Source: Brochothrix thermosphacta DSM 20171 = FSL F6-1036
Lineage (GTDB): Bacteria; Bacillota; Bacilli; Lactobacillales; Listeriaceae
Assembly: GCF_036884295.1 (NCBI RefSeq)
Contig: NZ_CP145608.1
Span: forward strand, 1,860,001-1,924,000
Length of the DNA stretch: 64,000 nt
Direction of reading: 5' to 3'
Shown: positions 1 to 64,000 of the stretch, one piece after another
Layout: every line of letters begins with the position of its first letter
Numbering within the stretch: position 1 is the first letter of the stretch
Translations under genes and position numbers: made by a program
The notes under the pieces: model-generated
What the model was told of the DNA's origin: nothing
Seen by the model: the letters and a program-made list of their open reading frames with translations, nothing else
The model's database searches: none

Positions 1-97
1 TGGCTAGATAGCATCGTCATATAATGTTGTTAATTGTGTACGTTCCCTTTTACGAGAAAATCAGTTAAACTAATAAGAGAGAAGGATGTGTGCTTAC

Positions 98-2026
98 ATG
101 ATATTATTACAAGTTAGTCAACTTACAAAACTATTCGGAGCCGAACCTGTGCTCGAAAATATACAGTTGGAAATCCAAACAAATGATCGAATTGCCTTAG
201 TTGGTAAAAATGGTGCTGGTAAATCAACCTTATTAAAAATAATCGCTGGACAAATTTCATACGATACAGGTCAGATTAGTAAACCTAAAGATGTTACCAT
301 TGGTTATCTAGCTCAAAATACTGGCTTGGAATCTGATCGTACGATTTGGGATGAGATGCTGACCGTTTTTGAACCCTTAAAAAAAATGGAAACCAAAATG
401 CGTTCCTTAGAAGAACAACTTGCAACGCCAGCTGTTTATGAAGATAGTGAACGTTATCAGCAAGTATCTTCCCAATATGATATTTTGCAACATGATTTTA
501 AAGAACAAGGTGGTTATCAATACGAATCTGATATTCGCTCAATCTTACACGGTTTCCGTTTTTATGAAGAGCGTTATAATCAAGTGATTAATAGTCTTTC
601 AGGGGGCCAAAAAACACGCTTGGCCTTAGCAAAACTGCTACTCTCCAAAAATGACATTTTAATTTTAGATGAACCGACTAACCATTTAGATATCGAGACA
701 TTAACATGGTTAGAGGATTACCTCTCTAACTATCGCGGTGCGTTACTTATCGTTTCACATGACCGTTATTTTCTAGATCGTGTGGTCAACCAAGTTTATA
801 GCATTAGTCGTAAAAAATCGACGCATTATGTGGGTAACTATTCGCATTACCTCGAACAATATGCAGCTGATTTGGAAAAAGAATGGAAATTATTTGATAA
901 ACAGCAAGATAAAATCGCTAAACTAGAAGATTTTGTTCAACGTAATATAGTGCGTGCATCCACAACTAAACGTGCCCAATCACGGCGTAAACAACTCGAT
1001 AAACTTGATCGTTTAGATAAACCTCAAGGTGATGAAAAAGCCGCACATTTTGGTTTTACGATTGATAAACCAAGTGGAAAAGATGCCCTTATAACAACAG
1101 ACTTATCGATTGGTTATGAAGGTACGCCTCTTTCCTCTAATTTGAATATTGATGTTAAACGCACTGATGCTATTGCTCTTGTCGGTCCTAATGGTGTTGG
1201 AAAGTCAACATTGTTAAAAACTTTAATCAAACAAATACCAGCATTAGCTGGCAGTTTCAATTTTGGCGCAAATACGGAGATTGGCTATTATGATCAAGAA
1301 ATAGCAACGATGAATAGTCGTCAAACTGTATTGGAAGAACTTTGGTCAGCTTATCCAAGCTTGGATGAAAAAATCATACGTACTATTTTGGGGTCTTTCC
1401 TCTTTACAGGCGATGATGTGAAAAAGGCTGTTAATATGTTGAGTGGTGGCGAAAAAGCTCGTCTAGCATTATCTAAATTAACGCTCCAACATGCCAATTT
1501 TCTGATTTTAGATGAACCTACTAACCATTTAGATATCGATAGTAAAGAAGTTTTAGAAAATGCTTTAATAGATTATGAAGGTACATTACTATTCGTTTCT
1601 CATGACCGTTATTTCATTAACCGTATTGCGAACAAAGTAATTGAATTATCTGCTGAAGACGCTGTTACCTATTTAGGAGACTATGATTATTATGTTGAAA
1701 AACTTGCCATTCAAACTGAACGCGCTGAGATTTTAGCGGCAGAAACTGAAGTAAAACAACAAATTGATACACCCAATGATCGCAAATTAAGCTACACAGA
1801 AGAAAAAGCAATTGCTCAACAAGCCCGAAAAAAGCAACGTGAAATCGAAGCTCTTGAACTGAAAATTGCAGAAACAGAAGAAACAATTGAAAAATTGGAA
1901 CATACACTTGCACAGCCAGAAGTATTTGGTGACGTGGCTCAAACACAAACCTATCATAAAGAGTTATTAGAGGCTCAAGCTATCTTAGAAAAACTATTTG
2001 TGGATTGGGAAGCGTTATCCGAATAA
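98..2026 (+). CDS. ydiF: ABC-F family ATPase (YdiF-like), 642 aa
   Basis: Soluble duplicated ABC ATPase without membrane segments; ABC-F proteins act on the ribosome in translation. The first cassette has Walker A GKNGAGKST near residue 38, LSGGQ near 166 and Walker B ILDEPTNHLD near 187. The second has GPNGVGKST near 363, LSGGE near 447 and ILDEPTNHLD near 470. The last 90 residues are a charged coiled coil, as in Bacillus YdiF, which has the same length. An ATG at 86 directly abuts the GAAGG at 81-85, so I prefer the ATG at 98, about 12 nt downstream of it. A TATAAT at 20-25 may be its -10. It converges on the DUF4097 operon across a shared terminator. The exact ABC-F subclass is inferred. 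Confidence 0.9.
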   Translation: MILLQVSQLTKLFGAEPVLENIQLEIQTNDRIALVGKNGAGKSTLLKIIAGQISYDTGQISKPKDVTIGYLAQNTGLESDRTIWDEMLTVFEPLKKMETKMRSLEEQLATPAVYEDSERYQQVSSQYDILQHDFKEQGGYQYESDIRSILHGFRFYEERYNQVINSLSGGQKTRLALAKLLLSKNDILILDEPTNHLDIETLTWLEDYLSNYRGALLIVSHDRYFLDRVVNQVYSISRKKSTHYVGNYSHYLEQYAADLEKEWKLFDKQQDKIAKLEDFVQRNIVRASTTKRAQSRRKQLDKLDRLDKPQGDEKAAHFGFTIDKPSGKDALITTDLSIGYEGTPLSSNLNIDVKRTDAIALVGPNGVGKSTLLKTLIKQIPALAGSFNFGANTEIGYYDQEIATMNSRQTVLEELWSAYPSLDEKIIRTILGSFLFTGDDVKKAVNMLSGGEKARLALSKLTLQHANFLILDEPTNHLDIDSKEVLENALIDYEGTLLFVSHDRYFINRIANKVIELSAEDAVTYLGDYDYYVEKLAIQTERAEILAAETEVKQQIDTPNDRKLSYTEEKAIAQQARKKQREIEALELKIAETEETIEKLEHTLAQPEVFGDVAQTQTYHKELLEAQAILEKLFVDWEALSE

Positions 2027-2031
2027 ACAGC

Positions 2032-2070
2032 AAAAAGAACATCGGTAAACATAACCGATGTTCTTTTTTT
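2032..2070. terminator. Bidirectional Rho-independent terminator
   Basis: A 13-bp stem, left arm 2034-2046 and right arm 2054-2066, encloses a 7-nt loop. T-runs follow on both strands, so it can end the ABC-F transcript and the converging DUF4097 transcript. Confidence 0.85.
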
Positions 2071-2148
2071 AATAACGTTCGATAATAAATAATGCGATGA
2101 TAATCATGATAATACAGAGAATACACATTCGATTTTTAGTCACCTTCA

Positions 2149-3087
2149 TTAGCGAGATTCTCTCACATCGATGGCTACATCACCTGAATTTGATTCAATG
2201 CTTAAGCTGTTTTCTGTCTGCTTAGTTTGCGTGTGATAATTACTGTTAATTTCATTCCCATTTAAGTAACTATCGCCATATTTAGTGATGACTTTTACTG
2301 CCAAAGTTGATGGGCTCTTGATTTTAATATCACCATAACGATTAGTAATCACATTTTCACCAAACATATCATTTTCAGTTAGTGAGATATCGCCGCTTGC
2401 ATTTTTAATCGTAGATTGATTAAACTTACTTGCTTTCACATTAATATCACCATAGTCACCCTCAAACTCGAATTTTTCAAACTTACTTTTAGTGATTTTA
2501 GTATCGCCTGCGTTATTAAGAACTGCCAGTATTTTGCTGTTCACTTGGTCAAGCTGTAAATCCCCATATTTTTGTTGTATCTTCAAATCACCTACTACAT
2601 TTACATCAGAAAAATTAACATCCCCACTCTTCAAATCCAAAGTGATTTCTTTAGTATCTTGCTGTTCAACTTTAACATCGCCACTACGATTCGTAATTGC
2701 TAATTGATCCAATTTACTATTTTTAGGAACCGTAATCGTTACTTTGGGATAACTCGACGTTAAACCAATTTGAACATTACTGACACCTTCTTTTCCTTTA
2801 ACTTCCAAACGATTATCTGTCGATGTTACAACCATTTTAGCCTCTTTATTATGTGTCAAAGTTACGCCTGCTACATCACCAGAAATAATTTCAACTTCAG
2901 CATCTTTCACATCAATAGCAATGTTTTTAAACGCTGCTACTTTTTGTGTTTCCGTTACATATTCTATCGGTACTAAACGATTATTATTCCATGTCAGGCT
3001 GTAAGCTGGTCCTTTAAAATAACCAACTGTTATAAGTATTAAACCTACTAATAGTAATAAAAATAAACTGGTCCTTATTTTTTTCAT
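2149..3087 (-). CDS. DUF4097 (LiaG-like) membrane-anchored protein, 312 aa
   Basis: One N-terminal membrane segment (about residues 5-24) precedes an extracytoplasmic region of repeated short beta motifs (GDV, GDI, YGDI, SGDI), typical of the DUF4097 or head-GIN adhesin-like beta-helix fold. Such proteins often sit with PadR regulators and HAAS/DUF1700 proteins and are linked to envelope stress; a molecular function is not established. The start codon overlaps the upstream HAAS stop by 4 nt (ATGA), so translation is probably coupled. It is the last gene of padR-HAAS-DUF4097. No sorting motif is present, so anchoring is through the N-terminal helix. Confidence 0.8.
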   Translation of the reverse strand: MKKIRTSLFLLLLVGLILITVGYFKGPAYSLTWNNNRLVPIEYVTETQKVAAFKNIAIDVKDAEVEIISGDVAGVTLTHNKEAKMVVTSTDNRLEVKGKEGVSNVQIGLTSSYPKVTITVPKNSKLDQLAITNRSGDVKVEQQDTKEITLDLKSGDVNFSDVNVVGDLKIQQKYGDLQLDQVNSKILAVLNNAGDTKITKSKFEKFEFEGDYGDINVKASKFNQSTIKNASGDISLTENDMFGENVITNRYGDIKIKSPSTLAVKVITKYGDSYLNGNEINSNYHTQTKQTENSLSIESNSGDVAIDVRESR

Positions 3088-3686
3088 CGATTGACACCTC
3101 GTTTTGATTGAATTTTACGATACAACTTTTGAATTGTACCCGAGATAACTTTGAATAAAAACTGACAAAACGTTTTAAAAGGTAACATTAGTAACCCACC
3201 GATTGCCATTGCCACAAAACCAATACCGACAAAGAAAAAACTCGATGCAACATTTTCTGGAATAATAAGTATACCTGCTATAGCTGCACCAAGACCGCTG
3301 ATTGTAAAGGCAATAAAAACAACTGCGTAACAAACAACGAGTGTTAAACTTACAACTGCTGCTACCATTAGCAAAGCCACTACTACTACCATAAGAGGTA
3401 ATGTTACTGGGCTTGAAAGAATTCCTGCCATCACCCACCACAAGGTTGTTGAGCGACGTTTTACTGAGGTATCTTTATCATTCAGTTCTTTAATAGCAAA
3501 ATCAGCGGTAACTTCCCGTGCGATACGTTTTGGACTTCCAATTTCTGCTATCACCTCATTTTCAGTTTTCATTGTCATACCTTCATCGATAAATTCACTA
3601 TAGTATGTTAGTATATCGTCTCTTTCTTCAGCTGGTAATCGTTTTAAATGCTTTGATAAAGTCATTATAAATTGATTTTTATTCAT
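3084..3686 (-). CDS. HAAS/DUF1700 domain membrane protein, 200 aa
   Basis: The N-terminal 70 residues (LSKHLKRLPAEERDDIL, YYSEFIDEG) match the cytoplasmic HAAS helical domain (DUF1700), typically encoded beside PadR regulators. The rest is strongly hydrophobic, with three or four predicted membrane helices from about residue 85 to 180, and a basic C-terminus. A start 7 codons upstream is possible, but the ATG at 3684-3686 has AGGAGAGGG just before it and lies inside the last codons of padR, giving an 8-nt overlap. The HAAS domain probably interacts with the co-encoded PadR protein, as proposed for the family; that is inference here. Confidence 0.8.
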   Translation of the reverse strand: MNKNQFIMTLSKHLKRLPAEERDDILTYYSEFIDEGMTMKTENEVIAEIGSPKRIAREVTADFAIKELNDKDTSVKRRSTTLWWVMAGILSSPVTLPLMVVVVALLMVAAVVSLTLVVCYAVVFIAFTISGLGAAIAGILIIPENVASSFFFVGIGFVAMAIGGLLMLPFKTFCQFLFKVISGTIQKLYRKIQSKRGVNR

Positions 3687-3999
3687 GTTTGCCCTCTCCT
3701 TCAACAACTTGTTTTATTTTCCCTTGGAAAATTTCCCACTCACTGGCTAATAATTCTTTATGTGCCAGACCTTTTTCTGTAATTTTGTAATAACGTCTGT
3801 TTCTTCCTTGATAAGCTTCATCATACGTAATAACATGTTCGTCTTTCTTAAGTCGGCGCAAGACCGGATATAAGGTTGATTCACTAATATCCATTACTTT
3901 TTTTACCTCAACTGTTAAGGCGTAACCATAAGCATCTTCGCGTGCTAAAACACCCAGTACACAGAAATCGAGTAACGCCGCACCTATTTGAAAATTCAT
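3679..3999 (-). CDS. PadR family transcriptional regulator, 106 aa
   Basis: Small winged-helix regulator with the PadR signature: LLDFCVLGVLAREDAYGYAL, then STLYPVLRRLKKDEHV as recognition helix, then a wing with RRYYKIT. Length fits the short PadR subfamily that lacks the long C-terminal coiled coil. It heads the operon with the HAAS and DUF4097 genes. The promoter at 4044-4072 is bracketed by a 7-bp inverted repeat, which makes negative autoregulation likely. The inducing signal is unknown. Confidence 0.9.
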   Translation of the reverse strand: MNFQIGAALLDFCVLGVLAREDAYGYALTVEVKKVMDISESTLYPVLRRLKKDEHVITYDEAYQGRNRRYYKITEKGLAHKELLASEWEIFQGKIKQVVEGEGKHE

Positions 4000-4020
4000 G
4001 AGCTTGTCCCCCTCTAATAC

Positions 4021-4072
4021 TATACGTCATATAATATATACATACTATACAACGTATAATATTGGTTGTCAA
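4021..4072 (-). promoter_or_regulatory. padR operon promoter with flanking inverted repeat
   Basis: On the minus strand -35 TTGACA lies at 4067-4072 and -10 TATAGT at 4044-4049, with a 17-nt spacer. Arms TATACGT (4021-4027) and ACGTATA (4052-4058) form an inverted repeat around the -10 element, a likely PadR operator. Confidence 0.7.
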
Positions 4073-4124
4073 CACTGTTAGTTATATTTATTAGTTAAAA
4101 AGTTATCAATATAGTTAACTTCGC

Positions 4125-4163
4125 AAAAAAAAGCATCCAAACACAAGCTTAGGACACTTTTTT
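4125..4163 (-). terminator. Terminator of the ABC-2 operon
   Basis: On the minus strand an 8-bp stem containing two G.U pairs, with a 13-nt loop, is followed by eight T residues. It lies directly downstream of the permease stop codon. Confidence 0.65.
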
Positions 4164-4168
4164 AATGG

Positions 4169-5320
4169 TTACGCCTTGAGTACCAAACGCTCACTATTAA
4201 CTAAAAAACGAGAAATAATCAAACAAATAATGCTCGAAGCGAGCAACACTAATATACCTGTTCCTGTTGTAAAATAAGCTGATTTAAAATGATCGACGAT
4301 GTTCCCTTCTGTTATATCGACAATGTTAAAATAAATAAACGGATTAAATGCTAACCAGGTTGCTTCTACTGCTTCAAATCGCTGCGTTAATTGTTGTGTT
4401 ATTATTAATAACACTAACTCAACAATCATCGTGATGACTGTATTTTTAAACAGCAATAATAAAACAGTGGTCAGATTAACAATAAAATACATTGCCGCAC
4501 TAACCAGCAGAATAACTTGCAGTAATTGCTTGGTTATTGTAATAAAGTGATAACCCGTTACATCCTTTACGAGTACAGGATAGTCACTATAACTATAGCC
4601 ATTGACTGTACCAGCAATAAAGAATGATAATAAGAATAGCAAAGCGATAAAGACAAAGCCAATTCCATAAGCTACAAATTTTTTCGCACCCATAATACGG
4701 CTCTTTTTGAGTGGTAAGGTTGTTAAAAAACGCCATTTCCCTGTTTCAATATCGCTGCCTAACACACCCGTTATCACGAGAATAAAACAAAAAGGCAAGA
4801 AATAAGGGAACATATAACGCATCATATTGACACTGAAATCTGGTCCCCAAACGCTAAACATCGTACTGTTGTATTCATAACCTTTTTTTGCAATCTCTTT
4901 TTTTAAGGCTAAATCAGTTTCTAATTCTTGAAAATCAGGACTTCTATCTTGTCTACCACTAGTGATTTCTTCAATACGATGTTCTTCCATCAGCATTTCA
5001 AGTTGTAAAGCTGTTTTACTATCGTTAGCATTAAGGGCAGCTACGCGTTCAACTCCTAATTGTAATAATTTTTCTTCGCTTGCTAAATTTTGACGATCTT
5101 TCTCTGTTTCTATGTCTAGTTTTGTTTCATCGATTACTCGTTGCACTTCAGTATTGTTCAAAACTTGTTCCTCAGCCAACCCTCTTTCGAGCATATGATA
5201 TTGATTATTATGAATGGCATAAAACATACTGGTTGCAGCAATCAGAATAAAGAGAATGACATAAACAACTTTTTGCTTCAAAACTTTTTTCAGTTCAAAC
5301 TTAAGTAGTAAATTAATCAC
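4169..5320 (-). CDS. ABC-2 type transporter permease, 383 aa
   Basis: The protein begins with a short cytoplasmic stretch and a membrane segment, then a long charged extracytoplasmic loop (about residues 45-150), then five or six hydrophobic helices: the topology of ABC-2 permeases with a large first loop. I chose the GTG at 5318-5320 because GAGGAGG sits 6 nt upstream; the longer frame from 5350 lacks a ribosome site. The start overlaps the ATPase stop by 8 nt, so the two subunits are probably coupled. It is the third gene after a small basic secreted peptide, so peptide export or self-protection is plausible but unproven. Confidence 0.8.
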   Translation of the reverse strand: MINLLLKFELKKVLKQKVVYVILFILIAATSMFYAIHNNQYHMLERGLAEEQVLNNTEVQRVIDETKLDIETEKDRQNLASEEKLLQLGVERVAALNANDSKTALQLEMLMEEHRIEEITSGRQDRSPDFQELETDLALKKEIAKKGYEYNSTMFSVWGPDFSVNMMRYMFPYFLPFCFILVITGVLGSDIETGKWRFLTTLPLKKSRIMGAKKFVAYGIGFVFIALLFLLSFFIAGTVNGYSYSDYPVLVKDVTGYHFITITKQLLQVILLVSAAMYFIVNLTTVLLLLFKNTVITMIVELVLLIITQQLTQRFEAVEATWLAFNPFIYFNIVDITEGNIVDHFKSAYFTTGTGILVLLASSIICLIISRFLVNSERLVLKA

Positions 5321-6188
5321 TAGCTGCCTCCTCACCATAAATTGCTTCATAGTTGTACATCGTTTTAGCTGCTAACAATGTGAGTTTAAGGACATTAATG
5401 TTCCATTGACTAAATATTGCCATCAGTAAACGTATGGTCTGTTGTTCAATTTCCACTATTATTTCAGTGTCACTCATATGCTTTATGTTTTTTATCGTCT
5501 CACAGGCTAACAAACGTTGTTTTTCTTCATCGGTCAGTTGCTTCTCTAACTGTAGATGGTAACTGTCGGTCAAAGGATCAACAAGATTATCGGCTTCAAC
5601 AAGCACACCCTTTTTTATAAAGTGGACCACATCTGCTAATTCATCTACGTCTTGCAATTGATGCGTTGAAAAAATAACTGTTTTGTCATCAGCTATTAAA
5701 CGCTTGATGTGTTGTTTGATTTGCTTACTCACTAATAAATCTAGCCCATTTAGCGGTTCATCCAACACATATAACTCTGCTTCGGATAACAATGCCATCG
5801 CAAACAACAATTGTTGCTTCATACCTAATGAATAGGTTTTAACTTTCAAATTTATAAAACCATCAATCTGTAATAGTCTTGTTACTGAATCAATACTTCT
5901 TTTAGGTTGATAAGCTTTAGCAATCAACTCTAAATGATCTTTCCCACTAAGAATCGGATACAACATCTCATTACCTTGTAAGAAAAAACACCTTTCCGTT
6001 GGAAGTGTTCGCTCAATATCACCAGTAGTCGGCCGATACAAACCAGTAATTAAACGAAAAAGTGTTGTTTTACCACTCCCATTAGGTCCAATGATAGCCG
6101 TGATTTTTTTTTCTTCAATTTCTAACGAAAAATCCTTGATAATATGATGCTTAACAATCGTTTTAGACACTTTTTTTAGCGTTATCAT
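5313..6188 (-). CDS. ABC transporter ATP-binding protein, 291 aa
   Basis: Single ABC cassette: Walker A GPNGSGKTT near residue 34, Q-loop FFLQGNE, a diverged signature YSLGMKQQ instead of LSGGQ, Walker B LYVLDEPLNGLD, and switch histidine in FSTHQLQD. The LGMKQ form is usual among ABC-2 drug and peptide exporters. AAGGAG lies 7 nt before the ATG. It follows the small secreted peptide gene by 16 nt and overlaps the permease gene. The roughly 70-residue C-terminal extension is not recognised. Confidence 0.88.
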   Translation of the reverse strand: MITLKKVSKTIVKHHIIKDFSLEIEEKKITAIIGPNGSGKTTLFRLITGLYRPTTGDIERTLPTERCFFLQGNEMLYPILSGKDHLELIAKAYQPKRSIDSVTRLLQIDGFINLKVKTYSLGMKQQLLFAMALLSEAELYVLDEPLNGLDLLVSKQIKQHIKRLIADDKTVIFSTHQLQDVDELADVVHFIKKGVLVEADNLVDPLTDSYHLQLEKQLTDEEKQRLLACETIKNIKHMSDTEIIVEIEQQTIRLLMAIFSQWNINVLKLTLLAAKTMYNYEAIYGEEAASD

Positions 6189-6204
6189 CTATTATGCTCC
6201 TTAC

Positions 6205-6492
6205 CTACTTCGTTTTCCAATGCAGCGTATAGGCAACACGGTTACCATTACTAAAAGAATAGAGCGTTTTTTTGGATAGCCTATAGTTTGCACTTTTCCT
6301 GTAAGTAATGTATTTTTTTCGTACATTGTCTTTATAATTGTGCACTTTGAAACCGCGCTTATAAAAGCCAGCTTCATAATAGTATTCCACATATGCTGTA
6401 TGGGCAGCTTTCGCTAACGGTGGTGCTGATAGCCCTACGGTACTTAATCCTAAACACAAAACGAGTAACTTTTTCTGAAAAATATTATCCAT
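6205..6492 (-). CDS. Small basic secreted protein, 95 aa (bacteriocin-like candidate)
   Basis: I do not recognise this protein by sequence. Its first 30 residues are a clear signal peptide: basic start, leucine-rich core, then PPLAKAA. The mature part is about 65 residues, very rich in Lys/Arg and aromatic residues, with no cysteine, and ends HWKTK. The ATG at 6490-6492 is preceded by AGGAG 9 nt upstream; the ATG three codons earlier directly abuts that ribosome site. It has its own promoter and leads an operon with an ABC-2 ATPase and permease. Size and gene order recall lactococcin-972-like bacteriocins. A surface-binding protein or transporter partner are alternatives. Confidence 0.6.
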   Translation of the reverse strand: MDNIFQKKLLVLCLGLSTVGLSAPPLAKAAHTAYVEYYYEAGFYKRGFKVHNYKDNVRKKYITYRKSANYRLSKKTLYSFSNGNRVAYTLHWKTK

Positions 6493-6544
6493 TTCACTCA
6501 TCTCCTATCATCTATTTCTAGTAATATTAAACTAGTTAATATTC

Positions 6545-6573
6545 AGAATAATCTAATTATTAAAAGGTGTCAA
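6545..6573 (-). promoter_or_regulatory. Promoter of the small-peptide/ABC operon
   Basis: Minus-strand -35 TTGACA at 6568-6573 and -10 TATTCT at 6545-6550 with a 17-nt spacer, about 50 nt upstream of the small secreted protein start. Confidence 0.65.
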
Positions 6574-6740
6574 ACACATGGTAATCGCTAGATATATTTT
6601 TAAAGTATACTATCTTAAAGGTATTTTCGTAGCTTTATTTAGGAGTATAATCTTTATACATGTATCTTTTAAAAACAATTAATCTGCACTTTTTTATTTT
6701 TTAGAAAATATGAACTCCTATTTTCAATTTTAAATAAACT
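6574..6740. other. Intergenic region between the divergently reading tsaD 3' end and the peptide operon
   Basis: Together with its flanking promoter and terminator, this is the 304-nt gap 6493-6796. The remaining sequence is A+T-rich. It has one weak AGGAG with an ATG 14 nt further on, opening only 13 codons, which I do not call. Nothing else supportable was seen. Confidence 0.5.
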
Positions 6741-6771
6741 AAAAAAACCAAGCCATTTTCGACTTGGTTTT
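6741..6771 (-). terminator. Terminator of the tsa operon
   Basis: On the minus strand an AACCAAG/CTTGGTT stem with a loop of about 10 nt precedes seven T residues, 26 nt after the tsaD stop codon. Confidence 0.85.
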
Positions 6772-6796
6772 AACTGTGTGTTACCTATCGTTGCAC

Positions 6797-7819
6797 TTAA
6801 TGTTGTTCGAACATAAAACCCGGACGGGCATTCATATCCATGCCGCGGAACTCACCTTGTTCAAATAACATATCTGCTGCTGCACCAATCATGGCGGCAT
6901 TATCACCACATAAAGACAGTGGTGGAATAATAAGTTTCACATCAGGGAAGCGCTCGGTTAAAGCAACTGTTAAACCTGTACGCAAACCTTGATTCGCCGC
7001 AACACCACCCGCCATTAATAATTGTTTAACGGGGTATTTTTCAAGTGCACGCATTGTTTTGCCTACTAATACATCAACAACCGCTGCTTGAAAACTAGCT
7101 GCAAAATTAGCTTTATCAATTGGTTCATTACGTTGCTCTTTATTATGTATCGTATTAATAAAAGCTGATTTTAAACCTGAAAAACTAAAGTCTAAATTAT
7201 CTTCATGTAACATCGCTCTTGGAAAGTTATAAGTATCTTCACCTTCCGCTGCTAATTGATCTATCTTAGCACCACCAGGATATGTTAACCCCATTGTGCG
7301 CCCCACTTTATCGTAGGCTTCACCCGCAGCATCATCTCGTGTTTCACCAATAATTTCAAAACTATGATTGTTTTTCATATAAACCAACTCAGTATGTCCA
7401 CCACTGACAACCAAAGCTATCAAGGGATAATTAAGTGGTTCAATTAATTGATTTGCTAAAATATGTCCTTCGATATGATGGACCCCAATGAGTGGTTTAT
7501 CGTGTGTAAAAGCCAGTGCTTTAGCTGCACTTACACCAATAAGTAAAGCCCCGACTAAACCTGGTCCTTCTGTTACAGCAATTGCATCCATCTCTTCAAT
7601 TGTTTTATCCGCCTCTGTTAATGCTTGTTCAATCACATACGTAATCTGTTCGACATGATGACGTGAAGCAATTTCAGGAACAACACCGCCAAAACGCTGA
7701 TGACTTTTAATTTGAGAAGATACCACGTTTGATAAAATTTCATTACCGTTACGCACAACTGCTACACTTGTTTCATCACAGCTTGATTCAAACGCTAATA
7801 TTAATCGATTGTTTGTCAT
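6797..7819 (-). CDS. tsaD: tRNA N6-adenosine threonylcarbamoyltransferase TsaD, 340 aa
   Basis: Transfers threonylcarbamoyl from TC-AMP to A37 of ANN-decoding tRNAs, working with TsaB and TsaE. The ASKHA-fold ATPase shows [13 protein letters not shown] at the N-terminus, [15 protein letters not shown], the metal-binding HHIEGH motif, SGGHTELV, and [10 protein letters not shown] near the C-terminus. The ATG at 7817-7819 is chosen because AAGGTGAG lies 4 nt upstream; the frame's earlier ATG would remove that ribosome site. It is the last gene of tsaE-tsaB-rimI-fumC-tsaD and is followed by a terminator. Expected to be essential. Confidence 0.95.
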
Positions 7820-7830
7820 ATTACTCACCT

Positions 7831-9216
7831 TCATTTATCGTCTTCTGGTAAATTGACCATTTTTAATGGATCAATCCACTCATTATATTGTGTTTCCGTC
7901 ACATAACCTGTTGCTAATGCCGCTGCTCTTAACGAACTATTATCTGCAAAAGCCTTTTTCGCAATTTCAGCTGCTTTTTCATAGCCGATATATGGATTCA
8001 AGGCTGTTACAAGCATAAGCGATTGCTCTACAAGTTCATTCATTCGTTCAGGTAGTGCCTCAAGTCCAATTAAACAATGACGATTGAACGAATCTAACGC
8101 ATCTGCTAGTAAACCAACGGATTGTAGTACATTGTAGATAATCACTGGCTTATAAACATTCAATTCAAAATTTCCTTGGCTCGCGGCGATTCCAACTGTC
8201 GCATCATTACCCATCACCTGTACAGCGACCATGGTTAACGCTTCACTTTGAGTTGGGTTTACTTTACCTGGCATAATCGAGCTGCCGGGTTCATTTGCTG
8301 GGATACTTAATTCACCAAAACCGCTACGTGGACCACTCGCTAAAAAGCGGATATCATTAGCAATTTTCATTGCATTAGCTGCTAATCCTTTAATAGCGCC
8401 ATGCGTATACACTAGCGCATCATGGCTTGTTAGAGCATGGAACTTGTTAGCTGCACTAATAAATGGATAACCCGTTTGTTCAGCTAATTGTGTTGCCACT
8501 AAATCGCCAAAGCGCGGATCTGCATTAAGACCTGTCCCTACAGCAGTTCCGCCGATTGCAAGTTCTAAAATAGTCTGAGCGCTTTGTTCAATTTGTGCAA
8601 ATGAAGCGTTCATCATTGCTTCCCAACCTGAAATTTCTTGTCCGAAAGTAAGGGGTGTCGCATCCTGTAAATGGGTACGACCTATTTTAACAAGGTGTTG
8701 GTACTTTGTTTTTTTCTGTGTTAAGACGACTGTCATCTCTTTAACGATTGGCAGAAGGTGCGCATGAATTTGACGATAAGCAGCGATATGCATTGCAGTT
8801 GGGAACGTATCATTTGAACTTTGTGACATATTGACATCATCATTCGGATGTACGTTCTCCTCTGTAATGAGAAGATTCGCTCGAAATGCAATGACTTCAT
8901 TCATGTTCATATTTGTTTGCGTTCCGCTTCCTGTCTGCCATACAGATAAAGGAAATTCATGAGGCCATTTGCCAGCAATAATTTCATCACACGCTGTCGC
9001 AATTGCTGCTTGTTTTACTTGCGATAATTTCCCTAATTGGTAGTTAGCCACACTCGCAGCTTTTTTCAATTCAGCAAAAGCGATAATTAATGCCACTGGC
9101 ATTTTTTCATCGCCAATTTTAAAATTCTCAAAACTGCGTTGTGTTTGTGCGCCCCATAAATGATCAGCAGGTACCTCAATTGTTCCCATTGTATCTTTTT
9201 CGATTCTCACGTTCAT
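7831..9216 (-). CDS. fumC: Fumarate hydratase class II, 461 aa
   Basis: Catalyses reversible hydration of fumarate to malate. Family landmarks: [33 protein letters not shown], and the signature [11 protein letters not shown] near residue 313. Length is typical for class II enzymes, and the motifs favour fumarase over aspartase or argininosuccinate lyase. GAGGAGG precedes the ATG at 9214-9216. Its position between rimI and tsaD, with 4-nt and 11-nt gaps, is unusual because those two genes are normally adjacent; the enzyme has no direct tRNA role. Local G+C is clearly higher than in the accessory parts of the window. Confidence 0.93.
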
Positions 9217-9220
9217 TTGC

Positions 9221-9694
9221 TTACGCCTCCTCAGTCTGGTTATTATCAAAATCAACGCGCATAATGACTGCGTCTTCTTGGTTATCTGTATAATACCGCT
9301 TACGAATCGCTAATGCTTGAAATTCAAGCGATTGATAAAGGGTTTGAGCAACAAGGTTACTCGCACGAACCTCTAGCGTTAAGTAGCTTACTTCATTTTG
9401 TTTAGCAAGAATAAGTAAAGCTTCCATTAAGCGTTTACCAAATTTCCGACCTCTAAATGTCGGCAAAATTGCAACATTCGTAATGTGTCCTTCGTCATAA
9501 ATAAACCACGCGCCTGCATAACCAACAACTTCATTGTTATATTCAGCAATTAAGTAATGTCCATGCTTATTTATAGTGATTTCATGTTCAAATGAGGCAC
9601 GGTCCCATGGCGTTGCAAAACAAGTCTTCTCAATAAAAAGCAACTGGTCGATATCTGCGATCGTAGCATAACGAAAAGTTAATTGATTATCCAT
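9221..9694 (-). CDS. rimI: Ribosomal-protein-alanine N-acetyltransferase RimI, 157 aa
   Basis: GNAT acetyltransferase with the acetyl-CoA loop RGRKFGKRL after the VAILPTFRG strand, then [10 protein letters not shown] and LYQSLEF, as in RimI. The family acetylates the N-terminal alanine of ribosomal protein bS18 and is usually encoded beside tsaB. The start codon overlaps the tsaB stop by one base (TGATG), indicating coupled translation. Substrate assignment rests on family and context. Confidence 0.88.
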
Positions 9695-10398
9695 CAGTCT
9701 AATCCTTGGGCTTTCCGCCAGTTAGTTTCGGCTTCTGTCATGCGGATATAACTGGGTACAAATGTATGAGGTTCTTGTGCTTCTTCAAACTGTGATAACA
9801 GTGCAAGTCTTGCGCCGGATGGAATGCCGTCTGTTGCTTCAACAAAAACACATTGTGACAACGCTTCTTCAAATTGCGTCTTATACAATAAGATATCTGC
9901 ATGTGATCCTACTACAATGACAGGTTCATCCAGTGCTTTTAACTGCACCACTAACTCTTCCATTGGGAGATATGTATCTTCAATAACCGTTTCAAGTGGG
10001 GCGCTCACATCTGAACGACGATAAGCTCCAATGTACACTGCATTGCGACGGGCATCGAGTAGAGACACAATCACACCATCAAAACACGTGATATTTGCAG
10101 CCAATACTTTCAAACTGGAAATACCATATAACGGAATGTTAAGGTCCCATGCCATTGTTTTGGCAACTGTTACACCGATGCGTAAGCCTGTGTATGAACC
10201 TGGGCCTTGTGCAACCGCAATTGCCGTCACATCTTTAGGTGTTACATGACTAGCTTTCATTAAGTATTGAATCGCGGGCATCAATTGGATGCTATGATTT
10301 TGTTGGACATTTAAGGCAAGTTCACCTTTTATTTCATTACCATCAACTAAACCAATCGCCATTGCTTTATTAGATGAGTCAATTGCTAATGTTACCAT
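9694..10398 (-). CDS. tsaB: tRNA threonylcarbamoyladenosine biosynthesis protein TsaB, 234 aa
   Basis: ASKHA-fold partner of TsaD. The N-terminal LAIDSSNKAMAIGLV and the GPGSYTGLRIGV segment are diagnostic, and it lacks the metal-binding HHIEGH motif found in TsaD. It overlaps the tsaE stop by 7 nt and the rimI start by 1 nt, so the three genes are one translationally coupled block. Length matches the Bacillus protein closely. Confidence 0.93.
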   Translation of the reverse strand: MVTLAIDSSNKAMAIGLVDGNEIKGELALNVQQNHSIQLMPAIQYLMKASHVTPKDVTAIAVAQGPGSYTGLRIGVTVAKTMAWDLNIPLYGISSLKVLAANITCFDGVIVSLLDARRNAVYIGAYRRSDVSAPLETVIEDTYLPMEELVVQLKALDEPVIVVGSHADILLYKTQFEEALSQCVFVEATDGIPSGARLALLSQFEEAQEPHTFVPSYIRMTEAETNWRKAQGLD

Positions 10399-10847
10399 TC
10401 TGCTAATACCTCCTCAATAAGGGCTTGATAGTGTGTACCTTCAGCTTCCAGTGTTATCTCACGCGTTGTTTCAGCGATATGTTTCAGCGATAAACGCAAA
10501 AAATGTGCGGGTAAAAAAGGGGCAATATAATGCGCCCATTCAATTACCACCACACCGTCTTTATTAAAATATTCTTCAAAGCCTAAGTCATCTTCTGCAT
10601 GCTCTAAACGATAGGCATCCATGTGATATAACGGCAGTCGCCCTTCATATTCTCTAATAATTGTAAAAGTAGGGCTCTTCACCATTGCTTTTATATCTAA
10701 ACCAATAGCAATTGCCTTGGTTAAAGTAGTTTTTCCCGCGCCTAAATCACCTTCAAGTAAAACACAATCGTTTGCTTGTAAACGACGGCCGATACTTTCA
10801 CCTAAACGCTCAGTTTCTTCTAAACTTGCTAATTTTATTGTTTTCAT
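10392..10847 (-). CDS. tsaE: tRNA threonylcarbamoyladenosine biosynthesis ATPase TsaE, 151 aa
   Basis: Small P-loop ATPase of the bacterial t6A complex. Walker A is GDLGAGKTT near residue 36; SPTFTIIREYEG, YHMDAYRLE and VVIEWAHYI follow in the family order. AAGGTGAG ends 4 nt before the ATG at 10845-10847; an upstream in-frame GTG at 10862 precedes any ribosome site and is rejected. First gene of the operon. The promoter is probably in the 70-nt gap to rodA, where a TAAAAT lies near 10880, but the -35 is not clear. Confidence 0.93.
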   Translation of the reverse strand: MKTIKLASLEETERLGESIGRRLQANDCVLLEGDLGAGKTTLTKAIAIGLDIKAMVKSPTFTIIREYEGRLPLYHMDAYRLEHAEDDLGFEEYFNKDGVVVIEWAHYIAPFLPAHFLRLSLKHIAETTREITLEAEGTHYQALIEEVLAEW

Positions 10848-10916
10848 CGCTCTCACCTTCACTTGTATTCAATGACTTTATTTTATCATAGAATCGCTTG
10901 AATAACATACTCCAGC

Positions 10917-12083
10917 TTAATTTGTTAGCGCCTCTTTTTTTTCAAAGCTAGGGTCACTACCAAAGACCGAACTATAGTGTTGATGTTGAATCGATAGAAT
11001 AATAGCGATGCTTAACATATTCGCAAGTATAGCGGAGCCCCCATAGCTAATAAAAGGTAACGGAATACCTGTTACTGGCATTAAACCAATATTCATCGCA
11101 ATATTTTGGAACATATGGTAACTCATCATAATTAAAATACCTGTAATCACATACGTATGATAAAGTGTTTTTGTTAAAAAACATGTACGAATAAAATAAT
11201 ACATCAAGAAAAAATAAAGAATAATTAAGATGGCGCTTCCTATTAATCCTGTCGTTTCACCAATCATACTAAAGATAAAATCCGTATGTCGTTCCGGAAC
11301 ATATACTTGCGGATCCATCCCATTACCAACATAACCACCTGAACCAACTGCTAAAACTGCTTGTTCGACATTATAAGCTGAATCGGCATCGACGGCTGAA
11401 CCATCAATCCATGTATCGATACGTTGGAATTGATAATTTTTCATTCCAATATCTAATAAAATCTGTCTTTGAAAGATAATCAAGTAGGTGAGACCACCCA
11501 TTATCGCACTCCCTGATATAACAGCGACTGCGATGATTTTTTTTGAAAGACCACCAATAAAGAGCATGCCACAAGTAATCAGCAAGAAAACGATTGCTGT
11601 TCCTAAATCAGGTTGTTTAAAAATAAACACCAAAGGTACAATTAATACTAAAAAAACTTTAACAAATAATAGCAGTTCTTGCCCCTGTTGCTTCTTTTCA
11701 CGATGATGCGCAATGATTTTTGCCAAATAGAGAATAAAGAAAATTTTCATAAACTCAGACGTTTGTAAACTTACGACACCCAAATCTAACCAACGTTTTG
11801 CCCCATTCACTTCTTTTCCAAAAATCAACACGACAGCAAGCATCAAAATCCCCAGACCATAAAGCCAAACTGCATATTTTTCGAAATATGAAATACTAAT
11901 GAAGCGCATAAGTATAATGACCATAACACCTAATAAATACCAGATAGTTTGCAAAATAACAAGCTTCTTATCACCCGTAACTAAAAAAATCATTGCCACA
12001 CTTATGAGATATAAAAAGGTGACAATCACTGCGATATTAGCACTTAAAATACCGGCTTCACTTTTAATATTTTTTTCAGTCAT
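10917..12083 (-). CDS. rodA: FtsW/RodA/SpoVE family cell-cycle protein, RodA-like, 388 aa
   Basis: Polytopic SEDS protein with about ten membrane helices; SEDS proteins polymerise lipid II into peptidoglycan glycan strands. Landmarks are NGAKRWLDLG, LQTSEFMKI, KQPDLGTAIV, PERHTDFIF and the C-terminal GIPLPFISYGGSA. Overall length and the lack of a long cytoplasmic tail favour RodA (elongation) over FtsW, but I cannot settle that without alignment. A single-gene unit is likely: its own promoter lies upstream, and the tsa operon starts 70 nt downstream. Confidence 0.85.
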   Translation of the reverse strand: MTEKNIKSEAGILSANIAVIVTFLYLISVAMIFLVTGDKKLVILQTIWYLLGVMVIILMRFISISYFEKYAVWLYGLGILMLAVVLIFGKEVNGAKRWLDLGVVSLQTSEFMKIFFILYLAKIIAHHREKKQQGQELLLFVKVFLVLIVPLVFIFKQPDLGTAIVFLLITCGMLFIGGLSKKIIAVAVISGSAIMGGLTYLIIFQRQILLDIGMKNYQFQRIDTWIDGSAVDADSAYNVEQAVLAVGSGGYVGNGMDPQVYVPERHTDFIFSMIGETTGLIGSAILIILYFFLMYYFIRTCFLTKTLYHTYVITGILIMMSYHMFQNIAMNIGLMPVTGIPLPFISYGGSAILANMLSIAIILSIQHQHYSSVFGSDPSFEKKEALTN

Positions 12084-12156
12084 ATTGACCTCCCCCTTGC
12101 CTCCTCTGTATTAAGAATAAGTTTTAATGTTCTATCCATAAGAAGACACTCATTCT

Positions 12157-12186
12157 ATTGTACAAGTTAGATAGCAACGGTTGCAA
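12157..12186 (-). promoter_or_regulatory. Probable rodA promoter
   Basis: Minus-strand -35 TTGCAA at 12181-12186 and -10 TACAAT at 12157-12162 with an 18-nt spacer, about 75 nt upstream of the ATG, which has GAGGAGG-type ribosome binding sequence before it. Confidence 0.55.
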
Positions 12187-12291
12187 ATGATTAGCGGTAC
12201 TGTGTAACTAATAACTGACGCAATAATTCCTGTGTCACACTAGTAAAATAATTACTATTAACTATACCAACATTCCTTTTTAATTTATTTC

Positions 12292-12325
12292 AAAAAAAAA
12301 TCCCCGACGACTGTCAGGGTAAAAT
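12292..12325 (-). terminator. lysC terminator
   Basis: On the minus strand a 7-bp CCCTGAC/GTCGGGG stem with one G.U pair and a 4-nt loop is followed by nine T residues, just past the lysC stop codon. Confidence 0.85.
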
Positions 12326-12334
12326 TTCTATTAA

Positions 12335-13546
12335 TTAAACATCAAATGTTTGGTGACAAACTTCAGCCGCTTCCAACATTTTAACTTCTGGTACAACCAC
12401 TGAAACTTTAATTTCAGACGTACTGATCATCCGAACTGAGATACCCGCATTGCGCAACACTGTAAACATTTGAGCTGCTACACCAGGGTTTGAAACCATT
12501 CCAGATCCTACAATCGATACTTTTGCTAAGCCGCTTTCAGTTACAAGATCATGATAACCAATCGCTGCCTTGTTTTGTTCTAATACGCGTAACGCTTCTT
12601 CTAAGTCTGCTTCTTTTAATGAAAAAGATACTGCTGATGGTCCAGCTTCCTCACCGATACTTTGAACAATGATATCAACATTCACATGCTCTTCTGCTAG
12701 TTTCGTAAAGATACATGCCACATTCATTTTATCAACTGATTTAAAACTCACTCGAATACGTGCGATTTTATCATCAAATGCAACACCTCTTACAATTTGT
12801 TTTGTTTCCAATAAATTCCCCTCCTTAATCATTGTTCCTACTTCAACTACATGTGCGCCACGAACTTCAAGTGGTATATTAAAATTTTTAGCATACTCAA
12901 CTGCACGAGGATGTAAAACACCCGCTCCTAAATTAGCTAATTCAAGCATTTCATCGTAATCAATTTCAGCAAGTTTACGCGCCTCTGAAATATAACGAGG
13001 ATCACTTGTATAAACACCAACAACATCTGTACAGATACTGCATTTTTCAGCTCCAAGTGCTGCAGCTAAAGCAACTGCGGTTGTATCTGATCCCCCACGT
13101 CCTAAAGTTGTAATCTCACCATTTTCACTTAAACCTTGAAACCCTGCAACAACAACAATTTTCCCCTCATCTAACGCTTTACCCACATTAGTAGTAAGAA
13201 TATTTTGAATTCTTGCATTGCCATGAATCTCTTCTGTCACCAATCCTGCTTGCCAACCCGTATATGAAATTGCTGCATGTCCTTCATGTTCTATTGCCAT
13301 TGCCAATAAAGCAATCGTGACCTGTTCTCCTGTTGATAATAACATGTCCATTTCACGAGATGGTGCTTTGGGATTGATTTGTTCTGCTAAATTAACCAAA
13401 TGATCGGTTGATTTTCCCATTGCTGAAACAACTACAACTACTTCATGTCCCTTTTCTTTTTCTCTGATTGCCTGCTCTGCGGTTGCTTTAATTTTTGCAA
13501 CATCACCGACAGATGTGCCACCAAATTTTAAAACCACTTTCCCCAC
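12335..13546 (-). CDS. lysC: Aspartokinase (lysine-pathway, ACT-domain), 403 aa
   Basis: Phosphorylates aspartate in the first step to lysine, diaminopimelate, methionine and threonine. The kinase domain carries VLKFGGTSVGD, STGEQVTIAL and GRGGSDTTAVALAAAL; two ACT domains follow from about residue 260. The chosen start is the GTG at 13544-13546, giving an N-terminus of MGKVVLKFGG. GAGGAG lies 10 nt upstream; a GTG three codons earlier is too close to it. A lysine riboswitch with terminator occupies the leader, so expression should fall when lysine is plentiful. Confidence 0.93.
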   Translation of the reverse strand: MGKVVLKFGGTSVGDVAKIKATAEQAIREKEKGHEVVVVVSAMGKSTDHLVNLAEQINPKAPSREMDMLLSTGEQVTIALLAMAIEHEGHAAISYTGWQAGLVTEEIHGNARIQNILTTNVGKALDEGKIVVVAGFQGLSENGEITTLGRGGSDTTAVALAAALGAEKCSICTDVVGVYTSDPRYISEARKLAEIDYDEMLELANLGAGVLHPRAVEYAKNFNIPLEVRGAHVVEVGTMIKEGNLLETKQIVRGVAFDDKIARIRVSFKSVDKMNVACIFTKLAEEHVNVDIIVQSIGEEAGPSAVSFSLKEADLEEALRVLEQNKAAIGYHDLVTESGLAKVSIVGSGMVSNPGVAAQMFTVLRNAGISVRMISTSEIKVSVVVPEVKMLEAAEVCHQTFDV

Positions 13547-13607
13547 GCCTGTCACTCTCCTCTGTGTACGATTTAGTTAAACGAACGGTTGTCCAGTGTT
13601 TATATTC

Positions 13608-13668
13608 AAAAAAACGTCGCCATTTTAAGAGCATAAGCCTGCGCTTAGTTTCTCAAATTGACAACGTT
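13608..13668 (-). terminator. Riboswitch-controlled terminator upstream of lysC
   Basis: Arms AACGTTGTCA (13659-13668) and TGGCGACGTT (13613-13622, minus-strand sense) pair over 10 bp and run into T residues. The loop holds a further TAAGC-gcag-GCTTA hairpin. It lies between the lysine aptamer and lysC, so it is the expression platform. Confidence 0.85.
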
Positions 13669-13693
13669 CCAAACAATCAGTTTGTATGTTTTC

Positions 13694-13867
13694 AATGAGA
13701 ATAGCCCTCCAAGACTTCTTGACAATGTGTTATATCTTATACAACACACCAGCAGGTTCATTAACGAACGTCCCCCACTTCGGCGATAACCCCTTTCAAA
13801 TACTTTCAACTGTGCTCGTAAACACATCCAATACCCTACTGATAGCTCTCGCGCCTCTATCCACATT
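13694..13867 (-). promoter_or_regulatory. Lysine riboswitch (L-box) aptamer
   Basis: Minus-strand sequence has the L-box landmarks in order: GATAGAGGCGCGA, an AGTA element, GGGGTTATCGCCGAAG, and a closing GGAGGGCTATTC. P1 forms from 13857-13867 and 13694-13704 with 10 of 11 positions paired. The riboswitch binds lysine and favours the downstream terminator, lowering lysC transcription. Confidence 0.92.
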
Positions 13868-13886
13868 CTATTTAACTATTGTTCTT

Positions 13887-13915
13887 ATTGTAGCTTACCT
13901 TCACCTACGAATCAA
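13887..13915 (-). promoter_or_regulatory. lysC promoter
   Basis: Minus-strand -35 TTGATT at 13910-13915 and -10 TACAAT at 13887-13892 with a 17-nt spacer. The -35 overlaps the argD stop codon (13912-13914), so lysC transcription starts inside the argD 3' end. Confidence 0.75.
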
Positions 13916-15075
13916 CCCTCAATTGTATCTTTATTTTTTAATACCTTTGTGAGAATTGCGATAGCCTTATTTAATTCAACTGTTGTAATCGTTAACGGTG
14001 GCAATAACCTTAGCACATTGGTTCCTGCTGACAATACCAATAAGCCTTCTTTACGACAGGCTGTAATAAAATCAGCAACAGCACTATCACACTCGATCCC
14101 TATCAATAACCCTTGTCCTCGAACAGTTTTAAAAAACGGGAATTTTTCGGTCAGCAACTGTAATTCACTTACTAAGTTGATGCTTGTTGCGTCTACTTGT
14201 GCTAAGAATCCTTCCGCCGTCATTGTGTTTATCACCGCTTCAGAAGCAGCCATCGCTAAATAATTACCACCAAATGTTGAGCCATGTGATCCTGGCGTAA
14301 ATGCTTGGGCCACTGCCGTTTTTGCATAGAGCGCGCCTGCTGGAATGCCGTTCGCAATTCCTTTTGCTAATGTCATGATATCGGGTACAAATGAATAGTT
14401 TTGTGAAGCAAATAATTGACCTGTTCTTCCAAAACCTGTTTGAACCTCATCAACAATCACTAAAATATTATGTGCCTGGCAAATTGCTATCACCTCATCG
14501 ATGAATGACTGTTCCGCAACATGAACGCCACCTTCACCTTGAATCAGTTCTAACATTACAGCTGCAACATCCTCATCTTTTTCAATAGCAGCTTTCAAAG
14601 CAGCACTATCATTATAAGGTAAATAGGTAAAACCTGTTGGTAACGGACCAAAACCATCGTGTATTTTAGCTTGAGCCGTTGCTGTCATTGCTGCTACCGT
14701 ACGTCCATGAAAAGAGTGTTGAAACGTAAAAATAGTTGTTTTACCCGTTTTTTTACGTGCTAACTTAATGGCTGCTTCATTTGCTTCTGCACCACTATTA
14801 CAAAAGAACACTTGTCCTTCTTCTAAATGCTGAACAATTGCTTCAGCCACAGTTTCTTGCAGTCGATTTTCAAATAGATTTGACATGTGCCACACTTTTT
14901 TCAACTGTTCTGTTACCGCTAGCTCTACTGCCGGATGACGATGTCCCAAATTACAAACTGCAATACCTGATGTGAAATCAAGATATTGTTTACCCGTTTC
15001 ATCTGTTACATAGGCCCCCTCTGCTGACTCAATTGCTAGTGGTATTCGACTATAGTTTCCCATCAATGCTGCCAT
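13912..15075 (-). CDS. argD: Acetylornithine aminotransferase, 387 aa
   Basis: PLP-dependent class III aminotransferase converting N-acetylglutamate semialdehyde to N-acetylornithine. Landmarks: SGIAVCNLGHRHP, FFCNSGAEANEAAIKLAR, HSFHGRT, VDEVQTGFGRTG, the Schiff-base lysine in TLAKGIANG (Lys238), and HGSTFGGN. The start directly follows the argB stop. Last gene of argC-argJ-argB-argD. No terminator is seen between it and the lysC leader, so arg transcripts may read through into the lysine riboswitch region. Confidence 0.94.
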   Translation of the reverse strand: MAALMGNYSRIPLAIESAEGAYVTDETGKQYLDFTSGIAVCNLGHRHPAVELAVTEQLKKVWHMSNLFENRLQETVAEAIVQHLEEGQVFFCNSGAEANEAAIKLARKKTGKTTIFTFQHSFHGRTVAAMTATAQAKIHDGFGPLPTGFTYLPYNDSAALKAAIEKDEDVAAVMLELIQGEGGVHVAEQSFIDEVIAICQAHNILVIVDEVQTGFGRTGQLFASQNYSFVPDIMTLAKGIANGIPAGALYAKTAVAQAFTPGSHGSTFGGNYLAMAASEAVINTMTAEGFLAQVDATSINLVSELQLLTEKFPFFKTVRGQGLLIGIECDSAVADFITACRKEGLLVLSAGTNVLRLLPPLTITTVELNKAIAILTKVLKNKDTIEG

Positions 15076-15825
15076 TTAAATCACCGCCTTTTTAGTAATC
15101 GCCGTCCCTGAAAGATGTAATTTATCTGTAATGTGAACGCTCTTAACACCTCGATTAACAGCCGTCACTGCACCTTTCACTTTTGGAATCATCCCTCCGA
15201 TAATAATCCCACGGTCAATGTAATCTGTCATCATTTGAGGTACTGATTCTTGAATTACACGTTGATGCGCAAATACGCCTGGCACGTCCGTAAGTAGGAT
15301 TAGTTTTTCAGCTTGCAAAGCACCCGCGATATGACAGGCTGCAATGTCCGCATTCACATTGTATAATTGGAAATTGGCGTCTACTCCTAATGGTGCAATA
15401 ACAGGTGTCAAACCTTGGTCTAATAGCATATTCAAAAAATTAGCATTCACACGATCAACCGTACCAACATAACCCAATGCTTTATCTTGAACGGGTGTGA
15501 CGCGCAATAAAAGGTTGTCGCTCCCATTTAATCCTATCGACTGGAATCCTTTCGCTGCAAACTTTAACACCATTTGTGTATTGATTTTTCCTGCCAGCAC
15601 CATTGTTGCCACATCCAATACTTCACGACTTGTCACACGCAAGCCATTTTTCTTTTCAATATCAACATGAAGCTTTGTTAATAATTCATCTATTTGAGGC
15701 CCGCCTCCATGAACAAACACCAACCGTTTGCCAGCGTTTTGCCAATCCTTGATTTGCTCAAAAAAAGCAGGTTCTATTTTTTCTAACGCATTGCCGCCTA
15801 ATTTAATAACAATTGTTCCACTCAT
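15076..15825 (-). CDS. argB: Acetylglutamate kinase, 249 aa
   Basis: Amino-acid kinase phosphorylating N-acetylglutamate. It has IVIKLGGNAL at the start, FVHGGGPQID, NGLRVTS, the GLNGSDNLL segment, and LLTDVPGVF near residue 170. The short, roughly 250-residue form is the usual one in Bacillales. GAGGAGG precedes the ATG. It lies between argJ (14-nt gap) and argD (abutting). Confidence 0.94.
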   Translation of the reverse strand: MSGTIVIKLGGNALEKIEPAFFEQIKDWQNAGKRLVFVHGGGPQIDELLTKLHVDIEKKNGLRVTSREVLDVATMVLAGKINTQMVLKFAAKGFQSIGLNGSDNLLLRVTPVQDKALGYVGTVDRVNANFLNMLLDQGLTPVIAPLGVDANFQLYNVNADIAACHIAGALQAEKLILLTDVPGVFAHQRVIQESVPQMMTDYIDRGIIIGGMIPKVKGAVTAVNRGVKSVHITDKLHLSGTAITKKAVI

Positions 15826-15839
15826 ATGTATTCCTCCTC

Positions 15840-17042
15840 TTATGTTCGATAAGCCGCATTTATTTTGACGTAATCATAACTTAAATCACATCCCCAGGCT
15901 GTGCCTGTTTCTGTTCCTAAATGTAAATCAATTACGACACTCACTTCTTTTTGTTGTAACACAGGGGATAGTACCGCTGCTTCATCTACGTCTACTGGCT
16001 CGCTTTGTACCAACACCGCAACATCGGAAATACTAATATCGACTGTATCTGGATTTACAGGTACCCCAGAATACCCGACAGCATCAATAATTCGTCCCCA
16101 GTTCCCGTCTTCGCCAAAGAATGCCGCTTTTACAAGGTTAGAACCAACAACCGTTTTCGCAATCAAACGTGCCTCTTCTTTATGCAATGCCCCATTAACA
16201 GTAACTTCAATCAATTTAGTTGCCCCTTCACCATCTTCAGCTACTTTTTTCGATAACACTGTGCAGACATATAATAACGCTTCTTTAAAGAGAGTCATTT
16301 CAGGATGATGTGCTGAAATAGGCTTATTACCTGCCATCCCGTTTGCCATTACCAATACCATGTCATTTGTTGAGGTATCACCATCAATCGTTATTTGATT
16401 AAAAGAGGCCTCGATGGTTTGACGTAACAACTTATCTAAATAGGCACCTTCTATCGCTGCATCCGTTGTGATAAAACCAAGCAAGGTTGCCATATTTGGG
16501 TTAATCATCCCACTGCCTTTTGCTGCTCCTGCAATTGTAACGCGTTGCCCATCAAGTTGGATTGTAATGCACACGTCTTTAATTGTTTTATCAGTAGTCA
16601 AAATTGCTTCTTGGAATCCTTTACCATTGCTCAGTTGCTCATCTAATTGGGCGATTCCATCTAGTACAAGAGGCATATTCAAAGGCACTCCAATAACGCC
16701 GGTTGATGCAACCGTCACATACTCTTCTGGCACGTTAATTTTTTTTGCAGTCGCAAGACGCATTGCATAGGTATCTGCTAAGCCTTGTTTACCTGTACAC
16801 GTATTTGCGTTGCCACTATTAACAATCAACACTTGTGTTTCAGCGGAGCTCGCAAGGCTATCTTGTGTTACCGTAATTGGCGCTCCTTTAAAACTATTCT
16901 GTGTATACACTGCCGCCGTTTGTGCAGGCACTTCCGAATATATTAAGCCAATATCCTTTTTCATCCGTTTTAACCCTGCATGTAACCCATCTGCATAAAA
17001 ACCTTTTGGTGTTGCTATATGACCCTCATGTACTAAGTTCAT
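15840..17042 (-). CDS. argJ: Bifunctional ornithine acetyltransferase/N-acetylglutamate synthase, 400 aa
   Basis: Transfers acetyl from N-acetylornithine to glutamate and, in bifunctional forms, also makes N-acetylglutamate from acetyl-CoA. The self-cleavage motif KGSGMINPNMATLL is present; the mature beta chain would begin at Thr186. DGDTSTNDMV and FGEDGNWGRI are also conserved. No argA and no separate argE occur in the cluster, so a cyclic pathway with a bifunctional enzyme is likely. The C-terminus KINAAYRT is normal. Confidence 0.94.
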   Translation of the reverse strand: MNLVHEGHIATPKGFYADGLHAGLKRMKKDIGLIYSEVPAQTAAVYTQNSFKGAPITVTQDSLASSAETQVLIVNSGNANTCTGKQGLADTYAMRLATAKKINVPEEYVTVASTGVIGVPLNMPLVLDGIAQLDEQLSNGKGFQEAILTTDKTIKDVCITIQLDGQRVTIAGAAKGSGMINPNMATLLGFITTDAAIEGAYLDKLLRQTIEASFNQITIDGDTSTNDMVLVMANGMAGNKPISAHHPEMTLFKEALLYVCTVLSKKVAEDGEGATKLIEVTVNGALHKEEARLIAKTVVGSNLVKAAFFGEDGNWGRIIDAVGYSGVPVNPDTVDISISDVAVLVQSEPVDVDEAAVLSPVLQQKEVSVVIDLHLGTETGTAWGCDLSYDYVKINAAYRT

Positions 17043-17057
17043 CTGCTCCCTCTTTTC

Positions 17058-18083
17058 TTATGTAAACATCGGGACAATCGGTAAACCTAAGGTTTCATCC
17101 CAGCCCTGACTGATATTTAAATTTTGTACCGCTTGTCCTGCTGCGCCTTTTAAAAGATTATCTATCACAGTGACAACTGTCAGACGACCTGTTCGTTCAT
17201 CTTTATGCCAACCAATATCACAATAATTACTCCCAATTACTTGTTGAATGGTAGGCATCTTTTCACCCGATAATCTAATGAACGGATCAGTAGCATAACG
17301 GTCTTGATATATTTTTTTTATCGCTGATGTGCTTAAAGTTGTCGTCACATACATTACCGCCATTAATCCTCTTGCAATCGGAAGCAATTGTGTGGTCATT
17401 GTTAGTGGATCAACTGCTTCATTCACCCAACCTAATTGTTGTTCAATTTCGGGTAGATGCTGATGCGCATTCATCTTATATGGCTGTAGATTATCATGTG
17501 TTTGCATAAAATGCGTGGCTTCTGATAAGGCTTTTCCAGCACCTGAAACACCTGATTTTGCGTCAATAATTACTGATGGAATGTCTAATTTCTCATAGAG
17601 CGGTGTGAGCCCTAATAAAATAGCAGTAGCATAACACCCAGGATTTGAAATAAGCATTGCACCCTGTAATTTATCATGATGCCATTCGCTTAAACCATAA
17701 ACAGCTTGATTGATCAACTCTTGTGATGCAGCTTCATTTTGATACCATTTTTCATAGTCTTCACGCTTTTCTAAGCGCAAATCACCTGATAGGTCAATCA
17801 CTTGGATTTTTTTCAAATCCAACTGCGGAATTAAATCTTTTGCAATGCCTGCTGGTGTGGCAAAAAAGACAACATCAGCTTCCTTTGAAATTTTAACTGG
17901 CTCAAATGGTTCGACTGCTAAATCATAAGGTGTCTGTTGCACCAGTGGATAAATAGTGGATAATAATTCGTTGTCACCTCGTAAACTATGCAGTGAATTT
18001 AATGTCAGTTGAGGGTGTTGACTAATCAAACGGATTAATTCCAAGCCACCATAACCTGTTGCTCCAACAATTGCTACTTTCAC
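17058..18083 (-). CDS. argC: N-acetyl-gamma-glutamyl-phosphate reductase, 341 aa
   Basis: NADPH-dependent reductase, third step of ornithine synthesis. The nucleotide-binding VAIVGATGYGG opens the protein and the catalytic cysteine is in SNPGCYATA (Cys150). Translation starts at GTG (18081-18083), preceded by AGGAGGGG; the overlapping ATG is out of frame and meets a stop at once. It heads argCJBD and has a strong promoter with ARG-box-like sequence upstream. Confidence 0.93.
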   Translation of the reverse strand: MKVAIVGATGYGGLELIRLISQHPQLTLNSLHSLRGDNELLSTIYPLVQQTPYDLAVEPFEPVKISKEADVVFFATPAGIAKDLIPQLDLKKIQVIDLSGDLRLEKREDYEKWYQNEAASQELINQAVYGLSEWHHDKLQGAMLISNPGCYATAILLGLTPLYEKLDIPSVIIDAKSGVSGAGKALSEATHFMQTHDNLQPYKMNAHQHLPEIEQQLGWVNEAVDPLTMTTQLLPIARGLMAVMYVTTTLSTSAIKKIYQDRYATDPFIRLSGEKMPTIQQVIGSNYCDIGWHKDERTGRLTVVTVIDNLLKGAAGQAVQNLNISQGWDETLGLPIVPMFT

Positions 18084-18112
18084 ATGACCCCTCCTAAAAA
18101 AGAATATACCTT

Positions 18113-18164
18113 AGTATAACTATGCATAATTATAAAGTCAAGTTACATATTTATACATTATTCA
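18113..18164 (-). promoter_or_regulatory. argC promoter with two ARG-box-like sites
   Basis: Minus-strand -35 TTGACT at 18136-18141 and -10 TATACT at 18113-18118, with a 17-nt spacer. A+T-rich ARG-box-like sequences occupy 18149-18164 (TGAATAATGTATAAAT) and the spacer at 18120-18135, fitting repression by an ArgR/AhrC protein. The promoter call is firm; the operators are inferred. Confidence 0.6.
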
Positions 18165-18192
18165 GAATAGGCTGATTTTGGTTATTTTGTAT

Positions 18193-18235
18193 AAAAAAAG
18201 ACAACAAACTTGTATACATCTACAAATTTGTTGCC
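18193..18235 (-). terminator. uvrC terminator
   Basis: A 15-bp stem with two G.U pairs, arms about 18222-18235 and 18200-18214, is followed by seven T residues on the minus strand. It separates uvrC from the arg promoter. Confidence 0.88.
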
Positions 18236-18242
18236 TACTTAT

Positions 18243-20015
18243 TTATTGATTAAGCTGTATTTTCAAACGTTCCACTGCTGCTTGTGGTATCCCAATTTTT
18301 GTAAACTCTTCATTAGGCGCTTCTTTCATTTTTTGAATAGAACCAAAATGTTTTAATAATTTTTGTTTACGTTTAGGTCCAATACCCTCTATTCCATCTA
18401 GTTTTGAACTAAAACTGTTTTTACTGTGCAATTTTCGATGGAACGTTATTGCAAAACGATGGACTTCATCTTGAATACGTTGCAATAGATAGAAGCTTTC
18501 TGAACGTGGATTTAAATACATTGCATCTAGCGGATCACCGAACACTAGATAACTAGTGTTATGCTTATCATCTTTCGCCATTCCTGCAACAGGTACATCA
18601 ATTCCTAATTCATTTTGCAAAACATCTTTGGCAACATCTACCTGCCCTTTACCACCATCAATTAAAATTAAATCAGGCATCGGTAATTGTTCCTTTAAAA
18701 CTCGCCAATAGCGGCGTCGTACAACTTCACGCATTGTTGCATAATCATCAGGTCCATCAACTGTTTTCACTTTATATTTACGGTATTTAGAACGTGAAGG
18801 TCGCCCATCTTCAAAACAGACCATCGCTGAAACAGGATCTGTCCCTTGAATATTTGAGTTATCAAATGCTTCAATTAAACGTGGCGTGGGGATTGACATG
18901 GCTTCGCCCAATTCTTCAACCGCACCAATTGTTCGCTCATCATTACGAGCAATCAATGAGAATTTTTGTTTTAATGCAATACTGGCATTTTCATGCGCTA
19001 ATACCGTTAAATCTTTCTTTTTACCACGACGTGGAACCAAACATGGCACTTCTAACAATTCTTCAATCAATTCATTTTCAACAGAATCCGGTAAAAATAT
19101 TTCTTGAGGTAACAAATGATTGGCACGTTTATAAAACTGTGCGATGTACGAAGTAAACTCATCAGCAGCTTCATCATAAATCGGAAAGAGCGACACATCA
19201 CGTTCAATCAATTTACCCTGACGCACAAAGAAAACTTGCACACACATCCAGCCTTTATCAACCGCATAACCAAATACATCACGATCTGTAAAATCGTTCG
19301 ATGTCATTGTTTGTTTTTGAATAGTCATTTCAATGCTCTCCACTTGATCACGGTATTCTGCAGCTTTTTCAAAATCAAGTGTTTCAGCTGCTGCAGCCAT
19401 CTTCGATTGCAACTGTTTGACGACAGCTTGATGACCACCATTTAAAAATTTAGCAATCTTCACAATCATATCGTTATATGTGGCAGTCGATACGGTGTTT
19501 ACACAAGGACCTAAGCATTGGCCCAAGTGATAATATAAACAAGGACGTCCCGGTATTGCCTTACATTTTCTCAATGGATACAACTTATCAAGAATTTTTT
19601 TTGTTTCATTAGCTGCCGATACATTCGGATAAGGTCCAAAATATTTACCTTTATCGTTCAATATTTTTCGAGTAATGACTAAACGTGGGTGACGTTCATT
19701 CGTAATCTTAATATACGGATACGTTTTATCATCTTTCAACATAATATTATATTTCGGATCATGTTTTTTTATTAAATTGATTTCTAACAATAAAGCCTCA
19801 ACATTTGATTGTGTAACGATATATTCAAAATCAACAATATCAGCAACTAAACGTTGTGTTTTACCATTATGAGTACCTGTAAAATATGAACGCACGCGAT
19901 TTTTAAGTATTTTGGCCTTCCCAACATAAATAATCGTACCGTTGGAATCCTTCATTAGATAACAGCCTGGTAAATCTGGTAAAAATTCTAATTTATGTTT
20001 TATTAATTCATTCAT
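18243..20015 (-). CDS. uvrC: Excinuclease ABC subunit C, 590 aa
   Basis: Nucleotide-excision-repair nuclease making both incisions with UvrB. The N-terminal GIY-YIG domain shows [10 protein letters not shown] and IIYVGKAK; a cysteine-containing [19 protein letters not shown] segment follows. The UvrB-binding UVR motif is near residue 205, the RNase-H-like C-terminal domain has [14 protein letters not shown] and [10 protein letters not shown], and the end is a helix-hairpin-helix ([13 protein letters not shown]). TATAGGAG precedes the ATG. It stands alone, with its own promoter and terminator. Confidence 0.95.
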
Positions 20016-20038
20016 GGCTAAACACTCCTATATTACAA

Positions 20039-20067
20039 AGTATACTCACAGTTGGTTACTGTCGCAA
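20039..20067 (-). promoter_or_regulatory. uvrC promoter
   Basis: Minus-strand -35 TTGCGA at 20062-20067 and -10 TATACT at 20039-20044, 17-nt spacer. The spacer includes a 5-bp inverted repeat ACAGT-tggtt-ACTGT. No LexA-type box was recognised. Confidence 0.65.
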
Positions 20068-20121
20068 CTATAGAGACTGTCACTTCTTTTTCGATTAAAT
20101 GATTTTTTTGATATGATTAGC

Positions 20122-20150
20122 TTGCAACCGTTCAGAGTCTGTAAGATAAT
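20122..20150 (+). promoter_or_regulatory. Promoter of the 328-aa unknown gene
   Basis: -35 TTGCAA at 20122-20127 and -10 GATAAT at 20145-20150 with a 17-nt spacer, 37 nt upstream of the preferred ATG. Confidence 0.6.
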
Positions 20151-20187
20151 GACTATAATAAACAAAAATAGAAAAGAGGCTTTCCTC

Positions 20188-21174
20188 ATGAACGACATCC
20201 TCTCATTCCAAACGAACGCTCCCGTTGATCGTCAACTGGTGTGGCGCTCAATTTGTGAGACCTATATACAGCATTATCTCGAGCAGGATGATGATTTTTT
20301 AACATATTCCGATTATCTCGAACCATTTTCTGATGAAACTTTAAACTCTTTATTATCAACATTATTAGCCAGCTATTTTTCCGAGCATGCGATGGGTAAA
20401 ATTATCTATGAACAAATTGTCAGTGGTTTGAAAATCCCTGAATATCAGATAGAACGTGTTGCTCATTGGTTTGATGACAGTGTTATCAGCTTATTTGATG
20501 TGCTAGAACAAACACCTGAAAATAACTGGTTGATCTACAATCACCTTGATACAAACGAATACCTCGTTAATCATCGCACATTAAACGGTTTATCACTATA
20601 CAATGATAAACAATTGGACCAATTGTTTCATATGACACTTGTAAGAGAAAAAAATTACTATTATGCGCTTGAAAATACGATAACTTTAGGGACTGCGGAA
20701 GAACGTTTAATTTTTTCACTTTTAAATGCCGCACCACATACGGGATTAAACCCTGCTTTAACTAAGCAACAACAACTATTTTTCAATTTAACGTTTACAC
20801 TTGATTTCCATCTAGAAAATGATAGTGATGATATAAAAAGTTTTATTGATAATGGTTTGCTTAAATATGAAGCATTATTGTTATTAGAAAATGAATTTCA
20901 ACATTATTCATCTGATGAAGAACAACATGTTGCTCGCCATTTATTAGGAGAAGTTTTTCAACAAATGACGACATCGTCTGAGCTGAAAAATGCTAATATT
21001 AACTCTCTTGCAGCAGCCGTCACTTATTTACTACAACAAGAACCGTTCCTATTTGGTGCGCATGAAACACAAAACCAAGTCGCTCAACGCTACAACGTTT
21101 CAATTTCAACCATTCGCAAATGGTATCGCTTTTTGAAAAATGAATTGAGCCCCTTTATCGACTCTTATCAGTAA
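20188..21174 (+). CDS. Unknown protein with C-terminal helix-turn-helix, 328 aa
   Basis: I do not recognise the family. The protein is acidic, mostly helical and soluble, without signal peptide or membrane helix. The last 35 residues (NQVAQRYNVSISTIRKWYRF) read as a helix-turn-helix of the kind that recognises DNA, so a regulator with a large helical sensor domain is possible. The ATG at 20188 fits an AGAGG 8 nt upstream and the promoter ending at 20150; an ATG 25 codons earlier would precede the transcript start. Its 3' region is the repeat array at 21182-21625, followed by a terminator, so the repeats are probably in its mRNA. Confidence 0.7.
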   Translation: MNDILSFQTNAPVDRQLVWRSICETYIQHYLEQDDDFLTYSDYLEPFSDETLNSLLSTLLASYFSEHAMGKIIYEQIVSGLKIPEYQIERVAHWFDDSVISLFDVLEQTPENNWLIYNHLDTNEYLVNHRTLNGLSLYNDKQLDQLFHMTLVREKNYYYALENTITLGTAEERLIFSLLNAAPHTGLNPALTKQQQLFFNLTFTLDFHLENDSDDIKSFIDNGLLKYEALLLLENEFQHYSSDEEQHVARHLLGEVFQQMTTSSELKNANINSLAAAVTYLLQQEPFLFGAHETQNQVAQRYNVSISTIRKWYRFLKNELSPFIDSYQ

Positions 21175-21181
21175 CTACTAT

Positions 21182-21625
21182 CATCGTTGCAAATTTATTT
21201 GCTTACGAGGATAGTATGGGACGGAAATTTCGCCAGAAATTGAGTACCAATCCTTCGCTTTCATCGTTGCAAATTTATTTGCTTACGAGGATATTATGGG
21301 TGCTGACATTGTTGCGAAGATATGAGCTTACAAAGACAGTATGGGACGGAAATTTCATCAGAAATTGAGTACCAAACCTTATGTTGTTGTTTTCAGAGTA
21401 CCAATCCTTCGCTTTCATCGTTACGATTTTATTTGCTTACGAGGATAGTATGGGTGCTGACATTGTTGCGAATTTATTTGCTTACGAGGATAGTATGGGT
21501 GCTGACATTGTTGCGAAGATATGAGCTTACAAAGACAGTATGGGACGGAAATTTCGCCAGAAATTGAGTACCAAACCTTATGTTGTTGTTTTCAGAGTAC
21601 CAAACCTTTACTTTCATCGTTGCGA
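21182..21625 (+). repeat. Modular intergenic repeat array, seven units
   Basis: Units begin CATCGTTGC or CATTGTTGC at about 21182, 21262, 21307, 21416, 21461, 21506 and 21615. Short units are exactly 45 nt and end TATGGGTGCTGA. Long units (80 or 109 nt) carry GGGACGGAAATTTC, a 3-4 nt linker, GAAATTGAGTACC and, in two of them, a further TTCAGAGTACC module. Each full unit offers a GCAAAT/ATTTGC-type hairpin and long units add AATTTC/GAAATT. Related copies lie at 33318, 41265 and 42769. This is the main content of the 594-nt gap 21175-21768. Confidence 0.85.
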
Positions 21626-21652
21626 TTTTAGTTGCTTAATAATACCATTTCT

Positions 21653-21688
21653 TAAGGACATTCAGTTACATCACTGAGTGTCCTTTTT
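21653..21688 (+). terminator. Terminator after the repeat array
   Basis: A 12-bp stem AAGGACATTCAG/CTGAGTGTCCTT with one G.U pair and an 8-nt loop, then T residues. It would end the transcript of the 328-aa gene after the repeats. Confidence 0.85.
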
Positions 21689-21710
21689 TCGATACTATCT
21701 TTTTTTACAC

Positions 21711-21743
21711 AAAAAAGAGCAATGTTGATGACATTACTCAAAA
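21711..21743 (-). terminator. Terminator of the protease/lipoprotein operon
   Basis: On the minus strand a 9-bp GAGTAATGT/ACATTGCTC stem with a 5-nt loop and six T residues, 26 nt after the lipoprotein stop. Confidence 0.85.
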
Positions 21744-21768
21744 TTGAAAATAACACTGTAGTAAGAGC

Positions 21769-22317
21769 TTAATGAATCTCTGTTTTACGAACAGCTTTAT
21801 CATATAGTTGATACGTTTTGTCATCTTTAATTGTCGCGTTATTACTTGCTTCAATTGCTAATGTTGAGTTTGCACCACTGACTAACACTCCACCATCCGT
21901 TTGTTTATAAGCGATAAATAGATACAACTTTTCTTTTTGTGGCAAGCGATCATGTTCAAATAACATTAACTTATCACCTTCGCGACTAATACCACCGGAC
22001 TTTATAATTTTTTCCTCTCTCTTTAATTTTCCTTTTAAATTATGTAAGATGTCCACTTGGTACTCAGTGGTGGGGAAATTTTCTTCATCATATTCAACCG
22101 CACCCTTCGTCTTTACCTTAGCAACAAACACATAATCTGCTTGCTTTACTACTGCTTGCTCATCTGCCATATCAATTGCATAAACAGCATGTAACGGTTC
22201 AATTGGCAAATCTTCTTGATCTAAAACCGTTGTTTGACAACCTGCCAAAAAAAGCACATTTATAACGATAGCTAATACATAAATAAACTTTGATTTCATC
22301 TTAGATTGTGGCTCCAT
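21769..22317 (-). CDS. Putative lipoprotein, 182 aa
   Basis: The N-terminal region FIYVLAIVINVLFLAGCQT is a type II signal peptide with lipobox LAGC, so the mature protein is probably lipid-anchored outside the membrane. The remainder (YVFVAKVKTKGAVEYDEE, YQVDILHNLKGKLK, LFIAYKQTDGGVLV) is beta-rich and not assigned to a family. The ATG at 22315-22317 is 11 nt after GAGGAG; a GTG at 22329 directly abuts it. It follows the secreted metalloprotease gene by 18 nt and probably shares its transcript. A role as partner or inhibitor of that protease is a guess from adjacency. Confidence 0.7.
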   Translation of the reverse strand: MEPQSKMKSKFIYVLAIVINVLFLAGCQTTVLDQEDLPIEPLHAVYAIDMADEQAVVKQADYVFVAKVKTKGAVEYDEENFPTTEYQVDILHNLKGKLKREEKIIKSGGISREGDKLMLFEHDRLPQKEKLYLFIAYKQTDGGVLVSGANSTLAIEASNNATIKDDKTYQLYDKAVRKTEIH

Positions 22318-22335
22318 TGCTCCCGTCACTCCTCT

Positions 22336-22848
22336 CTAATATTTCCGATAAGCTGCATTGTAAGATGCTTTATCATTGCCACTTAAAGTTATGCGTGATG
22401 TAACATATGAAAAGATAACATCATCTTTAGTGTTATGAGCTAAACCCAACGCATGACCTAATTCATGTATCATCACATTACGTCTTTGGTTTAAGGTCAA
22501 TTTTTTCATATTATATCTGTTAAACTTCATGGTACCTCGAGAGGATGTTACAGCTACAATAGGTTCCTTTTTGGAATAATCCGATAAACGCGCATCCGCA
22601 GTTACTTTAGCCGTTTTTTTTCTAATAACACCCTTCTTATATTTGTTCCAGACTCCCACACCAAAATTAAATTCTTTTTGGTAGCTGGTTTTTCCATCCC
22701 AATTAAGCTGTTTCTTTTTATTAACTAAATTCCAGCTAATTAATTTCACTTTAGCCGCTGATGCATTTTGTGGTGCTACTAAAATAATACTCATTAAAAC
22801 CATTATAATAAGTGTTACTCGAAAACTTAATCTCCAATACTTCTTCAA
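22336..22848 (-). CDS. Secreted matrixin-like zinc metalloprotease, 170 aa
   Basis: A signal peptide (about 32 residues, ending ASAAK) leads a short domain with the metzincin zinc motif HELGHALGLAH (His128, His132, His138, catalytic Glu129). After it comes a short region (VTSRITLSGNDKASYNAAY) where a Met-turn would be expected, but no methionine is visible. The protein is small, so this is a minimal catalytic domain without a recognisable propeptide. The start is TTG (22846-22848), with AAAGGAG 9 nt upstream. A lipoprotein gene follows. Substrate unknown. Confidence 0.75.
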   Translation of the reverse strand: MKKYWRLSFRVTLIIMVLMSIILVAPQNASAAKVKLISWNLVNKKKQLNWDGKTSYQKEFNFGVGVWNKYKKGVIRKKTAKVTADARLSDYSKKEPIVAVTSSRGTMKFNRYNMKKLTLNQRRNVMIHELGHALGLAHNTKDDVIFSYVTSRITLSGNDKASYNAAYRKY

Positions 22849-23005
22849 AATATACCACTCCTTTCATCTACAGAACAACTCACTGTATGAAACTAAAATA
22901 GTATATCCTCCCACTAACCCCTGTTATTTTATACCCTCTAACAGTGAAAAAAGAACACTTTCCCATTATTTGTAGTGATGTTTAGTTACTTTTAACTTTT
23001 CAAAA

Positions 23006-23040
23006 CAAAAAAAAACAGAATGGATTACTCCATTCTGTTC
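23006..23040 (-). terminator. trxA terminator
   Basis: On the minus strand a perfect ACAGAATGGA/TCCATTCTGT stem with a 4-nt loop is followed by nine T residues, about 60 nt after the trxA stop. Confidence 0.88.
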
Positions 23041-23100
23041 AGTCTTATGACACTGCCTTAATCGTCTTTCGACTAAGTTTTCTACAGCTTATTCAGTTAC

Positions 23101-23418
23101 TTAGAGATATTTTGCGATTACTTCATCCAACTCTTCTTTTGGACGGTAACCAATAATTGTTTCTTTTACTTCATTGTTTTGTTTCACTAATAAAGTTGGA
23201 ATACTCATGATACCAAACTCTTTAGATGTATCAGGATTATCATCAACATTAACTTTGACAATTTTCACTTTATCGCCAAGTTCTTCACTGATTTCATCTA
23301 ACACTGGCGCAACCATACGACAAGGTCCACACCAAGGTGCCCAAAAATCAACTAAAACTAAACCTTCTTTTGTTTCTTCTACAAATGTTGCATCTGATAC
23401 TTCATAAACGTTACTCAT
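23101..23418 (-). CDS. trxA: Thioredoxin, 105 aa
   Basis: Classical cytoplasmic thioredoxin with the redox motif WCGPC (Cys30, Cys33), the cis-proline segment MSIPTLLV, and a typical length. AAGGGAGG precedes the ATG. It reduces protein disulfides and ribonucleotide reductase. The leader (23419-23500) has an extended -10 promoter (TGCTATACT, -10 at 23501-23506) and an inverted repeat GATTATC/GATAATC (23454-23460 and 23478-23484). Downstream of mutS2 as in Bacillus and Listeria. Confidence 0.96.
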   Translation of the reverse strand: MSNVYEVSDATFVEETKEGLVLVDFWAPWCGPCRMVAPVLDEISEELGDKVKIVKVNVDDNPDTSKEFGIMSIPTLLVKQNNEVKETIIGYRPKEELDEVIAKYL

Positions 23419-23539
23419 ATATATTGCCTCCCTTTTAAGTATAAAAATAGTACGATTATCTCTTTATAAACACAAGTGATAATCTCTCCTTTATTGACCT
23501 AGTATAGCATCGTTAGTTTCAAGACGTCTATTTTTTTGC

Positions 23540-25894
23540 TTACTTTAAAACAGCAACTGTCATACCGTTACCACCTTCATTAGCAGCGCCATAATGATAA
23601 CTTTTCACAAGGCGATGACCTTTCAAGTAATCTTGTACGCCCTGACGTAATGCCCCTGTCCCTTTACCATGTATGATTGATACTTGTGCATAACCTGCGA
23701 GCAAAGCTTCGTCTAAGTACTTATCAAGCTGATGTACTGCATCCTCATAACGTTGACCTCGTAAGTCTAACTCTGTTTTCACATGGCTATCACGCTTAAT
23801 CGTTGTTAAAAAGCGTTGTTCTTTTGGTTTCTCAGTTTCAACATAAGTCATATTATTTTCCTTAATTGTGGTTTTCATATGACCGACTTGAACTTGCCAA
23901 CTCTTCTTATCAATACGATTTAATAATTCACCTTTTTGTCCTAAAGATTCAATTCGAACCGTATCACCAGGAGCAAATTCATGATTCACTTTTTTAGGTT
24001 TTACAATCGGACCTTTTTTCAAGGTTTTAGGACGTGCCTCTGATAGTTGATGGCGACGTTCAATTAATTCATGATCCTTAAGATTACTCCGCTGTTGTTG
24101 TTGCATCTCACGCAATTCTTTAATAATTTTGTCTGCTGTTTCTTCAGCATTTAAAATGACAGCATTTGCCTTCGAATTTGCATGCTCTAACAAACGATTT
24201 TTATTGACCTCATACTCAGCCAAAGCCTCTTCAAGTTCACGTTTTAAAACGCTCGCTTCTTGAACTGTTTCCACAGCTTCTTCAAAACGGACTTCTGCTT
24301 GTTGACGCATATCTTCTAACTCGGCAATCATGTTATTTAAATCTGCGCTATCTTCATCAACAAGCCCACGTGCATTTTCAATAACATCGTCCGGCAAACC
24401 TAAACGTTGTGAGATATCGAAGGCATTACTTCGCCCTGGAATACCAATTTGCAAACGATACGTCGGTCGGAGTGTTTCCACATCAAATTCAACGGATGCA
24501 TTCATCGTATAGTTACGGTTATAAGCAAACGCTTTTAATTCAGGATAATGTGTTGTTGCCATAATTTGTGCACCTGTTTGATTCATTGCATCAAGAATTG
24601 AAATTGCTAATGCGGCACCTTCTTGTGGATCGGTTCCAGCTCCCAATTCATCAAATAAGACTAAACTTTTTTCATCAACTTCTTTAAAGATTTGTACAAT
24701 ATTGGTCATGTGTGAAGAAAACGTTGATAATGATTGCTCAATCGACTGTTCATCACCAATATCAGCAAAAATTCGTGAATAAATAGGCAACTCAGAATTA
24801 ACTTCTGCCGGAATTTGTAAACCAGATTGTGCCATCATTGCTAATAAACCTAATGTTTTTAAAGTGATTGTTTTACCACCGGTATTCGGACCCGTAATAA
24901 TTAACGCATTAAAATCGCCACCAACATAAATATCATTTGGTACGATATCATCAGGATTAATGAGCGGATGACGTGCTTGTATTAAGTTAACACGTAGTTC
25001 GTCATTCATAATGGGTGTGACAGCAGACATATTTTTACCTAAGCGCGCTTTGGCAAATGTAAAGTCAAAAAACCCAAGCTGTTTTGTATTTTCAGAAATA
25101 TCCGCTGAATAGGGTTCAACCGCTGCAGATAGTTCTTTTAAAATACGTGCCACTTCATGACGTTCTTTTACTTGTAGTTCACGTCGTTCATTGTTAAGCT
25201 CAACAACAGCTTGTGGCTCGATGAAAAGCGTTTGACCTGATGCTGATTGATCATGCACAATACCGCCAAATTGACTCTTATACTCAATTTTAACGGGGAT
25301 GACATAACGGTCATTACGAATGGTAATAATACTATCCGATAACATCTTACTTGCGGATTTAGAACGCACGATTCCTTCTAGTTTTTCACGAACATTTCCT
25401 TCTGAACGTACTAAAGCTCCTCGGATTGCTCGCAAATCGAGACTAGCACTATCCGTTACATAACCCGTTTCATCAATTGCATCCAGCACTTGTTTTTCAA
25501 TGTCTTCCAACGGTACTAAGGTTTCTGCTAAGGCTGTTAACGCAGGCATATCAATACCACCTGCTTCAAACTGCATAATAAATTGTTTGAATAAACGGGC
25601 AACTTGTAAGTTACGAGCCACTTGATACAGTTCTGTACCGTTTAAATCCGCCCCAATTTCCAGACGTTTAAGCGCCATTCCCACATCATGTATGCCCGCT
25701 AAAGGCGCCTCACCACGCAGGCGTAAAACCTTTGCAGCTTCATCCGTTTGTGCTAAACGTTCCTGTACAGTTTCAATATCTGTCGCAGGTTTTAACGTGC
25801 GGATATATTTTTCACCTAAGCTTGAAACTACTTGTTCAATCAAGCTTTGTTTAATTTTTTCAAATTCTAAAACAACTTCTACTTTCTTATTCAT
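23540..25894 (-). CDS. mutS2: Endonuclease MutS2, 784 aa
   Basis: MutS-family ATPase lacking the mismatch-recognition domain, with Walker A ITGPNTGGKT near residue 330, Walker B VLFDELGAGTDP, then a long coiled-coil arm and a C-terminal Smr nuclease domain (LDLRGQRYEDA, IHGKGTGALRQG). MutS2 is linked to suppression of recombination and to rescue of collided ribosomes. GGAAGGTGAG precedes the ATG at 25892-25894; an ATG 5 codons upstream lacks a ribosome site. It follows the cvpA-like gene by 24 nt. Confidence 0.95.
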   Translation of the reverse strand: MNKKVEVVLEFEKIKQSLIEQVVSSLGEKYIRTLKPATDIETVQERLAQTDEAAKVLRLRGEAPLAGIHDVGMALKRLEIGADLNGTELYQVARNLQVARLFKQFIMQFEAGGIDMPALTALAETLVPLEDIEKQVLDAIDETGYVTDSASLDLRAIRGALVRSEGNVREKLEGIVRSKSASKMLSDSIITIRNDRYVIPVKIEYKSQFGGIVHDQSASGQTLFIEPQAVVELNNERRELQVKERHEVARILKELSAAVEPYSADISENTKQLGFFDFTFAKARLGKNMSAVTPIMNDELRVNLIQARHPLINPDDIVPNDIYVGGDFNALIITGPNTGGKTITLKTLGLLAMMAQSGLQIPAEVNSELPIYSRIFADIGDEQSIEQSLSTFSSHMTNIVQIFKEVDEKSLVLFDELGAGTDPQEGAALAISILDAMNQTGAQIMATTHYPELKAFAYNRNYTMNASVEFDVETLRPTYRLQIGIPGRSNAFDISQRLGLPDDVIENARGLVDEDSADLNNMIAELEDMRQQAEVRFEEAVETVQEASVLKRELEEALAEYEVNKNRLLEHANSKANAVILNAEETADKIIKELREMQQQQRSNLKDHELIERRHQLSEARPKTLKKGPIVKPKKVNHEFAPGDTVRIESLGQKGELLNRIDKKSWQVQVGHMKTTIKENNMTYVETEKPKEQRFLTTIKRDSHVKTELDLRGQRYEDAVHQLDKYLDEALLAGYAQVSIIHGKGTGALRQGVQDYLKGHRLVKSYHYGAANEGGNGMTVAVLK

Positions 25895-25918
25895 TTTCTC
25901 ACCTTCCATTACAATACA

Positions 25919-26446
25919 TTAAATTATTTTCGACTGAATCATCCAGTGATAAAAATAATCTGATAAAATGGGCGTTTTCATAATGACCCACTGTGCGACA
26001 TCTGACTTGTTGTATGCATTTTGAATCATCTCATTTGGAAATAAGAGTATGAGATAAAGTCCCATAAAAATAACTGCATAATGAATAACAAATCCTAGTA
26101 CTCCACCAATCAAGCCGTTTAATTGCTTTAATACCGGCAGGTTGGCAATTGAATTAATCATTCTAATAATCGTTTTAACAACAATTGAACTAATAATAAA
26201 CAATATTAAAAATGCAATCACATTGTAAAATACAAGTTCACTATTTAAAAAGGATAACGCTGACTCTTTATCAACATTAAACTTTATAAAGTCCAAATGA
26301 CGTGCAAAGGGACGGTAATACATATACGATATGATTAAAACAACAATTAGTCCTATAAAATTAAGGATGTACAATACTGCACCGCGCTTCATTCCAACGA
26401 CAACTCCGGAAAAAAGCAACAGGGCTATAATAATATTCAGTACCAT
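25919..26446 (-). CDS. CvpA family membrane protein, 175 aa
   Basis: Four predicted membrane helices (about residues 2-20, 25-45, 70-95, 105-135) and the family-typical start VLNIIIALLLFSGVVVGMKRG. CvpA proteins occur upstream of mutS2 in Bacillales (YshB position); their function there is not settled. AGGAAAGAGGT precedes the ATG. Probably co-transcribed with mutS2. Confidence 0.85.
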   Translation of the reverse strand: MVLNIIIALLLFSGVVVGMKRGAVLYILNFIGLIVVLIISYMYYRPFARHLDFIKFNVDKESALSFLNSELVFYNVIAFLILFIISSIVVKTIIRMINSIANLPVLKQLNGLIGGVLGFVIHYAVIFMGLYLILLFPNEMIQNAYNKSDVAQWVIMKTPILSDYFYHWMIQSKII

Positions 26447-26589
26447 TGACCTCTTCCTTTCTGGATAGCTATTTAAAATAACTCTCTTTACATTATACCA
26501 GTCTCAGCTCACATCTCATAAGCTTAATGTTTAAACTCAGCATAATTTAAGTCTTTTTCATTTTTTTAAAAACTTTTTTTATTTTTCAC

Positions 26590-26618
26590 TTTACATATCA
26601 AAGGATAGAAGCTATACT
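26590..26618 (+). promoter_or_regulatory. Nitroreductase gene promoter
   Basis: -35 TTTACA at 26590-26595 and -10 TATACT at 26613-26618 with a 17-nt spacer; transcript start would be about 40 nt before the ATG. Confidence 0.7.
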
Positions 26619-26663
26619 ATTGTAAGTAAGGAACAATAAATTAAATTTAAAGGGGTTTTCATT

Positions 26664-27266
26664 ATGTCAAACACATTTTTAAATGCTATTCAAAACCGTC
26701 GTTCAATCTATGCATTGGATGCAAACACTACATTGAGCAACGCTCAAATTACTGAAACAATTCAAACAGCTATTGCTCATGCACCTTCTGCTTTTAACTC
26801 TCAAACAACAAAAGCTGTTGTTTTATACGGTGAAGAAAGCACTAAATTATGGAACCTCGTATTAGACGCACTTCGTAAAGTAACACCTGAAGCTGCTTTT
26901 GCTGATACTGAAGCTAAAATCAATTCTTTTGATGCTGGCGTTGGTACTGTATTATTCTTTGAAGATACAAGCATTGTTAAAGGTTTACAAGAAGCATTTG
27001 CACTTTATGCTGACAACTTCCCTATCTGGTCAGAACAAGCTGCTGGAATTTCACAATTCTCAGTATGGACTGCACTTGCTCAAGAAAACGTTGGTGCTTC
27101 TTTACAACACTATAGCAACCTTATTGAAGCTCAAGTTGCTGAAGCATGGAACATTCCAGCTGAATGGAAATTAACAGCTCAAATGCCTTTTGGTAACATT
27201 GCAGCTCCTGCTGGCGAAAAAGAATTCGCTCCAATTGCTGACCGTGTAAAAGTTTACGGTGAATAA
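26664..27266 (+). CDS. Nitroreductase family protein, 200 aa
   Basis: FMN-dependent nitroreductase-like enzyme of the short family that includes lactococcal CinD and yeast Frm2/Hbn1. The N-terminal NAIQNRRSIYAL, the APSAFNSQTTK segment that contacts FMN, FEDTSIVKGLQ and the C-terminal MPFGNIAAPAGEKEF are characteristic. Codons are strongly biased and AAAGGGG lies before the ATG, suggesting high expression. Monocistronic, with its own promoter and terminator. Physiological substrate unknown; quinone or nitroaromatic reduction and stress roles are known for relatives. Confidence 0.88.
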   Translation: MSNTFLNAIQNRRSIYALDANTTLSNAQITETIQTAIAHAPSAFNSQTTKAVVLYGEESTKLWNLVLDALRKVTPEAAFADTEAKINSFDAGVGTVLFFEDTSIVKGLQEAFALYADNFPIWSEQAAGISQFSVWTALAQENVGASLQHYSNLIEAQVAEAWNIPAEWKLTAQMPFGNIAAPAGEKEFAPIADRVKVYGE

Positions 27267-27285
27267 TTAACAGCTTCTTTGATAT

Positions 27286-27323
27286 AAAACCCCTGTAGCT
27301 AAAAACGCTACAGGGGTTTTTTT
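27286..27323. terminator. Bidirectional terminator between nitroreductase and pheT
   Basis: A perfect ACCCCTGTAGC/GCTACAGGGGT stem with a 7-nt loop and T7 on the plus strand. On the minus strand the run is four T residues, so it can also end pheST. Confidence 0.88.
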
Positions 27324-27341
27324 ATCATTTAAATTGAGCGT

Positions 27342-29750
27342 TTAACGAATCTCTGCTCCAATTGCTTCCAAAGCAACGACAATCTTATCGTAAGATGCGC
27401 TTACTTCTTCGTCTGTCAATGTACGACTTGGATCAAAGTAAGTCAAATTGTAGGCCATTGATTTTTTATCGTTACCGATTTTATCATTAACAAAGACATC
27501 AAATAAGACGATGTGCTTCAATAGACCTCCTGCATTTTCTTTAATAATATCTTCTAAAGTAGCATTTGTTACTTCATTGTTAACCAATACAGCAATATCA
27601 CGTTGGCTAGCAGGGAAACGTGGCATTTCATGGTAATTTTTCTCCACTTTATCAGCTGCTAATAAAGCTTGCAAGTTAAGTTCAAACACATATGTTTCTG
27701 GCAAGTCTAAACGCGCAGCTTCTGATGGATGTAATTGTCCTAAATAACCTACTTCTTCTGTACCAAGATAAATAGCTGCTGCACGACCTGGGTGAAGTTC
27801 TGCCTTTTTAGTTGCTTCAAAACGAAGGGGTGCGACTAATCCTAATGTGCTTACAACCGCTTCAATCATCCCTTTTACATCGAAGAAATCGACGGGACGG
27901 GCAATTTTTTGCCAAGGTGTTGATTCCCATAAACCTGTTACAGCACCTGCTAAATGTTCTTCTTCCGTTGGACGATCCGTTTCATTGCCATAAAAAACAC
28001 GGGCAATTTCATAGAAAGCAACATTGCTTTGACGACGGGCAACGTTATATGCGACAACATCTAATAATCCCGCAGCCAAGCTTGTACGCAAGTGTGAATG
28101 TTCTTCACTCATTGGCATTGCTAATTTTGTTAAATGTGTTTCTTTCAGTGCTAAGTAACCCGCTTTGGCTTCTGTTTCTAAGCCATAAGTGATTGCTTGG
28201 TAAAAACCATTTCCTTCAAGTAATTGACGGATTTCACGTGTTTTTTGTTGACGGTAATTTAATTTACCAGGAGTTGCTTCACCTTTTGGTAATGTGCTTG
28301 GTAAATTATCATAACCATAAATACGCCCAACTTCTTCCAATAAATCTGCTTCAATCGAAATATCAGGACGACGAGATGGCACAGTTACCATAAAGACGTT
28401 ACCTTCATGTGTCGTTTCAAATTGTAAGCGATCAAATGCTTCAGCAACATCTGTAACTGTCATTGCTGTACCAAGTACATGATTCACACGTTTAACATCT
28501 AGTGGTAGTGTCACTTCAAATGGTTCGCGGTGATCGATTGTTAATGGCTCTGCTAAAATTGTTGCATCCGCTAACTCAACTAACAATGCCAACGCATGTT
28601 GACGAGCTTGTTCAGCAACAAAATAATCCATCCCTTTTTCAAAACGCATACTTGCTTCACTACGAATACCGACAGCTTTAGCAGATAAACGTGTCACAGT
28701 TGGCTGGAACAATGCTGTTTCAAGCGCCACACGAGTTGTTTTGGCAGTGACTTCACTAGCAAGACCACCCATAATACCTGCTATGGCAATTGGTGTGTCA
28801 TTGCTTGTAATCACAAGGTTTTTTTCTGATAACGTGCGTTCAACACTATCTAATGTTGTAAAAGCTTCATCTGCTTTTGCACGGCGAACAGAAACATCTT
28901 TGCCCGCTAATGTATCAAAATCAAATGCATGTAAGGGTTGGCCATATGTTAATAAGATGTAGTTAGTAATATCGACAACATTATTATGTGGACGAATACC
29001 TGCTTTCATCAATTTCCCTTGTAACCATAATGGTGATTCTTTGATGACGACATTTTCAGCAATTGCAATGCTGTAATAAGGTGTATCCACCGTATTTTCA
29101 ACATTTAAAGCTAACAAGTCAGCAGTTTGTTGTGTCGAAACAGTCGTAACTTCTGGCACTGTTAATACTGGTTTTTCAGCTGTAATTGCGCCGACTTCGT
29201 AAGCAACGCCACGCATACTCAATGCATCAGAACGGTTTGGAGTAATTCCTAATTCTAAAATCGGATCATTTAATCCTAATAATTCGAGCACATCTGTACC
29301 CGGTGTTTGTTTTTCAGTGAACACATAGATACCTTCTACAAATGCTTTAGGCACAACTTTACCATCGATACCAAGCTCTTGTAAGGCACAAATCATACCA
29401 TTAGAGACTTCGCCACGTAATTTAGCTTTTTTAATTTTAATACCACCTGGTAAACGAGCACCTGGTAAGGCTACGATAACATCTTGTCCCACTGCAACAT
29501 TAGGTGCGCCACAGACGATTTCTGCTAGCTCTTCTTCGCCAACGTTAACAGTGAGCTTATGCAATTTTTCAGCATTAGGATGTTGTTCACATGTTACAAC
29601 ATGACCTACAACAACTTTTTTAATACCATCTGCGTAGTTAAACACATCTTCCACTTCGATCCCCGTACGCGAAATCACTTCGCCTAATGCTTTTGCCTCT
29701 TGATTTAAGTTTGGTAAGTATTCTTGCAACCATTTATATGATACAAACAT
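27342..29750 (-). CDS. pheT: Phenylalanyl-tRNA synthetase beta subunit, 802 aa
   Basis: Beta chain of the (alpha-beta)2 enzyme. Domains in order: tRNA-binding EMAP-like domain at about 40-150 (VVGHVVTCEQHP, CGAPNVAVGQ), B3/B4 editing region (NRSDALSMRGVAYEVG, TTLDSVERTL, GIMGG), B5 near 410-480 (ISIEADLLEEVGRIYGYD), catalytic-like core, and the C-terminal anticodon-binding FDX-ACB domain from about 708 (RFPASQRDIAVLV). AGGAGG precedes the ATG, and pheS ends 12 nt upstream. Confidence 0.96.
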   Translation of the reverse strand: MFVSYKWLQEYLPNLNQEAKALGEVISRTGIEVEDVFNYADGIKKVVVGHVVTCEQHPNAEKLHKLTVNVGEEELAEIVCGAPNVAVGQDVIVALPGARLPGGIKIKKAKLRGEVSNGMICALQELGIDGKVVPKAFVEGIYVFTEKQTPGTDVLELLGLNDPILELGITPNRSDALSMRGVAYEVGAITAEKPVLTVPEVTTVSTQQTADLLALNVENTVDTPYYSIAIAENVVIKESPLWLQGKLMKAGIRPHNNVVDITNYILLTYGQPLHAFDFDTLAGKDVSVRRAKADEAFTTLDSVERTLSEKNLVITSNDTPIAIAGIMGGLASEVTAKTTRVALETALFQPTVTRLSAKAVGIRSEASMRFEKGMDYFVAEQARQHALALLVELADATILAEPLTIDHREPFEVTLPLDVKRVNHVLGTAMTVTDVAEAFDRLQFETTHEGNVFMVTVPSRRPDISIEADLLEEVGRIYGYDNLPSTLPKGEATPGKLNYRQQKTREIRQLLEGNGFYQAITYGLETEAKAGYLALKETHLTKLAMPMSEEHSHLRTSLAAGLLDVVAYNVARRQSNVAFYEIARVFYGNETDRPTEEEHLAGAVTGLWESTPWQKIARPVDFFDVKGMIEAVVSTLGLVAPLRFEATKKAELHPGRAAAIYLGTEEVGYLGQLHPSEAARLDLPETYVFELNLQALLAADKVEKNYHEMPRFPASQRDIAVLVNNEVTNATLEDIIKENAGGLLKHIVLFDVFVNDKIGNDKKSMAYNLTYFDPSRTLTDEEVSASYDKIVVALEAIGAEIR

Positions 29751-29762
29751 ATTATTTCCTCC

Positions 29763-30806
29763 TTAATCTTTCACTTTGAATTGTTCTAAAAAGCGGACAT
29801 CGTTCGTGTAGAAGTGACGGATATCATCAACGCCGTATTTTAACATTGCAATACGATCAGGTCCCATACCAAATGCAAAACCACCGTATAATGATGAATC
29901 AATTCCAGCCATCTCTAAGACGTTGGGATGTACCATTCCTGCTCCGAGAACTTCAATCCAGCCTGTACCTTTACATACGTTACAGCCTGACCCACCACAT
30001 TTGAAACATGAGATATCCATTTCAACAGAAGGTTCAGTGAATGGGAAGAAACTTGGACGCAAACGAATTTCGCGCTCTTCACCAAACATTTTTTTAGCAA
30101 AAGCAGTCAATGTGCCTTTTAAGTCGGACATCGTAATGTGTTTATCGATGACCAAGCCTTCAATTTGAGTAAATTGATGTGAATGTGTAGCATCATCGCT
30201 ATCACGACGATAAACTTTTCCAGGACAGACAATTTTGATAGGTCCGTTGGCAAAGTCATGTTTCTCCATTGTACGAGCTTGTACAGGCGACGTATGTGTA
30301 CGCATTAGGACTTCATCAGTAATATAGAATGTGTCCTGCATATCACGTGCTGGATGGTCTTTTGGCAAGTTTAACATTTCAAAGTTATAATGATCTTGCT
30401 CCACTTCTGGTCCTTCAACAATTGAATAACCCATTCCGATAAATAAATCTTCAAGTTGTTCTACAACTTGCGTTAAAATATGTGATGAGCCAGTTTTAAC
30501 TTCACGACTTGGTAAAGTAACATCAATGCTTTCATGAGCCAACTGTTTTTCAATTTTAAGCGCTTCTAAGTCTGAATGTTTTTCATCCATTGCAGTAGTG
30601 ATTGCTTCACGGACTTCGTTAGCAACTTTCCCCATCAACGGGCGCTCCTCATTAGAAAGTTTACTCATACCTTTCATAATTTCAGTCATTGGGCCTTTTT
30701 TACCTAAAAACTTCACGCGTACATCGTTTAATTGCGGTAAATCAATCACTGCTTCAATTGCTTTTACTGCTTCTTCTTTAAGATTCTTCAATTTATCTAT
30801 ACTCAT
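29763..30806 (-). CDS. pheS: Phenylalanyl-tRNA synthetase alpha subunit, 347 aa
   Basis: Catalytic alpha chain of PheRS: an N-terminal coiled coil, then the class II core with [39 protein letters not shown] and the motif-3 region [31 protein letters not shown] cysteine cluster is also present, as in other Bacillota. The ATG at 30804-30806 has AAAGGAGG upstream. A frame extension of 19 codons would run through that ribosome site and is rejected. A T-box leader controls pheST. Confidence 0.96.
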
Positions 30807-30842
30807 GGTAATCCTCCTTTGAATGTTTGAACCTTTGGACAA

Positions 30843-31107
30843 AATAAAAAACCTCGTCTCCAAAAAGGGACGAGGTTCATCGCGGTACCACCCTGATAAA
30901 AGAGCATAGGCCCTTTCACTTCATTGAGATAACGGCTGTATTACTACAACCGGCCAACTTTACATGTTCGTTAACATGGTCCCGCTGGCGACTCCAGAGT
31001 TGAACGGTAAGCTTGCTTCCAATGTGGGCACTCTCAGTCAATGATGCCCTTTCCTGTCATTATTCACAAACGCCTTATGCTCTTTCATAGTCTGACTATT
31101 TAGCTAT
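30843..31107 (-). promoter_or_regulatory. T-box leader of pheST
   Basis: Minus-strand leader of about 260 nt. The diagnostic T-box AGGGTGGTACCGCG is at 30881-30894, and the terminator AACCTCGTC/GACGAGGTT plus T-run spans 30843-30877. Uncharged tRNA-Phe should stabilise the antiterminator and raise pheST transcription. AAAGAGCATA near 31078-31087 can pair with TATGCTCTTT near 30899-30908, closing the leader. I could not fix the specifier triplet; a TTC near 31004 is a candidate. This leader fills most of the 325-nt gap 30807-31131. Confidence 0.9.
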
Positions 31108-31113
31108 TCTTCC

Positions 31114-31142
31114 ATTATACTGGGTCTATCATTAATTTTCAA
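31114..31142 (-). promoter_or_regulatory. pheST promoter
   Basis: Minus-strand -35 TTGAAA at 31137-31142 and -10 TATAAT at 31114-31119, 17-nt spacer. The -35 lies inside the last codons of the hxlR gene. Confidence 0.75.
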
Positions 31143-31473
31143 CTACCTCTTGCGGTGAATCAATCCATTTTTCGGCCCATTCATGAATATCTTTTGTTGC
31201 TTTTTGTAAGTCTTTCCCTTTAGGTGTCAAAATATATTCAATTCGAACAGGTGTTTCTGGATAAACTTTTCGCTCTACAATGTCTTTCGCTTCGAGTTCT
31301 TTTAAGCGCTCTGCTAAAACACGGTCACTCATATTAGGGATTAACTCTGATATCTCTTTAAAGCGACGACAGTCTCCGTTTAATAACACTTCGACAATTA
31401 GACCTGTCCAACGTTTACCTAAAAGTTGAAAAGCTTCTTCAAACTTAGGACATAATACCATTGAAGTTGTCAT
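31132..31473 (-). CDS. HxlR family transcriptional regulator, 113 aa
   Basis: Winged helix-turn-helix: CPKFEEAFQLLGKRWTGLIV at the start, RRFKEISELIPNMSDRVLAERLKELEA as DNA-binding helices, then a wing with YILTPKGKDLQ. The cysteine near the N-terminus (Cys8) is in the place used for aldehyde or redox sensing by HypR/YodB-type members, so a thiol-stress regulator is plausible. It may act on other loci, since neither neighbour is an obvious oxidoreductase target. The nitroreductase gene lies 4 kb away. Confidence 0.88.
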   Translation of the reverse strand: MTTSMVLCPKFEEAFQLLGKRWTGLIVEVLLNGDCRRFKEISELIPNMSDRVLAERLKELEAKDIVERKVYPETPVRIEYILTPKGKDLQKATKDIHEWAEKWIDSPQEVVEN

Positions 31474-31567
31474 TATTCTTCACCTCTTTGTTAAGTTTTT
31501 CTTTATTATAACACAACACCCATAAAGATAGCCACTATCTAATAAGATACGACTTGTTTTTTGTAAG

Positions 31568-32032
31568 TTACTTCGAACCCGAACTACCCATCCCACCTGA
31601 ACGTGTAGTATTTAAGGTTACATCTTCATCCGCTACAAGATATTTCTTAAAAATTCCTTGTGCAATGCGCTCGCTCGCTTCAATTGTTACAGTTTCTTCA
31701 GAATGATTCACTAAACAAATACCAATATTGCCATAGTTTCCTTCATTAGCATAATAAGAAGAATCAATAATACCAACTGTATTAGCCATTGTAAGATTTT
31801 TCTTAATACCAATCGAAGAACGCACATATATTTCAAGCACTTCATCCGCTAACATATAAGAACAAACATCTGTCCAAAATAAATGTTTTTGTCCAGGTGC
31901 AATCGTTGCTGTTTCATTTGAGCTAAAATCATACCCTGCTGAACGGCTGTCTGCACGAACTGGTAACTTGATTGTGACTTCTGGGTATTTACGATTTTGT
32001 GTGGGAACTGCTTCAAAGCCTCTTGTTTTCAT
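31568..32032 (-). CDS. dut: dUTP diphosphatase (trimeric dUTPase family), 154 aa
   Basis: Hydrolyses dUTP to dUMP and pyrophosphate. Motifs in order: DSRSAGYDF (motif 1), VRSSIGIKKNL (2), GIIDSSYYANEGNYG (3), SERIAQGIF (4), and the C-terminal arm RSGGMGSSG (5). Motif 3 has the SSYYAN variant seen in YosS/YncF-like Bacillus and phage enzymes. The ATG at 32030-32032 follows the methylase stop by 1 nt and AGAAGG by 6 nt. Likely co-transcribed with the methylase gene. Confidence 0.88.
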   Translation of the reverse strand: MKTRGFEAVPTQNRKYPEVTIKLPVRADSRSAGYDFSSNETATIAPGQKHLFWTDVCSYMLADEVLEIYVRSSIGIKKNLTMANTVGIIDSSYYANEGNYGNIGICLVNHSEETVTIEASERIAQGIFKKYLVADEDVTLNTTRSGGMGSSGSK

Positions 32033-32033
32033 A

Positions 32034-32816
32034 TTATACCTTCTCTCTGTCATTATGATCTGCTAGATGGTAGGCAAGTATTCCGGTTGCAACTCCTACG
32101 TTTAAGGACTCAGCCTTACCATAAATTGGAATATACACTTTTTCATCTAATTTTTCAATGATTTCAGCATTAATACCTTGTGCCTCGTTACCAACAACTA
32201 GAGCTACACGCTCTAATGGATCAATTTGATAATGTCGTTTTGCTTCTGCATCAAGCACTGCACCAAAAACAGGTACTTCTTGTTCTTGTAGGGCCGGAAT
32301 AAATTCTGTTAAATCAACACCTGCAACAACATTGATATGATATAAACTCCCTTGAGTTGCACGTACGACTTTAGGGTTGTAGATATCTCCACTTCCTTTA
32401 CCCAATACCACCGTATCATAGCCAGCTGCATCTGCCGTACGAATAATCGTACCAATATTACCTGGATCTTGTACTTCATCCATTATTAAAACAAAATTCA
32501 TCGCATCAATATCAGAATTACTCTCAATCATTTCAATCTCTGCAAATAAACCTTGTGTTGAATTTGTTTCAGCTAAAGCATCCGCTACTTGCGGAGTTAC
32601 ACCGTATTTTGCTAACATATCGACATTCCAATTTGTTGGAATTTTTGTTTCATCACGCACAATCAATGCTTTAATTGTTTGTTTAGCAAGTATCGCTTCT
32701 TCGATTAAATGAATCCCCTCTACAAGGTAACTACCGCTTGCTTCGCGACCTTTTTTTGTTGCTAATTTACGCCATTTTTTGATGCGATCATTTTTAATTG
32801 ATGTAATTCTTTCCAT
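32034..32816 (-). CDS. SpoU/TrmH family RNA 2'-O-methyltransferase, 260 aa
   Basis: N-terminal substrate-binding region (RKLATKKGREASGSYLVEGIHLIEEA) and C-terminal SPOUT knot domain with DEVQDPGNIGTIIRTADAAG, VVGNEAQGIN and IPIYGKAESLNVGVATGIL. These are SAM-dependent ribose methylases; this position next to pheS matches Bacillus YsgA. The RNA target is not known. An extended -10 promoter (TGCTATAAT, -10 at 32853-32858 minus) lies upstream. Confidence 0.9.
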   Translation of the reverse strand: MERITSIKNDRIKKWRKLATKKGREASGSYLVEGIHLIEEAILAKQTIKALIVRDETKIPTNWNVDMLAKYGVTPQVADALAETNSTQGLFAEIEMIESNSDIDAMNFVLIMDEVQDPGNIGTIIRTADAAGYDTVVLGKGSGDIYNPKVVRATQGSLYHINVVAGVDLTEFIPALQEQEVPVFGAVLDAEAKRHYQIDPLERVALVVGNEAQGINAEIIEKLDEKVYIPIYGKAESLNVGVATGILAYHLADHNDREKV

Positions 32817-32960
32817 TACTTTCCACGTCCTTTTCCTTCATACAGTGCTTTAATTATAGCACAACTTATTATTTTTATTTATAGCAAATATCAGTTACAA
32901 TAGAAGGAACAAGAGGTGTTACACAACAAGAATAATGCATAAACGAATAGAGGTGAAGAG

Positions 32961-33329
32961 ATGAACAGTTTATTAGCAATCACGCTACTACTATTCGCAG
33001 TCTTTATCTGTTGGGTAGTAATCAAATATTTACAGAGTGATAGTCGTCTGTTATTTGTTGCGTCTCAAAAGAAAGATTGGTTTGCCTATAAAACACGTGA
33101 TGATGAGATTGTTTTCACTTGGAAAGGTATTCTTTTTACAGCCCGTCATGCACCACCACAAATTCGCGAAAATACTGTGACTTCTTATTATTTTATTACC
33201 CCATTTAATTACGAGGAAATTGCTGGTTTTGAAGACAGTGATGTGCGTTTAATGCATGAATTGCTCGAAGAAACTTATCCTAACAGTCAATTTTCTTGGG
33301 CAGCCCCATTAGGATTACTAATATCGTAG
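32961..33329 (+). CDS. Unknown small membrane-anchored protein, 122 aa
   Basis: One N-terminal membrane helix (about residues 4-23) is followed by a roughly 95-residue soluble part, WFAYKTRDDEIVFTWKGILF... I do not recognise the family. AGAGGTGAAGAG precedes the ATG. The stop codon TAG (33327-33329) lies inside the conserved ATCGTAGC start of a repeat unit, so the last residues (LLIS) are encoded by the repeat and the original C-terminus may have been altered. Confidence 0.65.
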   Translation: MNSLLAITLLLFAVFICWVVIKYLQSDSRLLFVASQKKDWFAYKTRDDEIVFTWKGILFTARHAPPQIRENTVTSYYFITPFNYEEIAGFEDSDVRLMHELLEETYPNSQFSWAAPLGLLIS

Positions 33330-33530
33330 CAAAGTGATGAGCTTTATGAGGACAGTATGGGTGCTAATATCGTAGCGGATTTATTCGCTTTACGAGAGTA
33401 GTATGGGACGCAAATTTTCATAGAAAATTGAGTACCACTCCTCATGTTAGATGCTTTAAGAGTACCACTCCTTCTATTAATAAATTAAGAGTACCAATCC
33501 TTTTTTACAGCGCACAGTGCTAATATCGTA
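33318..33530 (+). repeat. Second copy of the modular intergenic repeat
   Basis: Units start CTAATATCGTA at 33318, 33364 and 33520 (46-nt spacing between the first two). The second is a long unit: GCGGAT/ATTCGC hairpin, AGTATGGGACG, AATTTTC-ata-GAAAATT hairpin, TTGAGTACC, then two further GAGTACCA modules at 33460 and 33490. Both hairpins differ from those at 21182 but keep pairing. This is the main content of the 425-nt gap 33330-33754. Confidence 0.8.
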
Positions 33531-33580
33531 AAATCACCATCTCTCATACTAATAACTGAAGAGCTCCACGCCTTATACTC

Positions 33581-33640
33581 AAAAAAAACGCTATTACCTC
33601 ACATCACTAATTAATAAGTGAGTGTCGTAAAGCGTTTTTT
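33581..33640. terminator. Long bidirectional terminator after the second repeat array
   Basis: Outer stem AAAAAACGCT/AGCGTTTTTT encloses an imperfect inner stem (TTAC, CAC, TCACT with AGTGAGTG, GTAA). T-runs occur on both strands, so it can end the plus-strand small gene with its repeats and the leftward topB-fni transcript. Confidence 0.8.
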
Positions 33641-33754
33641 ATTTATCAAACTATAACCTTGTTGTCAGCAATTTCGAAGATACTCGTTTGCGATCAAAGT
33701 AATCGCGACTCATACTTCTCCAATCCCTTCATTTCTAAACAGCTTCAGTTATTT

Positions 33755-34828
33755 TTACATTAATCGTTGGGCGAGTTGTTCCAACTTAACTCCACGTAAT
33801 TCGCCCCATTCTTTAAGTCGTCCATATGTTATTACAGGAACTTTACGTAATTTAGAAAGATTTTTAGCGTTAACCATTACAGCAATCATCTTCATTTGCT
33901 CTTTCCATGTTTCAACCCATTCAATGGTTTCTTCCACATCATGTTCTTTTAAGTAAGCTAAAATTACACCCGCAATTCCAACTGCTTCAGCGCCTAATGC
34001 TAAACATTTAATTGCATCTAACGGATGACGCACACCCCCTGAAGCAAAGTAAGGCATATTTACATAGTTGGGTGATTGGATTGCAATTAAAGATTGGGCT
34101 GTTGTTTGACCCCAGTCATTGAAGTAATCCCACTTGCCATCACGACGACGAGCATTTTCAATACGTGCAAAATCAGTGCCGCCTTTTCCAGCTAAATCAA
34201 TAATGTCGACGTTGATATCACGCAAACGCATAATTGTTTTACGTGCTAACCCAAAACCTACTTCTTTGACAATAATCGGGACATCCACTTGCTCTTTAAT
34301 TGCTGCAATATTATCAAGCCAATGATCGAACTCACGTGATCCTTCTTTCATCACTAATTCTTGTGCCACATTCACATGGATTTGTAATGCATCTGCTTGT
34401 AAAATATCAACGGCTTTTTGAGCCTGCTCGGGTGTTAAATCAGCACTAATATTAGCAAACAGTACACCATTCGGATGTTTTTCACGCACAATCGAATACG
34501 TTGATGCTAGTTCTGGCTCACGAATCGCTGCATGCATTGAGCCCACAGCCATCATTAAACCTGTTGCTGCTGCTACTTCAGCAAGTTGGCCATTTAATTT
34601 TCCCGTATGTGGGCTACCACCAGTCATCGCATTGATATATAACGGTATTTCAAATTCTAAGCCAGCGACTTCCCCTGATAAATCAACGTCTGCTAGGTTA
34701 AGCATTGGTACCGCGTCATTGATTAATTCCAATTCATCAAACTGCGATGTCGTTTTTGTTTGATGCTGAGCAACCGCAAAATAAACGTGTTCGTCTTTAC
34801 GGCGTTGACGTTCTATATTTGCATCCAT
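33755..34828 (-). CDS. fni: Type 2 isopentenyl-diphosphate isomerase, 357 aa
   Basis: FMN- and NADPH-dependent isomerase interconverting IPP and DMAPP, as used with the mevalonate pathway in many Gram-positive cocci and Listeriaceae. Landmarks: RRKDEHVYFA at the N-terminus, INAMTGG, AVGSMHAAI, LQIHVNVAQE, PIIVKEVGFG, DLAGKGGTDFA and FASGGVRHPLDA. A GGGGG ribosome site precedes the ATG. It follows topB by 11 nt; this pairing has no clear functional logic. Confidence 0.94.
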   Translation of the reverse strand: MDANIERQRRKDEHVYFAVAQHQTKTTSQFDELELINDAVPMLNLADVDLSGEVAGLEFEIPLYINAMTGGSPHTGKLNGQLAEVAAATGLMMAVGSMHAAIREPELASTYSIVREKHPNGVLFANISADLTPEQAQKAVDILQADALQIHVNVAQELVMKEGSREFDHWLDNIAAIKEQVDVPIIVKEVGFGLARKTIMRLRDINVDIIDLAGKGGTDFARIENARRRDGKWDYFNDWGQTTAQSLIAIQSPNYVNMPYFASGGVRHPLDAIKCLALGAEAVGIAGVILAYLKEHDVEETIEWVETWKEQMKMIAVMVNAKNLSKLRKVPVITYGRLKEWGELRGVKLEQLAQRLM

Positions 34829-34839
34829 TTTAATTCCCC

Positions 34840-37005
34840 CTAATCCTTATCAGATAACTTCAGCTTCGCTAACGCCTCTGCTAATGGGTTATTGAAAGGT
34901 TCATCCTCTTGTTTTTGTGCTTTCATATATTTTGCCACGTCTCCTTTTGAGACACGACTTTTTTTATTTTTGTCCATTCTTTTATTCATTGCTTCTTGGC
35001 TTTCACGATGACCACATACACATGAATACACAGCAGTAGATCCTTTACCACGCAATTGCAATTTTTTCTTACATTCTGGGCAACGTGCATTAGTTGTGCG
35101 GACAACGTTTTTCTTAGTATTACATTCTGGATCCTGACAGACTAACATTTTACCATTTTTCGTTTTAATATCCAACATGAATTTACCACAAGTCGGGCAT
35201 TTGGTTGCTGTCAAATTATCATGTTTATATTTCTTTTCACTCTTTTTAATATCAGTAATAACTTGTTGCGTATAATCTTTCATTTCTTGAATGAATTGTG
35301 ATTTCGCATATTTCCCTTTTTCAATGCGAGCTAACTTATCTTCCCAATCAGCTGTTAAATCTGGTGTTTTTAATTTTTCTGGTGCTAAATCAAGCAATTG
35401 ACGTCCTTTAGCTGTTGCACGTAAGCCACCATTAACTTGTTCTACAACGTTTAACGCATATAGCTTTTCAATAATATCAGCACGCGTAGCAACCGTACCA
35501 ATTCCACCCGTTTCTTTCAACGTTTTTGCCATTTTTGAATCTTCAATTTGGAAGATAGTCGTTGGGTTTTCCATCGCTTTTAACAAAGTTCCTTCATTAA
35601 GATAAGCAGGTGGTGAAGTGTGACCTTCTGATTGTGCTAGTTTATAAGTTGTATAACGTTCACCTTGCTTAAATGCCAAAGCTTTTGTAACCGTATTTTC
35701 TTCATACAATGCTTTAAAACCCAATTGTGTGACGATTTTATGTTTTGCTGTGAATCTTTCATCCTTAATTGTTGCTTCAATCGTTTGCTCTGTATAAACA
35801 GTTACCGGCATTAAAACACTAACAAATTTTTCCACAACTAAATTATAAATAGCAAGTTCACGTGCACCTAATTTCAAATAGTTAGGCGCTTCTTCTGTCG
35901 GGATAATGGCATGATGATCCGATACTTTAGCGTTATTTACAAACCCACTGTTTGCCTTAATTGGTTGACGTAACACCGTTTTGATTTGCTCACCAAATTT
36001 CGATTTCCGAGCTGCTGTTAAACGTTCTTTTAAGGTTGGTACCACATCTTCCGAAATAAAACGCGAATCTGTCCGTGGATAAGTTAACACCTTGTGTGTT
36101 TCATAGAGTGTTTGCATAATTTTCAACGTTTCTTTAGCGGAATACTTAAAACGCTTATAAGCATCTTGTTGTAACGTTGTTAAATCATAGAGTGCCCCAG
36201 GAAATTGTTTTTTCTCACTATTTTTAACCGCCGTAATTGTGACTGGCTGGCCTTTAAGTTTTTGGGCAATTTCTTTAACTATTTCAGGGTTTTTGACACT
36301 TGATTGTTTGTTTGCATTTAACCATTTGAATGTCGTGCCTTCAATCGCTAAATCAAGACCATAAAAAGGCGTTGATTTGAAACTTTGAATTTGCGTTTGG
36401 CGATGCGCAATCATTGCCAACGTTGGTGTTTGTACGCGGCCACATGAAAGTTGGGCATCATATTTTTTAGTTAACGCACGTGTTGCATTAATTCCAACTA
36501 ACCAATCGGCTTCAGAACGTGCCAATGCGGCTTGATAAAGCGGCTCAAATTCCTTAGCATTACGCAACGTATTAAAGCCTTGCTTGATTGCTTGATTCGT
36601 AACTGATGAAATCCATAAGCGTTTCAACGTTTTATTTTTAAGCTTACATTTATCTAAAATTAAACGAGCAACGAGCTCTCCTTCACGCCCCGAATCAGTC
36701 GCAATAATAATTTCATTAATATCATCGCGTTCAATTAAACGTTTAACTGCATTAAACTGCGCACTTGTTTGTTTGATAACGACTGTTTTCATCTGAGGTG
36801 GGATAATTGGTAATACGTTTAAATCCCATTCCTTATATTTATTATCATATTGTTCTGGTTGTGCATTTGTCACTAAATGGCCTAATGCCCATGTCACAAC
36901 ATATTTTGGCCCATCAATATAATTACGATTAGTTTGAGTTGAACCCATTACACGTGCAATATCGCGTGCAACAGACGGCTTTTCAGCCAATACTAATGAT
37001 TTCAT
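34840..37005 (-). CDS. topB: DNA topoisomerase III, 721 aa
   Basis: Type IA topoisomerase with Toprim domain at the N-terminus (LVLAEKPSVARDIA, IATDSGREGE), catalytic tyrosine in TYPRTDSR (Tyr309), and a C-terminal region with cysteine pairs (CPTCGKF, CPECKKK) resembling zinc ribbons. It decatenates and relaxes DNA through single-strand passage. The ATG at 37003-37005 is favoured; a GTG three codons earlier is possible because the ribosome site is weak (GCGGGTG). Confidence 0.93.
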   Translation of the reverse strand: MKSLVLAEKPSVARDIARVMGSTQTNRNYIDGPKYVVTWALGHLVTNAQPEQYDNKYKEWDLNVLPIIPPQMKTVVIKQTSAQFNAVKRLIERDDINEIIIATDSGREGELVARLILDKCKLKNKTLKRLWISSVTNQAIKQGFNTLRNAKEFEPLYQAALARSEADWLVGINATRALTKKYDAQLSCGRVQTPTLAMIAHRQTQIQSFKSTPFYGLDLAIEGTTFKWLNANKQSSVKNPEIVKEIAQKLKGQPVTITAVKNSEKKQFPGALYDLTTLQQDAYKRFKYSAKETLKIMQTLYETHKVLTYPRTDSRFISEDVVPTLKERLTAARKSKFGEQIKTVLRQPIKANSGFVNNAKVSDHHAIIPTEEAPNYLKLGARELAIYNLVVEKFVSVLMPVTVYTEQTIEATIKDERFTAKHKIVTQLGFKALYEENTVTKALAFKQGERYTTYKLAQSEGHTSPPAYLNEGTLLKAMENPTTIFQIEDSKMAKTLKETGGIGTVATRADIIEKLYALNVVEQVNGGLRATAKGRQLLDLAPEKLKTPDLTADWEDKLARIEKGKYAKSQFIQEMKDYTQQVITDIKKSEKKYKHDNLTATKCPTCGKFMLDIKTKNGKMLVCQDPECNTKKNVVRTTNARCPECKKKLQLRGKGSTAVYSCVCGHRESQEAMNKRMDKNKKSRVSKGDVAKYMKAQKQEDEPFNNPLAEALAKLKLSDKD

Positions 37006-37147
37006 AATTTTCACACCCGCTTCAGTTTTATGTTTCAGCCTTTTTTCAAGCCAAAGTCTTCCCCTATTTTATCATATCCACAGCTATTTCACACGAAAGT
37101 CTCGGTTAACAAATGTATTAATACTAAGTATTTCTCAATAGACATGC

Positions 37148-37191
37148 AAAAAAAATCAATCCCACGATTATACTCTTTACCGTGAGATTGA
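37148..37191 (-). terminator. Terminator of the TEPS-repeat LPXTG gene
   Basis: On the minus strand an 11-bp TCAATCTCACG/CGTGGGATTGA stem (one G.U) with a 14-nt loop and eight T residues. Confidence 0.85.
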
Positions 37192-37211
37192 CCCTGTTAT
37201 TGATATTAACT

Positions 37212-38777
37212 TCAACGTTTTGATTCACTATTAGCAATTGTTAGTTGTCGAAAAGCAAATACAATTAGTACTAACCCTATTACAAATGTAATTGGTGTAC
37301 GACTTTCTTCCCCAGTATGCGGCAAGGCTGTTTTTTCTACCTTCGCAACATTATCTACTGTACCTGGATTGGCACTTGATTCTGTGCTCACAGCTATGTT
37401 GGAATCTGTACTTGTATCAGTACTCGGTTCGGTACTTGGTTCGGTACTTGGTTCTGTACTCGGCTCTGTATTTGGTTCGGTACTTGGATTGGTACTCGGT
37501 TCGGTACTTGGTTCGGTACTCGGCTCTGTACTTGGCTCGGTACTCGGTTCTGTACTCGGTTCGGTACTTGGTTCGGTACTCGGTTCGGTACTTGGTTCAG
37601 TACTTGGTTCGGTACTTGGTTCGGTACTTGGTTCGGTACTCGGTTCGGTACTTGGTTCGGTACTTGGTTCGGTACTCGGTTCGGTACTTGGTTCGGTACT
37701 TGGTTCGGTACTTGGTTCGGTACTTGGTTCTGTACTCGGATCGGTACTTGGTTCTGTACTCGGATCGGTACTCGGTTCTGTACTTGGTTCGGTACTTGGT
37801 TCGGTACTCGGATCGGTACTTGGTTCGGTACTCGGTTCTGTACTTGGTTCTGTACTTGGTTCTGTACTTGGTTCTGTACTCGGTTCTGTACTTGGTTCGG
37901 TACTTGGTTCGGTACTTGGTTCTGTACTCGGATCGGTACCTCCGCCACCTTCAGCACCGTATTTTTCTGAGTAAGATAGGATATTATGCGACTCTTCTAT
38001 GTCCGAACCGTCTACTTTAGCAAATATCTCTGCATTATTAGTGTATTGTGATTTAGATAAATCAGTTTTTGTTTTATATGTAATGTAAATTCGTTCATCG
38101 GTATCTCTCAATGGAATTTTAAAAGTCTTAGCACCAGTCCATTCAACCTTAACATCTTCATCTATCGTTGCTTCAGCTGTACTTGGACCATAAACGACAC
38201 GAACTGTATCACTATTTTTCGATCCTAAAAAAGTCAAACCATCGCCTAATGTATCAATTAGATACCCATCGTTTAAAACTTTCTTTTGTTCAAACGTATT
38301 AATGTATATCTGCCATGTAAGTGTATCTTTAGGATTTTGATTGCCTAAGTATCTCCCACTTTTCGTGAGCCATGCACCCGATCCAGATCCCACATCTGGT
38401 TTGTTAATAATTATATCTTTATTAACTAAACCATTTTTAATAGTAGCTGTTCCAAAAACAACACCTTCAGCTGTTTTTAATGCAACATTTTCCATTTCAA
38501 TATTATCATATCTAATTTCTGATGGGATTGTAAAAACTGCTTTATCCCCAGCAACAATGTTTGAGCCTTTTGGAATTGCAAATTCGTACGAAAGCACAAA
38601 TTTTTTATCACTTTTTATTTCAGTTAAGATTTCACCATTTTTAGCCGTTGTATCCGATTTGAAATTAACATCCGTTACGATACTGTCAGTGATGTTTTTT
38701 GCACTCACACTATAATTTGGATAACTAAAAGCAAATAGTACAATCCCTATCAAAACAAATATCCTTAGCTTAAACAT
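37212..38777 (-). CDS. LPXTG-anchored adhesin-like protein with TEPS repeats, 521 aa
   Basis: Signal peptide (about 26 residues, ending VSA), then a roughly 230-residue beta-rich ligand domain resembling the N-terminal folds of Cna/SdrG-type adhesins ([40 protein letters not shown]). After it come about 45 tandem Thr-Glu-Pro-Ser-type tetrapeptides as a wall-spanning stalk, with some E to D or N changes, then the sorting signal LPHTGEES, a hydrophobic helix and a basic tail. Sortase A should anchor it. Ligand unknown. AAAGGAAG precedes the ATG. The repeat makes long artefactual open frames on both strands. Confidence 0.88.
37405..37945 (-). repeat. 12-bp coding tandem repeat (TEPS array)
   Basis: About 45 copies of a 12-bp unit whose plus-strand form is GGTACTTGGTTC or GGTACTCGGTTC. 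Variants at the third and sixth codon positions keep the peptide period of four. Likely to vary in length between strains through slippage. Confidence 0.9.
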
Positions 38778-38920
38778 TCAAATTCTTCCTTTTTGGTACT
38801 ATCTTAAGTTTAATTTAATAGTATCTAAAAAGATATTGAAACGTTTACTTTTTTTAATATTTATTAACTAACATTTTGATGGTTGTCTATGTGATTTTCT
38901 GTATATAGTCTATACTTAAG

Positions 38921-39559
38921 GTGCATGTCAAAAAATTAATGAAATTCATTGAGGTGAGTAGAATTACAAATATAATCCATCAACAATATCAAAAGAGAAC
39001 TAAACAATTTTTATTGCTAACACTTATGATTACAATTATTACAACCTTAATAAGTTACTTTATAACTCCAAATCTATCCGAATTAAATCAAAACTTAGAT
39101 CGAGTTTCAAATGATGCAGCTGGTTTATCTAAAGTATTTGTATACGTCGTCAATAACGGACTACATGTGCCTTTACAAATGTTCTTTTTATCATTGATAC
39201 CGATACCATTCTTATACCTCTGCAATCTAATACTAACAGCCATAATACCTGGTATTCTGTTTGGTATCATGCTACATTTAAGCTTTGCTGAAAGTCTTCC
39301 GATTTTTGTTGCTAGCTTACCTCACTCCATTACAGAAATGCTTGCATATTGTATTTTAGCAGCCTTACTCTATGATATTAATAAAGTTATTCGATTAAAA
39401 GTTAAAAAATGCTTTAAAAAAACAACCGAAACTAGTTATTTCTTTAAAATATTTTTACAACTAGTTAAGGAATTCTTGATTATCGTTCTTCCTTTAATTA
39501 TTCTCGCAGCTTTTTTAGAAACTTATTTTGCTGATTACATATACAGTCTCTTCAAATAG
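38921..39559 (+). CDS. SpoIIM-like (DUF95 family) membrane protein, up to 212 aa
   Basis: Four or five hydrophobic helices with the SpoIIM-family pattern LTAIIPGILFGIMLH followed by LPHSITEMLAYCILAALLYD. Members exist in non-sporulating bacteria, where their role is unknown; Bacillus SpoIIM acts with SpoIID/SpoIIP in wall remodelling. The start is uncertain: in-frame ATGs at 38921 and 38939 have poor ribosome sites, while GAGGTGAG at 38951-38958 lies 4 nt before an ATT codon at 38963. A TATACT near 38914 suggests the first ATG would be near the transcript start. Confidence 0.72.
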   Translation: MHVKKLMKFIEVSRITNIIHQQYQKRTKQFLLLTLMITIITTLISYFITPNLSELNQNLDRVSNDAAGLSKVFVYVVNNGLHVPLQMFFLSLIPIPFLYLCNLILTAIIPGILFGIMLHLSFAESLPIFVASLPHSITEMLAYCILAALLYDINKVIRLKVKKCFKKTTETSYFFKIFLQLVKEFLIIVLPLIILAAFLETYFADYIYSLFK

Positions 39560-39593
39560 TCATATCTGCCATTACCCTCTACTGATATTTTAT

Positions 39594-39623
39594 GTTGGTG
39601 ACATCATGTCATCAGCTTTTTTT
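39594..39623 (+). terminator. Terminator of the SpoIIM-like gene
   Basis: A 10-bp stem GTTGGTGACA/TGTCATCAGC with two G.U pairs and a very short loop, then seven T residues. Confidence 0.75.
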
Positions 39624-39625
39624 AT

Positions 39626-39658
39626 AAAAAAAGGATTGTAGACATTAGCCTACAATCC
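39626..39658 (-). terminator. Terminator serving the FIVAR locus
   Basis: On the minus strand a perfect 9-bp GGATTGTAG/CTACAATCC stem, 8-nt loop and seven T residues. Confidence 0.8.
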
Positions 39659-39892
39659 AAATGGTTGTTAATTTTTTCAATTACACTTTTTGGCCTAAAG
39701 TCCAAATCTCCCCTAAAGAGGATGTTTTTTTTATAGCGGATCTACCGTAATCTTTTTAGTCTGTAACAAAACGATAGAAGCATCACTATTACGATTGACT
39801 AACCTATTCTATAACACCGATTTTATTATAACGATTTTAAAAACGTCTATTTTACTTGAGCTATCGTCATTTCAATACTATCGTTTTTAACT
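39659..39892. other. Intergenic region downstream of the FIVAR pseudogene
   Basis: Part of the 333-nt gap 39560-39892. No coding frame was seen. Two imperfect palindromes near 39690-39725 (around TGGACTTTAGGCCA and ATCCTCTTTAGGGGAGAT) may form small hairpins; I cannot assign a role. Confidence 0.4.
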
Positions 39893-40980
39893 TTAGACTT
39901 TCTTTAAAGCTGTCATTGCTTGATTTAAACCCTTGTTAGCTTTGTTAACTTGTGCTTGTGTTGCTTTAGCATTGTTTAAGGTTTTTGTTGATGCTGTACG
40001 AACCTTAGCAAAACTGTTGAATGAAGCTTTTGTATAACCATTAGATGTTAATTTGTTAGCATTTGTTACCGTTGCTTTAAGTGCTGAGAAATCAACCTTT
40101 ACTTCTTTCTTCAAATTCTTAGTAGCGTTATCTAATGTTTTAACTGAATTATCAATTTGAGCTTGAGTGATTAATGCTCGTGAGTTGTTTTGTGCTTCTG
40201 CTCGTACAAGTAAATCTTTTGATGCGTTACGTGCATTGTTAAATGTTGTCCATGTAGCGTTTGTGTAACCATCGTTTTTAATTGCATTTGCTTTATTCAC
40301 TGCTGTTTTGAAAACTGATAATTGTAAGGGTAAAGATGGTGCAGGAATATCTACCTTAACTAAGTTTTTAACTGCTGTGTTTAAAGATTTCGAAGCATTG
40401 TCAATGTTTACTTGCGTTGTAATACCTTGTAATTTATAACCTGCATAAACGTTTCTACTAGGTTTAATAGTTTGAGTTGAACCTTTCTCATATAAAGCAT
40501 CATTGGTGAAAACAACCTCATCTTTATCAGAAGCCTTTTCTTTAAGAATACCATTCATAGTAACAAGTACTTTTTCAATTGGTTGAGGTATTTGACCCGA
40601 AATATTTACTTTTACACGGTGAATAGCTGTTTTACCATCATCAAAATTGATGTCTGTTGTTCCAGATTTTGCAAAACGCTTAACATAGTTTTCACCATCT
40701 GGTTTTTCTGCAAACAATGTCACTTCTTTACCATCATCACTTTGGAAGTAAGCATAAATTGTAAGACCTACACCTTGAACCTTAACTGCTGTAGCTTTAT
40801 TCGTGTGCTTGTTAACATCTGCTCGTGAAATTGAGATTGAACGTTCAACCATTGCTAATGCCTTGTTGAGACTGTACTTGTATTCGCACTAAATACCTCT
40901 ACTGCACTTGCTACCTGTGGTGCTACAATCATTACCGATGTTGCTCCTGCTAAAATGGCTTTCGTTAATTTCTTATTCAT
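39893..40980 (-). pseudogene. Secreted FIVAR-domain protein gene, frameshifted
   Basis: A good start with AAGGAG (ATG 40978-40980) encodes a signal peptide MNKKLTKAILAGATSVMIVA..ASA, then about 14 residues and a TAG. The rest continues in another frame: the downstream open frame from 40852 is offset by 2 (modulo 3) and covers 319 residues. These contain an N-terminal beta-rich part and about three FIVAR helical repeats (KTAVNKANAIKNDGYT, KATVTNANKLTSNGYT), ending LKKV. The break lies near 40860-40885, needing one base lost or two gained. FIVAR modules occur in wall-associated proteins; no LPXTG is present. A sequencing error is possible. Confidence 0.72.
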
Positions 40981-41039
40981 AATTGTGCTATTCTCCTTCG
41001 TAATTTTTTTAAAAGAAGGTATTAATTCTATAATATAAT

Positions 41040-41264
41040 TATATCTCTTAGTTATAATTATGTTGAATTGTTTCCAATCACATTTATTTTAAAGTATCTT
41101 ATTTGCGATTTAAGCCGTTTTCTATTGAAAGCTTACTGTGCTACTTTATCTTTATGGCTTAAATTAAATCATAAAAAAACAACGGATCTCCTTTACTTTT
41201 TTATAGTTTTTAAAAGAGGGTTTTATCATTTTAAAATGGGCACTTCGAGAAATAATGGAATGTC
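41040..41264. other. A+T-rich intergenic stretch before the ISL3 remnants
   Basis: Part of the gap between the FIVAR gene (40980) and the first IS end (41451). It probably holds the FIVAR promoter (a TATAAT-like element near 41035 on the minus strand, -35 unclear). No gene is supported here. Confidence 0.4.
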
Positions 41265-41392
41265 ACTCAATTTCCCATGAATCTTTCCGTCCCATATTGC
41301 CTCTTTAAACAAATGAATTTGCAAAAATTTCAACAAAGATCCATCGTATACTACTCTCTTACTCTCTTAAATTCTCTAAGATATTAGCATTT
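41265..41392 (-). repeat. Degenerate copy of the modular repeat, reverse orientation
   Basis: Read on the minus strand: GCTAATATCTTAGAGAA near 41375-41390, GAGAGTAGTAT near 41348, TATGGGACGGAAA near 41284-41296 and AAATTGAGTGAC near 41262-41273. The order matches the units at 33364 and 21182, with decayed hairpins. Confidence 0.65.
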
Positions 41393-41450
41393 CACTAATT
41401 TCAGAAATCGTATTCTTTTGTGTTTCAATAATTAATCATATACAGAAAAA

Positions 41451-42759
41451 GGCTCTATAATTTATAGTGTTGGTGACGAAATATGTCGCTAACACTATTT
41501 TTACGCAAAAAAATAGAAACATATATAAATTTCCTTTAAAATAAAGTCGCTGAACCAATCCAAAGGAGGAATTATATATATCTCATACAACTCATTCTAT
41601 CGCATTTTCTACAGGAATTAAAGATAAAAATATAAAATTTCCTGAAAATTGGTGTTCTCGTCAAAAAGTGAAAGGTATTGAGAGTATTTGTTATTTCGGA
41701 ACGCTCACTTATAACCCAGGGCGCTGCTCTAATTGTGGCAAAACTTCTGCAAATTTTAACATCATCAAATACGGTGTTAAGACGTCGCGTATCACCTTAA
41801 ATAGAACCGATAATCATCAGACGTTTCTCTTCTTAAAAAAACAGCGCTATTTCTGTAAACACTGTCAAACCACATTTTCAGCACAGACTAACTTAGTCAA
41901 AGAACACTGTTTCATTTCAAAAAATGTGATTCAAAGTATTCTCGTGGAAGGACAATCCATCCTTTCTGAAAAAGATATTGCTAAACGCTTCCGCGTTTCA
42001 ACTACCACAGTATCTCGAGCATTGCACCAGTTGCAAGAACAGTTTAGACCTTCTTATCAGTCATTACCACAACATCTTTCAATGGATGAGTTCAAATCTG
42101 TGAAAAGTGCAGACAGTCAAATGAGTGTTATTTTTAGTGATTCAACAACCCATAAAATCATTGATATTTTACCCTCTCGCCGTTTAACTGTTCTTAAAAA
42201 TTACTTCTCATCTTATTCTAGAACTGCCAGAAACGCAGTTTAAACAGTGGTTGTCGATATGAATGCCCCTTATTATGTCCTGGTTAAAGAGTTATTCCCG
42301 AAAGCAAAATTAATTGTTGATCGCTTCCACTTATCACAACTGATTGTTCGCTCTCTGTCTCAAACTCGTATCCAACTCATGAATCGATTTAAAACAGCTT
42401 GTCCAGAAAATCAGAAAACATATCGTAAACTCAAGCGTTATTGGAAACTTGTACTTAAGAAAGAAACTGAACTAAGCGATACGTCGTATCGCTACACGCC
42501 TTTGTTCAAATGTATGATGACCTCTCGCGGTATTATTGATTATCTGACTAACATTGATGAGTCATTCAAGGCGATCTATCGTCTTGTACAGCAACTGACA
42601 GTTGCCTTTGATCATCGTAATTTTGAAGCATACAACACCCTTATTCACCAAAAACATAGCAGCGTGTCTCACTATTTGAAAAAGAGCCTAGGGACGTTAC
42701 GCAAATATTCACACGCAATCAATAATAGTTTCATCTATCGTTATTCAAACGGACACTAA
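41451..42759 (+). mobile_element. ISL3-family element remnant, right end missing
   Basis: The left terminal repeat starts GGCTCTATAATTTATAGTG at 41451 and matches the neighbouring element's left end. The coding part is homologous to the intact transposase but stops at SNGH, before the catalytic Glu, and no right terminal repeat follows. Sequence after 42759 is a copy of the modular repeat. Confidence 0.85.
41578..42759 (+). pseudogene. Inactivated ISL3-family transposase
   Basis: Relative of the transposase at 42975. Three lesions are visible. The start codon position is ATA (41578-41580) after AAGGAGGAATTATAT, where the homologue has ATG. An in-frame TAA at 42241-42243 replaces a lysine codon (NAV-stop-TVVVDMNAP against DSVKTVVVDMNAP). 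The C-terminal 35 or so residues with the third catalytic acidic residue are absent. The zinc-binding cysteines (RCSNCG, CKHC) and first two aspartates (SMDEF, VVDMN) remain. No active protein is expected. Confidence 0.9.
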
Positions 42760-42768
42760 GGATGAAAA

Positions 42769-42840
42769 GTACTCACTTTCTGATGAAACTTCCGTCCTAT
42801 ACTACTCTCGTACACTCATAACTTCGTTACGATATTAGCA
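42769..42840 (-). repeat. Copy of the modular repeat between the two IS elements
   Basis: On the minus strand: TGCTAATATCGTAACGAAG, then TACGAGAGTAGTATAGGACGG, AGTTTC-atca-GAAAGT, and GAGTAC. It abuts the truncated end of the first IS and stops 10 nt before the left end of the second. Confidence 0.75.
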
Positions 42841-42974
42841 ATAACAAAAGGCTCTATAATTTATGGTGTTGGTGAGTTTTCACTGATGCCTATTTTTCCG
42901 CAAAAAAATAGCGACATTTTCAAAATCCCTGTAAAATTAAGTCATCACAACAAATTTATAAGGGGGATTCGAAA

Positions 42975-44276
42975 ATGTCAGCTATCACTTCTAATAATAT
43001 CGCAAATTCCTCTGGAATTACAGATAAAAATATTTCTTTTTCAAAAACGTGGTGTGAAAAACAAGTAATTAAGGGATTTTCCAGCATTTGTTACTATGGA
43101 ACGCTCACTTATACACCTAGCAGGTGTTCAAATTGTGGTTTTACTAGTGAGACAGTCAAAATTATTAAATATGGCACGAAATTATCCCGCATTACGCTTA
43201 CTAAATCAGCGAATCTGCCTACCTATTTATTTTTGAAGAAACAACGCTTCTATTGTGAAGGTTGCCATACTACTTTCACCGCATCATCTTCACTAGTAAA
43301 AAGAAACTGCTTTATTTCAAAACGTGTGATACAAGCAATTTCGTCTGAAGGTCAATTTATTTCTTCTGAGAAGGATATTGCTTATAGACACAGTGTTTCT
43401 CCGACAACTGTCAATCGTGCAATACATCAATGGTCACACCAATTCAAACCCAGTTATGGGAGCCTCCCGGCTCACCTTTCAATGGATGAATTCAAATCAG
43501 TAAAAAGTGCAGACAGCCAAATGAGCTTTATTTTCACGGATGCGAGAAAACATGAAATTATGGATATCTTTCCTACTCGAAGATTGCATCATTTGAGGGA
43601 TTATTTTCTTAATTATTCCTACGAAGCGAGAGATTCTGTAAAAACTGTCGTGGTAGATATGAATGCGCCTTATACCTCGCTAATTAGAGACGTTTTTCCA
43701 AAGGCAATCGTGATTATTGATCGTTTTCATTTGGTTCAATTGGTGATGCGCTCGCTTAATCAAACACGTATCAAGCTCATGAATCGCTATAACACTTCAC
43801 GTCCAGAAGATAAAAAGGTTTATCGTAAGCTCAAATCTTATTGGAAATTATTACTTAAAAACAAAACAGAATTGAGTGATTCAGACTACCGCTACCAACG
43901 GTTATTTAAGGGACCTAAAAGTTCGATGGGGATTATCGATTATATTATGACACTTGATGTTGAATTTAAAGCAACCTATCAAGTAGCGCAAAACCTACTC
44001 GTTGCAGTGCAGCACAAAAATATTTCAGCGTATCAAACACTTGTTTTGAGTGAAAATAAATTGATTTCTCCACAAATGAAACGCAGTTTAAGAACATTGA
44101 AAAAATATTTACCTGAAATAGCGAATAGCTTTAAATACAATGATTCTAATGGTCATTTGGAAGGTATCAACAATAAAATTAAAATGATTAAACGTATTTC
44201 TTTTGGTTACCGTAATTTCACAAATTTTCGCAACCGAATTTTACTTGGCTTCAATAATAAACGTGTAGCGTCATGA
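42975..44276 (+). CDS. ISL3 family transposase, 433 aa
   Basis: An N-terminal zinc ribbon (RCSNCG and CEGCH) and helix-turn-helix (SEKDIAYRHSVSPTTVNRAI) precede a DDE catalytic domain. The likely acidic triad is Asp in LSMDEFKS, Asp in VVVDMNAPY, and Glu in SNGHLEGINN near the C-terminus. Length is normal for ISL3 (about 430). AAGGGGG lies 10 nt before the ATG. It appears complete and possibly active. It differs at many residues from the broken copy to the left, so the two are not a recent duplication. Confidence 0.92.
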   Translation: MSAITSNNIANSSGITDKNISFSKTWCEKQVIKGFSSICYYGTLTYTPSRCSNCGFTSETVKIIKYGTKLSRITLTKSANLPTYLFLKKQRFYCEGCHTTFTASSSLVKRNCFISKRVIQAISSEGQFISSEKDIAYRHSVSPTTVNRAIHQWSHQFKPSYGSLPAHLSMDEFKSVKSADSQMSFIFTDARKHEIMDIFPTRRLHHLRDYFLNYSYEARDSVKTVVVDMNAPYTSLIRDVFPKAIVIIDRFHLVQLVMRSLNQTRIKLMNRYNTSRPEDKKVYRKLKSYWKLLLKNKTELSDSDYRYQRLFKGPKSSMGIIDYIMTLDVEFKATYQVAQNLLVAVQHKNISAYQTLVLSENKLISPQMKRSLRTLKKYLPEIANSFKYNDSNGHLEGINNKIKMIKRISFGYRNFTNFRNRILLGFNNKRVAS

Positions 44277-44281
44277 CGTTT

Positions 44282-44372
44282 GTGAGGGGGACTCTAGCGG
44301 GAACAGTGGCGTCTGAATACCCCACAGCGAAGCGAGGAGGATGAAGAGTCACCCGCAGAAAGCTTCCCTCAC
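44282..44372 (+). other. GC-rich structured segment at the 3' end of the IS
   Basis: A 91-nt stretch far richer in G+C than its surroundings. Terminal arms GTGAGGG (44282-44288) and CCCTCAC (44366-44372) are complementary. Inside, GACTCT (44290-44295) can pair with AGAGTC (44345-44350) and GCGGG (44297-44301) with CCCGC (44352-44356), which cross and so would form a pseudoknot or alternatives. GTGG/CCAC forms a small inner hairpin. Function unknown. Confidence 0.5.
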
Positions 44373-44556
44373 GTTAGGAATGACTAAAAATAAACAGCTA
44401 CCAAAAAAAAGGTAGCTGCCTAAGTGACATATTTTGCTTAATTTTGAATAACAACACTATTTGACATAGAGCCACAATTCTTTTCTCTTAATCACTTTTC
44501 ACAATGAGTATTAGGTAAAATCAAATCTTCTAACTTATATTTGATAGCTATTATGT

Positions 44557-46245
44557 TTATTCAAATAAATATGTTGAAACCACAAATGAAATATTTCTTT
44601 TTTTCGATTCTAGTACATTAATTTTTCTATTAAACACTTCGAATATAACTCTATCAGAATCAACGTTACATTCAGATTCCCTATAAAAACCAATTCTTTT
44701 ACGAACATTGTAATTACTTGATGTTATTGATAAATTCAAATCAAATGTACCTTTAACCAAATCAAGTAATTCAAAATCAATCTCAGCACTGTATGAAATG
44801 CTATTGTCAAACTCATCTACTTCATAGCTTGTCGAAACAGTTGATAATTCACCACTACTTCTTTGAATAATTTGAATTTCACATTCAAAATTATTATTAC
44901 TTAGTTCTTTTTCAAACAAAATACTACCTTCTATTATTATTGCAGTATCTGAATTTTTTCCGAACTTTCTTAACGATACTTTATCAATTACATTATAGAA
45001 AAAGTTTGTATTCGCCAATGTTCCTTTTTCTTGATAATTATTACTATTTAAGAGAAAGCTTTCTTCAATCGGGTTTTCCTCATACATTTCTTTTTTTGAC
45101 ACAGTTAAACTAGTTAATTCTACTCTATTCGGGTTCGATTGCTCCGTTCCAAAAATAGTATCATTTACATAGATATCTGTTGATTTACCCACTTTGCCTC
45201 TTAAATCAACCACTATATTTCTAGAACTGTTAACTTTAATTTCTTGATTTGAAACTAGTTTTTCTTGTACTCCAAAGTAATTTTTCAATTCTTCTACCAA
45301 CATTACCTCATGCATAGTTCCTGAATGATATACTTGTACAGTTTCAGTATCTTTCATCCCCGAGTCATGTAGAATAATCATTGCCTTCAATAAGTTATTC
45401 AAGTCTGCTTTTTCATTTAAGATAATTACTTTGTCGCAAGAAGCATACTCCTTAGCAACATAGTCGTTGGATAAATAGTAAATATTTGAATTCAGATTAT
45501 ACTCTGCCTTTACTTTTAAATACTGAATATACTCAGTATAGACTACCATTGGCGATCTGCTAATAATCTCCTCATTGTGAAGAATATCATTATCCTTATT
45601 AAATACATTAATAAATGAAACCGGGAAAAAGTCACTAATCCAATTCCAAGTCTCTATAGAATCCGTAAAAAAGATATCTTTAGAAATTTCATTGGCAATT
45701 TCTAACATCGCTTTAATTGATGTTGGTTTATCAAAATACTCAATTTCTTGAGATTCATCTACAAAAAACTTTCCACTAATCAAATCGTTAGTGTCATTAT
45801 TTATCTTTTCAAATCTCCAGATATTTTTATCTTTTGTAAAGAAAAAAACATGTTTTTCTTTACCGATTGATGTACTGAATCGGACAATTTTATTATCTGC
45901 ATAGACTATTTTATCTATCGAATTCTGCTTTCTATTATAAAGAGCTACAGAATATTCTTCGCTAGATAATTCTTCAGTGTATATTTGAAAGTCTTCAGTC
46001 AATACATACTCTAATCTAGAGTCGGAAATATTTGCAATGTTTTTTTCAACTTGTTGAATATAACTATAGATGCTCATTTTATCTGTACCGACCAATCGGT
46101 TGCGAGTGATCGTCGATAGTGATTGATATTTATTCAAAGTTGCCCCATTCAATATGAGAACTTCTGGTTTAATTCCTAAAATTGATTCCAAATACTCTAA
46201 TTTTTTTTCTGTAACATCTTCTACGTCTCTATAAATAAGAAACAT
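44557..46245 (-). CDS. Unknown protein paired with glycerophosphotransferase, 562 aa
   Basis: I do not recognise this family. There is no signal peptide or membrane helix. The first 350 residues alternate predicted strands and helices, with stretches such as KVIILNEKADLNNLLKAM and VQVYHSGTMHEVMLVEELKNYF that look like a nucleotide-sugar glycosyltransferase-type Rossmann half. The last 180 are beta-rich. The gene is A+T-rich (22-27% G+C in two 60-nt samples). It follows the TagF-like gene by 14 nt, suggesting joint work on a glycerol-phosphate or sugar polymer. That is inference only. Confidence 0.55.
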   Translation of the reverse strand: MFLIYRDVEDVTEKKLEYLESILGIKPEVLILNGATLNKYQSLSTITRNRLVGTDKMSIYSYIQQVEKNIANISDSRLEYVLTEDFQIYTEELSSEEYSVALYNRKQNSIDKIVYADNKIVRFSTSIGKEKHVFFFTKDKNIWRFEKINNDTNDLISGKFFVDESQEIEYFDKPTSIKAMLEIANEISKDIFFTDSIETWNWISDFFPVSFINVFNKDNDILHNEEIISRSPMVVYTEYIQYLKVKAEYNLNSNIYYLSNDYVAKEYASCDKVIILNEKADLNNLLKAMIILHDSGMKDTETVQVYHSGTMHEVMLVEELKNYFGVQEKLVSNQEIKVNSSRNIVVDLRGKVGKSTDIYVNDTIFGTEQSNPNRVELTSLTVSKKEMYEENPIEESFLLNSNNYQEKGTLANTNFFYNVIDKVSLRKFGKNSDTAIIIEGSILFEKELSNNNFECEIQIIQRSSGELSTVSTSYEVDEFDNSISYSAEIDFELLDLVKGTFDLNLSITSSNYNVRKRIGFYRESECNVDSDRVIFEVFNRKINVLESKKRNISFVVSTYLFE

Positions 46246-46259
46246 TTCAACACTCCTAT

Positions 46260-47807
46260 CTAAACCTCTTTATATACCGTTTCACTTAGTATGCGTGATG
46301 AGGATTTTCCGTCCGTATAATCAAAGTTCTTTGATTTGAATTCCAAAACTTTTTCATAATCATATGTTTCTTTTTCTAGTGCCTCTATAAGGTCATCAAT
46401 TGCATCCACAATTTTACCGGGAACAAAAGAATCGTATTCTTCATAAAAACCACGACCATTAATATATAGATTTTTATCAAATGCATAAAAAATCATTGGA
46501 ATTTCAAGAATAGAAGCCTCGTAAATAGTAGATGAATAATCGGTTATCAATATTGACGAGACACAAAGCAAATCATTTATTTCCCTGTAATCTGTCATAT
46601 TAATGATGACATCCTGATATTCGTTCGGTACTGTAAAACTATTTTTAACTAAAAAATGAGATTTAATTAAAAATATTGCGTCGTTACTTCTGCAATATTT
46701 TGCGATTTTTCGTAAATCTAATTTATGGAACGGGAAATAAGCACTTCTTGGACCACCACCTCTAAAAGTGGGGCCATATAAAATAACTTTTTTAGCATTT
46801 TTTATTTGCGGATAAAGGTTATATACTTTTTCCTTTGTCTCCGTTATATACTTATCCGAGAAAAAAGAATCTGTTTTAGGAATGCCTGTAGCTAAAACAC
46901 TTTCATTCGGAATCGCAAACGCCTCTGCATAGAAGCCAGCAACATGTTGCGAACTTACAAAAGATAAATCATATATTTTATGATTCTCACCAGCTAGTAA
47001 AGGAGCCGATGGTTTTCCTAATCTACTGTAGCCAAAAGTTTTAAATGCCCCATTTGCATGCCATAACTGTACCAATTTAATATCTTTCTTTTCATTTATA
47101 GGTAATTCATTAATCATTGGCTGGTAATCTTCTATAAAAATATAATCTGACGTCGCAGCATGGAAAGGAATCGCAATTTTATCTTTAAGAGAGCTTCTTT
47201 CCCATATGTTTTTTTTGAATGCCATTCTAATCGATCCTTTAAATCCATCAGCAACTAATTGATTATATACATACTCTAAATTCCCACCTATTTGCTCTCT
47301 AGAAGCAGATGTAAAGAACACCTTTTTCTTACGCTTAAAACGTTTTAACACATAAAAAAATTGGAACAGTGCCAGATACATTTTTTTATTTCTTGATTTA
47401 TTCAAACCTTTTTTTATCTTAGATTTAACTGCTAATGCAACAGTATTTTTATTTGCTGTTAGTTCGGCTGTGAAATGATTTTTTTTAGCATCTTTTATTT
47501 TAATATTTTTATCTTTTGAATCAATCTCTAATGGTGCAATTATTTTCACTATTCTTGAGCTTGTTTTTGCAAATAGTTCCCAGTTACCTTCGGGTATCAC
47601 CTCACCATTATAAAGTGTGTAAAGATTAAAACTAGCTCTTATGCTTCCCTCTTTCTCAGTTAGTGAGGTGGTAGGAAGTTCGATTGCAATGTCTTTACAT
47701 TTCAAAAAAACTTGTTCAATAGTATCAACATATTTTGTTTGCATAATTTCTACTGCAAAAATCATTCTCGTTACATAAATATTTTTTATATACATTTTTT
47801 CATCCAT
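46260..47807 (-). CDS. CDP-glycerol glycerophosphotransferase family protein, 515 aa
   Basis: The C-terminal 350 residues match the TagF/TarF-type glycerophosphotransferase fold: VQLWHANGAFKTFGYS, ATGIPKTDSFF, VILYGPTFRG, FLIKSHFL, and ITDYSSTIYEASI. Such enzymes add glycerol-phosphate from CDP-glycerol to wall teichoic acid or capsule at the inner membrane face. The N-terminal 150 residues are a separate beta-rich domain. AGAAGG lies 9 nt before the ATG at 47805-47807; the frame's earlier ATGs overlap that site. No other teichoic acid genes are nearby, so this looks like an accessory decoration unit. Confidence 0.85.
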   Translation of the reverse strand: MDEKMYIKNIYVTRMIFAVEIMQTKYVDTIEQVFLKCKDIAIELPTTSLTEKEGSIRASFNLYTLYNGEVIPEGNWELFAKTSSRIVKIIAPLEIDSKDKNIKIKDAKKNHFTAELTANKNTVALAVKSKIKKGLNKSRNKKMYLALFQFFYVLKRFKRKKKVFFTSASREQIGGNLEYVYNQLVADGFKGSIRMAFKKNIWERSSLKDKIAIPFHAATSDYIFIEDYQPMINELPINEKKDIKLVQLWHANGAFKTFGYSRLGKPSAPLLAGENHKIYDLSFVSSQHVAGFYAEAFAIPNESVLATGIPKTDSFFSDKYITETKEKVYNLYPQIKNAKKVILYGPTFRGGGPRSAYFPFHKLDLRKIAKYCRSNDAIFLIKSHFLVKNSFTVPNEYQDVIINMTDYREINDLLCVSSILITDYSSTIYEASILEIPMIFYAFDKNLYINGRGFYEEYDSFVPGKIVDAIDDLIEALEKETYDYEKVLEFKSKNFDYTDGKSSSRILSETVYKEV

Positions 47808-47945
47808 TAAATACATCCTTCTCATTTAAAGTCATAGAATTCCATTATATTTAAAACTAACTCGTATTATTGTTGTTGTTTTATATCTCCCCCTGCCTTG
47901 AGTAACTTAAAATTAACTTTATTTTTCTAATTCTACGTTATTCAT

Positions 47946-48044
47946 TTGAAAAAAAGCATTAATAATTAATGCTTTAACAAATAGTCACTATTTTTTTCAG
48001 TTAAAAGAGTTTAGAAAAATTTCATTATCCTTTTCAACAACATA
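47946..48044 (-). ncRNA. Candidate small RNA or attenuated leader upstream of the TagF-like gene
   Basis: A promoter at 48051-48080 would start a minus-strand transcript near 48044. It meets a hairpin at 47953-47975 (11-nt perfect inverted repeat AAAGCATTAAT/ATTAATGCTTT) with T residues at 47949-47955. No gene lies between, so the product is a roughly 95-nt RNA, or a leader whose partial readthrough feeds the TagF-like gene starting at 47807. Confidence 0.45.
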
Positions 48045-48050
48045 TCTTAT

Positions 48051-48080
48051 ATACTATCAATATGTAACAAGCATTGTCAA
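48051..48080 (-). promoter_or_regulatory. Probable promoter of the 47.9-kb leader
   Basis: Minus-strand -35 TTGACA at 48075-48080 and -10 TAGTAT at 48051-48056 with an 18-nt spacer. The -10 is weak. Confidence 0.45.
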
Positions 48081-48082
48081 CA

Positions 48083-48128
48083 ATAAAAAACATTCATGTT
48101 ATAACAGATATAACATGAATGTTTTTTA
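48083..48128. terminator. Strong symmetrical terminator
   Basis: Perfect arms AACATTCATGTTATA and TATAACATGAATGTT around a 5-nt loop, with A- and T-runs on both sides, so it works in both directions. It probably ends the leftward sugar operon. A second hairpin without T-run (AGACGATTGT/ACAATCGTCT, 48208-48236) lies just after the esterase stop. Confidence 0.85.
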
Positions 48129-48248
48129 TAAATATTTTCATAGTAATCATGTTTTTCTAAAATTTTTTTCATTTACTATTTCTAATTTAGGTTAATATTC
48201 ATATAAGAGACGATTGTTCTAAATACACAATCGTCTACTTCATTTCTT

Positions 48249-48989
48249 TTAATCTAGTTCACGTAAGGCCTGTTCTAAACTTTTATCCCAATAAGACCAT
48301 GTATGATTCTCGCCTATGCCAAGTGAAAAACGATAATCCAGTGATCGACTTTGCGCAAATGCCTCTAATTTACGATTGTAAGCGTAGAGAAAATCGAGAT
48401 CCCCACAGTATTGTCTTACGACTAATTGGGGATTTACTTTTTCAGTTTGACAATAAGCGTGTTCAAGATCATTTATACTTAGGGGGATGTTTTCAGGTTT
48501 GCCAAAAAGACGTGTGAATTCAGTATTACGCCCATTATCATTTTTCCACAATTCATCTAAATACATTGCCCCCGAAAAACTAACCACTGTTGCAAATTTC
48601 TCAGCTTGATTTAATCCCCATTTCAACGCACCAAAACCACCCATAGATAAGCCCATGACATGTGTACGTTCAGCAGGAATCTTTCTGTTTAAGAAATAGG
48701 CTACTTGTGCTGGTAGTTCTTCAGAAAGATAGCTATAGTAGTTAGCACCCTCACCGATATCATGATAAAAACTACGCCCCACTTCTGGCATCACCACAAC
48801 AATCGGTTTCCCCATGATATAGCGTGCGACAGATGAATTGTTTAACCACGCATTACTGTCATCAGACAAACCATGTAGTAAATACACTAACTGCAGGTCA
48901 TCATCTGTTGCTTGTTCTGGAAATAACACGTTAACATTGGTTGCCATACCAAGTTTATGAGAATAAAAATTTAATTTTAAAAGCGCCAT
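48249..48989 (-). CDS. Alpha/beta-hydrolase esterase (EstA/esterase D-like), 246 aa
   Basis: Serine hydrolase with YLLHGLSDDSNAWL forming the oxyanion region, nucleophile elbow GLSMGGFGALKWG, acid in CGDLDFLYAYN, and histidine in GENHTWSYW. It resembles lactococcal tributyrin esterase EstA and the esterase D family. AAAGGAG precedes the ATG, 3 nt after the LacI-family stop. Being in a sugar operon, it may remove acyl groups from imported oligosaccharides; this is inferred. Confidence 0.88.
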   Translation of the reverse strand: MALLKLNFYSHKLGMATNVNVLFPEQATDDDLQLVYLLHGLSDDSNAWLNNSSVARYIMGKPIVVVMPEVGRSFYHDIGEGANYYSYLSEELPAQVAYFLNRKIPAERTHVMGLSMGGFGALKWGLNQAEKFATVVSFSGAMYLDELWKNDNGRNTEFTRLFGKPENIPLSINDLEHAYCQTEKVNPQLVVRQYCGDLDFLYAYNRKLEAFAQSRSLDYRFSLGIGENHTWSYWDKSLEQALRELD

Positions 48990-48992
48990 CTA

Positions 48993-49961
48993 CTAACTCT
49001 CCTTTTCCAGCGATTCGCCTGTAATAAGGCTTGTATATACTTTTTTATGTGCGGCATCTTCATTTTGAATGATTGCTACAATCTGTTTAGCCGCTTCAAT
49101 ACCCCAATGGTATTTCGAGTAACCAATCGTCGTCAGTCGTGGTGTTAAAAACGAAGCAATTTCAATGTTATCAAAACCGACCATTTTAATATCTCGACCA
49201 ATTAACAAATCAGTTTTAGCAAATACCTTATACATGCCGACTGCCATTTCATCATTAAAAGAAAAAACAGTAATAGGATAACGACTATTTTCACTTAAAA
49301 TTTGTCGCGCTGCTCGTTGACCAGATTTGCGTGAAAAGTCGCCATCAATCCAATTAACCTCACATTTATTTTCACTTGCCCAACGCTTCGCTGTCTTATA
49401 ACGCGATTGGCTATCATAAGAAGCTTCTGGTCCAGTCACAATATAAAGAGGTAACTCATCATATTGACCTAACTGCGTTAAAGCGGCATTAGTGCCGCCC
49501 TCATTATCCAATAAAACTGTGCCGATGCGAGGGTGAACAATATCACGATCCATGGTAACGATATTATTATCAAGATCCGCCAGCCTTAAAATTTCATCAT
49601 CATCAAAAGCAGCATCTAATATAATCGCCCCATCAATTAATTTTTCAGGAATAAATCGGTGCGATTGTTCACCACTACAAACGATCATTTCGTAGTTTTC
49701 TTTTTGCAATTGCAACTTAATGCCATGCAAAAGCTCACCATAAAAAGCCCCGCTATAATCTGCTAAAAACACACCGATAATGTTGGATTGATTTCGTTTG
49801 AGCGTACGTGCAGCATTGTTAGGCACATAGTGTAACTCATCTGCTGCTTTGATGATGATTGCGCGTGTCGCTTCCGAAACTTTATGACTATTGTTCAAAG
49901 CATAAGAAACCGTCGATATTGAATAACCGGTTTTCTTTGCAATGTCTTTGATCCCTACCAT
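48993..49961 (-). CDS. LacI family transcriptional regulator, 322 aa
   Basis: N-terminal helix-turn-helix IKDIAKKTGYSISTVSYALNN with hinge helix NNAARTLKRNQSN, then a periplasmic-binding-protein-like effector domain (IIGVFLADYSGAFYGELL, KMVGFDNIEIASFLTPRLTTI). It sits between the esterase and the GH94 phosphorylase genes and probably represses the divergent sugar operons through the GAAACGTTTC sites at 55467-55476 and 55575-55584. The inducer is expected to be sophorose or a short beta-1,2-glucan. Confidence 0.9.
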   Translation of the reverse strand: MVGIKDIAKKTGYSISTVSYALNNSHKVSEATRAIIIKAADELHYVPNNAARTLKRNQSNIIGVFLADYSGAFYGELLHGIKLQLQKENYEMIVCSGEQSHRFIPEKLIDGAIILDAAFDDDEILRLADLDNNIVTMDRDIVHPRIGTVLLDNEGGTNAALTQLGQYDELPLYIVTGPEASYDSQSRYKTAKRWASENKCEVNWIDGDFSRKSGQRAARQILSENSRYPITVFSFNDEMAVGMYKVFAKTDLLIGRDIKMVGFDNIEIASFLTPRLTTIGYSKYHWGIEAAKQIVAIIQNEDAAHKKVYTSLITGESLEKES

Positions 49962-49980
49962 ACTTTGTTCACCTTACCTC

Positions 49981-52900
49981 TCACTGCGAAATCACAAGTG
50001 TGATGTGATTATCATCTTCTTTAAGTATACTATCTATCATACTTTTTTCTAGCGTTATCCCTGAATTTCGATAAATTCCGGTTGTTGCCTTTGTCACAAT
50101 TTCAGAATCGTTCACTACTAGGCTCGTCTGATCGCCTGCTTCAATACTAATATGAACAGGTCGATTTGCAAGTGTTTGTGTCACTTTTAGTGGCAATTCC
50201 TTTAAATCAAGAACAGGATCAAACACATAGGATGTGGCAGTTTCACGCAAACCAACACATTGACTGATCAATTGATGCAGATAAATACCTGGTCCACTTG
50301 AGTAGACACGCCAGCCGCCAGCAACTGCAATATCACCTGTACGTAGTTTGTCGAAGTTTTCAGCTGCATCATAGCGGTTGATAAATTGCGCATCAGAGCT
50401 GCTAAAATACGCATTTCTTTGACGTGGCAATGCTGACGCTACTGTTTCATGAACCACAACTGGATTAATACGTAACAACTCAGTGACAGCTGTGGTTTCA
50501 CCCATTGCAACCAATGCTTCAACATAACGAATATGGGCATGGAGATAAGCTAACCCTACTTCTCGTCCGAAATTAGCCGCTTGCTCTGCTCGCTTAAAGT
50601 ATTGTGAAATACCATCTTGGTATTGTGCTGGGTGATTCATGAGACGTACACCGTCTTCAAAATGCAATTCTTTTTTAATAAGTGCCAATTGTTTTTCTGC
50701 TTGTTCCTTGCTCACAAGTCCTGCAATAATACTACGCGTGAGCGGTATCAAACGATAAGAAATATTTGTCTTCGTATCTGTCGGATGGATAAGTGGGGTC
50801 ACATGGCCTGTTTCTTCAAATTCAAGAAAGCCAGGAATGACATCATCTGTCGCTAAACAGTATTTTTCAAAGTCAGCTTTGATTCCAGCAGCTAATGCGC
50901 TAACTTTTTTATTGTCTGGTAATACTTCAGCTAATGTTTTAAATACTTGGTATGTTAATGTGACTGTCCAAGATGAAACAAGTCGCTCTTTGATTGCAAC
51001 ACTTGCGGGTTGTAACGTATCATCCCAATCCCCATTACCGTAATTAGATAAGAAGGTTCCTGGCATAAAATGTGACTCAATGGTTGCAATGGCTTTATCC
51101 ATATGCGCTCGTAATGTATCACCTGTTGTTTGTTTAAATGTATGATTATCCGTATAAGGTAAAACTTCATCTAAAAAGGCAATATCTCCTGTTTGTTGTA
51201 AATAATCACCAATAATTTTCAAAGGCCATACTATAATATCGCCATGGCTTTCTTCTTGTTGAATTTCGCGGTAATCATCAAACATAAACCATTGTGGCCA
51301 ATCACCCGTTTGTTCATATTGATGTGAGTACAATTCGCGCAGAATACTCTTCATGGCTTCTTTATTATTGAACGTACGGAAAAATTCAAAAGGACCTTGG
51401 CAAACATCACGTGTTCCCCAAGCAGCGCCACTGTATTGTTCTAAACCATGCGGTGACGCATAGTGTACAAGCATATTGTGTGTGTACCAGAAAGTTGTAA
51501 GATTTAATGTTGTCGCTAACGCTGTTGGTGCTTCAAACGCTAAGTCATTCACTAAACCTTTATAATAAGCAGTTATCTTCGCTTGTTCTTCTACAAATGT
51601 ACCTGCTTGAGGCAAGCCCTCGCGATCACCAGTCTGCAGAGTCAATACAAACTCTGTTTGTGGCGTTGTTTCGAGCACTGTTAAATCAGCTTCTGCTGCC
51701 ATTCCTTCCACAAAATAGTCACTGTTCATTTTCGTTTTGATTTGAGAACCATCAAATAGTAACGCATATCGAGGCAAACCCTTCACATTAAATAGAATAG
51801 CATTAGTTTCTTCTACACTATCAACAGCGCAATTTTCTTCATGCTCATTCGCACCAAACGAATGATTGGTTGTTATCACAAATGAATAAGATAACTTATT
51901 TTCAGATGTAATGGTTAAACGAATTTCCTTACTTTCACTGGTTACTTCGTTTGTAACAACTAGTACGTCATTGTCTAATTGATAGAACCAGCGCGTATAG
52001 TTTGCACCCATTTCAAATAACGTTGGCATTGTTAATAATTGTAAACCCGTTGTTGTTTTCAAATAAATACGCTGACCACTATTACGTAAAATATTTAAAG
52101 GATTACGTGAATGTGTGAGCCACTTATTTAAATTGGTATTACCTTGAACCACCTGTGAGTTAAATACACCCGTCATCCAAGAAGTTGTCGCTAATGTGTG
52201 TTGCGGTTTTAAAACATCGACTTTATCTAGGAGGACGTGCCCGTGCTGACGAGCAACCAATAATTCTTTTTGGAGCGTTACAACATGGCTATGCTCAGCT
52301 GTAAAGAAAGATAAATAGGCTTCATCACTATTTCGTTCAGGTGTTACAATTGTTTCATATCGACTATCAATCTTTTCGTTACTCCATGATTTACCTGCTA
52401 AATGAGTGATTGGCATCTTAAATCCTGCTGTTTTTGTTTGAGCTACTTCACCCTTTATTAACTCTCTATAAGTTGTTTTTAAAAGATCAGCATCGATGGT
52501 TTCACTTGCGTGTTGACCTATATCTTTTTTATACCATACATAAAAAGTAGCATTCACAGCTTCATTTGGTTTAAACGTTTCTGTCTGCAACCATAATTGT
52601 GACATTTCATATTGGTAGATACGACTTGCTAATTTGGGTTGTTTTAACCCCGAAAGTTCGCCTGTTTGTTTATATGACAAACCATATACATCAAACCCAT
52701 CCGTTGCATATGCAACGGTAGGTTGAAAACTGCCGACTTCAATTTGTGGGAAGGCACCATTTTGAGCCTGATTTTGTTTGGCTAATAAACGGTAACCACT
52801 TTCTGCTTCTACTGCACGGATATCGATGTATTGTGATGTATAAGCTTCATTACTACGCAATGCCCCTTCTTCAGCTAAACCTAAATCTTGCGAAAAGACT

Positions 52901-53247
52901 AAATCCGCTGTTTGTGAAAGACCTGCAATTGCTACATCATAAAAATAGCCATGTTCATGCAAACTCAATCGCACAGTATAAGGTTGATTATCTATTCTAC
53001 CAGTATATGTAACTGCTTTTGACTCAATCGCGATTTCACAAGTGTGAGTCAACAAAGGGACATAGCTGATTGTTTCATCATTATACTGACGTAAATAAAT
53101 TTGTTGTAATGGTTCATCAAAAGGATGTAATACAACTTGATTAAGCAAAATATTATCTGCTTGAATGGCCTGAATGCCACCATTGTCGTACAGATAGACA
53201 TTCATGTTCGCCGCTTTTAAGTGATTCGCTGCTTTTTTGTATGTCAA
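49981..53247 (-). CDS. GH94 phosphorylase, probable 1,2-beta-oligoglucan phosphorylase, 1088 aa
   Basis: Length and gene neighbourhood match the Listeria innocua 1,2-beta-oligoglucan phosphorylase, not the shorter cellobiose or chitobiose enzymes. The catalytic (alpha/alpha)6 barrel has GAAWGTRDVCQGPFEFF, PQWFMFDDYREIQ and the general-acid motif NGDWDD (Asp743 by position), followed by FNSSSDAQF-like phosphate-site sequence (YFSSSDAQFINRYDA). The N-terminal 550 residues are beta-sandwich. It would cleave beta-1,2-glucans with phosphate, yielding glucose-1-phosphate. The start is TTG (53245-53247) after AAGGGAG; an internal ATG at 53205 is the alternative. Confidence 0.85.
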   Translation of the reverse strand: MTYKKAANHLKAANMNVYLYDNGGIQAIQADNILLNQVVLHPFDEPLQQIYLRQYNDETISYVPLLTHTCEIAIESKAVTYTGRIDNQPYTVRLSLHEHGYFYDVAIAGLSQTADLVFSQDLGLAEEGALRSNEAYTSQYIDIRAVEAESGYRLLAKQNQAQNGAFPQIEVGSFQPTVAYATDGFDVYGLSYKQTGELSGLKQPKLASRIYQYEMSQLWLQTETFKPNEAVNATFYVWYKKDIGQHASETIDADLLKTTYRELIKGEVAQTKTAGFKMPITHLAGKSWSNEKIDSRYETIVTPERNSDEAYLSFFTAEHSHVVTLQKELLVARQHGHVLLDKVDVLKPQHTLATTSWMTGVFNSQVVQGNTNLNKWLTHSRNPLNILRNSGQRIYLKTTTGLQLLTMPTLFEMGANYTRWFYQLDNDVLVVTNEVTSESKEIRLTITSENKLSYSFVITTNHSFGANEHEENCAVDSVEETNAILFNVKGLPRYALLFDGSQIKTKMNSDYFVEGMAAEADLTVLETTPQTEFVLTLQTGDREGLPQAGTFVEEQAKITAYYKGLVNDLAFEAPTALATTLNLTTFWYTHNMLVHYASPHGLEQYSGAAWGTRDVCQGPFEFFRTFNNKEAMKSILRELYSHQYEQTGDWPQWFMFDDYREIQQEESHGDIIVWPLKIIGDYLQQTGDIAFLDEVLPYTDNHTFKQTTGDTLRAHMDKAIATIESHFMPGTFLSNYGNGDWDDTLQPASVAIKERLVSSWTVTLTYQVFKTLAEVLPDNKKVSALAAGIKADFEKYCLATDDVIPGFLEFEETGHVTPLIHPTDTKTNISYRLIPLTRSIIAGLVSKEQAEKQLALIKKELHFEDGVRLMNHPAQYQDGISQYFKRAEQAANFGREVGLAYLHAHIRYVEALVAMGETTAVTELLRINPVVVHETVASALPRQRNAYFSSSDAQFINRYDAAENFDKLRTGDIAVAGGWRVYSSGPGIYLHQLISQCVGLRETATSYVFDPVLDLKELPLKVTQTLANRPVHISIEAGDQTSLVVNDSEIVTKATTGIYRNSGITLEKSMIDSILKEDDNHITLVISQ

Positions 53248-53252
53248 TACGC

Positions 53253-55424
53253 TTAGCTCCCTTCCTTAACTGTCAGTGTTTTGCGTTCAGATACATGTGC
53301 TGAATCGAACCCAACAGTAAAATGCAATTCGCCTGCATCTATGCGATAATTCGTTTGTGAATCATAATAACCTAATTCTTTATAAGGAAGTGTTAACGTA
53401 ATTGTTGCTGTTGTTTGTGGTGCCATTGTTAACTTATGGAAACGTTTCAATTCCTTAATAGGACGACTGACCGCTGCAATTGGATCGTTCATATATAATT
53501 GTACAACATCAGATGTTGTCGTTGTACCTGTATTTGCAACAGTTACTTCAATGCTAACTGCTTCATCTTTTTGCAATTGTGTGTTGGCAATTGACCAGTC
53601 TGTAATTGTTAATTCACCATAACTTAAGCCATAACCGAACGGATATAATGGCGTGTTAGCAACGTCTAAATAGCTTGAAGCAAAGGCTGCATCAGCATCT
53701 GCTGCATCAACTGGACGCCCTGTTGGAAGTTGGTTGTAATAAATCGGTACTTGACCAACTGCTCGAGGAAACGACATCGTTAACTTAGCAGACGGCGCTA
53801 CTTTACCGCTTAACACACGAGTTAATGCATTCGCACCTTCAGAACCTGGGAACCAAGCGATTAATATTGCTTTTGCATAGGCTTCAATACCTGTTAATTC
53901 TAACGGTCGACCATTGAAAATAACCAATGTAATATTTTCGTTCACTTCTGCGACCGCTTTGATTAATTTTTGTTGTGCTGCTGCTAATTGAATATTTGAA
54001 CGGCTGCTTGCTTCACCTGACTCATCACTTGTTTCACCAACTGCTAAGACAACTGAATCGCTTAGTTTTGCTGCTGCTACTGCTTCTGCAATTTCCGCAT
54101 CGGTAATTGTTTGATGATCTGCAGTTGGAACAACTGTGGCATTGGTGAATGTTTCTTTGAATTTCGTCGCTAAAACTGGTGTTTCATCACGTTTACCAAA
54201 AATAACCCAACCGCCTAATAAATCATCACTTTCAGCAAATGGCCCAACTAAAGCTACTTTCGCTTCAGTATTCAAAGGCAATGTTTGCTCATCATTTTTC
54301 AGTAGTACAAAACTTTCTTCTGCCGCACGACGTGCGATATCCAAATGTTCTTCTGATAACTCTTTATTTTCTAAATCAAGACCACGGTAAGGATTTTCGA
54401 ATAATCCTAAGTCATTTTTTAATGTTAAAATACGCAAGACCGCTTCATCAAGGATAGCTGTTTCAATTTCACCACGTTCCACTAAAACTTCTAAATACTC
54501 GATATAACATGAAGACATCATTTCAATATCAATACCAGCTTTAAGTGCTAATTCTGCTGCACCCTCTTTACCACCTGTCACACCATGATAAACCAACTCT
54601 TTAACTGCACCCCAGTCAGAAATTGTTACCCCTTCGAATGCTAATCGTTCACGTAAAATATCACGGAAGATATATGTATTCGCACTAACTGGTACGCCTT
54701 CAAATAAGTTGAATGCACTCATTACTAATTTTGCACCTTCATCTAATGCCGCTTCATATGCTGGCAAATGATTTTGGAAGAGTTCTTTACGTGATAAATC
54801 AACCGTGTTATACTCACGTCCGCCTTCAACCATACCGTAGCCGGCAAAATGTTTGACACAGGCAGCGATTTTTTCTTGATTGCCATGAAGTTCGTTTGCT
54901 GGTCCTTGGTAACCTCGAACAAATGCGCGTGCCATTTCTTGATTGACATAAACATCTTCACCTGAAGCTTCCATTACACGACCCCAACGCGCATCACGAA
55001 CAAGATCAACCATTGGTGAAAATGTAACATGATGCCCTTGTGTACTTGTTTCATATGCGGACATACTTGCTGTTTCTTCTACTATTGCTGGATTAAATGT
55101 TCCTGCCATTGCTAATGGAATAGGATAAATTGTTTTATAACCGTGAATCGCATCTATCATAAATAGAAGCGGAATTTTATTAGGATCAGTTGTTAAATGT
55201 TGGTTTTGAATTTTACGTGCGTTTTCGGCATCTGGTACACCTAAAATAGAGCCTACCAAACCAATTTCTTCTTCTGTGACATGTAAATCAGTCATTGGTC
55301 CTGTAATTTGTTCTTCATTACGATCCGCTTCAAAGTAAAAGGGATTTAATTGTAATAGCTGTGCAACCTTTTGTTTTACCGTCATTTTACTTAATAACAC
55401 TTGTAATTTTTCATTTTCCATCAT
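53253..55424 (-). CDS. GH3 beta-glucosidase (BglX-like), 723 aa
   Basis: Three-part GH3 enzyme: a TIM barrel with nucleophile Asp270 in TISDWGAVKE, an alpha/beta sandwich (VLAVGETSDESGEASSR), and a C-terminal fibronectin III-like domain (LYPFGYGLSYGE onward). No signal peptide, so it is cytoplasmic. It would hydrolyse sophorose and short gluco-oligosaccharides left by the phosphorylase, as shown for the neighbouring GH3 enzyme in Listeria. Two consecutive ATG codons (55419-55424) follow AGGAGG; either may start. First gene of the leftward operon. Confidence 0.92.
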   Translation of the reverse strand: MMENEKLQVLLSKMTVKQKVAQLLQLNPFYFEADRNEEQITGPMTDLHVTEEEIGLVGSILGVPDAENARKIQNQHLTTDPNKIPLLFMIDAIHGYKTIYPIPLAMAGTFNPAIVEETASMSAYETSTQGHHVTFSPMVDLVRDARWGRVMEASGEDVYVNQEMARAFVRGYQGPANELHGNQEKIAACVKHFAGYGMVEGGREYNTVDLSRKELFQNHLPAYEAALDEGAKLVMSAFNLFEGVPVSANTYIFRDILRERLAFEGVTISDWGAVKELVYHGVTGGKEGAAELALKAGIDIEMMSSCYIEYLEVLVERGEIETAILDEAVLRILTLKNDLGLFENPYRGLDLENKELSEEHLDIARRAAEESFVLLKNDEQTLPLNTEAKVALVGPFAESDDLLGGWVIFGKRDETPVLATKFKETFTNATVVPTADHQTITDAEIAEAVAAAKLSDSVVLAVGETSDESGEASSRSNIQLAAAQQKLIKAVAEVNENITLVIFNGRPLELTGIEAYAKAILIAWFPGSEGANALTRVLSGKVAPSAKLTMSFPRAVGQVPIYYNQLPTGRPVDAADADAAFASSYLDVANTPLYPFGYGLSYGELTITDWSIANTQLQKDEAVSIEVTVANTGTTTTSDVVQLYMNDPIAAVSRPIKELKRFHKLTMAPQTTATITLTLPYKELGYYDSQTNYRIDAGELHFTVGFDSAHVSERKTLTVKEGS

Positions 55425-55465
55425 TCATTCCTCCTAGATTAACTTTTGTATTATCGTACGCTTAT

Positions 55466-55478
55466 CGAAACGTTTCAC
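55466..55478. promoter_or_regulatory. LacI-type operator O1
   Basis: Perfect palindrome GAAACGTTTC at 55467-55476 in the context CGAAACGTTTCACTTAGACA. It lies downstream of the leftward promoter and is nearly identical over 19 nt to the second site at 55574. Confidence 0.75.
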
Positions 55479-55490
55479 TTAGACATATTA

Positions 55491-55519
55491 AGCATAAACT
55501 ATATCAAAAGCATAATCAA
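55491..55519 (-). promoter_or_regulatory. Leftward promoter of GH3-GH94-lacI-esterase
   Basis: Minus-strand -35 TTGATT at 55514-55519 and -10 TATGCT at 55491-55496, 17-nt spacer. An overlapping alternative pairs TTGCAC with TATAGT (16-nt spacer) a few bases upstream. Confidence 0.6.
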
Positions 55520-55536
55520 GTGCAAAAAAACAAAAC

Positions 55537-55586
55537 TTGCAACCGCTTACTTTTTAAGGTAAGATGATTTTAGCGAAACGTTTCAC
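55537..55586 (+). promoter_or_regulatory. Rightward ABC-operon promoter with cre site and operator O2
   Basis: -35 TTGCAA (55537-55542) and -10 TAAGAT (55560-55565) with a 17-nt spacer. TTGCAACCGCTTACT (55537-55551) fits the cre consensus WTGNAANCGNWNNCW at every position and covers the -35, so CcpA should repress. GAAACGTTTC (55575-55584) lies at about +5 to +15, ideal for the LacI repressor. Confidence 0.75.
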
Positions 55587-55617
55587 TAAGACAATTACAT
55601 TTCAGGAGGAGAGTTTT

Positions 55618-56865
55618 ATGAAGAAATTTGGGGTATTCTTTTTTGTTGTTTTGGCAAGTGCAGTTCTTGTATTAAGTGGTTGCGGTAAAGGGGCTTCATC
55701 CAGCGATAGTGATAAAGATGTACTAAGTGTTTGGGCAATGGGTGATGAAGCCACTCAATTTAAAACAATTGCAGATGACTTTAAAAAAGAAACTGGTATT
55801 ACATTAAAGGTACAAGCAATTCCATGGGGAAATGCGCATGATAAATTACTAACTGCTGTTGCATCTAAAAGTGGTCCCGATGTTATTCAAATGGGCTCAA
55901 GTTGGATGTCTGAATTTTCAAAAGCAAAAGCACTTCTACCAATAGATGAGTATATCGATAAATATCCTAACCTTGATCCTAAACGCTTCTATAAAGGCGC
56001 TGTTGAGTCAACTCAGTTTGACGGCAAAACATATGGTGTGCCTTGGTACAGTGAAACACGCGTTTTATACTACCGTACAGATACATTGAAAAAAGCTGGT
56101 TTTAACGAGCCTCCAAAAACATGGGATGAATTAGCAAAAGTTTCTAAAAAACTTGGTGACCGTGGTGATGACTTATACGGTTTAAACTTGGATCCCAAAG
56201 AACCAACAATGCCATTCATGCTTGCACGTCAAAATGGCTCTGAACTTGTAAAAGATGATAAATTACTTTTCAATCAAGCACCTTTCGTTGAAGCTGTAGA
56301 ATACATGGATAGCTTTTACAAAAATGGTTCTTCTCCTACATCTAACTTAGGTCTTAACCTAGTTCAATCATTTGGTGGCGATGAACCCATCATTCCAATG
56401 TTTGTTAGTGGTCCATGGATGATTGATACAATTAACACAACGATTCCTGATGTAAAAGGCAAATGGAATGTTGCTGTACTACCTAAAAAAGAAAATAACA
56501 TTTCTATTCTCGGTGGCGCTAACTGGTCTGTCTTTAACTACACAGATAAAAAAGAAAATGCTGTTAAATTCTTAGATTACATGTCAGATACAAAACATCA
56601 ACTTGAATGGATGAAACAAACAAAATCATTACCAGCAGTTACTGAAGCAGCTGATGATAAATCATTAAAAGATGATAAAATTTACCAAGTGTTTAACGAG
56701 CAATTAAAAACAGCTCAACCAGCAATGTTAACACCTAGTTTTGATCAATTCTCACAAAACTTTATCAATACATTTGAAGAAATCTACAAATCAGATACTG
56801 ATATTCAAAAAGCAATGGATAAATTCAACGAACAATCACAAGCAATATATGATAGCAAAAAATAA
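55618..56865 (+). CDS. Sugar ABC transporter substrate-binding lipoprotein, 415 aa
   Basis: Lipoprotein signal with lipobox LSGC near residue 22, then a family 1 extracellular solute-binding domain (VLSVWAMGDEATQFKTI, SGPDVIQMGSSWMSEF, GVPWYSETRVLYYRTD). By position it corresponds to the Listeria sophorooligosaccharide-binding protein, which captures beta-1,2-glucans of a few units. AGGAGGAGAG precedes the ATG at 55618; the upstream frame runs through the promoter and is rejected. A 212-nt untranslated interval with a long stem-loop separates it from the permease genes. Confidence 0.9.
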   Translation: MKKFGVFFFVVLASAVLVLSGCGKGASSSDSDKDVLSVWAMGDEATQFKTIADDFKKETGITLKVQAIPWGNAHDKLLTAVASKSGPDVIQMGSSWMSEFSKAKALLPIDEYIDKYPNLDPKRFYKGAVESTQFDGKTYGVPWYSETRVLYYRTDTLKKAGFNEPPKTWDELAKVSKKLGDRGDDLYGLNLDPKEPTMPFMLARQNGSELVKDDKLLFNQAPFVEAVEYMDSFYKNGSSPTSNLGLNLVQSFGGDEPIIPMFVSGPWMIDTINTTIPDVKGKWNVAVLPKKENNISILGGANWSVFNYTDKKENAVKFLDYMSDTKHQLEWMKQTKSLPAVTEAADDKSLKDDKIYQVFNEQLKTAQPAMLTPSFDQFSQNFINTFEEIYKSDTDIQKAMDKFNEQSQAIYDSKK

Positions 56866-56973
56866 ATAACGTAAAACCGAGAGTATTATGCCAAGTTTCC
56901 ACATTGTAGCCAAAGTAATATCAAACTGGTTTTGTATTTAAAACAAAACTTATTAATTTTCCTACAGGATCGT

Positions 56974-57030
56974 AAGGCTGGATAAAATATCAAGGAGTAA
57001 CGACCTAGATTGATATTTAAATTCAGTCTT
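56974..57030 (+). promoter_or_regulatory. Long intercistronic stem-loop in the ABC operon
   Basis: AAGGCTGGAT (56974-56983) pairs with the 3' arm ending AGTCTT (57030), and AAATATCAA with TTGATATTT, giving roughly 10 plus 9 bp around a small internal loop and a 16-nt apical loop. No T-run follows, so it is not a normal terminator. A role in protecting the upstream binding-protein mRNA from 3' decay is the usual reason for such structures. Confidence 0.6.
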
Positions 57031-57077
57031 ACAACTTTAAATGAGCTCTTTCGGTTTAAATTATAGGAGGTGCCATT

Positions 57078-57962
57078 TTGCGTTCTTTTTTTAATCAACG
57101 CGCTGGTTACGGCTTCATTATGCCAGCACTTATACTGTTAGTAATCTTCTCAATTTTGCCGATTCTAGTTGCTTTTGTTATCAGTTTTACCGATATGAAC
57201 TTAATTAGTTTAGGTGATTTCTCTACCCTTAATTTTGTTGGGCTTGATAATTATATCGCTGTTCTAAAGGATCCACTTTTTCTAAAATCAGTTAGCAACA
57301 CCGTTGTTTACGTTGTTATAGGTGTACCATTGGTTATCGCTTGTTCATTAGGTACGGCTTTGCTCATCAACTTTAGCCAAGCTAAAATCTTTGTGGCTTT
57401 CCGTTTAATCTTTTACACACCATCTATCACTAACGTTATTGCAGTCGCTGTTATTTGGTCTTATTTGTATAACCCACAATTCGGGTTTTTCAATTATTTA
57501 TTATCCTTCTTGCATATTCCACCAATCCAGTGGCTACAAGATCCAGCCATCGCTAAATATTCATTAATTATTTTAGCGGTTTGGAAAGCAATCGGTATTA
57601 ATATGATCATCTTTTTAGCCGCTCTTCAAGGGATTCCACGTGAATACTATGAAGCATCTGAATTGGATGGGGCCTCTCGCTGGCAACAACTATACAAAAT
57701 CACAATTCCACTTCTTAAATTTGCATTGTTCTTTGTTACTGTTACAACGCTTATTGGTTGGTTACAATTCTTCGAAGAACCTTTCATCATGACAGAAGGT
57801 GGACCATTAAATAGTACGATGTCTATCTCATTATATATTTATAACAATGGTTTCAAATTCAGTAACTTTGGATTTGCATCGGCTGCTTCCTTTATCTTGT
57901 TCATCGCTATTGTCGTCATCACATTGATCCAATTCCGTGGCCAAGCCAAAAAGGATAACTAA
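57078..57962 (+). CDS. Sugar ABC transporter permease, first subunit, 294 aa
   Basis: Six predicted membrane helices with the MalF-type order and the EAA loop EYYEASELDGASRWQQLYKI for contact with the ATPase. The start is TTG (57078-57080), with AGGAGG 7 nt upstream. It pairs with the downstream MalG-type permease (24-nt gap). The non-ATG start and the upstream stem-loop both point to lower expression than the binding protein. Confidence 0.9.
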   Translation: MRSFFNQRAGYGFIMPALILLVIFSILPILVAFVISFTDMNLISLGDFSTLNFVGLDNYIAVLKDPLFLKSVSNTVVYVVIGVPLVIACSLGTALLINFSQAKIFVAFRLIFYTPSITNVIAVAVIWSYLYNPQFGFFNYLLSFLHIPPIQWLQDPAIAKYSLIILAVWKAIGINMIIFLAALQGIPREYYEASELDGASRWQQLYKITIPLLKFALFFVTVTTLIGWLQFFEEPFIMTEGGPLNSTMSISLYIYNNGFKFSNFGFASAASFILFIAIVVITLIQFRGQAKKDN

Positions 57963-57986
57963 AATTGAGAAAGGGGCCTTCATCTT

Positions 57987-58808
57987 ATGTATGCAGCATC
58001 TAAAAAAAGTAAAATTATCGTTGGATGTATTTTAGCGATTGGTGGATTGTTCATGATCCTTCCATTTGTTTGGATGATACTTTCATCATTTAAAACAGAA
58101 GCCGAAATTGCGCAAATACCACCGACTATTTTACCGCAACATTGGACATTCAATAACTTTATTGAGCTATTTACTCGTCTTAACTTTTTCCAATATCTCA
58201 TTAATACGCTAATTATCGTCTTCTTCTCGTTTATTGGTTTATTCCTAAACGCAATGGCAGGCTATGGTTTTGCGAAATATAAAATGAAACATAAAAACAA
58301 ACTCTTTTACCTTGTTTTAATGACAATGATGATTCCTGGACAAGTAACAATGATCCCAGTTTACCTCATCATTCAAATGGCTGGGTTAACAAACACACTG
58401 ACAGGGATTGTTTTACCAGGACTGGTTGGTGCCTTCGGGATTTTCCTTTTCCGACAGTTCATGTCAACGATTCCCGATGAGCTTTTAGAAGCGGCACGGC
58501 TCGATGGTGCAAGTGAGTTTTACATTTTCTGGAAAATTATCATTCCAATTTCACGACCTGTTCTTGCGGTACAAGGTATCCTGACATTTATTGGTGGCTG
58601 GAACGCATTCCTATGGCCGTTAATTGTAGCTAACGATGAACGTTACTATACATTATCTGTTGGATTATCATTACTTAAAGGACAACATGCCAGTAACTTT
58701 GCTCTTCAAATGGCAGGTTCAAGTTTCATGGTTATTCCAATCATTATCATCTTCTTATTCTTCCAAAAACATATACTTAAAGGATTTAACATCTCAGGTC
58801 TGAAATAA
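57987..58808 (+). CDS. Sugar ABC transporter permease, second subunit, 273 aa
   Basis: MalG-type permease with six membrane helices and the EAA loop LEAARLDGASEFYIFWKI. GAAAGGGG precedes the ATG. Forms the membrane channel with the preceding permease. Confidence 0.92.
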   Translation: MYAASKKSKIIVGCILAIGGLFMILPFVWMILSSFKTEAEIAQIPPTILPQHWTFNNFIELFTRLNFFQYLINTLIIVFFSFIGLFLNAMAGYGFAKYKMKHKNKLFYLVLMTMMIPGQVTMIPVYLIIQMAGLTNTLTGIVLPGLVGAFGIFLFRQFMSTIPDELLEAARLDGASEFYIFWKIIIPISRPVLAVQGILTFIGGWNAFLWPLIVANDERYYTLSVGLSLLKGQHASNFALQMAGSSFMVIPIIIIFLFFQKHILKGFNISGLK

Positions 58809-58830
58809 ACAGTTTGAAAGGAGTAACGAC

Positions 58831-59934
58831 ATGTCACAAATAAGCTTACGCAACATAGAAAAAATATACGAGGGTTCAACTGAACCTTCAGTAAAAGATT
58901 TTAACCTTGAAATTGAAGACAAAGAATTTATCGTTTTTGTTGGACCTTCTGGTTGTGGTAAATCAACAACGCTACGTATGATTGCTGGACTTGAAACTAT
59001 TTCTGGTGGAGAACTATATATTAAAGATAAATTAGTTAATAAAACACCGCCGAAAGATCGTGATATTGCGATGGTTTTCCAAAACTATGCGCTTTACCCT
59101 CATCTTTCAGTTTATGAGAACATGGCATTTGGTTTAAAATTGCGTAAAGTTCCTAAAAATGAAATCAAAGAACGTATTGCTGATGCCGCTGAAACGCTTG
59201 GTTTAACAGACTTTTTAAAACGTAAACCTTCAGCTCTTTCAGGTGGGCAACGCCAACGTGTGGCTTTAGGACGTGCGATTGTACGAGAAGCGCCTATCTT
59301 TCTAATGGATGAGCCCTTGTCTAACTTAGATGCGAAGCTTCGTGTGCAAATGCGTGCTGAAATTACACGATTGCATAAACACCTTAACAACACAATTATC
59401 TATGTCACACATGATCAAACAGAAGCAATGACAATGGCCACTCGTATCGTTGTCATGAAAGATGGTGTTATTCAACAAATTGGTGCACCCATTGATGTTT
59501 ATAACACACCTAACAACGTTTTTGTTGCTAGTTTTATTGGGACACCTGCTATGAACTTCTTCCATGGTAAAATCGAAGGTTCGTCGTTTGTCTCTGATGA
59601 CTTTACCATTGGTGTTCCTGAAGGTCATTTAAAAACATTAACTCGTGATGGTTATCAAGGTAAATCAATCATCCTCGGTATTCGCCCAGAAGATATTAAA
59701 GATGATCCGATTGCATTTGATGCTTACCCTGACTACACAATCCAATCAACAACAATTGTAGCTGAATTAACTGGAGCAGAGTTCCTCCTACACAGTAAAA
59801 TCGGTAAAACTAATTTTACTGCACGTGTTAATTCACGCACGATCCATAAAGCTAATGAGCAAACGTCACTTGTTTTAGAAATGAGTAAAGCACATTTCTT
59901 TGATGCTGAGACTGAACAACGTTTGTCATTATAA
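58831..59934 (+). CDS. msmK: Sugar ABC transporter ATP-binding protein (MsmK/UgpC-like), 367 aa
   Basis: ABC cassette with Walker A GPSGCGKST, Q-loop VFQNYALYP, signature LSGGQRQRVALGRA, Walker B IFLMDEPLSNLDAKLR and switch THDQTEAM. The C-terminal 130 residues are a MalK/TOBE-type regulatory domain (FIGTPAMNFF, ILGIRPEDI). It powers carbohydrate uptake and may serve other importers too, as MsmK does. Its presence inside this cluster makes the importer self-sufficient. AAAGGAG precedes the ATG. Confidence 0.93.
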   Translation: MSQISLRNIEKIYEGSTEPSVKDFNLEIEDKEFIVFVGPSGCGKSTTLRMIAGLETISGGELYIKDKLVNKTPPKDRDIAMVFQNYALYPHLSVYENMAFGLKLRKVPKNEIKERIADAAETLGLTDFLKRKPSALSGGQRQRVALGRAIVREAPIFLMDEPLSNLDAKLRVQMRAEITRLHKHLNNTIIYVTHDQTEAMTMATRIVVMKDGVIQQIGAPIDVYNTPNNVFVASFIGTPAMNFFHGKIEGSSFVSDDFTIGVPEGHLKTLTRDGYQGKSIILGIRPEDIKDDPIAFDAYPDYTIQSTTIVAELTGAEFLLHSKIGKTNFTARVNSRTIHKANEQTSLVLEMSKAHFFDAETEQRLSL

Positions 59935-59935
59935 T

Positions 59936-59974
59936 AAAAAGCGTTCACATCAATTTTTCGATGTGAACGCTTTT
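59936..59974. terminator. Bidirectional terminator after the ABC operon
   Basis: Perfect arms AAAAAGCGTTCACATC and GATGTGAACGCTTTTT around an 8-nt loop, with T-run on the plus strand and A-run leading in. It also serves the converging LPXTG locus. Confidence 0.9.
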
Positions 59975-59975
59975 T

Positions 59976-61307
59976 TTATTTTTGCAATCTTCTAAGTATG
60001 AAATAACTACCCAGTATTATTAAGGTAAAACCTGCAATTGGATAAAGTAATAAATGATTACTCTCCTCACCGGTATGCGGTAATGAATTTGAATCAGGCG
60101 TTGTTCCTGTATCAGGCGTTGTGCTTGAATCAGACGTTTTGCTTGAATCAGACGTTGTGCTTGAATCAGACGTTGTGCTTGAATCAGACGTTGTGCTTGA
60201 ATCAGACGTTGTGCTTGAATCAGACGTTGTACTTGAATCAGACGTTGTGCTTGAATCAGACGTTGTGCTTGAGTCAGGCGTTGTGCTTGAATCAGACGTT
60301 GTGCTTGAGTCAGGCGTTGTATCAGACTCGGTTGTTGTGTCAGGCGGGTTAGAACCGTCTCCACCACCATCTCCACCATTTATTGGCGTATAACCATCAA
60401 ATATAACTTCAGATATTTCACTACCCGTTGCTTTTACCGTATTTGTATAGCGACTAGATTCACCGTTATCAGTCGCACGTGTATCATAAGCGATAATAGC
60501 AGTGTTTTTAAAACTACCTAAATCAACGCTGAATGTTGTATCTGATTGAACAGCAAATTGTTCAGGTAATATGAATTTTTCAATATTAAAGTCAACATCA
60601 CTTGTGTAATCCGCATATATTCCTCGGAAAGAATCTGGTATAAGTTTTTGATTTGGACCTACAATATCATTTAAAATAATATCTTTTAAGTCATAACGAG
60701 CATAATTCACACGTATAATCCAATGAATAAGTGTGGGGTCTGCTTTATCAATTTCACCTGTCTTCACTAAGGTTTCATTTGGATCCTGAACACCATCTGG
60801 TGTAATACCCACCGTTGTCTGTCCATATTGTCCTCAATCTAAAATAACACTTTCTTTTCCACCAATTAAATTACGATCCCATAGTACCCAAAATTTAGCA
60901 AAACCATGTAATGTATCATATTTAGTTGCTTGGTTATTAAATGTAATTGTAATAAATCCAGATGATTGAGCAACAAAAGCTGAACCAATTATTACACTCT
61001 CATCCGTACTACTTTTAATATCAAAAGTAATATCTTTAGCGACCACGAGCTCTTTTGGTAATTGTAACTTAAGCGTGTCACCTGCTACCAATTCTCCCTT
61101 TTTAAAGCTGAAATCATATTTTACCTGCATCGATTCATATTGTCCAAAATCAGATTTTGGATTGTTATTCCCATCTAACAATTCAATGTTAGTAATGTGT
61201 TCCTGTCCCTTTTCAGCTGCAAAAACCTGTGTTGTCAAATTACTCAGACTTACTAAAAAAAGGCTTAGTACGGCTACCACTTTAACTATTTTCCCCAACA
61301 TATACAC
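59976..61307 (-). pseudogene. LPXTG adhesin-like gene interrupted by an in-frame TGA
   Basis: The 5' part (157 codons, 60834-61307) encodes a signal peptide and an adhesin-type beta domain (FSFKKGELVAGDTLKLQLP) and ends at TGA (60834-60836). The same frame continues directly as GQYGQTTVGITPDG into 278 more codons with DSSTTS-type repeats, the sorting signal LPHTGEES, a membrane helix and a basic tail. A single base change (for example from TGG or CGA) explains the stop. The intact protein would be about 443 residues, related in layout to the LPXTG protein at 37212. GGGGG precedes the GTG start. Confidence 0.82.
60085..60335 (-). repeat. 18-bp coding tandem repeat (DSSTTS array)
   Basis: About 13 copies of an 18-bp unit (plus-strand form GTGCTTGAATCAGACGTT with small variants), coding a Ser/Thr/Asp-rich stalk. 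Some copies have GTC and GGC variants. Confidence 0.85.
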
Positions 61308-61458
61308 TTTTACCCCCTTTTTTTATAACCACTTATTACTTTTAAAAATTCCACTTATCCCTTAATAAATAGAATTTATTGTAATAATTATAGCATGTTT
61401 TTTCATTTTTTGGATAATTCAGAACTTTTATACCGCTCTACTAAATTTATCCAACTAG

Positions 61459-61496
61459 AAAAAAAGATAATAACTAACTAGTAGTTATTATCTTTC
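61459..61496 (-). terminator. Terminator of the HAD-photolyase operon
   Basis: On the minus strand an 11-bp GATAATAACTA/TAGTTATTATC stem with a 5-nt loop and seven T residues, just after the photolyase stop. Confidence 0.88.
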
Positions 61497-61516
61497 TGAA
61501 AACATTTATATAGGAA

Positions 61517-62899
61517 CTATTTTATTTCATCTAGCTTTTTAAAACGCTCAATGGCTGCTAAACGCGCTTTTGCATGATCTACTATCGGTATTATATAAGA
61601 GATATTATATTTATGCGGTTCATGTATATGTTTTGACGCTACATCAACTAATTCGGGAATCCATTCACGTATAAAATCACCTTGTGCATCAAATCGTTCA
61701 CTTTGCACAGTTGGGTTAAAAATACGGAAGTAAGGCACTGCATCTACACCCGTAGATGCGGCCCATTGCCAACCGCCAATATTGGATGCAGCATCATAAT
61801 CGATGAGACGTTCAGAAAAATAACGTTCACCTTCACGCCAATCAATTCCTAAATCCTTCACTAAGAAAGATGCAACAATCATGCGTAAGCGATTATGCAT
61901 CCAACCAGTGCAGTTGAGTTGTTTCATTGCAGCATCAACAATCGGAAAACCGGTTTCTCCAACAGACCATGCTTTAAATCCAGTCGGGTTTTTTTCCCAT
62001 TCAATCGCGCGATATTTAGGCATGATTTCGTTGTTTTTTTCATCGGGATGATAACAAGCAATCATTTGATAAAAATCACGCCATGCCAACTCTTTAATAT
62101 AAGTTGCTTGGCCACGCGCTTCTGTCGACTGAGCAGCGTGAAATACCTCAACAATAGATAAAACGCCTACTTTTAAATAAGGCGATAGACGACTTGTTCC
62201 TTCAATAGAAGGGATATCTCGTGCTGTATCATAATTTTCTAATCCGTTTTTCAAAAACGTCATCATTTGTTGACGAGCTGCTTCTAATCCGATTGTATCA
62301 TCCCAGTAGCTTGGCTTTAAGTCAGTTACTAGCTCATTAAAGACCTTTTCTCCCTTTTTAAAACAAGTTAATTGAGCTTTTTCAGCTGTTATAAACTGGA
62401 CCTTTAACCGATGATAGCCCGGTTTTTCTAGCGTAACCCACTGACGAAAATAAGGTGTAAAAACCTTATATGGTGAACCATCAGGTTTCATTACATCATA
62501 AACAGAATGTAGATGCCCATCAAGAAATTGTTGATAAGGTATCGTATTTTTTTCAAGAAGAGCTATCAACTGTTCATCACGTTTCAAACCAAAGCCTGAC
62601 ATTTGCCGATTAAAATAAAAACTGATATCGTTACCTATCTCAGTGATTAGCTCTTGAAATGCTTCTTCAACGGTCCCTACTATAAAATGCAAAGGGGCTA
62701 TTTTGCGACACTCCTGTTTAAACCATTCCACAGTTTTAAAAAAATAATCATGACGAGCAGTACCTGCAGCAAATTGCTCTGGGTTTAGATGAAACAAAAA
62801 TAGCAACTCATCCTGAGGTTGTTTTGCAGCTATAGCAGCCGCTAATGCTGGTTGTTGATCAAACCTTAAATCATTTCGAAACAAAACAATATGTTTCAT
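61517..62899 (-). CDS. phr: Deoxyribodipyrimidine photolyase, 460 aa
   Basis: Light-driven repair of cyclobutane pyrimidine dimers. The N-terminal alpha/beta antenna domain (VLFRNDLRFDQQPAL) is followed by the FAD-binding helical domain with TSRLSPYLKVGVLS, ELAWRDFYQMIACYHP, MHNRLRMIVASFLVKDLGIDWR-type sequence and the signature DYDAASNIGGWQWAASTG. Length is that of class I CPD photolyases. It follows the HAD phosphatase gene by 4 nt. Confidence 0.93.
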   Translation of the reverse strand: MKHIVLFRNDLRFDQQPALAAAIAAKQPQDELLFLFHLNPEQFAAGTARHDYFFKTVEWFKQECRKIAPLHFIVGTVEEAFQELITEIGNDISFYFNRQMSGFGLKRDEQLIALLEKNTIPYQQFLDGHLHSVYDVMKPDGSPYKVFTPYFRQWVTLEKPGYHRLKVQFITAEKAQLTCFKKGEKVFNELVTDLKPSYWDDTIGLEAARQQMMTFLKNGLENYDTARDIPSIEGTSRLSPYLKVGVLSIVEVFHAAQSTEARGQATYIKELAWRDFYQMIACYHPDEKNNEIMPKYRAIEWEKNPTGFKAWSVGETGFPIVDAAMKQLNCTGWMHNRLRMIVASFLVKDLGIDWREGERYFSERLIDYDAASNIGGWQWAASTGVDAVPYFRIFNPTVQSERFDAQGDFIREWIPELVDVASKHIHEPHKYNISYIIPIVDHAKARLAAIERFKKLDEIK

Positions 62900-62903
62900 A
62901 ACT

Positions 62904-63737
62904 TTAACCTAACAGATGTTGTTTCACGAAGCGTCCAACGCCACCTTCGTTACTATCAACTTCAGAGATAAAAGTAGCGGCTTCTTTCACGACATCTTTA
63001 GCGTTACACATCGCTAAGCTTTGCGGAGTTGATTGTAGCATTGAAATGTCATTTTCATTGTCTCCACAAGTTAAAGTTGTTTCTAATTCGAGATAACCGT
63101 GTTCAGCCAACCATTCTACTGCCGCGCCTTTAGTACTGTTTCCAACCATAACATCCAATAAGTTTGGTCCTGAAATAACTGTTTCAACATCTAATTTAAG
63201 GAATTCAGCACGCACTTTATTTAATAGCTCATTATCTTCAATGATAACAAGCATTTTTAGCATTGCTTCATCCTCGTGTAATGCCCCAAGGATATCAGGA
63301 GTAATTGTATAAGGTGTTTTTTCATCCTCTGTTTTTGCTTGTTCATTCATTTTTACATAACGTGTCATTGTTCCGTATAATTCAGGGCTTAATAAACGTT
63401 CTGTCGTATAAATGTGATAAGGTACGTCATGTGCTTTGGCAATTGAAACCGTTTGTTCCATGATTGACATTGGTACGGCATTTTTATACAATACTTTCCC
63501 TGTTTCCCAGTCACGAATAAGTGCACCATTACATGAAATCACTGGTAATTTGATATTCAGCTGTGACGCATATAAACGTGCACCTAAATCTAACCGTCCA
63601 GTTGCCATAATTAAATTGCCGCCCTGTGCTTGCCATTCAGCAAACGCTTCTAGTGTAATAGGATGTAATTCTTTCGTTGATGTTAATGCTGTGCCATCCA
63701 TATCAGTTACAATTGTTTTAATATGTTTTAAAGTCAT
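62904..63737 (-). CDS. Cof-type HAD-IIB family phosphatase, 277 aa
   Basis: HAD hydrolase with motif I DMDGTALTS (nucleophile Asp12), motif II in ATGRLD, and motif IV GDNENDISML near residue 225. The Cof-type cap lies between. These act on small phosphorylated metabolites such as flavin or sugar phosphates; the substrate here is unknown. A flavin link to the adjacent photolyase is possible but speculative. AGGAGG precedes the ATG; an extended -10 (TATGGTAAAAT) lies near 63786-63796 on the minus strand. Confidence 0.9.
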   Translation of the reverse strand: MTLKHIKTIVTDMDGTALTSTKELHPITLEAFAEWQAQGGNLIMATGRLDLGARLYASQLNIKLPVISCNGALIRDWETGKVLYKNAVPMSIMEQTVSIAKAHDVPYHIYTTERLLSPELYGTMTRYVKMNEQAKTEDEKTPYTITPDILGALHEDEAMLKMLVIIEDNELLNKVRAEFLKLDVETVISGPNLLDVMVGNSTKGAAVEWLAEHGYLELETTLTCGDNENDISMLQSTPQSLAMCNAKDVVKEAATFISEVDSNEGGVGRFVKQHLLG

Positions 63738-63881
63738 GTTTGTAGCCTCCTGATAAATATTTCAGTCCTTAAGACTGTGCCCTTCTATTTTACCATAAAA
63801 GTAGCAACGTTCTACCCTTCCAAAAATAAAGAACTCGCTTTTAAAGCTTCCCTATAAAATGCAGGTTATCATTGTGTTTCA

Positions 63882-63916
63882 AAAAAAAACCACCCACTAA
63901 TTAAAGTGGATGGTTA
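63882..63916 (-). terminator. Terminator after rplT
   Basis: On the minus strand an AACCATCCAC/GTGGGTGGTT stem with one G.U pair and an 8-nt loop, followed by T residues, directly after the rplT stop. Confidence 0.88.
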
Positions 63917-63923
63917 AATGTTA

Positions 63924-64000
63924 TTATTTAGCTAATTCAACTTTAGCTGCATCACATAATTGTGTGAATGCTGCAAAGTCATTAACTGCTAATTCAGCTA
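63924..64000 (-). CDS. rplT: 50S ribosomal protein L20, C-terminal end (partial)
   Basis: Only the last 25 codons are in the window: LAVNDFAAFTQLCDAAKVEL then AK and stop. This matches the C-terminus of L20 (Bacillus: [20 protein letters not shown]). The gene continues beyond 64000 on the minus strand; infC and rpmI would be expected upstream of it in the infC-rpmI-rplT operon. The terminator follows at once, so it is the last gene of its operon. Confidence 0.85.
   Translation of the reverse strand, partial: AELAVNDFAAFTQLCDAAKVELAK

What the first reader, a model, noticed from the sequence alone, without database searches (positions are those of the whole stretch)
21182..21625. Modular repeat array in the 3' region of an unknown gene
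Seven head-to-tail units built from a 45-nt core and optional tails sit between the stop codon of the 328-aa HTH protein gene and its terminator. Cores form a GCAAAT-tt-ATTTGC hairpin; long units add AATTTC/GAAATT. Units differ by whole modules, which suggests spread by recombination or trans mobilisation. I know of no named family with this layout, but I could not search.
Basis: seen in the sequence. Interest (0 to 1): 0.65.

Follow-up and report, generated by a model that had tools for sequence, protein, structure and literature searches.

The report
Repeat family from a ribosomal-gene tail
A meat-spoilage bacterium carries about 55 scattered arrays of small RNA-hairpin modules behind its genes, and these modules are relatives of an apparently undescribed two-hairpin structure that sits just behind the ribosomal protein gene rpsI in many Gram-positive bacteria.

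Summary
The array is real. It has six full hairpin modules and a seventh partial one (A, about 45 nt), three B hairpins and two short C spacers, between the stop codon and terminator of the HTH gene. It is one of about 55 arrays (126 A modules) in the 2,564,037-bp genome, whose length equals that of Brochothrix thermosphacta DSM 20171. Three more loci of the family lie in the window. Arrays lie behind genes, sense to the upstream gene in 46 of 54 cases. The congener has no detected copy, and its orthologous gene has no array.

The A+B unit is homologous to a two-hairpin element directly after the rpsI (S9) stop codon in many Lactobacillales, Staphylococcaceae and one further family. Paired changes support the structure; Rfam has no match. 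Brochothrix's own rpsI lacks the unit, but a foreign-looking 114-nt rpsI tail with a unit lies at 834 kb, the kind of duplicate rpsI-targeting integrative elements leave.

Best reading: a BOX-like, non-autonomous repeat family descended from the rpsI 3' element and amplified in this lineage. The rpsI link and the dispersal are shown; the import route is inferred; the mobilising enzyme and the function are unknown.

The parts
20188..21174 (+). 328-aa protein gene with HTH-like C-terminus, upstream of the array
   Evidence: ORF; no Pfam match; ortholog at 71% identity in the congener
21176..21216 (+). module A, copy 1 (perfect long hairpin)
   Evidence: R1 76 bits; fold -15.3 kcal/mol
21217..21254 (+). 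module B, copy 1 (second hairpin)
   Evidence: A+B match to R2, 97.7 bits; fold
21257..21300 (+). module A, copy 2
   Evidence: R1
21301..21341 (+). module A, copy 3
   Evidence: R1
21342..21379 (+). module B, copy 2
   Evidence: R2 84.6 bits
21380..21409 (+). module C, copy 1 (spacer ending in GAGTACCAATCC)
   Evidence: sequence; C spacing statistics
21411..21454 (+). module A, copy 4
   Evidence: R1
21455..21499 (+). module A, copy 5
   Evidence: R1
21500..21540 (+). module A, copy 6
   Evidence: R1
21541..21578 (+). module B, copy 3
   Evidence: R2 84.9 bits
21579..21607 (+). module C, copy 2
   Evidence: sequence
21608..21639 (+). degenerate seventh A module
   Evidence: sequence; inside the duplicated block D3
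21653..21690 (+). intrinsic terminator behind the array
   Evidence: hairpin -18.5 kcal/mol followed by T6
33316..33505 (+). second array of the family (two A, one B, C repeats)
41256..41335 (-). single, diverged A+B unit beside ISL3-like genes
   Evidence: R2 58.2 bits
42762..42840 (-). single A+B unit next to a truncated ISL3-like transposase gene
   Evidence: R2 63.9 bits

Best explanation
The array is one of about 55 copies of a BOX-like, non-autonomous, modular interspersed repeat family specific, as far as tested, to the B. thermosphacta lineage. Its unit (hairpin A plus hairpin B) is related by descent to a conserved two-hairpin element that follows the rpsI stop codon in many Bacilli (shown: homology, position, paired structure; the direction rpsI-to-repeat is inferred from breadth). 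A relative with a foreign rpsI tail sits in this genome, so the unit probably arrived on an rpsI-targeting integrative element from an Enterococcaceae-like donor (inferred). Copies then spread to the 3' sides of genes, often just after a terminator's T-tract and mostly in sense orientation (position and orientation shown; the enzyme is unknown). Local arrays grow by tandem duplication of A, A-B or C blocks (shown for several arrays). The array here should be transcribed as a roughly 450-nt 3' UTR of the HTH gene (inferred from its place between stop codon and terminator). A dedicated regulatory role is not indicated.
For: 126 A modules in 55 arrays; 46 of 54 in sense with the upstream gene, 24 against 6 in codirectional gaps, 22 convergent against 2 divergent. 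Homologous unit directly behind rpsI in many genera, with E down to 1e-15 for module A and 1e-20 for A+B. Structure kept by changes on both sides in 17 of 27 pairs. Foreign rpsI 3' fragment plus unit at 834 kb, 84% identical to Enterococcaceae-like rpsI against 71% for the host's own. 68 of 72 Brochothrix units form one cluster, the rpsI-tail copy and three others fall with the rpsI type. Congener without copies or array. Tandem duplications.
Against: No mobilising enzyme, target duplication or exact element ends were identified. No second B. thermosphacta genome could be compared, so recent movement is not shown. The rpsI-tail copy is decayed and may not be the founder. The unit tree has few columns. 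The congener genome is only 85% complete.
Confidence: 0.6

Rival explanations
1. The hairpin unit is itself a mobile or attachment element whose preferred home is the rpsI 3' end (for example a folded site used by a tyrosine recombinase, or cargo at the ends of integrative elements). Its presence behind rpsI reflects repeated delivery rather than descent of an rpsI 3' UTR.
For: The rpsI 3' end is a hot spot of integrative elements (PMC4701971). Many copies lie at element ends with duplicated rpsI tails, seven in 36 kb in one genome. The structure with mismatch and bulge would also suit a folded single-stranded DNA site. G.U/A.C strand asymmetry does not separate RNA from DNA.
Against: In several lineages the unit follows an intact rpsI, with genes such as sortase, SIR2, GNAT or NERD next to it and no integrase seen there. 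Elements at rpsI in many genomes carry no unit. Where a host unit has been displaced, it lies at the far end of the element with the old rpsI tail, as expected of a host feature.
Confidence: 0.22
2. The arrays are selected 3' UTR regulators in B. thermosphacta: the hairpins protect mRNA 3' ends or bind a protein, so copies were kept behind many genes.
For: Sense orientation and 3' placement; pairing largely kept in dispersed copies, 87.5% of cells.
Against: At least 14 of 55 arrays come right after a T-tract, where little transcript is expected. Copy number and module make-up vary widely. Some units sit beside broken IS genes. Avoidance of promoters and a 3' insertion preference explain the placement as well.
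Confidence: 0.12
3. A purely local tandem repeat produced by replication slippage, without family or ancestry.
For: Tandem organisation and a 199-bp duplication.
Against: About 55 dispersed loci and homologs in other genera.
Confidence: 0.02

Closest known systems
BOX elements of Streptococcus pneumoniae (and BOX-type repeats of S. suis; PMC3049150)
   Same: Short intergenic repeats made of modules, with a variable number of tandem inner modules, hairpin-forming, about a hundred copies per genome, mobiliser not proven.
   Different: Here the order is A(n)-B-C(n) with other modules; the unit has a traceable relative behind rpsI. Sequence homology to BOX was not tested.
EFAR of Enterococcus faecalis (Venditti et al. 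2007, known to me from memory only; a further family, Efa-1, appears in PMC2267715)
   Same: As I recall: palindromic, variable assembly of sequence types, two stem-loops, insertion at stem-loops.
   Different: At most one unit per genome was found in the 15 genomes of one Enterococcaceae genus; it is not known whether E. faecalis was among them.
REP elements with RAYT (Y1) transposases
   Same: Dispersed extragenic hairpins, behind genes.
   Different: No Y1 transposase in this genome; the unit is two hairpins with a long conserved linker.
rpsI-targeting integrative elements (ICEs and IMEs of streptococci, PMC4701971, PMC5090054)
   Same: Explain the duplicated rpsI tails that carry the unit.
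   Different: The two-hairpin element behind rpsI is not mentioned in the passages of these papers that I read.

Membership tests
BOX-type interspersed repeats | Modular build with a variable number of tandem inner modules | tested here: met
   1-6 A modules and 0-25 C-like motifs per array
BOX-type interspersed repeats | Many intergenic copies in one genome | tested here: met
   55 arrays
BOX-type interspersed repeats | Sequence homology to boxA, boxB and boxC | not tested
   No BOX sequence was fetched; weak matches in streptococcal genomes that I read were at rpsI
EFAR | Sequence homology to EFAR sequence types | not testable with these tools
   No EFAR sequence or named E. faecalis reference genome at hand; at most 1 copy per genome in 15 genomes of one Enterococcaceae genus
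MITE | Terminal inverted repeats matching a resident transposase element, and target-site duplication | tested here: inconclusive
   Module A is itself palindromic, but arrays have no common right end and no duplication was recognised; ISL3-type ends near arrays do not resemble the unit
REP/RAYT | Y1 transposase encoded in the genome | tested here: not met
   No PF01797 match
Reverse-transcribed (SINE-like) repeats | Reverse transcriptase in the genome | tested here: not met
   No PF00078 match; one lost or supplied in trans in the past is not excluded
Rfam RNA families | Match at the gathering score | tested here: not met
rpsI 3' two-hairpin element (this work) | A+B structure with conserved linker TATGGGACGGA..GAGTACCA | tested here: met
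   Window 21176-21254 scores 97.7 bits with R2; the window units are among those used to build the model, but one search found the rpsI copies with R1, built from Brochothrix units only

The most novel reading that the evidence does not exclude
The two-hairpin element behind rpsI is an undescribed functional RNA of Bacilli (for example a protein-binding site in the rplM-rpsI mRNA), and B. thermosphacta has copied this piece of a ribosomal-protein mRNA to some 55 places in sense orientation, a bacterial parallel to repeats born from housekeeping RNAs.
Probability: 0.25. Interest if true: 0.8.

Novelty: new variant of a known kind. Interest (0 to 1): 0.62.

Why it matters
The origin of small bacterial repeats such as BOX is usually unknown. 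Here a repeat family can be traced to a conserved structure at a fixed place, the 3' end of rpsI, which is also a hot spot of integrative elements. That gives a testable route from host 3' region, through a mobile element, to a dispersed repeat. It also points to a structured element behind rpsI in Bacilli that is not in Rfam and deserves its own functional test.

Tried and rejected
Rfam, including the E-value mode: nothing for the unit. Plasmids with the rpsI-type unit: none. Phage records: one Enterococcus wastewater contig with a unit after a short rpsI-tail fragment. Viral contigs: an exact rpsI-type string gave none, a looser one gave three unrelated coding matches and one Brochothrix-type array beside a prophage at rpsD. 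RAYT/REP and reverse transcription lack an enzyme in the genome. Strand test by G.U against A.C: 51 to 24 overall, but 29 to 24 without one column, so undecided. L13 leader mimicry: the Staphylococcus rplM leader does not resemble the unit by eye. Better outer-stem pairing in first modules of a run (25/78 against 3/29, p=0.026) is weak. ISL3 inverted repeats lie near arrays more often than expected by area (7 of 9 hits), probably shared intergenic sites. Literature searches found no description of the Brochothrix repeats or of the rpsI element.

Full report
WHAT IS THERE. Between the stop codon of a 328-aa gene (20188-21174) and a terminator (about 21653-21690) lies an array of three kinds of module, all on the + strand. 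Module A (about 45 nt) is a long hairpin: outer stem, A.G mismatch, TCGT/ACGA, T against TT, 5-bp stem, tetraloop, then TATGGG. Module B is a second hairpin, TGGGACGGA-AATTTC-loop-GAAATT-GAGTACCA. Module C is a spacer of about 29 nt that ends in GAGTACCAATCC. The array holds six full A modules and a degenerate seventh, three B and two C; 199 bp of it are a tandem duplication.

HOW MANY AND WHERE. An 80-nt unit has 64 matches in the same genome; a covariance model of A (R1, from 53 units) gives 131. Without reverse-strand echoes and the weakest matches these are 126 A modules in 55 arrays of 1-6 A modules. The genome length, 2,564,037 bp, equals that of Brochothrix thermosphacta DSM 20171 (PMC11321008). 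Of 54 arrays with an assignable upstream gene, 46 are in sense with it; codirectional gaps show 24 sense against 6 antisense (p=0.0014), and convergent gaps outnumber divergent ones 22 to 2. Genes here are simple ORF calls, not an annotation. In 14 of 55 a run of five T lies within the 16 bases before the array, as after a terminator. C repeats follow mostly at 29, 27 or 23 nt. Other arrays also show tandem growth: an 85-bp A-B unit repeated at 260 kb, and a duplicated array with its terminator at 2153 kb.

RELATIVES. R1 matched 51 of 295 genomes of the order, usually once per genome. Reading these places showed the unit directly behind the rpsI (S9) stop codon...SQFSKR* TTGCTGGAGTCGTTGCGAATTTATTCGCTTACGAATACAGTATGGGACGGAGATTTC..GAAATCGAGTACCATTC, followed by a terminator. 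Named examples include Enterococcus larvae and E. mundtii; in E. aquimarinus the unit comes after a first terminator. With an A+B model (R2) the same arrangement appeared in Staphylococcaceae-like genomes and in one genome of another family (L145), in the former with different stem sequences and the same architecture. The family names behind the coded genomes are my reading of protein sequence and kinship labels. In L090, L097, L150, L145, L115 and L121 the unit follows rpsI and, where a family was found, the next gene is not an integrase (sortase, SIR2, NERD, GNAT, DUF4298).

STRUCTURE. On 38 units from Brochothrix and other genera, 17 of 27 pairs change on both sides, 90% of cells pair, no shuffle of 500 is as high, and sliding the partners drops pairing to 27-42%. 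RNAalifold alone predicts 19 pairs, a subset of these 27. Within Brochothrix A modules, 11 of 16 pairs show such changes. Strand asymmetry does not settle RNA against DNA.

HOW IT CAME HERE. The congener (85% complete) has no copy, and its ortholog of the HTH gene (71% identity) has no array. No match was found in the Listeria-like genomes listed. Brochothrix's own rpsI lacks the unit. But at 834043-834156 there is the last 114 nt of a foreign rpsI, 84% identical to Enterococcaceae-like rpsI and 71% to the host's own, with a unit behind it, next to a gene that reads like a type I restriction subunit. Such tails are what rpsI-targeting elements leave: G059 has an almost identical piece (residues 83-121) plus unit 18 kb from its intact rpsI. 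ICE and IME insertion in rpsI is known (PMC4701971; PMC5090054). The unit tree places 68 of 72 Brochothrix units in one cluster, while the rpsI-tail copy and three others (828, 1268 and 1501 kb) fall with the rpsI type. This fits import followed by one main expansion, but the tree has few columns and the founder is not proven.

MECHANISM. Shown: dispersal, 3' sense placement, tandem growth, homology to the rpsI element. Inferred: import on an integrative element, and insertion at gene ends. Unknown: the enzyme. No Y1 transposase and no reverse transcriptase were found. ISL3-type ends lie near several arrays, and two window units adjoin ISL3-like genes (the ISL3 assignment is from my knowledge of the family), but the units do not resemble their ends. 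A prophage contig from another genome, probably Brochothrix, carries an array behind the same terminator (of what reads as rpsD) as in DSM 20171 but with different modules and other DNA beyond it; this suggests array turnover but is a single case. Two other genomes of the order have small arrays of their own with other stem sequences (G161: L109 and L110, one behind a tRNA-like sequence; G292: L119, four copies at 117 bp), so this structure seems prone to forming arrays.

VERDICT. A new BOX-like repeat family in Brochothrix with an unexpected, well-supported relationship to an apparently undescribed element behind rpsI. The repeat kind is known; the ancestry and the rpsI element are the interesting parts.

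Noticed in passing
L150, L153, L155, L145, L090, L091, L097, L104, L107, L121 (behind rpsI): Conserved two-hairpin element directly after the rpsI stop codon across Bacilli, not in Rfam; possibly a functional 3' UTR RNA in its own right.
   Followed up: partly
L111-L113 (G142:C4, 66-102 kb): Seven copies of the unit, most with rpsI tails, in about 36 kb on one strand: looks like tandem accretion of integrative elements at rpsI.
   Followed up: partly
L109, L110 (G161) and L118, L119 (G292): Small arrays of the same hairpin architecture with different stem sequences away from rpsI, one behind a tRNA-like sequence.
   Followed up: partly
window 41668-44276: Two ISL3-like transposase genes, one split and truncated next to a repeat unit; ISL3-type ends lie near several arrays elsewhere in the genome.
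   Followed up: partly
window 37212-38777 (-) and 59976-60812 (-): Surface-protein-like genes with long EPST-type (12-nt) and SDSSTT-type (18-nt) tandem repeats before what look like LPxTG sorting signals.
   Followed up: no
window 13694-13867 (-): Lysine riboswitch (Rfam RF00168, 97 bits).
   Followed up: no
L002, L015, L018, L028, L133 (upstream flanks of arrays): Several arrays share a second repeated flank of the type CAGGTCTAGTGATTTTTT...TATGAAATTAC just before module A.
   Followed up: partly
L161 (IMGVR_UViG_2838936620_000004): Prophage inserted at the 3' end of what reads as rpsD in another genome, probably Brochothrix; the array beside it differs in module types from DSM 20171.
   Followed up: partly
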